Below, piece after piece: positions 1 through 12,437 of a stretch of 12,437 bases of DNA. How positions within the stretch are numbered: position 1 is the stretch's first letter; every line of letters starts with the position of its first letter. The stretch lies in contig CAAFPB010000172.1 of the NCBI GenBank assembly GCA_900764725.1, positions 1 through 12,437 on the forward strand. The letters run 5' to 3'. This stretch comes from an uncultured Catenibacterium sp. (GTDB lineage: Bacteria > Bacillota_I > Bacilli_A > Erysipelotrichales > Coprobacillaceae). The position numbers and the translations under genes are program-made. Under the pieces are notes generated by a model that saw only the letters and a program-made list of their open reading frames with translations, was not told where the DNA came from and did no database searches.

Positions 1-31
1 ACTGGAGTTCAGACGTGTGCTCTTCCGATCT
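1..31. other. Illumina TruSeq read-2 adapter remnant (artefact)
   Basis: These 31 bases equal the 3' part of the Illumina TruSeq read-2 adapter, ending in the diagnostic GCTCTTCCGATCT. They are not bacterial sequence. They lie at the very edge of the window and interrupt the fabK gene in mid-codon, as expected when an untrimmed read end is built into a contig terminus. True genome sequence starts at about base 32. Confidence 0.97.
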
Positions 32-420
32 TCTACACCTGCTCTTTCCATACGTTTCGCAAGGGCAACACTAGGTACTACAGGCATTACAATAATACCT
101 GCTTCTTTCCACTTCTTAATATAAATACCAGGATTACCAGCCCCAGTAGTCACTACAGGAACCTTTTCTTCTACCACAATATCAGCCATTTCATCAGCCT
201 GTGGATGTAATAACATCAAATTAACACCAAATGGTTTATCTGTAAGTTTTTTTGCTTCACGGATGTTTTCTCTTAACATATCAGGAGACATACCTCCTCC
301 TGCAATTAAACCTAAACCACCTGCATTAGATACAGCTGCCGCAAAAGCACCTGTCGCAATATTAGCCATACCACCCTGAATAAGAGGGTACTTAATCTTT
401 AATGTTTCATTTAACCACAT
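32..420 (-). CDS. fabK: Enoyl-ACP reductase II FabK, N-terminal part (truncated by contig end)
   Basis: FabK is the FMN-dependent enoyl-[acyl carrier protein] reductase that completes each fatty acid elongation cycle in many Bacillota in place of FabI. Only the first 129 codons are present; the family is usually a little over 300 residues. The start MWLNETLKIKYPLIQGGMAN, followed by SNAGGLGLIAGGG (residues 31-43) and VVTTGAGNPG (89-98), is the FMN TIM-barrel signature shared by FabK and nitronate monooxygenases. The fatty acid operon context decides for FabK. The ATG at 420 follows a GGAGAAG ribosome binding site, and 10 bases separate it from the fabH stop. The 3' part is lost at the adapter junction; fabD, fabG and fabF may lie beyond it, but they are not seen. 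Confidence 0.93.
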
Positions 421-430
421 AGTCTTCTCC

Positions 431-1351
431 TTACCACTCTATCAGATTGGCACCATAAGTCAGTCCTGCACCAAACCCTACACAGAGTATCTTCATACCT
501 CTTTTTAATAGTTTCTTTTCATTCATCTCTGCAAGTACAAGAGGAATACTTGCAGCAGATGTATTTCCATATTCATCTACATTCAGATAGAACTTATCCG
601 ATGTTACTTTCATTTTCTTATAAACATGACGAATAATTCTTTCATTCGCCTGATGCACCACAAAGTAATCAATATCATCTTTAGTCAGTGATGCTTTTTC
701 TAATACTTTCTCTATACACATAGGCAGAACTCTTGTCGCAAACTTAAAGACTTCTTTACCTTCCATATGTAAATAATCATTCTTTAAACCATAAAGCACT
801 TCTTCATTGCCTTCTGATCCTTGATAGTCTACAAATAATTTATTGTCTTTTTCTAATACAACAGCACCAGCCCCATCACCAAACAAGATGCATGTTGTAC
901 GATCTTTCCAGTCAATTAGATTTGAAAGCTGTTCAGCACCAATGACTAGTGCATAACGTTTATCACTTGTATAAAGTAATGAACGTGCCACTGATAATGC
1001 ATAAACAAATCCACTGCATGCTGCGTTTAAATCAAACGCAAATACATTATTATTTAAACCTAAACGTTCTTGTAAGAGACAGGCAATAGAAGGAGTGTTA
1101 TAGGGAGAAGACATTGTAGCTACAATAATGATTCCAATATCTTCTTTATTAATACCTTCTAATGCCTTTAAAGAGGCATGACATGCCATATCTACAAGTG
1201 TTTCATCTTTACTTATATGACGTTTCTTGATACCAGTGCGGGGATAAATCCATTCATCACTCGTATCAACAATCTTTGATAAATCATCATTAGTCAGTAC
1301 ATTTTCAGGTACATAATATCCTGTATTGATGATAGAAATACCCTTATCCAT
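431..1351 (-). CDS. fabH: Beta-ketoacyl-ACP synthase III (FabH)
   Basis: FabH starts fatty acid synthesis in the cytoplasm by condensing an acyl-CoA primer with malonyl-ACP. The protein is 306 residues, normal for the family, and has the full Cys-His-Asn triad: C112 in NAACSGF, H233 in VVHQAN and N263 in YGNTSAAS. The glycine-rich GFGAGLTYG end (292-300) is also typical. I place the start at the ATG at 1351 (MDKGISIINTGYYVP), not at an in-frame start further upstream, because it aligns with the usual FabH N-terminus and has GGAG about nine bases before it. This start overlaps the accA stop by eight bases in the string ATGGATAA, so translation is probably coupled. It lies between accA and fabK in the operon. 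Confidence 0.96.
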   Translation of the reverse strand: MDKGISIINTGYYVPENVLTNDDLSKIVDTSDEWIYPRTGIKKRHISKDETLVDMACHASLKALEGINKEDIGIIIVATMSSPYNTPSIACLLQERLGLNNNVFAFDLNAACSGFVYALSVARSLLYTSDKRYALVIGAEQLSNLIDWKDRTTCILFGDGAGAVVLEKDNKLFVDYQGSEGNEEVLYGLKNDYLHMEGKEVFKFATRVLPMCIEKVLEKASLTKDDIDYFVVHQANERIIRHVYKKMKVTSDKFYLNVDEYGNTSAASIPLVLAEMNEKKLLKRGMKILCVGFGAGLTYGANLIEW

Positions 1352-2282
1352 TTTTCCATTCTCCAATCTTACGATATCTGTTGTATCTTTTACGTATGAG
1401 TGAATTGACATCCATTGGTACAAGAATATCTAACTGTTCTCTAATTACCTTACGTATTGTACGATACACTGCAGTAGGATTAGTAGTCATACCACCTAGA
1501 GGTTCTTTGATAATTTCATCAATGATTCCATAATGATATAAATCTTCAGCTGTCATCTTCATGACTTCACAAGCTTCCTCAATACGTTCTCCTTTAACAT
1601 CCTTCCAAAGAATAGACGCAAAACCTTCAGGAGATAAAACAGAATATACCGCATTTTCTAACATAGCTAAGTGATCACCAATACTAAGGGCTAAAGCACC
1701 ACCACTTCCCCCTTCACCTGTAATAATCACAATAATAGGAACCTTTAAATCACTCATCATCATTAGACTCTGACCAATAGCTTCACCAATCCCATTCTCT
1801 TCAGAACTAATACCAGGATAAGCACCCGGTGTATCAATAAAAGTAATAATAGGACGATGGAACTTTTCAGCCTGTTTCATTAAACGCATTCCTTTACGAT
1901 ATCCTTCAGGACTTGCCATACCAAACTGACACTTTAGGTTATCATCCAGACTTCTTCCTTTTTGATGACCAATAATTGTGACAGGCATGTTATTAAACAT
2001 CCCAATACCACCGACAATTGCCTGATCATCCTTGAAATAACGATCTCCACGCATTTCTAAAAACTCATCAAATACATGATCAATAAACTCATGAATATGA
2101 GAACGTTCAGGCTTTCTTGCAAGATAAACACGATCATATGCACAAAGATGTGTATATGTCTCTTTCTTATAATCATTGATTGTTTCTTCAATCTTAGTGG
2201 AATCTATTTCTCGATCATTCTTAATGACTGCAAGCTTTTTTTCTAGCTCTGCAATCTTTTCTTCCTTTTCCTTTAAAGACAT
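1344..2282 (-). CDS. accA: Acetyl-CoA carboxylase carboxyltransferase subunit alpha
   Basis: AccA pairs with AccD to form the carboxyltransferase that moves CO2 from biotin on AccB to acetyl-CoA, giving malonyl-CoA. The protein has 312 residues, close to the well-known E. coli length. An N-terminal charged coiled-coil-like stretch (residues 2-20, LKEKEEKIAELEKKL) leads into the crotonase-like fold with GDRYFKDD, FIDTPGAYPG and the oxyanion-type GEGGSGGALALSIGD motif. The ATG at 2282 follows a near-perfect AAGGAGGG site; the longer in-frame extension would run into accD and looks non-coding. Its TAA stop lies inside the start region of fabH. The upstream neighbour is accD, ten bases away, so the two subunits are made together. 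Confidence 0.97.
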   Translation of the reverse strand: MSLKEKEEKIAELEKKLAVIKNDREIDSTKIEETINDYKKETYTHLCAYDRVYLARKPERSHIHEFIDHVFDEFLEMRGDRYFKDDQAIVGGIGMFNNMPVTIIGHQKGRSLDDNLKCQFGMASPEGYRKGMRLMKQAEKFHRPIITFIDTPGAYPGISSEENGIGEAIGQSLMMMSDLKVPIIVIITGEGGSGGALALSIGDHLAMLENAVYSVLSPEGFASILWKDVKGERIEEACEVMKMTAEDLYHYGIIDEIIKEPLGGMTTNPTAVYRTIRKVIREQLDILVPMDVNSLIRKRYNRYRKIGEWKNG

Positions 2283-2292
2283 ATAACCCTCC

Positions 2293-3153
2293 TTATACAT
2301 GCATATGTAATAATAAAGCCAATGTGTCACGCATCTTCTCACGTTCCACAATCATATCTACAAAGCCATGATCTTCTAAGAATTCAGCACGCTGGAATCC
2401 TTCAGGTAGCTTTGTTTTCATTGTACTTTCAATAACTCTAGGTCCTGCAAAACCAACTAGTGCACCTGGTTCTGCAATATTAATATCACCAAGCATTGCG
2501 AATGATGCAGTAACACCACCTGTTGTAGGGTGTGTTAAATAAGAAATATAAAGAAGACCTGCATCTAAATGACGCTTTAATGCAGCACATGTCTTACCCA
2601 TCTGCATTAAAGAGAAGATCCCTTCCTGCATTCTTGCGCCACCACTTGATGAAAAGATAATTAAAGGTAATTTCTTTCTTGTCGCCATTTCAATTGCACG
2701 TGTAATCTTTTCACCTGCAACACTACCCATAGAAGCCATCATAAAACGATGATCCATGACTACTACAATCGTACGCATATGATCAATACGACCACCTGCT
2801 ACAACAACACCATCATGTAATCCTGTCTTATATTCATACTTTTCAATCTTCTCTTCATAATTAGGGAATCCTAAAGGATTCCCAGATTTCATAGAAGTGT
2901 AGTATTCTTTGTATTTCTTGTTGTCAAATAATGCATCTAGACGTGCATAAGCATCAATAAAGAGGTGATGACCACAATGAGGACATACCTGTAAATGATT
3001 CTTTAAATCAAGTGTACGAATTGTCTGATTACAGCTAGGACAAGCCTGATATAAACCATCAGGTACTTCCTGTTTTTCTACTTTCTTATCTTTATTTAAA
3101 TAACGACGAAAGTCCTGTAATTGTTGTTTTCTTTTCTTCCAGATATTATCCAT
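2293..3153 (-). CDS. accD: Acetyl-CoA carboxylase carboxyltransferase subunit beta
   Basis: AccD is the zinc-finger subunit of the acetyl-CoA carboxylase carboxyltransferase, partner of AccA. The N-terminal Cys4 zinc ribbon is complete: C38, C41, C57 and C60 (CPSC...CPHC). The crotonase-type domain follows with FSSSGGARMQEG, THPTTGGVTASFAM and EPGALVGFAGPRVI. I choose the ATG at 3153 (MDNIWKKRKQ, 286 residues) over the in-frame GTG two codons upstream because GGTGAG lies five bases before this ATG. The start overlaps the accC stop by eight bases in ATGGATAA, the same overlap architecture seen at accA/fabH. The C-terminus ends at LLLHMHV, just before the accA ribosome binding site. Confidence 0.97.
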   Translation of the reverse strand: MDNIWKKRKQQLQDFRRYLNKDKKVEKQEVPDGLYQACPSCNQTIRTLDLKNHLQVCPHCGHHLFIDAYARLDALFDNKKYKEYYTSMKSGNPLGFPNYEEKIEKYEYKTGLHDGVVVAGGRIDHMRTIVVVMDHRFMMASMGSVAGEKITRAIEMATRKKLPLIIFSSSGGARMQEGIFSLMQMGKTCAALKRHLDAGLLYISYLTHPTTGGVTASFAMLGDINIAEPGALVGFAGPRVIESTMKTKLPEGFQRAEFLEDHGFVDMIVEREKMRDTLALLLHMHV

Positions 3154-4507
3154 TTTCACTCACCATCTCATCTAAATGTGTTTCAATAAAACTTGTATCA
3201 AAATGACCTTTAATATAATCAGGTTGATGTAGGATATAGAACTGTAATGTCTGGTTAGTTGTAATACCTTCAATTACTAGTTCACTTAAAGCACGTCTCA
3301 TACGCTTAATCGCTTCTAATCGAGTAGGAGCATGGACAATCACTTTCGCAACCATTGAGTCATATTGAGTAGGAAGTGTATAACCTGTATACAACATAGT
3401 ATCCACTCTGACTCCTGGTCCTCCAGGTAAATGCATGAAGTTCACCTGTCCAGGACAAGGTCTAAAGTTATGGAAAGGATCTTCCGCATTAATACGACAT
3501 TCAATAGAATGACCTTGTAAAGTAATATCTTCCTGTTTAAAGTTTAAAGGTAAACCTGATGCAATACGAATCTGTTGTTTAATTAAATCAATACCAGTAA
3601 CCATTTCAGTAATAGGATGTTCTACCTGAATACGCGTATTCATTTCAATAAAGTAATAGTTGTTGTGTTCATCTAAGACAAACTCAACAGTACCGGCATT
3701 GGTATAACCAGCACCCTGTGCTGCCTTGACGGCAGATTCACCCATTTTTAAACGTAAAGAATCATCTAATACCTTACATGGTGCTTCTTCAATCATCTTC
3801 TGATTACGTCTTTGAATAGAACAGTCTCTTTCACCTAAATGAATGACATTGCCATGCTCATCTGCAAGAATCTGGAACTCAATATGTTTAGGATTCAAGA
3901 CAAGCTTTTCTACATACATATCATCATCCCCAAAACATGCTTTAGCTTCTGCTTTGGCAGTCATAAAGGCGTTCTCTAGTTCATCTTCACTAAAGGCCTT
4001 ACGCATACCACGGCCTCCGCCACCAGCACTTGCTTTAATAAGGACAGGATAACCAATTTCATTCACAACTTCTTTTAATTCTTCATATGTATTGACTGAA
4101 CCATTTGAACCTGGAACGACAGGAACACCTGCTTCAATCATCATTTCTCTTGCCTTAGATTTATTACCTAATGCATCAATGACATCACCCTTAGGACCAA
4201 TAAACTTAAGTCCACAAGTCTCTACCAGTCTCGCAAAATCACTATTTTCAGATAAAAAACCAAAACCTGGATGAATAGCCTGACAACCTGTCTCTACTGC
4301 GGCAGTAATAATCGCTTCCTTATTTAAATAACTATCAGCACTCTTAGGACCACCCACACAAACTGCTTCATCTGCTAACTGTACATGTAATGCATTCTGA
4401 TCAGCCGTAGAATAAATGGCTACCGTTAAAATATCCATTTCTTTACATGCACGTATAATACGAACTGCGATTTCTCCACGGTTCGCAATTAAAATCTTCT
4501 TAAACAT
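3146..4507 (-). CDS. accC: Biotin carboxylase (acetyl-CoA carboxylase subunit)
   Basis: AccC uses ATP and bicarbonate to carboxylate the biotin carried by AccB. The 453-residue protein has the expected order: an N-terminal pre-ATP-grasp domain beginning MFKKILIANRGEIAVR, the ATP-grasp glycine loop AGGGGRGMR (161-169) after K159, the HLGERDCSIQRR strand, and the catalytic cluster E288, N290 and R292 in FIEMNTRIQVEHP. These are the same numbers as in the E. coli enzyme. A C-terminal biotin carboxylase domain with the signature ECRINAEDP follows. The ATG at 4507 is preceded by GAGG, which lies inside the last codons of accB; only one base separates the accB stop from this start. No key residue is missing. 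Confidence 0.97.
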   Translation of the reverse strand: MFKKILIANRGEIAVRIIRACKEMDILTVAIYSTADQNALHVQLADEAVCVGGPKSADSYLNKEAIITAAVETGCQAIHPGFGFLSENSDFARLVETCGLKFIGPKGDVIDALGNKSKAREMMIEAGVPVVPGSNGSVNTYEELKEVVNEIGYPVLIKASAGGGGRGMRKAFSEDELENAFMTAKAEAKACFGDDDMYVEKLVLNPKHIEFQILADEHGNVIHLGERDCSIQRRNQKMIEEAPCKVLDDSLRLKMGESAVKAAQGAGYTNAGTVEFVLDEHNNYYFIEMNTRIQVEHPITEMVTGIDLIKQQIRIASGLPLNFKQEDITLQGHSIECRINAEDPFHNFRPCPGQVNFMHLPGGPGVRVDTMLYTGYTLPTQYDSMVAKVIVHAPTRLEAIKRMRRALSELVIEGITTNQTLQFYILHQPDYIKGHFDTSFIETHLDEMVSENG

Positions 4508-4508
4508 A

Positions 4509-4937
4509 CTATTCCTCAATGATCATTAAAGTTTGATCAAAGCTTACTAATTCTTCATCCTTCACTAATAAAGAACGGACAGTACCATCTACAGGTGCCT
4601 TAATTTCATTCATGACCTTCATGGCTTCAATAATACATAATGTCTGTCCCTTAGTGACTTTTGACCCTTCCTTGACAAAAGGCTGATCATCTGGGGAAGG
4701 AGAAGAGTAATAAACACCTACAAGAGGAGCCTTTACTTCTGTACCACTAACTACTGGCTTTTCTTCCTTTGCTTCTTGTACAACTACAGGCGCACTTTCA
4801 CTAGATACAGAGACAGGTGCAGTTACCTGCACCTGTTGACTCTTTTCAAGTTCAAGTTTCACGCCTTCCATTTCAATTTTCATCTTATCGATATCTGCTT
4901 GTTCAAAAGCTTCCATCAACTCTCTGACTAAATCCAT
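4509..4937 (-). CDS. accB: Biotin carboxyl carrier protein (BCCP)
   Basis: AccB is the carrier whose biotinyl-lysine shuttles carboxyl groups between AccC and AccDA. The 142-residue protein has three parts: an N-terminal helix (MDLVRELMEAFEQADIDKMK), a Pro/Ala/Val/Ser/Glu-rich flexible linker (about residues 32-66), and a C-terminal biotinyl domain from about 67. K107 in EAMKVMNEI is the biotinylation site. The ATG at 4937 follows GAAGG at a normal spacing; a TTG nine codons upstream is in frame but less likely. It is the protein that links the operon's fatty acid genes to the biotin transporter gene bioY at the operon head. The stop codon TAG lies one base before the accC start. Confidence 0.96.
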   Translation of the reverse strand: MDLVRELMEAFEQADIDKMKIEMEGVKLELEKSQQVQVTAPVSVSSESAPVVVQEAKEEKPVVSGTEVKAPLVGVYYSSPSPDDQPFVKEGSKVTKGQTLCIIEAMKVMNEIKAPVDGTVRSLLVKDEELVSFDQTLMIIEE

Positions 4938-4952
4938 AGAAAACCTTCTTTC

Positions 4953-4965
4953 TTTGAAATTCAAA
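4953..4965. promoter_or_regulatory. TTTGA-N3-TCAAA palindrome between acpP and accB, possible FabT-type operator
   Basis: The 13-base string TTTGAAATTCAAA is a perfect 6-1-6 palindrome in the 44-base gap between the acpP stop and the accB start. The TTTGA...TCAAA layout resembles operators described for FabT, a MarR-family repressor of fatty acid genes in lactic acid bacteria and streptococci. I see no convincing internal promoter beside it, so it could instead be a chance palindrome or act as a roadblock. The match to the motif upstream of bioY is what makes it worth noting. Confidence 0.45.
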
Positions 4966-4981
4966 CTATTTATTTAAAAAA

Positions 4982-5212
4982 TTAAGCATTAGCTTCTAAG
5001 TAATCAACAATGTCCTTTACAGTAGCCATCTTGTTAGCTTCTTCATCAGGAATCTGTACATCGAATTCATCTTCTACAGCCATAATTAATTCAACGGCAT
5101 CTAATGAATCTGCATCAAGATCATCCTTTAATGATGCTTCTAATGTTACCTGTTCTTCATCACAGCTAAGTGAATCTACAATAATATCTTTTACCTTATC
5201 AAATGTTGTCAT
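4982..5212 (-). CDS. acpP: Acyl carrier protein
   Basis: ACP carries the growing acyl chain on a 4'-phosphopantetheine arm. The protein is 76 residues, strongly acidic, and has the canonical attachment motif [18 protein letters not shown] with the modified serine at S36. The C-terminal helix ([13 protein letters not shown]) is standard. The ATG at 5212 follows AAGGAGG with eight bases of spacing; this ribosome binding site overlaps the TAA stop of bioY (TAAGGAGG). A strong site suits the high expression that ACP needs relative to the enzymes downstream. No acpS is seen in the window. Confidence 0.97.
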
Positions 5213-5225
5213 GTTTATATCCTCC

Positions 5226-5765
5226 TTATGACAAAACTGTTTTTCTTAATACAATCTTTTCTAATTTCAATGCGATAACACAGCTTACTGCAATCTTTAA
5301 TGCATCACCAAGTAAGAATGGTAATACACAAGTCATTAATGTACTTAGAAGTGCTGCTTTCATTGTATACATGAAGTAAATACTTCCAAGTCCATAAGTA
5401 ATAGCTGTTCCAATGACCATGGCAATAATATGTCCCTTAATTGAACGATCATGAGTAATGATTGTACTCATAACTAAAGCCATGATAGGAAAACTAAATA
5501 AGAATCCACCAGTAGGACCTAGCAAGGCACCCATGCCACTATTGAAATGACTAAATACTGGAAGACCAATACCTCCCATAATTAAATAACATAGCACTGT
5601 ATAGAATGCATGGTTTGGTGTCAATAGACACGCAATGAGATAAATGGCCAGGGTTTGTAATGTGATAGGGACAGCTGTAGGCAATGTGACAGAAATCTGT
5701 GATAAACAGATTAATACCCCTAACATCAATGCATCTCTGACTAGATTTGATACATTAGATTTCAT
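5226..5765 (-). CDS. bioY: Biotin ECF transporter S component BioY
   Basis: BioY is the membrane protein that binds biotin and works with an ECF energising module (EcfA, EcfA', EcfT) in the cytoplasmic membrane. The 179-residue protein is nearly all hydrophobic, with about six membrane segments. It carries BioY hallmarks: [12 protein letters not shown] near the N-terminus, the loop [15 protein letters not shown] in the middle, and [11 protein letters not shown] near the end. The ATG at 5765 follows AAAGGAGAA; an in-frame TTG ten codons upstream is less likely. It is the first gene of the fatty acid operon, so uptake of the cofactor is transcribed together with its consumer AccB. No ECF ATPase or biotin ligase is in the window; they must be encoded elsewhere. 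Confidence 0.94.
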
Positions 5766-5785
5766 ATCATTCTCCTTTACTACTT

Positions 5786-5803
5786 GGAATATCAAACTAT
5801 TCC
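5786..5803. repeat. Inverted repeat in the bioY leader
   Basis: GGAATA-TCAAAC-TATTCC is a perfect six-base inverted repeat with a six-base centre. It lies between the predicted bioY transcription start (about 5806) and the start codon. The centre contains TCAAA, the half-site that recurs in this intergenic region. It could be an operator half-site context or a small leader hairpin near the ribosome binding site. It is too short and weak to be a terminator, and I do not recognise it as a biotin riboswitch or a BirA operator. Confidence 0.35.
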
Positions 5804-5812
5804 TTGACTTGC

Positions 5813-5840
5813 ATTATAGACCTTTGATTTCAAAAATCAA
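5813..5840 (-). promoter_or_regulatory. Promoter of the bioY-fab operon
   Basis: Read on the minus strand, a perfect TATAAT (-10, 5813-5818) is preceded by a 16-base spacer and TTGATT (-35, 5835-5840). The predicted start of transcription is near 5806, giving a leader of about 40 bases before bioY. A 19-base palindrome covers the -35 box and most of the spacer, so repression by a dimeric regulator is likely. No other good promoter is visible for the eight minus-strand genes. Confidence 0.7.
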
Positions 5841-5841
5841 A
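5823..5841. promoter_or_regulatory. Operator-like palindrome over the bioY-fab promoter
   Basis: TTTGATTTCAAAAATCAAA is a perfect 8-3-8 inverted repeat; within it TTTGA-TT-TCAAA (5823-5834) forms a tighter palindrome. It sits over the -35 box and spacer of the predicted bioY promoter, the classic place for a repressor site. The TTTGA/TCAAA arms resemble FabT operators of Gram-positive fatty acid operons; they do not resemble the FapR site as I know it. The regulator gene itself is not in this window. Confidence 0.6.
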
Positions 5842-5928
5842 TAAATAAGCCATAAATATGACAAATGACCCAAAATTGTACAACAAATATACTAGTTTGA
5901 AATTAAAACAAATATAATAAGCACTTAC

Positions 5929-5941
5929 ATTTGAGTCAAAT
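5929..5941. promoter_or_regulatory. Second TTTGA-N-TCAAA palindrome, near the divergent gene
   Basis: ATTTGAGTCAAAT is a perfect 13-base palindrome just upstream of the predicted promoter of the glutaredoxin-like gene. It shares the TTTGA/TCAAA arms with the sites at 5823-5841 and 4953-4965. The same regulator might therefore touch both divergent transcripts, or this site may help looping onto the bioY promoter. Confidence 0.45.
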
Positions 5942-5944
5942 AAG

Positions 5945-5973
5945 TTGATAAATGACACAAAAAAGAGAATAAT
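5945..5973 (+). promoter_or_regulatory. Promoter of the glutaredoxin/phosphatase pair
   Basis: TTGATA (-35, 5945-5950), a 17-base spacer and AATAAT (-10, 5968-5973) fit the sigma-A consensus with one mismatch in each box. Transcription would start near 5980, leaving a leader of about 19 bases that contains the AGTGAGG ribosome binding site (5985-5991). A TATAAT at 5913-5918 is an alternative -10 but lacks a good -35. Confidence 0.5.
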
Positions 5974-5998
5974 AGAGGAAAGAAAGTGAGGTTTATGT

Positions 5999-6277
5999 AT
6001 GAAAAAGATCACAATGTTTTATTTAGAAGAGTGTCCTTTCTGTAAGAAAGCAGAAAAGGCAATGGAAGAATTAATGGCTGAAAATTCAGTATATCAATCA
6101 TTAGATATAGAGAAGATTGAAGAAAGTGAAAATGTCGCTTTAGCTGAAAATTATGACTATTATGCGGTTCCATCATTATTTATTGGAAAAGAAAAGTACT
6201 TTGAATGTACAATCCAGGATGATTATGATTCAATCAAGGCAAACTTTAAGCGTGTTTTTGATGAGGCTTTAAAATAA
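5999..6277 (+). CDS. Glutaredoxin-like / thioredoxin-fold protein
   Basis: This small (92-residue) cytoplasmic thioredoxin-fold protein has the redox-active motif C12-P-F-C15 after the first beta strand (MKKITMFYLEECPFCKKAEK) and the conserved cis-proline P58 in YAVPSLFIG. The CPFC motif and size fit a glutaredoxin or NrdH-like redoxin that reduces protein disulfides, but the exact partner cannot be read from the sequence. The ATG at 5999 follows AGTGAGG. Its TAA stop overlaps the next ATG by one base (TAATG), so the histidine phosphatase gene is translationally coupled to it. It is divergent from the bioY-fab operon. Confidence 0.85.
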   Translation: MKKITMFYLEECPFCKKAEKAMEELMAENSVYQSLDIEKIEESENVALAENYDYYAVPSLFIGKEKYFECTIQDDYDSIKANFKRVFDEALK

Positions 6278-6813
6278 TGGGTCATTTCTATTTTACTCGT
6301 CATGGTCAGACTATCTGGAATGTAGAAAATAAGATATGTGGGGCAACGGACATTGCCTTAACAGATCTAGGCCATAAACAAGCAAAAAAGCTTGGACAAT
6401 ATATTAAAGATAATCATATTCATATAGATCAGATTCTTTATTCACCACTAAGTCGTGCAAAGGATACTGCTTTACATATATCTGAAGTTACAGGTATACC
6501 AGCTGGAGAAGAATTAAGACTTAAGGAACAGAACTTTGGGAAATATGAATCAACACCTAGAAATGGAGAAGAATTCAAAAAGGCTAAGACATGTTTTGTG
6601 AATTCTTTTGAAGGAGGAGAAACAATGTTGCATCTTGCACATCGTATTTATAGTTTATTAGATGATGTGAAGAAGGATGAGGAACATGTTTATCTCTTAG
6701 TGGCTCATAATGGTATTTCTCGTATTATTGAATCTTATTTCCATGATATGACGAATGATGAATTCTCAGCCTTTGGAATCAAGAATTGTGAACTCAAGAA
6801 ATATGAGTATTAA
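6277..6813 (+). CDS. Histidine phosphatase family protein (phosphoglycerate mutase-like)
   Basis: This 178-residue protein belongs to the histidine phosphatase superfamily. It has the N-terminal R8-H9-G10 motif whose histidine becomes phosphorylated, R60 in SPLSRA, a likely acid/base glutamate at E84 in LKEQNFG, and the second catalytic histidine H144 in LLVAHNG. It is shorter than glycolytic 2,3-bisphosphoglycerate-dependent mutases (about 230-250 residues) and lacks their insertions, so it is more probably a small phosphatase of the CobC/PhoE/GpmB-like group with an unknown substrate. It starts on the TAATG overlap with the redoxin gene and ends inside a terminator stem, so these two genes form a complete short operon. 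Confidence 0.88.
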   Translation: MGHFYFTRHGQTIWNVENKICGATDIALTDLGHKQAKKLGQYIKDNHIHIDQILYSPLSRAKDTALHISEVTGIPAGEELRLKEQNFGKYESTPRNGEEFKKAKTCFVNSFEGGETMLHLAHRIYSLLDDVKKDEEHVYLLVAHNGISRIIESYFHDMTNDEFSAFGIKNCELKKYEY

Positions 6814-6837
6814 GAAGTACGTAAGTGCTTCTTTTTT
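6812..6837 (+). terminator. Intrinsic terminator of the redoxin/phosphatase operon
   Basis: A nine-pair stem AAGAAGTAC / GTGCTTCTT with one G-U pair and a GTAA loop is followed by four further T bases (6834-6837). The left arm begins within the stop codon of the phosphatase gene. Confidence 0.8.
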
Positions 6838-6838
6838 A

Positions 6839-6866
6839 TTGAATGTGTGACCGATTTCATTATAAT
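6839..6866 (+). promoter_or_regulatory. Promoter of the GH32 gene
   Basis: TTGAAT (6839-6844), a 16-base spacer and a perfect TATAAT (6861-6866) lie directly after the preceding terminator. The predicted transcript starts near 6873 and has a GGAGG site at 6878-6882, which leaves a very short leader. No CRE-like or sugar-operon operator is obvious around it. Confidence 0.65.
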
Positions 6867-6891
6867 AGTATAGAGATGGAGGAATAATAGA

Positions 6892-8205
6892 ATGAGACCA
6901 AAAATACACTTTACAGCACCTAGAAACTGGATCAATGATCCTAACGGGCTAAATTACTTTAATGGAGAATATCATATCTTCTACCAGCATTTCCCATATG
7001 ATACATCATGGGGTACTATGCATTGGGGACATGCAGTGACTAAAGACTTTATGAATTTCAAGCATCTCCCAATTGCGTTATATCCTTCCAAGGATTATGA
7101 CAGAAATGGAATCTTCTCAGGTTCTGCATTAAACTATAATGGTAAGATGTATCTTTATTACACAGCTATTAAGTATCGTATTGAAAACCCTGAATATATC
7201 CATAAGCCACTTATTAAGGATGACTTAATCGCATCACAGGCATTACTCATTAGTGATGATGGATATCACTTCAATAATAAAGAATCTAAATATAAGGTTG
7301 TCGATGTGATTACTGATCCAACTTTCGGACATCTCCAGCATACAAGAGATCCTAAAGTCTGGTTAGGTAAGAATGGACATGTTTATATGATTCTAGGAAG
7401 TAAGATTCCTCATGGTGATGATTTTGATGGTGAAGTATTATTCTATGAAAGTGAAGATGGTATGACATTTACTTATAAGAATAGATATACTGATCCTGAT
7501 ATTGGAAACATGTGGGAATGTCCTGATCTATTTGAATTAGATGGACAATACTTCTTAGTCTTCTCACCAGAAAACCTAGATGGTTATCCACGTCCTAATA
7601 GTAATGCGGCTATTATGCCAGTTAACTTTGATGAAGAAACATGTACGATGTCTAAGGCAGGAAACATAATGTTTATTGACTATGGCTTTGATTTCTATGC
7701 CCCTCAGACATTCCTAGATGAAAACAATAAGCGCACAATGCTTGGCTGGATGCGTATGAAGGAAGTATTAGAAGGGGAAGAATGGATTGGTTTATATACA
7801 ATGCCTCGTCACCTATCTTATAAAGAAGGTCATGTATATCAGGATGTACATCCACTTATTAAGAATACATTTGTGCATCAAACAGAAACAATTGACTTTG
7901 ATGAACCTTTCTTAATGAAAACGACATTAGAAGACAATGAAACAATCACTTTAGGTGGTGTAAAGATCTCTTATATTGATGACCAGTTAGTTGTAGATCG
8001 CAGCGCTGTATCAGTCAATAATGATGATTTATATAATGTGCATAAAACACCTGTCTTAAATGATCAGTGTGACTTAGATATCTATTATGATGAAGGTATT
8101 ATCGAAATCTTTGTGAATAATGGTTATTATGTAGTGAGTCAGATTATCTACCATCTACAGGAAGAAGAGACACATATCTCAGACTGTACAATCTTTACAA
8201 GATAA
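6892..8205 (+). CDS. Glycoside hydrolase family 32 beta-fructosidase (sucrose or sucrose-6-phosphate hydrolase)
   Basis: This enzyme hydrolyses terminal fructose from sucrose, sucrose-6-phosphate or short fructans. The three GH32 catalytic residues are in place in the five-bladed propeller: D16 in WINDPNG (nucleophile), D153 in TRDPKVW (transition-state stabiliser) and E209 in WECPDLF (acid/base). FSGSA (75-79) is also typical. A shortened C-terminal beta-sandwich follows, with EIFVNNG near the end. At 437 residues it is shorter than many SacA/ScrB enzymes (about 480-490). There is no signal peptide, so it acts in the cytoplasm on imported sugar. No PTS, permease, fructokinase or regulator gene adjoins it, so it is a single-gene transcription unit and the true substrate remains open. 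Confidence 0.92.
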   Translation: MRPKIHFTAPRNWINDPNGLNYFNGEYHIFYQHFPYDTSWGTMHWGHAVTKDFMNFKHLPIALYPSKDYDRNGIFSGSALNYNGKMYLYYTAIKYRIENPEYIHKPLIKDDLIASQALLISDDGYHFNNKESKYKVVDVITDPTFGHLQHTRDPKVWLGKNGHVYMILGSKIPHGDDFDGEVLFYESEDGMTFTYKNRYTDPDIGNMWECPDLFELDGQYFLVFSPENLDGYPRPNSNAAIMPVNFDEETCTMSKAGNIMFIDYGFDFYAPQTFLDENNKRTMLGWMRMKEVLEGEEWIGLYTMPRHLSYKEGHVYQDVHPLIKNTFVHQTETIDFDEPFLMKTTLEDNETITLGGVKISYIDDQLVVDRSAVSVNNDDLYNVHKTPVLNDQCDLDIYYDEGIIEIFVNNGYYVVSQIIYHLQEEETHISDCTIFTR

Positions 8206-8210
8206 ATCAT

Positions 8211-8239
8211 TTGCATAGATCTCTTATATTGTGTATATT
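8211..8239 (+). promoter_or_regulatory. Promoter of the 35-residue peptide gene
   Basis: TTGCAT (8211-8216), a 17-base spacer and TATATT (8234-8239) form a good sigma-A promoter, only five bases after the GH32 stop codon. The predicted start is near 8246, leaving a leader of about 34 bases. Confidence 0.65.
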
Positions 8240-8244
8240 ATAGA

Positions 8245-8260
8245 TAGTTAGATATAACTA
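8245..8260. repeat. Inverted repeat between promoter and ribosome binding site
   Basis: TAGTTA-GATA-TAACTA is a perfect six-base inverted repeat at the predicted transcription start, three bases before the AGGAGGT site. Its place suits either a repressor operator or a 5' stabilising hairpin; I do not recognise the motif. Confidence 0.4.
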
Positions 8261-8279
8261 ACTAGGAGGTATACATATA

Positions 8280-8387
8280 ATGAGAGAAATACTTGCGACA
8301 TTGTGTTCACTTGGATTTGTATGTATCAGTCATAAAGTGAAGACACAATTAAAATATTATGCTTATAGAAATCAGAAGGGACATTAA
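8280..8387 (+). CDS. Small unrecognised 35-residue peptide (hydrophobic N-terminus, basic tail)
   Basis: The 36-codon frame opens with MREILATLCSLGFVCIS and ends with a basic, tyrosine-rich tail containing KVKTQLKYYAYR and QKGH. Residues 4-17 are hydrophobic and include two cysteines, so one short membrane or membrane-surface helix is possible. I do not recognise a family. Support that it is a real gene comes from its surroundings: its own promoter, a very strong AGGAGGT site nine bases before the ATG, and a terminator whose left arm lies in its last codons. Such a compact cassette is typical of small membrane peptides and of type I toxins, but an antisense RNA is not evident, so toxin function is not claimed. 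The transcript (about 160 bases) could also act as a small RNA. Confidence 0.6.
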   Translation: MREILATLCSLGFVCISHKVKTQLKYYAYRNQKGH

Positions 8388-8404
8388 TCTCTTCTGATTT
8401 TTTT
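8370..8404 (+). terminator. Intrinsic terminator overlapping the small peptide gene
   Basis: A perfect nine-base stem AATCAGAAG / CTTCTGATT with a 12-base loop is followed by a further run of five T bases. The left arm encodes residues near the C-terminus of the 35-residue peptide and the stop codon lies in the loop, so ribosomes at the end of the frame would disturb the hairpin. Confidence 0.88.
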
Positions 8405-8431
8405 GATAGAATAGATACAAGGGAGGACTAT

Positions 8432-9191
8432 ATGATGAGAAAGGTATTATTTTTTGATATTGACGGCACATTGGCTATTCATGGCCATATTCCAGAATCA
8501 AACAAGAAAGCTTTAGAGGCATTAAAAGAGAAGGGGTATGATACATTTATTTGTACAGGACGTGCGCCTTATTATGCAGAAAATTTATTTGGAAAACTGG
8601 TTTCAGGTATTATTTCATGTAATGGTCGTTATATTAGTTATAGGGGTGAAAAAACTTCATGGTGTGCCTTTTACACCTGTTGAAGTAGAAGCACTAAAAA
8701 AGAAACTAGATTCTTTAGGATGTGGAGGACTGTTTGTATCTGATACATTCTCAACTCCTTATCATCTAGAAGGAGAAGTATTAAATGATACAAAGAAGGA
8801 ATATGGTGAAGAACATATTAAAGATGAAGAAGGCACTTATTATACATGTGATTTCTTCTATGATACGCTAGAAAAGAGAGATGCAATGATAGAAGCCTTT
8901 AAAGATCGTATTATTAATGATCATGGTGGCACTGGTTCATGTGATACATCTACCCTTATCTTTGATAAGGGACATGCGATTAAGTATATTATTGATCATT
9001 TCTCACTCACTAAAGAGGATGCCTATGCCTTTGGTGATGGCTATAATGATCAAGCCATGTTTAGAGAAGCAGGACAACGCATAGCGATGGGAAATGGTGT
9101 TGATGTCTTAAAAGAAAAAGCCACTTATATTACAGATACAGTGGACAATGAAGGAATATATAAAGCTTTAAAATATTATGAGTTACTTTAA
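8432..9191 (+). pseudogene. Cof-type HAD-superfamily phosphatase, interrupted by a frameshift
   Basis: Two frames together encode a full Cof-like haloacid dehalogenase phosphatase, a cytoplasmic enzyme group that dephosphorylates sugar phosphates or flavin-type substrates. The first frame has motif I D9-x-D11-GT (FFDIDGT) and motif II T42 in FICTGRA, then ends at a stop at 8681-8683. The second frame, shifted by +1, resumes at KLHGVPFTPVEVEAL and holds the cap domain, motif III lysine in FDKGHAIKY and motif IV GDGYNDQAMF. Removing one A from the A6 run at 8649-8654 joins them as RGEKLHGVPF and gives about 252 residues, a normal length. Everything else is well preserved, so the change is either very recent or a sequencing or assembly error. 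The ATG at 8432 follows GGGAGG. Confidence 0.85.
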
Positions 9192-9201
9192 GATTAAAAT
9201 G

Positions 9202-9210
9202 TGTCATAAT
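9202..9210 (+). promoter_or_regulatory. Extended -10 promoter of the ABC transporter gene
   Basis: TGTCATAAT is an extended -10 element (TGn plus CATAAT) 20 bases before the ABC transporter start codon. No good -35 is seen, which is usual for extended -10 promoters. The leader would be very short, with AGGGAGGG as ribosome binding site. Readthrough from the upstream gene is also possible because no terminator separates them. Confidence 0.45.
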
Positions 9211-9229
9211 ATCCCGAGGGAGGGTCACT

Positions 9230-10963
9230 ATGAAACAAAAAAATGATTTTCAAACATTTATATCTTACTTCAAACCACATCGTCGTCTATTCTTTTTAGA
9301 CCTTGCATGTGCTTTAATGATTTCTTTAATTGATCTCGCTTTTCCATTTGTCTCTAGATGGTGTATGTATACATTACTACCAAATAGTATTTATAAGACA
9401 TTCTGGATGGTGATGATCATCTTCTTATTTGCGTATTTAATTCGTTCATTCTTTACTTATGTGATTTGTTATTATGGGCATACATTTGGTATTCTTGTCG
9501 AAGCAGATATGCGTAAAGACTTATTCGAACATATGCAGTCATTAAGCTATGGTTATTTTGATAATAACCGTATTGGACAATTAATGAGCCGTTTAACTAC
9601 TGATTTATTTGATATCACTGAACTTGCGCACCATGGACCAGAAGACTTATTTATTTCTACAGTCACTATTATTGGTTCTATTATTATCATGTTCACAATC
9701 GAATGGCGTTTGGCTTTAGTTATTGCGATTACGATTCCTATTTTTATACTTGTAGTATGGAAATCACGTCACTCTATGAGTGAAGCCTCAATTCGTGTTA
9801 AACAGAAAGTGGCAGTCATCAATACTGATATCGAATCAGGTCTTACTGGTATGAAAACAGCTAAGGCTTTTGCGAATGAAACAATTGAACAACAGAAGTT
9901 CAATACATCCAATGATACATATAAGACTTCAAAGAAGCAGTTCCATAAGGCTATGGGTCGCTTTAATGCGATTATGGAATTCTTCATGTGTACATTATCA
10001 CTTATCGTTATTGCGGTAGGTGGTGCTCTTATTATGCAGGGTAAGATGGATACAATTGATCTCATTACTTTTAGTTTATATGTCTCTACATTTGTGAATC
10101 CAGTCCGTAAATTATCTAACTTTGCGGAATTATTTGCGAATGGTACGGCTGGTCTTCATCGTTTTGTAGAACTACTTAATACGAAACCTCAATTAGAAGA
10201 TCGTCCTGATGCCAAAGAACTTACAAATGTATCTGGACAGATTGATATCAATCATGTTAGTTTTGCGTATGAAAAAGACAGAGATATCTTAACAGATATT
10301 GATTTACATATTCGTTCAGGTGAAACAATTGCGTTAGTAGGATCATCAGGAGGAGGTAAAACAACTTTATCTCAGTTGATTCCTAGATTCTATGATGTCA
10401 CAAAAGGAGCTATTTTAGTAGATGGTCATGATGTTAGAGATGTGACTCAAACATCACTCCATAACAACATTGGTGTAGTCTCACAGGATGTCTTCTTATT
10501 TGCGGATAGTATTGCGGAAAATATCCGTTATGGTAAATTAGATGCGACAATGGAAGATATCATTGAAGCAGCTAAGTTAGCTGAAATCTATGATGATATT
10601 ATGGATATGCCTGATGGTTTTGAAACCAATGTAGGAGAACGTGGTGTATTATTATCTGGTGGACAGAAACAGCGTATCTCTATTGCAAGAATCTTCTTAA
10701 AGAATCCACCTGTACTTATTCTAGATGAAGCAACAAGTGCCTTAGATAGTGTCACTGAAGCTAAGATTCAGGAAACATTTGATAAGTTATCACAGGGACG
10801 TACAACAATTGTGATTGCACATCGTTTATCTACAGTTAAGAATGCGGATCGTATTGCGGTTATTGATGAAGGAAGAATCATTGAACTAGGAACGCATCAT
10901 GAATTATTAGAAAAAAATGGTGCTTATGCACAATTAGTACATACACAGGAATTGATGAAATAA
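9230..10963 (+). CDS. ABC half-exporter, ATP-binding and permease domains fused (multidrug/MsbA-like)
   Basis: This 577-residue protein is a typical type IV ABC half-transporter that would dimerise in the membrane and export a lipid, drug or peptide. Residues 1 to about 320 hold six membrane helices (around 20-42, 57-80, 139-158, 160-178, 248-270 and 276-293). The nucleotide-binding domain has Walker A GSSGGGKTT (371-379), Q419 in VVSQDVF, signature LSGGQ (475-479), Walker B VLILDE (495-500) with E500, and H531 in IAHRLS. There is no N-terminal C39 peptidase domain, so it is not a classical bacteriocin-cleaving exporter. It is a single gene ending in a strong terminator. Its substrate cannot be read from sequence; the ACGX peptide locus lies about 550 bases further on but on a separate transcript. 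Confidence 0.9.
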   Translation: MKQKNDFQTFISYFKPHRRLFFLDLACALMISLIDLAFPFVSRWCMYTLLPNSIYKTFWMVMIIFLFAYLIRSFFTYVICYYGHTFGILVEADMRKDLFEHMQSLSYGYFDNNRIGQLMSRLTTDLFDITELAHHGPEDLFISTVTIIGSIIIMFTIEWRLALVIAITIPIFILVVWKSRHSMSEASIRVKQKVAVINTDIESGLTGMKTAKAFANETIEQQKFNTSNDTYKTSKKQFHKAMGRFNAIMEFFMCTLSLIVIAVGGALIMQGKMDTIDLITFSLYVSTFVNPVRKLSNFAELFANGTAGLHRFVELLNTKPQLEDRPDAKELTNVSGQIDINHVSFAYEKDRDILTDIDLHIRSGETIALVGSSGGGKTTLSQLIPRFYDVTKGAILVDGHDVRDVTQTSLHNNIGVVSQDVFLFADSIAENIRYGKLDATMEDIIEAAKLAEIYDDIMDMPDGFETNVGERGVLLSGGQKQRISIARIFLKNPPVLILDEATSALDSVTEAKIQETFDKLSQGRTTIVIAHRLSTVKNADRIAVIDEGRIIELGTHHELLEKNGAYAQLVHTQELMK

Positions 10964-10964
10964 G

Positions 10965-10988
10965 AAACGACCTCGCGAGGTCGTTTTT
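10965..10988. terminator. Bidirectional intrinsic terminator between convergent genes
   Basis: AAACGACCT-CGCG-AGGTCGTTT is a perfect nine-base stem with a four-base loop (10965-10986), followed on the plus strand by two further T bases; the T-run covers 10984-10988. It begins two bases after the ABC stop codon and ends one base before the stop of the convergent HxlR gene. On the minus strand the arm also runs out into T bases, so it can serve both transcripts. Confidence 0.9.
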
Positions 10989-10989
10989 C

Positions 10990-11316
10990 TTATGCCTGAT
11001 TTTTATAATTATTACCCCAGTTAACCATAGCATCTAGGATTGGTTTTAAACTCCAGCCAAGTTCAGTCAATGAATATTCTACTCTAGGAGGTACTTCAGC
11101 GTACACTTCTCTATGTATAAGTCCATCTTCCTCCATAGCACGAAGCTGTGATGTAAGTACTTTTTGTGATACAGAACCAATAGATTTCTTTAATTCCCCA
11201 AAACGTTTAGTACCTTGAAGTAAATCTCTTATAATTAGTACTTTCCACTTATTTCCGATTAAAGTAAGTGTTGTTTCTACTGGACATGCAGGTAACTCTT
11301 TTGTCTTCTCGCTCAT
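10990..11316 (-). CDS. HxlR-family (DUF24) winged-helix transcriptional regulator
   Basis: This 108-residue regulator has the HxlR/DUF24 signature: CPVETTLTLIGNKWKVLIIRDL near the N-terminus, then a winged helix with RFGELKKSIGSVSQKVLTSQLR and the wing EDGLIHREVYAEVPPRVEYSLTELG. The conserved cysteine C11 just before PVE corresponds to the redox-sensing cysteine of members such as YodB and HypR, which respond to quinones, aldehydes or disulfide stress; sensing here is inferred. The ATG at 11316 follows TAGGAGAA. It is divergent from the ACGX peptide locus and convergent with the ABC exporter. Two palindromes lie over its leader and promoter, which suggests autoregulation. Confidence 0.92.
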   Translation of the reverse strand: MSEKTKELPACPVETTLTLIGNKWKVLIIRDLLQGTKRFGELKKSIGSVSQKVLTSQLRAMEEDGLIHREVYAEVPPRVEYSLTELGWSLKPILDAMVNWGNNYKNQA

Positions 11317-11331
11317 ATGAATTCTCCTATT

Positions 11332-11346
11332 AGTATTATAAATACT
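11332..11346. promoter_or_regulatory. Operator-like inverted repeat in the hxlR-type gene leader
   Basis: AGTATT-ATA-AATACT is a perfect 6-3-6 inverted repeat, 15 bases upstream of the regulator's start codon. AGTA/TACT half-sites like these resemble sites reported for DUF24 regulators. It lies downstream of the predicted transcription start, so binding would block elongation. Confidence 0.5.
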
Positions 11347-11356
11347 CTTACTTACT

Positions 11357-11368
11357 ATAGTATACTAT
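11357..11368. promoter_or_regulatory. 12-base palindrome over the -10 box of the HxlR-type gene
   Basis: ATAGTATACTAT is a perfect palindrome that covers the predicted -10 box (TATACT on the minus strand). It contains the same AGTAT/ATACT half-sites as the repeat at 11332-11346; the two centres are 23.5 bases apart, roughly two helical turns. Two sites of one regulator are therefore likely. Confidence 0.5.
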
Positions 11369-11387
11369 TAGACTTTATTTGATTCAA
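11359..11387 (-). promoter_or_regulatory. Promoter of the HxlR-type regulator
   Basis: On the minus strand TTGAAT (11382-11387), a 17-base spacer and TATACT (11359-11364) fit a sigma-A promoter. A TATAAT at 11335-11340 is closer to consensus but has no matching -35 box. Confidence 0.5.
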
Positions 11388-11422
11388 GCCATCTGTTATT
11401 GGTTACTTTGAGGTAACTATGC

Positions 11423-11445
11423 CACAATATTGTGCGTACTTGTGC
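11423..11445. promoter_or_regulatory. Palindrome and helical-phase direct repeat upstream of the ACGX peptide gene
   Basis: CACAATATTGTG (11423-11434) is a perfect 12-base palindrome. Its right arm overlaps the first of two TTGTGC direct repeats (11430-11435 and 11440-11445) spaced exactly ten bases, so both face the same side of the helix. The second copy coincides with the predicted -35 box. This is a probable operator or activator site for the peptide locus; its sequence differs from the AGTAT sites near the HxlR gene, so another regulator may bind here. Confidence 0.45.
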
Positions 11446-11467
11446 AATTTCATCTTCCTAATAAAAT
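11440..11467 (+). promoter_or_regulatory. Possible promoter of the ACGX peptide locus
   Basis: TTGTGC (11440-11445), a 16-base spacer and TAAAAT (11462-11467) are the best sigma-A match before the precursor gene. The -35 box is poor, which would fit a promoter that needs an activator. The leader would be about 45 bases and ends in AAAGGAGG at 11503-11510. Confidence 0.4.
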
Positions 11468-11518
11468 AAGAATTACAGAGAGTAATCACTCGCTGAATCT
11501 ATAAAGGAGGTAATAACG

Positions 11519-11635
11519 ATGGCTCTTTCAAATATTGCAGACTGGAATGAAAATACAGCTGCTCCATCAACTGCATGTGGTGCAGGCGATAAGCCAGCTG
11601 CTTGTGGTACAGCTTGTGGCGCAGGTGATAAGTAA
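11519..11635 (+). CDS. ACGX-repeat RiPP precursor peptide
   Basis: This 38-residue peptide begins MALSNIADWNENTAAPST (probable leader, 1-18) and ends in a repetitive cysteine-rich core: ACGA (19-22), ACGT (28-31) and ACGA (32-35), with cysteines at C20, C29 and C33. The seven-residue unit ACGAGDK occurs exactly twice (19-25 and 32-38), and the two DNA copies differ at three codons, all silent, which argues that the peptide is under selection. Strong AAGGAGG precedes the ATG by eight bases, and two TAA stops follow in tandem. A radical SAM enzyme gene lies 92 bases downstream. I assign it to the ACGX-repeat peptide family known to pair with radical SAM/SPASM proteins. The cysteines are the likely modification sites, perhaps thioether crosslinks, but that chemistry is inferred. 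Confidence 0.85.
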   Translation: MALSNIADWNENTAAPSTACGAGDKPAACGTACGAGDK

Positions 11636-11636
11636 T

Positions 11637-11706
11637 AAGTACGCCCCAGAATAATCTGGGGACGTATTTCCAAGGAAACAACAATGTGTGTTTCTTTAGA
11701 AATACG
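11637..11706 (+). promoter_or_regulatory. Two overlapping hairpins between precursor and maturase genes
   Basis: Hairpin 1 has a core CCCCAGA / TCTGGGG with loop ATAA (11644-11661) and can extend with AAGTACG / CGTATTT (11637-11643 with 11663-11669). Hairpin 2 pairs CGTATTTC (11663-11670) perfectly with GAAATACG (11699-11706) and continues with AAGGAAACA / TGTTTCTTT (11672-11680 with 11689-11697) around an eight-base loop. The segment 11663-11669 can pair in only one of them. Neither is followed by a long T-run, so this is more likely a processing, attenuation or translation-control element than a full terminator. It lies six bases before the maturase ribosome binding site. Confidence 0.65.
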
Positions 11707-11727
11707 AATAATAAGGAGGATACAAAT

Positions 11728-12437
11728 ATGAGACGATACTTTTCTTTTCAATGGCATATTACTGATGAATGTGATCAGAGATGCAAACACTGTTATATTT
11801 TTTCAGAGAATTGCAATAAAAAGCTCGATAGTATGAGCTGGGATCAGATGGAGGAAACATTCTATAACTGTTTAGATTTCTGTGAAGTTTACCACCGTTA
11901 TCCTTATTTCTATATTACAGGTGGAGATCCTATTCTTCATCCTCATTTCTGGAGGCTATTAGAATTACTTAAGAAACATTCTATTCCTTTCACTATTCTT
12001 GGTAATCCATTTCATTTGAATGATGATGTATGCCATAAACTAAAAGAATATGGCTGTGAAAAATATCAGGTATCTATTGATGGTTTAAGAGAAACACATG
12101 ACTGGTTTAGAAAACCTGGAAGCTTTGATATTACATTAGAAAAGATTGGATGTATTAATCGTGCAGGTATCCGTTCTGTAGTGATGACGACTGTTTCAGG
12201 AACTAATATTGATGAAGTACCGGGTATTATTGATGCAGTAGTAGAAGCAGGTACTAATATTTATGCTTTTGCACGTTATTGTCCTACTAGTGAAGAGAAG
12301 AATGTCAATATTGAACCTCTTCGTTATCGAGAGTTACTTGCAGAGTGTGACAAGAAGTTTAAAGAGTATGAGGCAAAAGGATGTCAGACTTACTTTAATA
12401 AGAAGGATCACCTTTGGACTTTATATGAATATGAAAC
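11728..12437 (+). CDS. Radical SAM peptide maturase of the ACGX system (C-terminus beyond window)
   Basis: The first 236 residues are visible and the frame is open at the window end. The radical SAM cluster motif C15-x3-C19-x2-C22 (DECDQRCKHCY) binds the [4Fe-4S] cluster. YITGGDP (62-68) takes the place of the usual GGEP SAM-binding motif, and QVSIDG (114-119) is the strand motif shared with PqqE- and AnSME-type SPASM proteins. A SPASM domain with auxiliary iron-sulfur clusters would be expected in the missing part. The ATG at 11728 follows AAGGAGG with eight bases of spacing. Its place directly after the ACGX precursor indicates that it modifies that peptide; the reaction (for example thioether formation at the cysteines) is inferred from related radical SAM RiPP enzymes. 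Confidence 0.9.
   Translation, partial: MRRYFSFQWHITDECDQRCKHCYIFSENCNKKLDSMSWDQMEETFYNCLDFCEVYHRYPYFYITGGDPILHPHFWRLLELLKKHSIPFTILGNPFHLNDDVCHKLKEYGCEKYQVSIDGLRETHDWFRKPGSFDITLEKIGCINRAGIRSVVMTTVSGTNIDEVPGIIDAVVEAGTNIYAFARYCPTSEEKNVNIEPLRYRELLAECDKKFKEYEAKGCQTYFNKKDHLWTLYEYE

Follow-up and report, generated by a model that had tools for sequence, protein, structure and literature searches.

The window, by which we mean the whole 12,437-nucleotide stretch of uncultured Catenibacterium DNA analysed here, ends within a locus that encodes a small repeat peptide and a radical SAM enzyme, with a divergently transcribed regulator upstream (Table 1). An earlier note, made from the sequence alone, had described an ACGX-type locus with a 38-residue peptide, three ACGX motifs, and a strong ribosome binding site. 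This description held throughout: the peptide motifs are ACGA, ACGT, and ACGA, GGAGG precedes the ATG, and when both proteins were scored on the ACGX profiles, as the note had proposed, each exceeded the curated NCBIfam cut-off. No signal peptide was evident by eye at the peptide N-terminus. The enzyme, which the window end cuts after 236 codons, carries all of the radical SAM motifs that had been claimed for it (CxxxCxxC, GGDP, and SIDG). The note had also placed it directly downstream of the peptide; the two genes are indeed adjacent, but a 92-base spacer containing a strong stem-loop lies between them.

Table 1. Coordinates of features at the ACGX locus, numbered from the first base of the window
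Feature	Position	Strand	Evidence or remark
ABC exporter gene	9230-10963		
HxlR/DUF24-type regulator, divergent, single Cys (Cys11)	10990..11316	-	PF01638, 1.2e-36
Operator-like dyad GTTAC-N6-GTAAC (candidate)	11402..11417	.	Recurs in relatives' intergenic regions
Conserved promoter element GTGCGTACTT	11432..11441	+	Near-invariant in HxlR-peptide intergenic regions
Ribosome binding site GGAGGTAA, peptide gene	11506..11513	+	GGAGG before ATG
ACGX-repeat precursor peptide, 38 aa	11519..11635	+	TIGR04341, 47.8 bits (cut-off 28), E 1.7e-12
Stem-loop between peptide and enzyme genes	11639..11667	+	z -6.6 in the window
Ribosome binding site AAGGAGGA, radical SAM gene	11713..11720	+	
ACGX-system radical SAM/SPASM maturase, partial	11728..12437	+	TIGR04340, 407.8 bits (cut-off 400) although cut

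A protein search returned 3,561 relatives, and a scan of contigs yielded at least 572 stretches that encode one. The best 80 of these stretches (L001 to L080) were used as related loci; identity to the window enzyme among them did not exceed 85% over the shared 236 residues. The earlier note had named loss of the peptide frame in relatives as grounds for rejecting its reading; the full frame, located by a start pattern, was found in 66 of the best 80 loci. ACGX coding was present but truncated, gapped, shifted, or broken in 10 more, and absent in four. In two of these four, L001 and L016, the contig ends less than 300 bases upstream, and in the other two, L034 and L061, 8 kb of upstream sequence is available and still lacks the peptide. 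Residue statistics were taken from 67 peptides, comprising those of the 66 loci and the window, with L019 and L063 left out as disturbed. The start pattern itself required Leu3, Asn5 or Asp5, and one or more Cys-Gly pairs, so their presence is no independent result. The pattern made no demand for Trp9, which is present in all 67 peptides, and a GGAG- or GAGG-type ribosome binding site precedes 66 of them. Every one of the 455 cysteines is followed by glycine (455/455), and the preceding residue is alanine at 424. The residue at Cys+4 is Asp in 239 cases and Cys in 208, so that Asp or Cys together account for 447 of 455 (98%). Successive cysteine doublets are spaced 17 residues apart in 116 of 141 cases. 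Beyond the first cysteine, all peptides together contain just one each of Phe, Tyr, His, and Leu, plus eight Val. ACGT-x-D repeats are also kept in a more distant member (L086), from which an N-terminus of this type is absent. In the L018 precursor, triplets (CGSACGSACGASD) occur beside the doublets and extend a (C-X3)n-D pattern.

To place the enzyme, we relied on full-length relatives, one of which (L008) scored 604.5 bits against TIGR04340 with the SPASM domain included. All 62 aligned relatives (62 of 62) have the SPASM-region cysteines; the corresponding part of the window enzyme lies outside the window, since the gene is cut. The next-best family was SbtM (TIGR04082, cut-off 350), which all ACGX enzymes scored here fell below: four full-length enzymes (L008, L084, L066, and L086) reached 156 to 193 bits (156.3 for L008), and the partial window enzyme reached 114. 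The match extends over the full radical SAM-SPASM region (profile positions 197 or 198 to 515), leaving the first ∼196 positions unmatched. For the four full-length enzymes tabled, SbtM outranked the heme-maturation enzymes; at 1e-20, SbtM matched all 31 members of A1, as did AhbD. SbtM itself was sought at 1e-60 in 299 Bacillota genomes with no match, and the control genomes gave none either. The L008 enzyme scored far under the SCIFF, PapB, and sactipeptide maturase models listed, with 52.6 bits against the SCIFF maturase (TIGR03974, cut-off 425) and 62.6 bits against PapB (NF047865, cut-off 340), the latter giving 41 bits for the window enzyme. Structure comparison led to general SPASM maturases, a result that thiooxazole and thioether chemistry fit alike. 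An insertion in the enzyme is suggested at two loci (L057:8001-8798 and L068:706-1503), where the radical SAM match exceeds the query by ∼30 codons.

On sequence grounds, the ACG cysteines are a plausible target of the enzyme, and we favor conversion of cysteine to thiooxazole. We rank this chemistry first because of the kinship to SbtM and the invariant glycine after cysteine: SbtM is described as removing four hydrogens to give a thiooxazole (PMC11002830), and other thiooxazole peptides are described as carrying Cys-Gly motifs and binding copper (PMC12668002). The main rival left by the sequence is a thioether as made by PapB at Cys-X3-Asp, with runs of (C-X3)n-D carrying one or nested thioethers, which we regard as somewhat unlikely. 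It would account for Asp (239) or Cys (208) at Cys+4 of the 455 cysteines, for which thiooxazole formation gives no reason. The Cys-X3-Asp motif is present in the precursor, a spacing shared with the PapB/PapA (freyrasin) ranthipeptides, and PapB is reported to act on Cys-X3-Asp and to tolerate Cys-Xn-Asp with n of 0 to 6 (PMC9413430). Asp at Cys+4 is also kept alike in loci without SirTM, the class-M sirtuin described below (53 of 89 cysteines), and in loci with it (100 of 198); its conservation is therefore probably due to something other than SirTM. Against a thioether stand the PapB score of L008, far behind that for SbtM, and the fact that nearly half of the cysteines have Cys instead of Asp at +4. 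The invariant Gly after Cys, a further difference from PapA, would also be unexpected, because the PapA motifs described hold varied residues (PMC9413430). The mass test proposed in the earlier note, a loss of 2 Da per thioether, thus fits only this second-ranked chemistry, whereas the SbtM route entails the loss of four hydrogens.

The divergent gene upstream of the peptide encodes an HxlR-type protein whose closest NCBIfam model is RrpB (146.6 bits, under the cut-off of 175). Of 66 loci, 49 have a divergent HxlR gene within 1.5 kb and 17 do not; with the limit set at 3 kb, the count is 51 of 61. Cys11 is conserved in 42 of 42 aligned HxlR proteins and is the sole cysteine in 34. The sensing cysteine of HxlR-family regulators is described as N-terminal, and in HypR, YodB, and CatR of Bacillus subtilis such a cysteine senses HOCl, quinones, and diamide, with regulons that include hypO, azoR1, and the nitroreductase gene yodC (PMC6943732). 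By this comparison, the window HxlR protein is a probable thiol-sensing switch ahead of the peptide gene.

We compared the HxlR-peptide intergenic regions of 59 loci and of the window, 60 in all. The element GTGCGTACTT is present in 55 of them, in 52 cases 84 to 100 bases ahead of the start codon, and occurs elsewhere in the same loci in only 3 copies, among 724,545 other bases; the exact 10-mer is missing from the regions of L033, L030, L038, L062, and L068. A dyad, GTYAC-N6-GTRAC, was found in 45 of the 60 regions and nowhere else in the same loci. Both motifs occur together in 41 regions, with the dyad 14 bases ahead of the element in 37 and 15 in the remaining 4. Nine further loci have the peptide and no HxlR gene called. 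Five of these carry GTGCGTACTT, and it is missing from L008, L018, L047, and L074, the last with only 45 bases upstream. In the first three, a gene of an Rrf2 cluster lies upstream, a call made by Pfam for L047 only. Downstream of the peptide, the spacer stem-loop recurs: 56 of the 66 spacers gave a z under -2 against mononucleotide shuffles.

The window ends before any gene beyond the enzyme, so the reductase and sirtuin genes of this genome are inferred from relatives. For the operon counts, we used the 51 loci in which 4.5 kb or more of downstream sequence was available, treating species as independent. Genes were called by matches to profiles built from these same loci, so very divergent neighbors may be missed. 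A nitroreductase gene was called in 35 loci and a PIG3-like quinone reductase gene in 14, with no overlap, for a total of 49 of 51. The reductase gene lies within 300 bases of the enzyme gene in 47 loci; the match in L033 is weak (36.5 bits). Two loci with shorter flanks (L001 and L027) carry both reductase types. A PNPOx-ferredoxin (flavin-ferredoxin) protein is encoded in 35 of the 51 loci, the class-M sirtuin SirTM in 32, and a zinc macrodomain in 21, never without SirTM. Wherever all three are present, the order is PNPOx-Macro-SirTM (22 of 22 loci). A divergent ACGX operon in L181 (peptide, enzyme, and, by eye, quinone reductase) lacks GTGCGTACTT and has an old-yellow-enzyme-like gene, also called by eye, ∼4 kb away.

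Small repeat peptides adjoining radical SAM enzymes are often bacteriocins. By this general expectation, the mature peptide could be secreted as a bacteriocin or signal with the adjoining stress genes incidental, a reading that the ABC exporter gene in the window and MATE-type transporter genes in 10 of the 80 loci might support. The MATE-type genes are mostly on the opposite strand (e.g., L043:12769-14145; Pfam assignment for one). However, the window exporter had no relative at 1e-60 in 140 loci (best match, 1.3e-38 in L034; the window served as positive control), and the flanking gene clusters present in more than 10 loci include no ABC exporter, protease, or peptidase. The reductase, macrodomain, and SirTM genes keep the same order from locus to locus. 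We therefore consider secretion very improbable.

The HxlR regulator and its promoter element, together with the reductase, flavin-ferredoxin, macrodomain, and SirTM setting, point to an intracellular system against thiol or electrophile stress, and shift the likely function of the peptide from that of a generic ribosomally made and modified product to that of a stress-regulon peptide. Because of the probable thiol switch, the reductases, and, in many relatives' operons, the ADP-ribosylation pair, the peptide is more probably a stress molecule acting inside the cell than an antibiotic. Our leading explanation, held tentatively and at somewhat less than even confidence, is that the locus is the start of a redox- or electrophile-stress operon with a thiol switch, whose oxidized Cys-Gly peptide serves as a cytoplasmic buffer. 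Under this model, thiol stress would act on the regulator cysteine and turn the promoter on, and the stem-loop would let the peptide be made in excess over the enzyme. The enzyme would then oxidize the cysteine of every Cys-Gly pair, with a 5-thiooxazole as the likeliest product (a loss of 4 Da per Cys). Remaining in the cytoplasm, the sulfur-rich product would buffer redox state, electrophiles, or metals, with the adjoining reductases serving it. Where present, SirTM and the macrodomain would supplement this response with reversible ADP-ribose signaling. Points against this model are the Asp or Cys at Cys+4, for which a thiooxazole gives no reason, the SbtM scores below the cut-off, the 5 of 60 intergenic regions without the exact element, the 17 of 66 loci lacking an HxlR gene within 1.5 kb, the small share (7 of 33) of SirTM loci without an ACGX enzyme that have the element, and the MATE-type genes of 10 loci.

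A related alternative is that the peptide buffers copper or another metal in the manner of the captophorins, with an anaerobic radical SAM enzyme replacing the MNIO. The reported copper binding of 5-thiooxazole peptides (PMC12668002) speaks for it, and ACGX peptides share Cys-Gly motifs with the MNIO-made 5-thiooxazole captophorins and bufferins as these are described. One group, Buf_EGKCG, likewise has 17-residue repeats in variable number. The two systems differ in the modifying enzyme (MNIO versus radical SAM), in the spacing of doublet cysteines (5 apart versus 4 in ACGX), and in the ACGX peptides having no signal peptide evident by eye. Moreover, flanking clusters in more than 10 loci include no metal regulator or metal transporter, and both the regulator and the partner proteins are redox-type. 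We consider this alternative quite improbable.

The sirtuins of the relatives' operons belong with SirTM by their residues: Asn118, Gln137, and Arg192, the class-M residues named for SpySirTM (PMC4518038), are present in 37 of 37 aligned sequences, and the zinc-site residues are present in 23 of 23 aligned macrodomains. In the PDB, the L008 sirtuin had no relatives by sequence other than SirTM of Streptococcus pyogenes and a single chain matched by the macrodomain as well. Lipoylated GcvH-L and the flavin enzymes of extended operons have linked SirTM systems to oxidative stress (PMC4518038, PMC11490716), and a 2024 study gives GcvH-L as the sole known SirTM target, with the targets of other SirTM/Zn-Macro systems described there as unknown (PMC11490716). 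Among 16 ACGX genomes (one with a fragment of the enzyme), the GCV_H model gave no match on the contig of the ACGX operon. Elsewhere in six of these genomes, it gave seven partial matches covering 36 to 58 of 122 positions (19.9 to 24.8 bits, four over the Pfam cut-off), which we provisionally take for other lipoyl- or biotinyl-type domains.

We also examined SirTM from the opposite side. Within the order of G001, a SirTM relative was found at 1e-20 in 127 of 392 genomes, and an ACGX enzyme over the cut-off in 6 of 146, G001 included. Forty SirTM loci with flanks were picked by hand down the match list, many on contigs that end early. Seven have an ACGX enzyme, one of them merely a contig-edge fragment, and another (L154) has the ACGX peptide without the enzyme. 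In L154, an HxlR gene, GTGCGTACTT, and the peptide lie shortly ahead of the sirtuin gene and no radical SAM gene was found; this is possibly a decayed operon. The 33 SirTM loci without an ACGX enzyme include 14 with a divergent HxlR gene upstream (one 7 kb away) and only 7 with GTGCGTACTT. In such loci, the element precedes macrodomain-SirTM genes (L151 and L163) and ferredoxin-nitroreductase genes (L152 and L159), and the dyad lies at 14 bases from it in L151, L152, and L159. The shared element and dyad are good evidence, at the level of sequence, for a common regulon in part of the genomes. On a quick SirTM tree (77 rows, two pairs identical in sequence), the ACGX label, which counts L154, required 17 changes, at least 9 of them forced by starred branches; shuffled labels required 24.7 on average, and none of 500 shuffles as few as 17. 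The label is therefore clustered yet changes often, and gains and losses look alike. Many genomes clearly have SirTM operating without ACGX, and some contain ACGX without SirTM.

By analogy, a multiply sulfur-modified peptide would be a reasonable stand-in for a lipoyl carrier in the same kind of operon. A further proposal is that the modified ACGX peptide is the SirTM/Zn-macro substrate in bacteria without a recognizable GcvH-L, its sulfurs replacing the lipoyl arm and its state switched by reversible ADP-ribosylation on a repeat Asp or Cys. We consider this improbable. Aspartate conservation lends it no support, Asp at +4 being equally kept without SirTM.

Both ACGX families were already named in NCBIfam, as models without a product or function, and we found no paper on TIGR04341 or TIGR04340 in the open-licence literature searched. 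What is new here is their genomic setting (HxlR, reductase, and SirTM), from the best 80 loci of at least 572 stretches. As described for Staphylococcus and Streptococcus (PMC4518038, PMC11490716), extended operons link SirTM and a zinc macrodomain to a sulfur-bearing partner and flavin oxidoreductases, as the operons of ACGX relatives also do. In the former, the place of the partner is held by lipoylated GcvH-L with LplA, and in the latter by the peptide with its radical SAM enzyme. ACGX operons offer a concrete candidate SirTM target with its own modifying enzyme, beside such pairs in gut anaerobes, and may represent an oxygen-free route to thiooxazole peptides. The setting also gives an unexplained family a testable function, thiol stress defense.

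The rest of the window holds other genes. Its first ∼32 bases (positions 1-32) resemble an Illumina TruSeq adapter; the contig start is therefore probably a trimming artifact, and the end of the first open reading frame not real. Two overlapping frames (8432-8683 and 8538-9191, within 8432-9191) appear by eye to be parts of a single HAD-type hydrolase gene that a frameshift interrupts. On the minus strand, positions 34-5795 hold a row of fatty-acid synthesis genes and BioY, in which NMO/FabK-like, FabH, AccA, and biotin carboxylase genes were assigned by Pfam and the others by eye.
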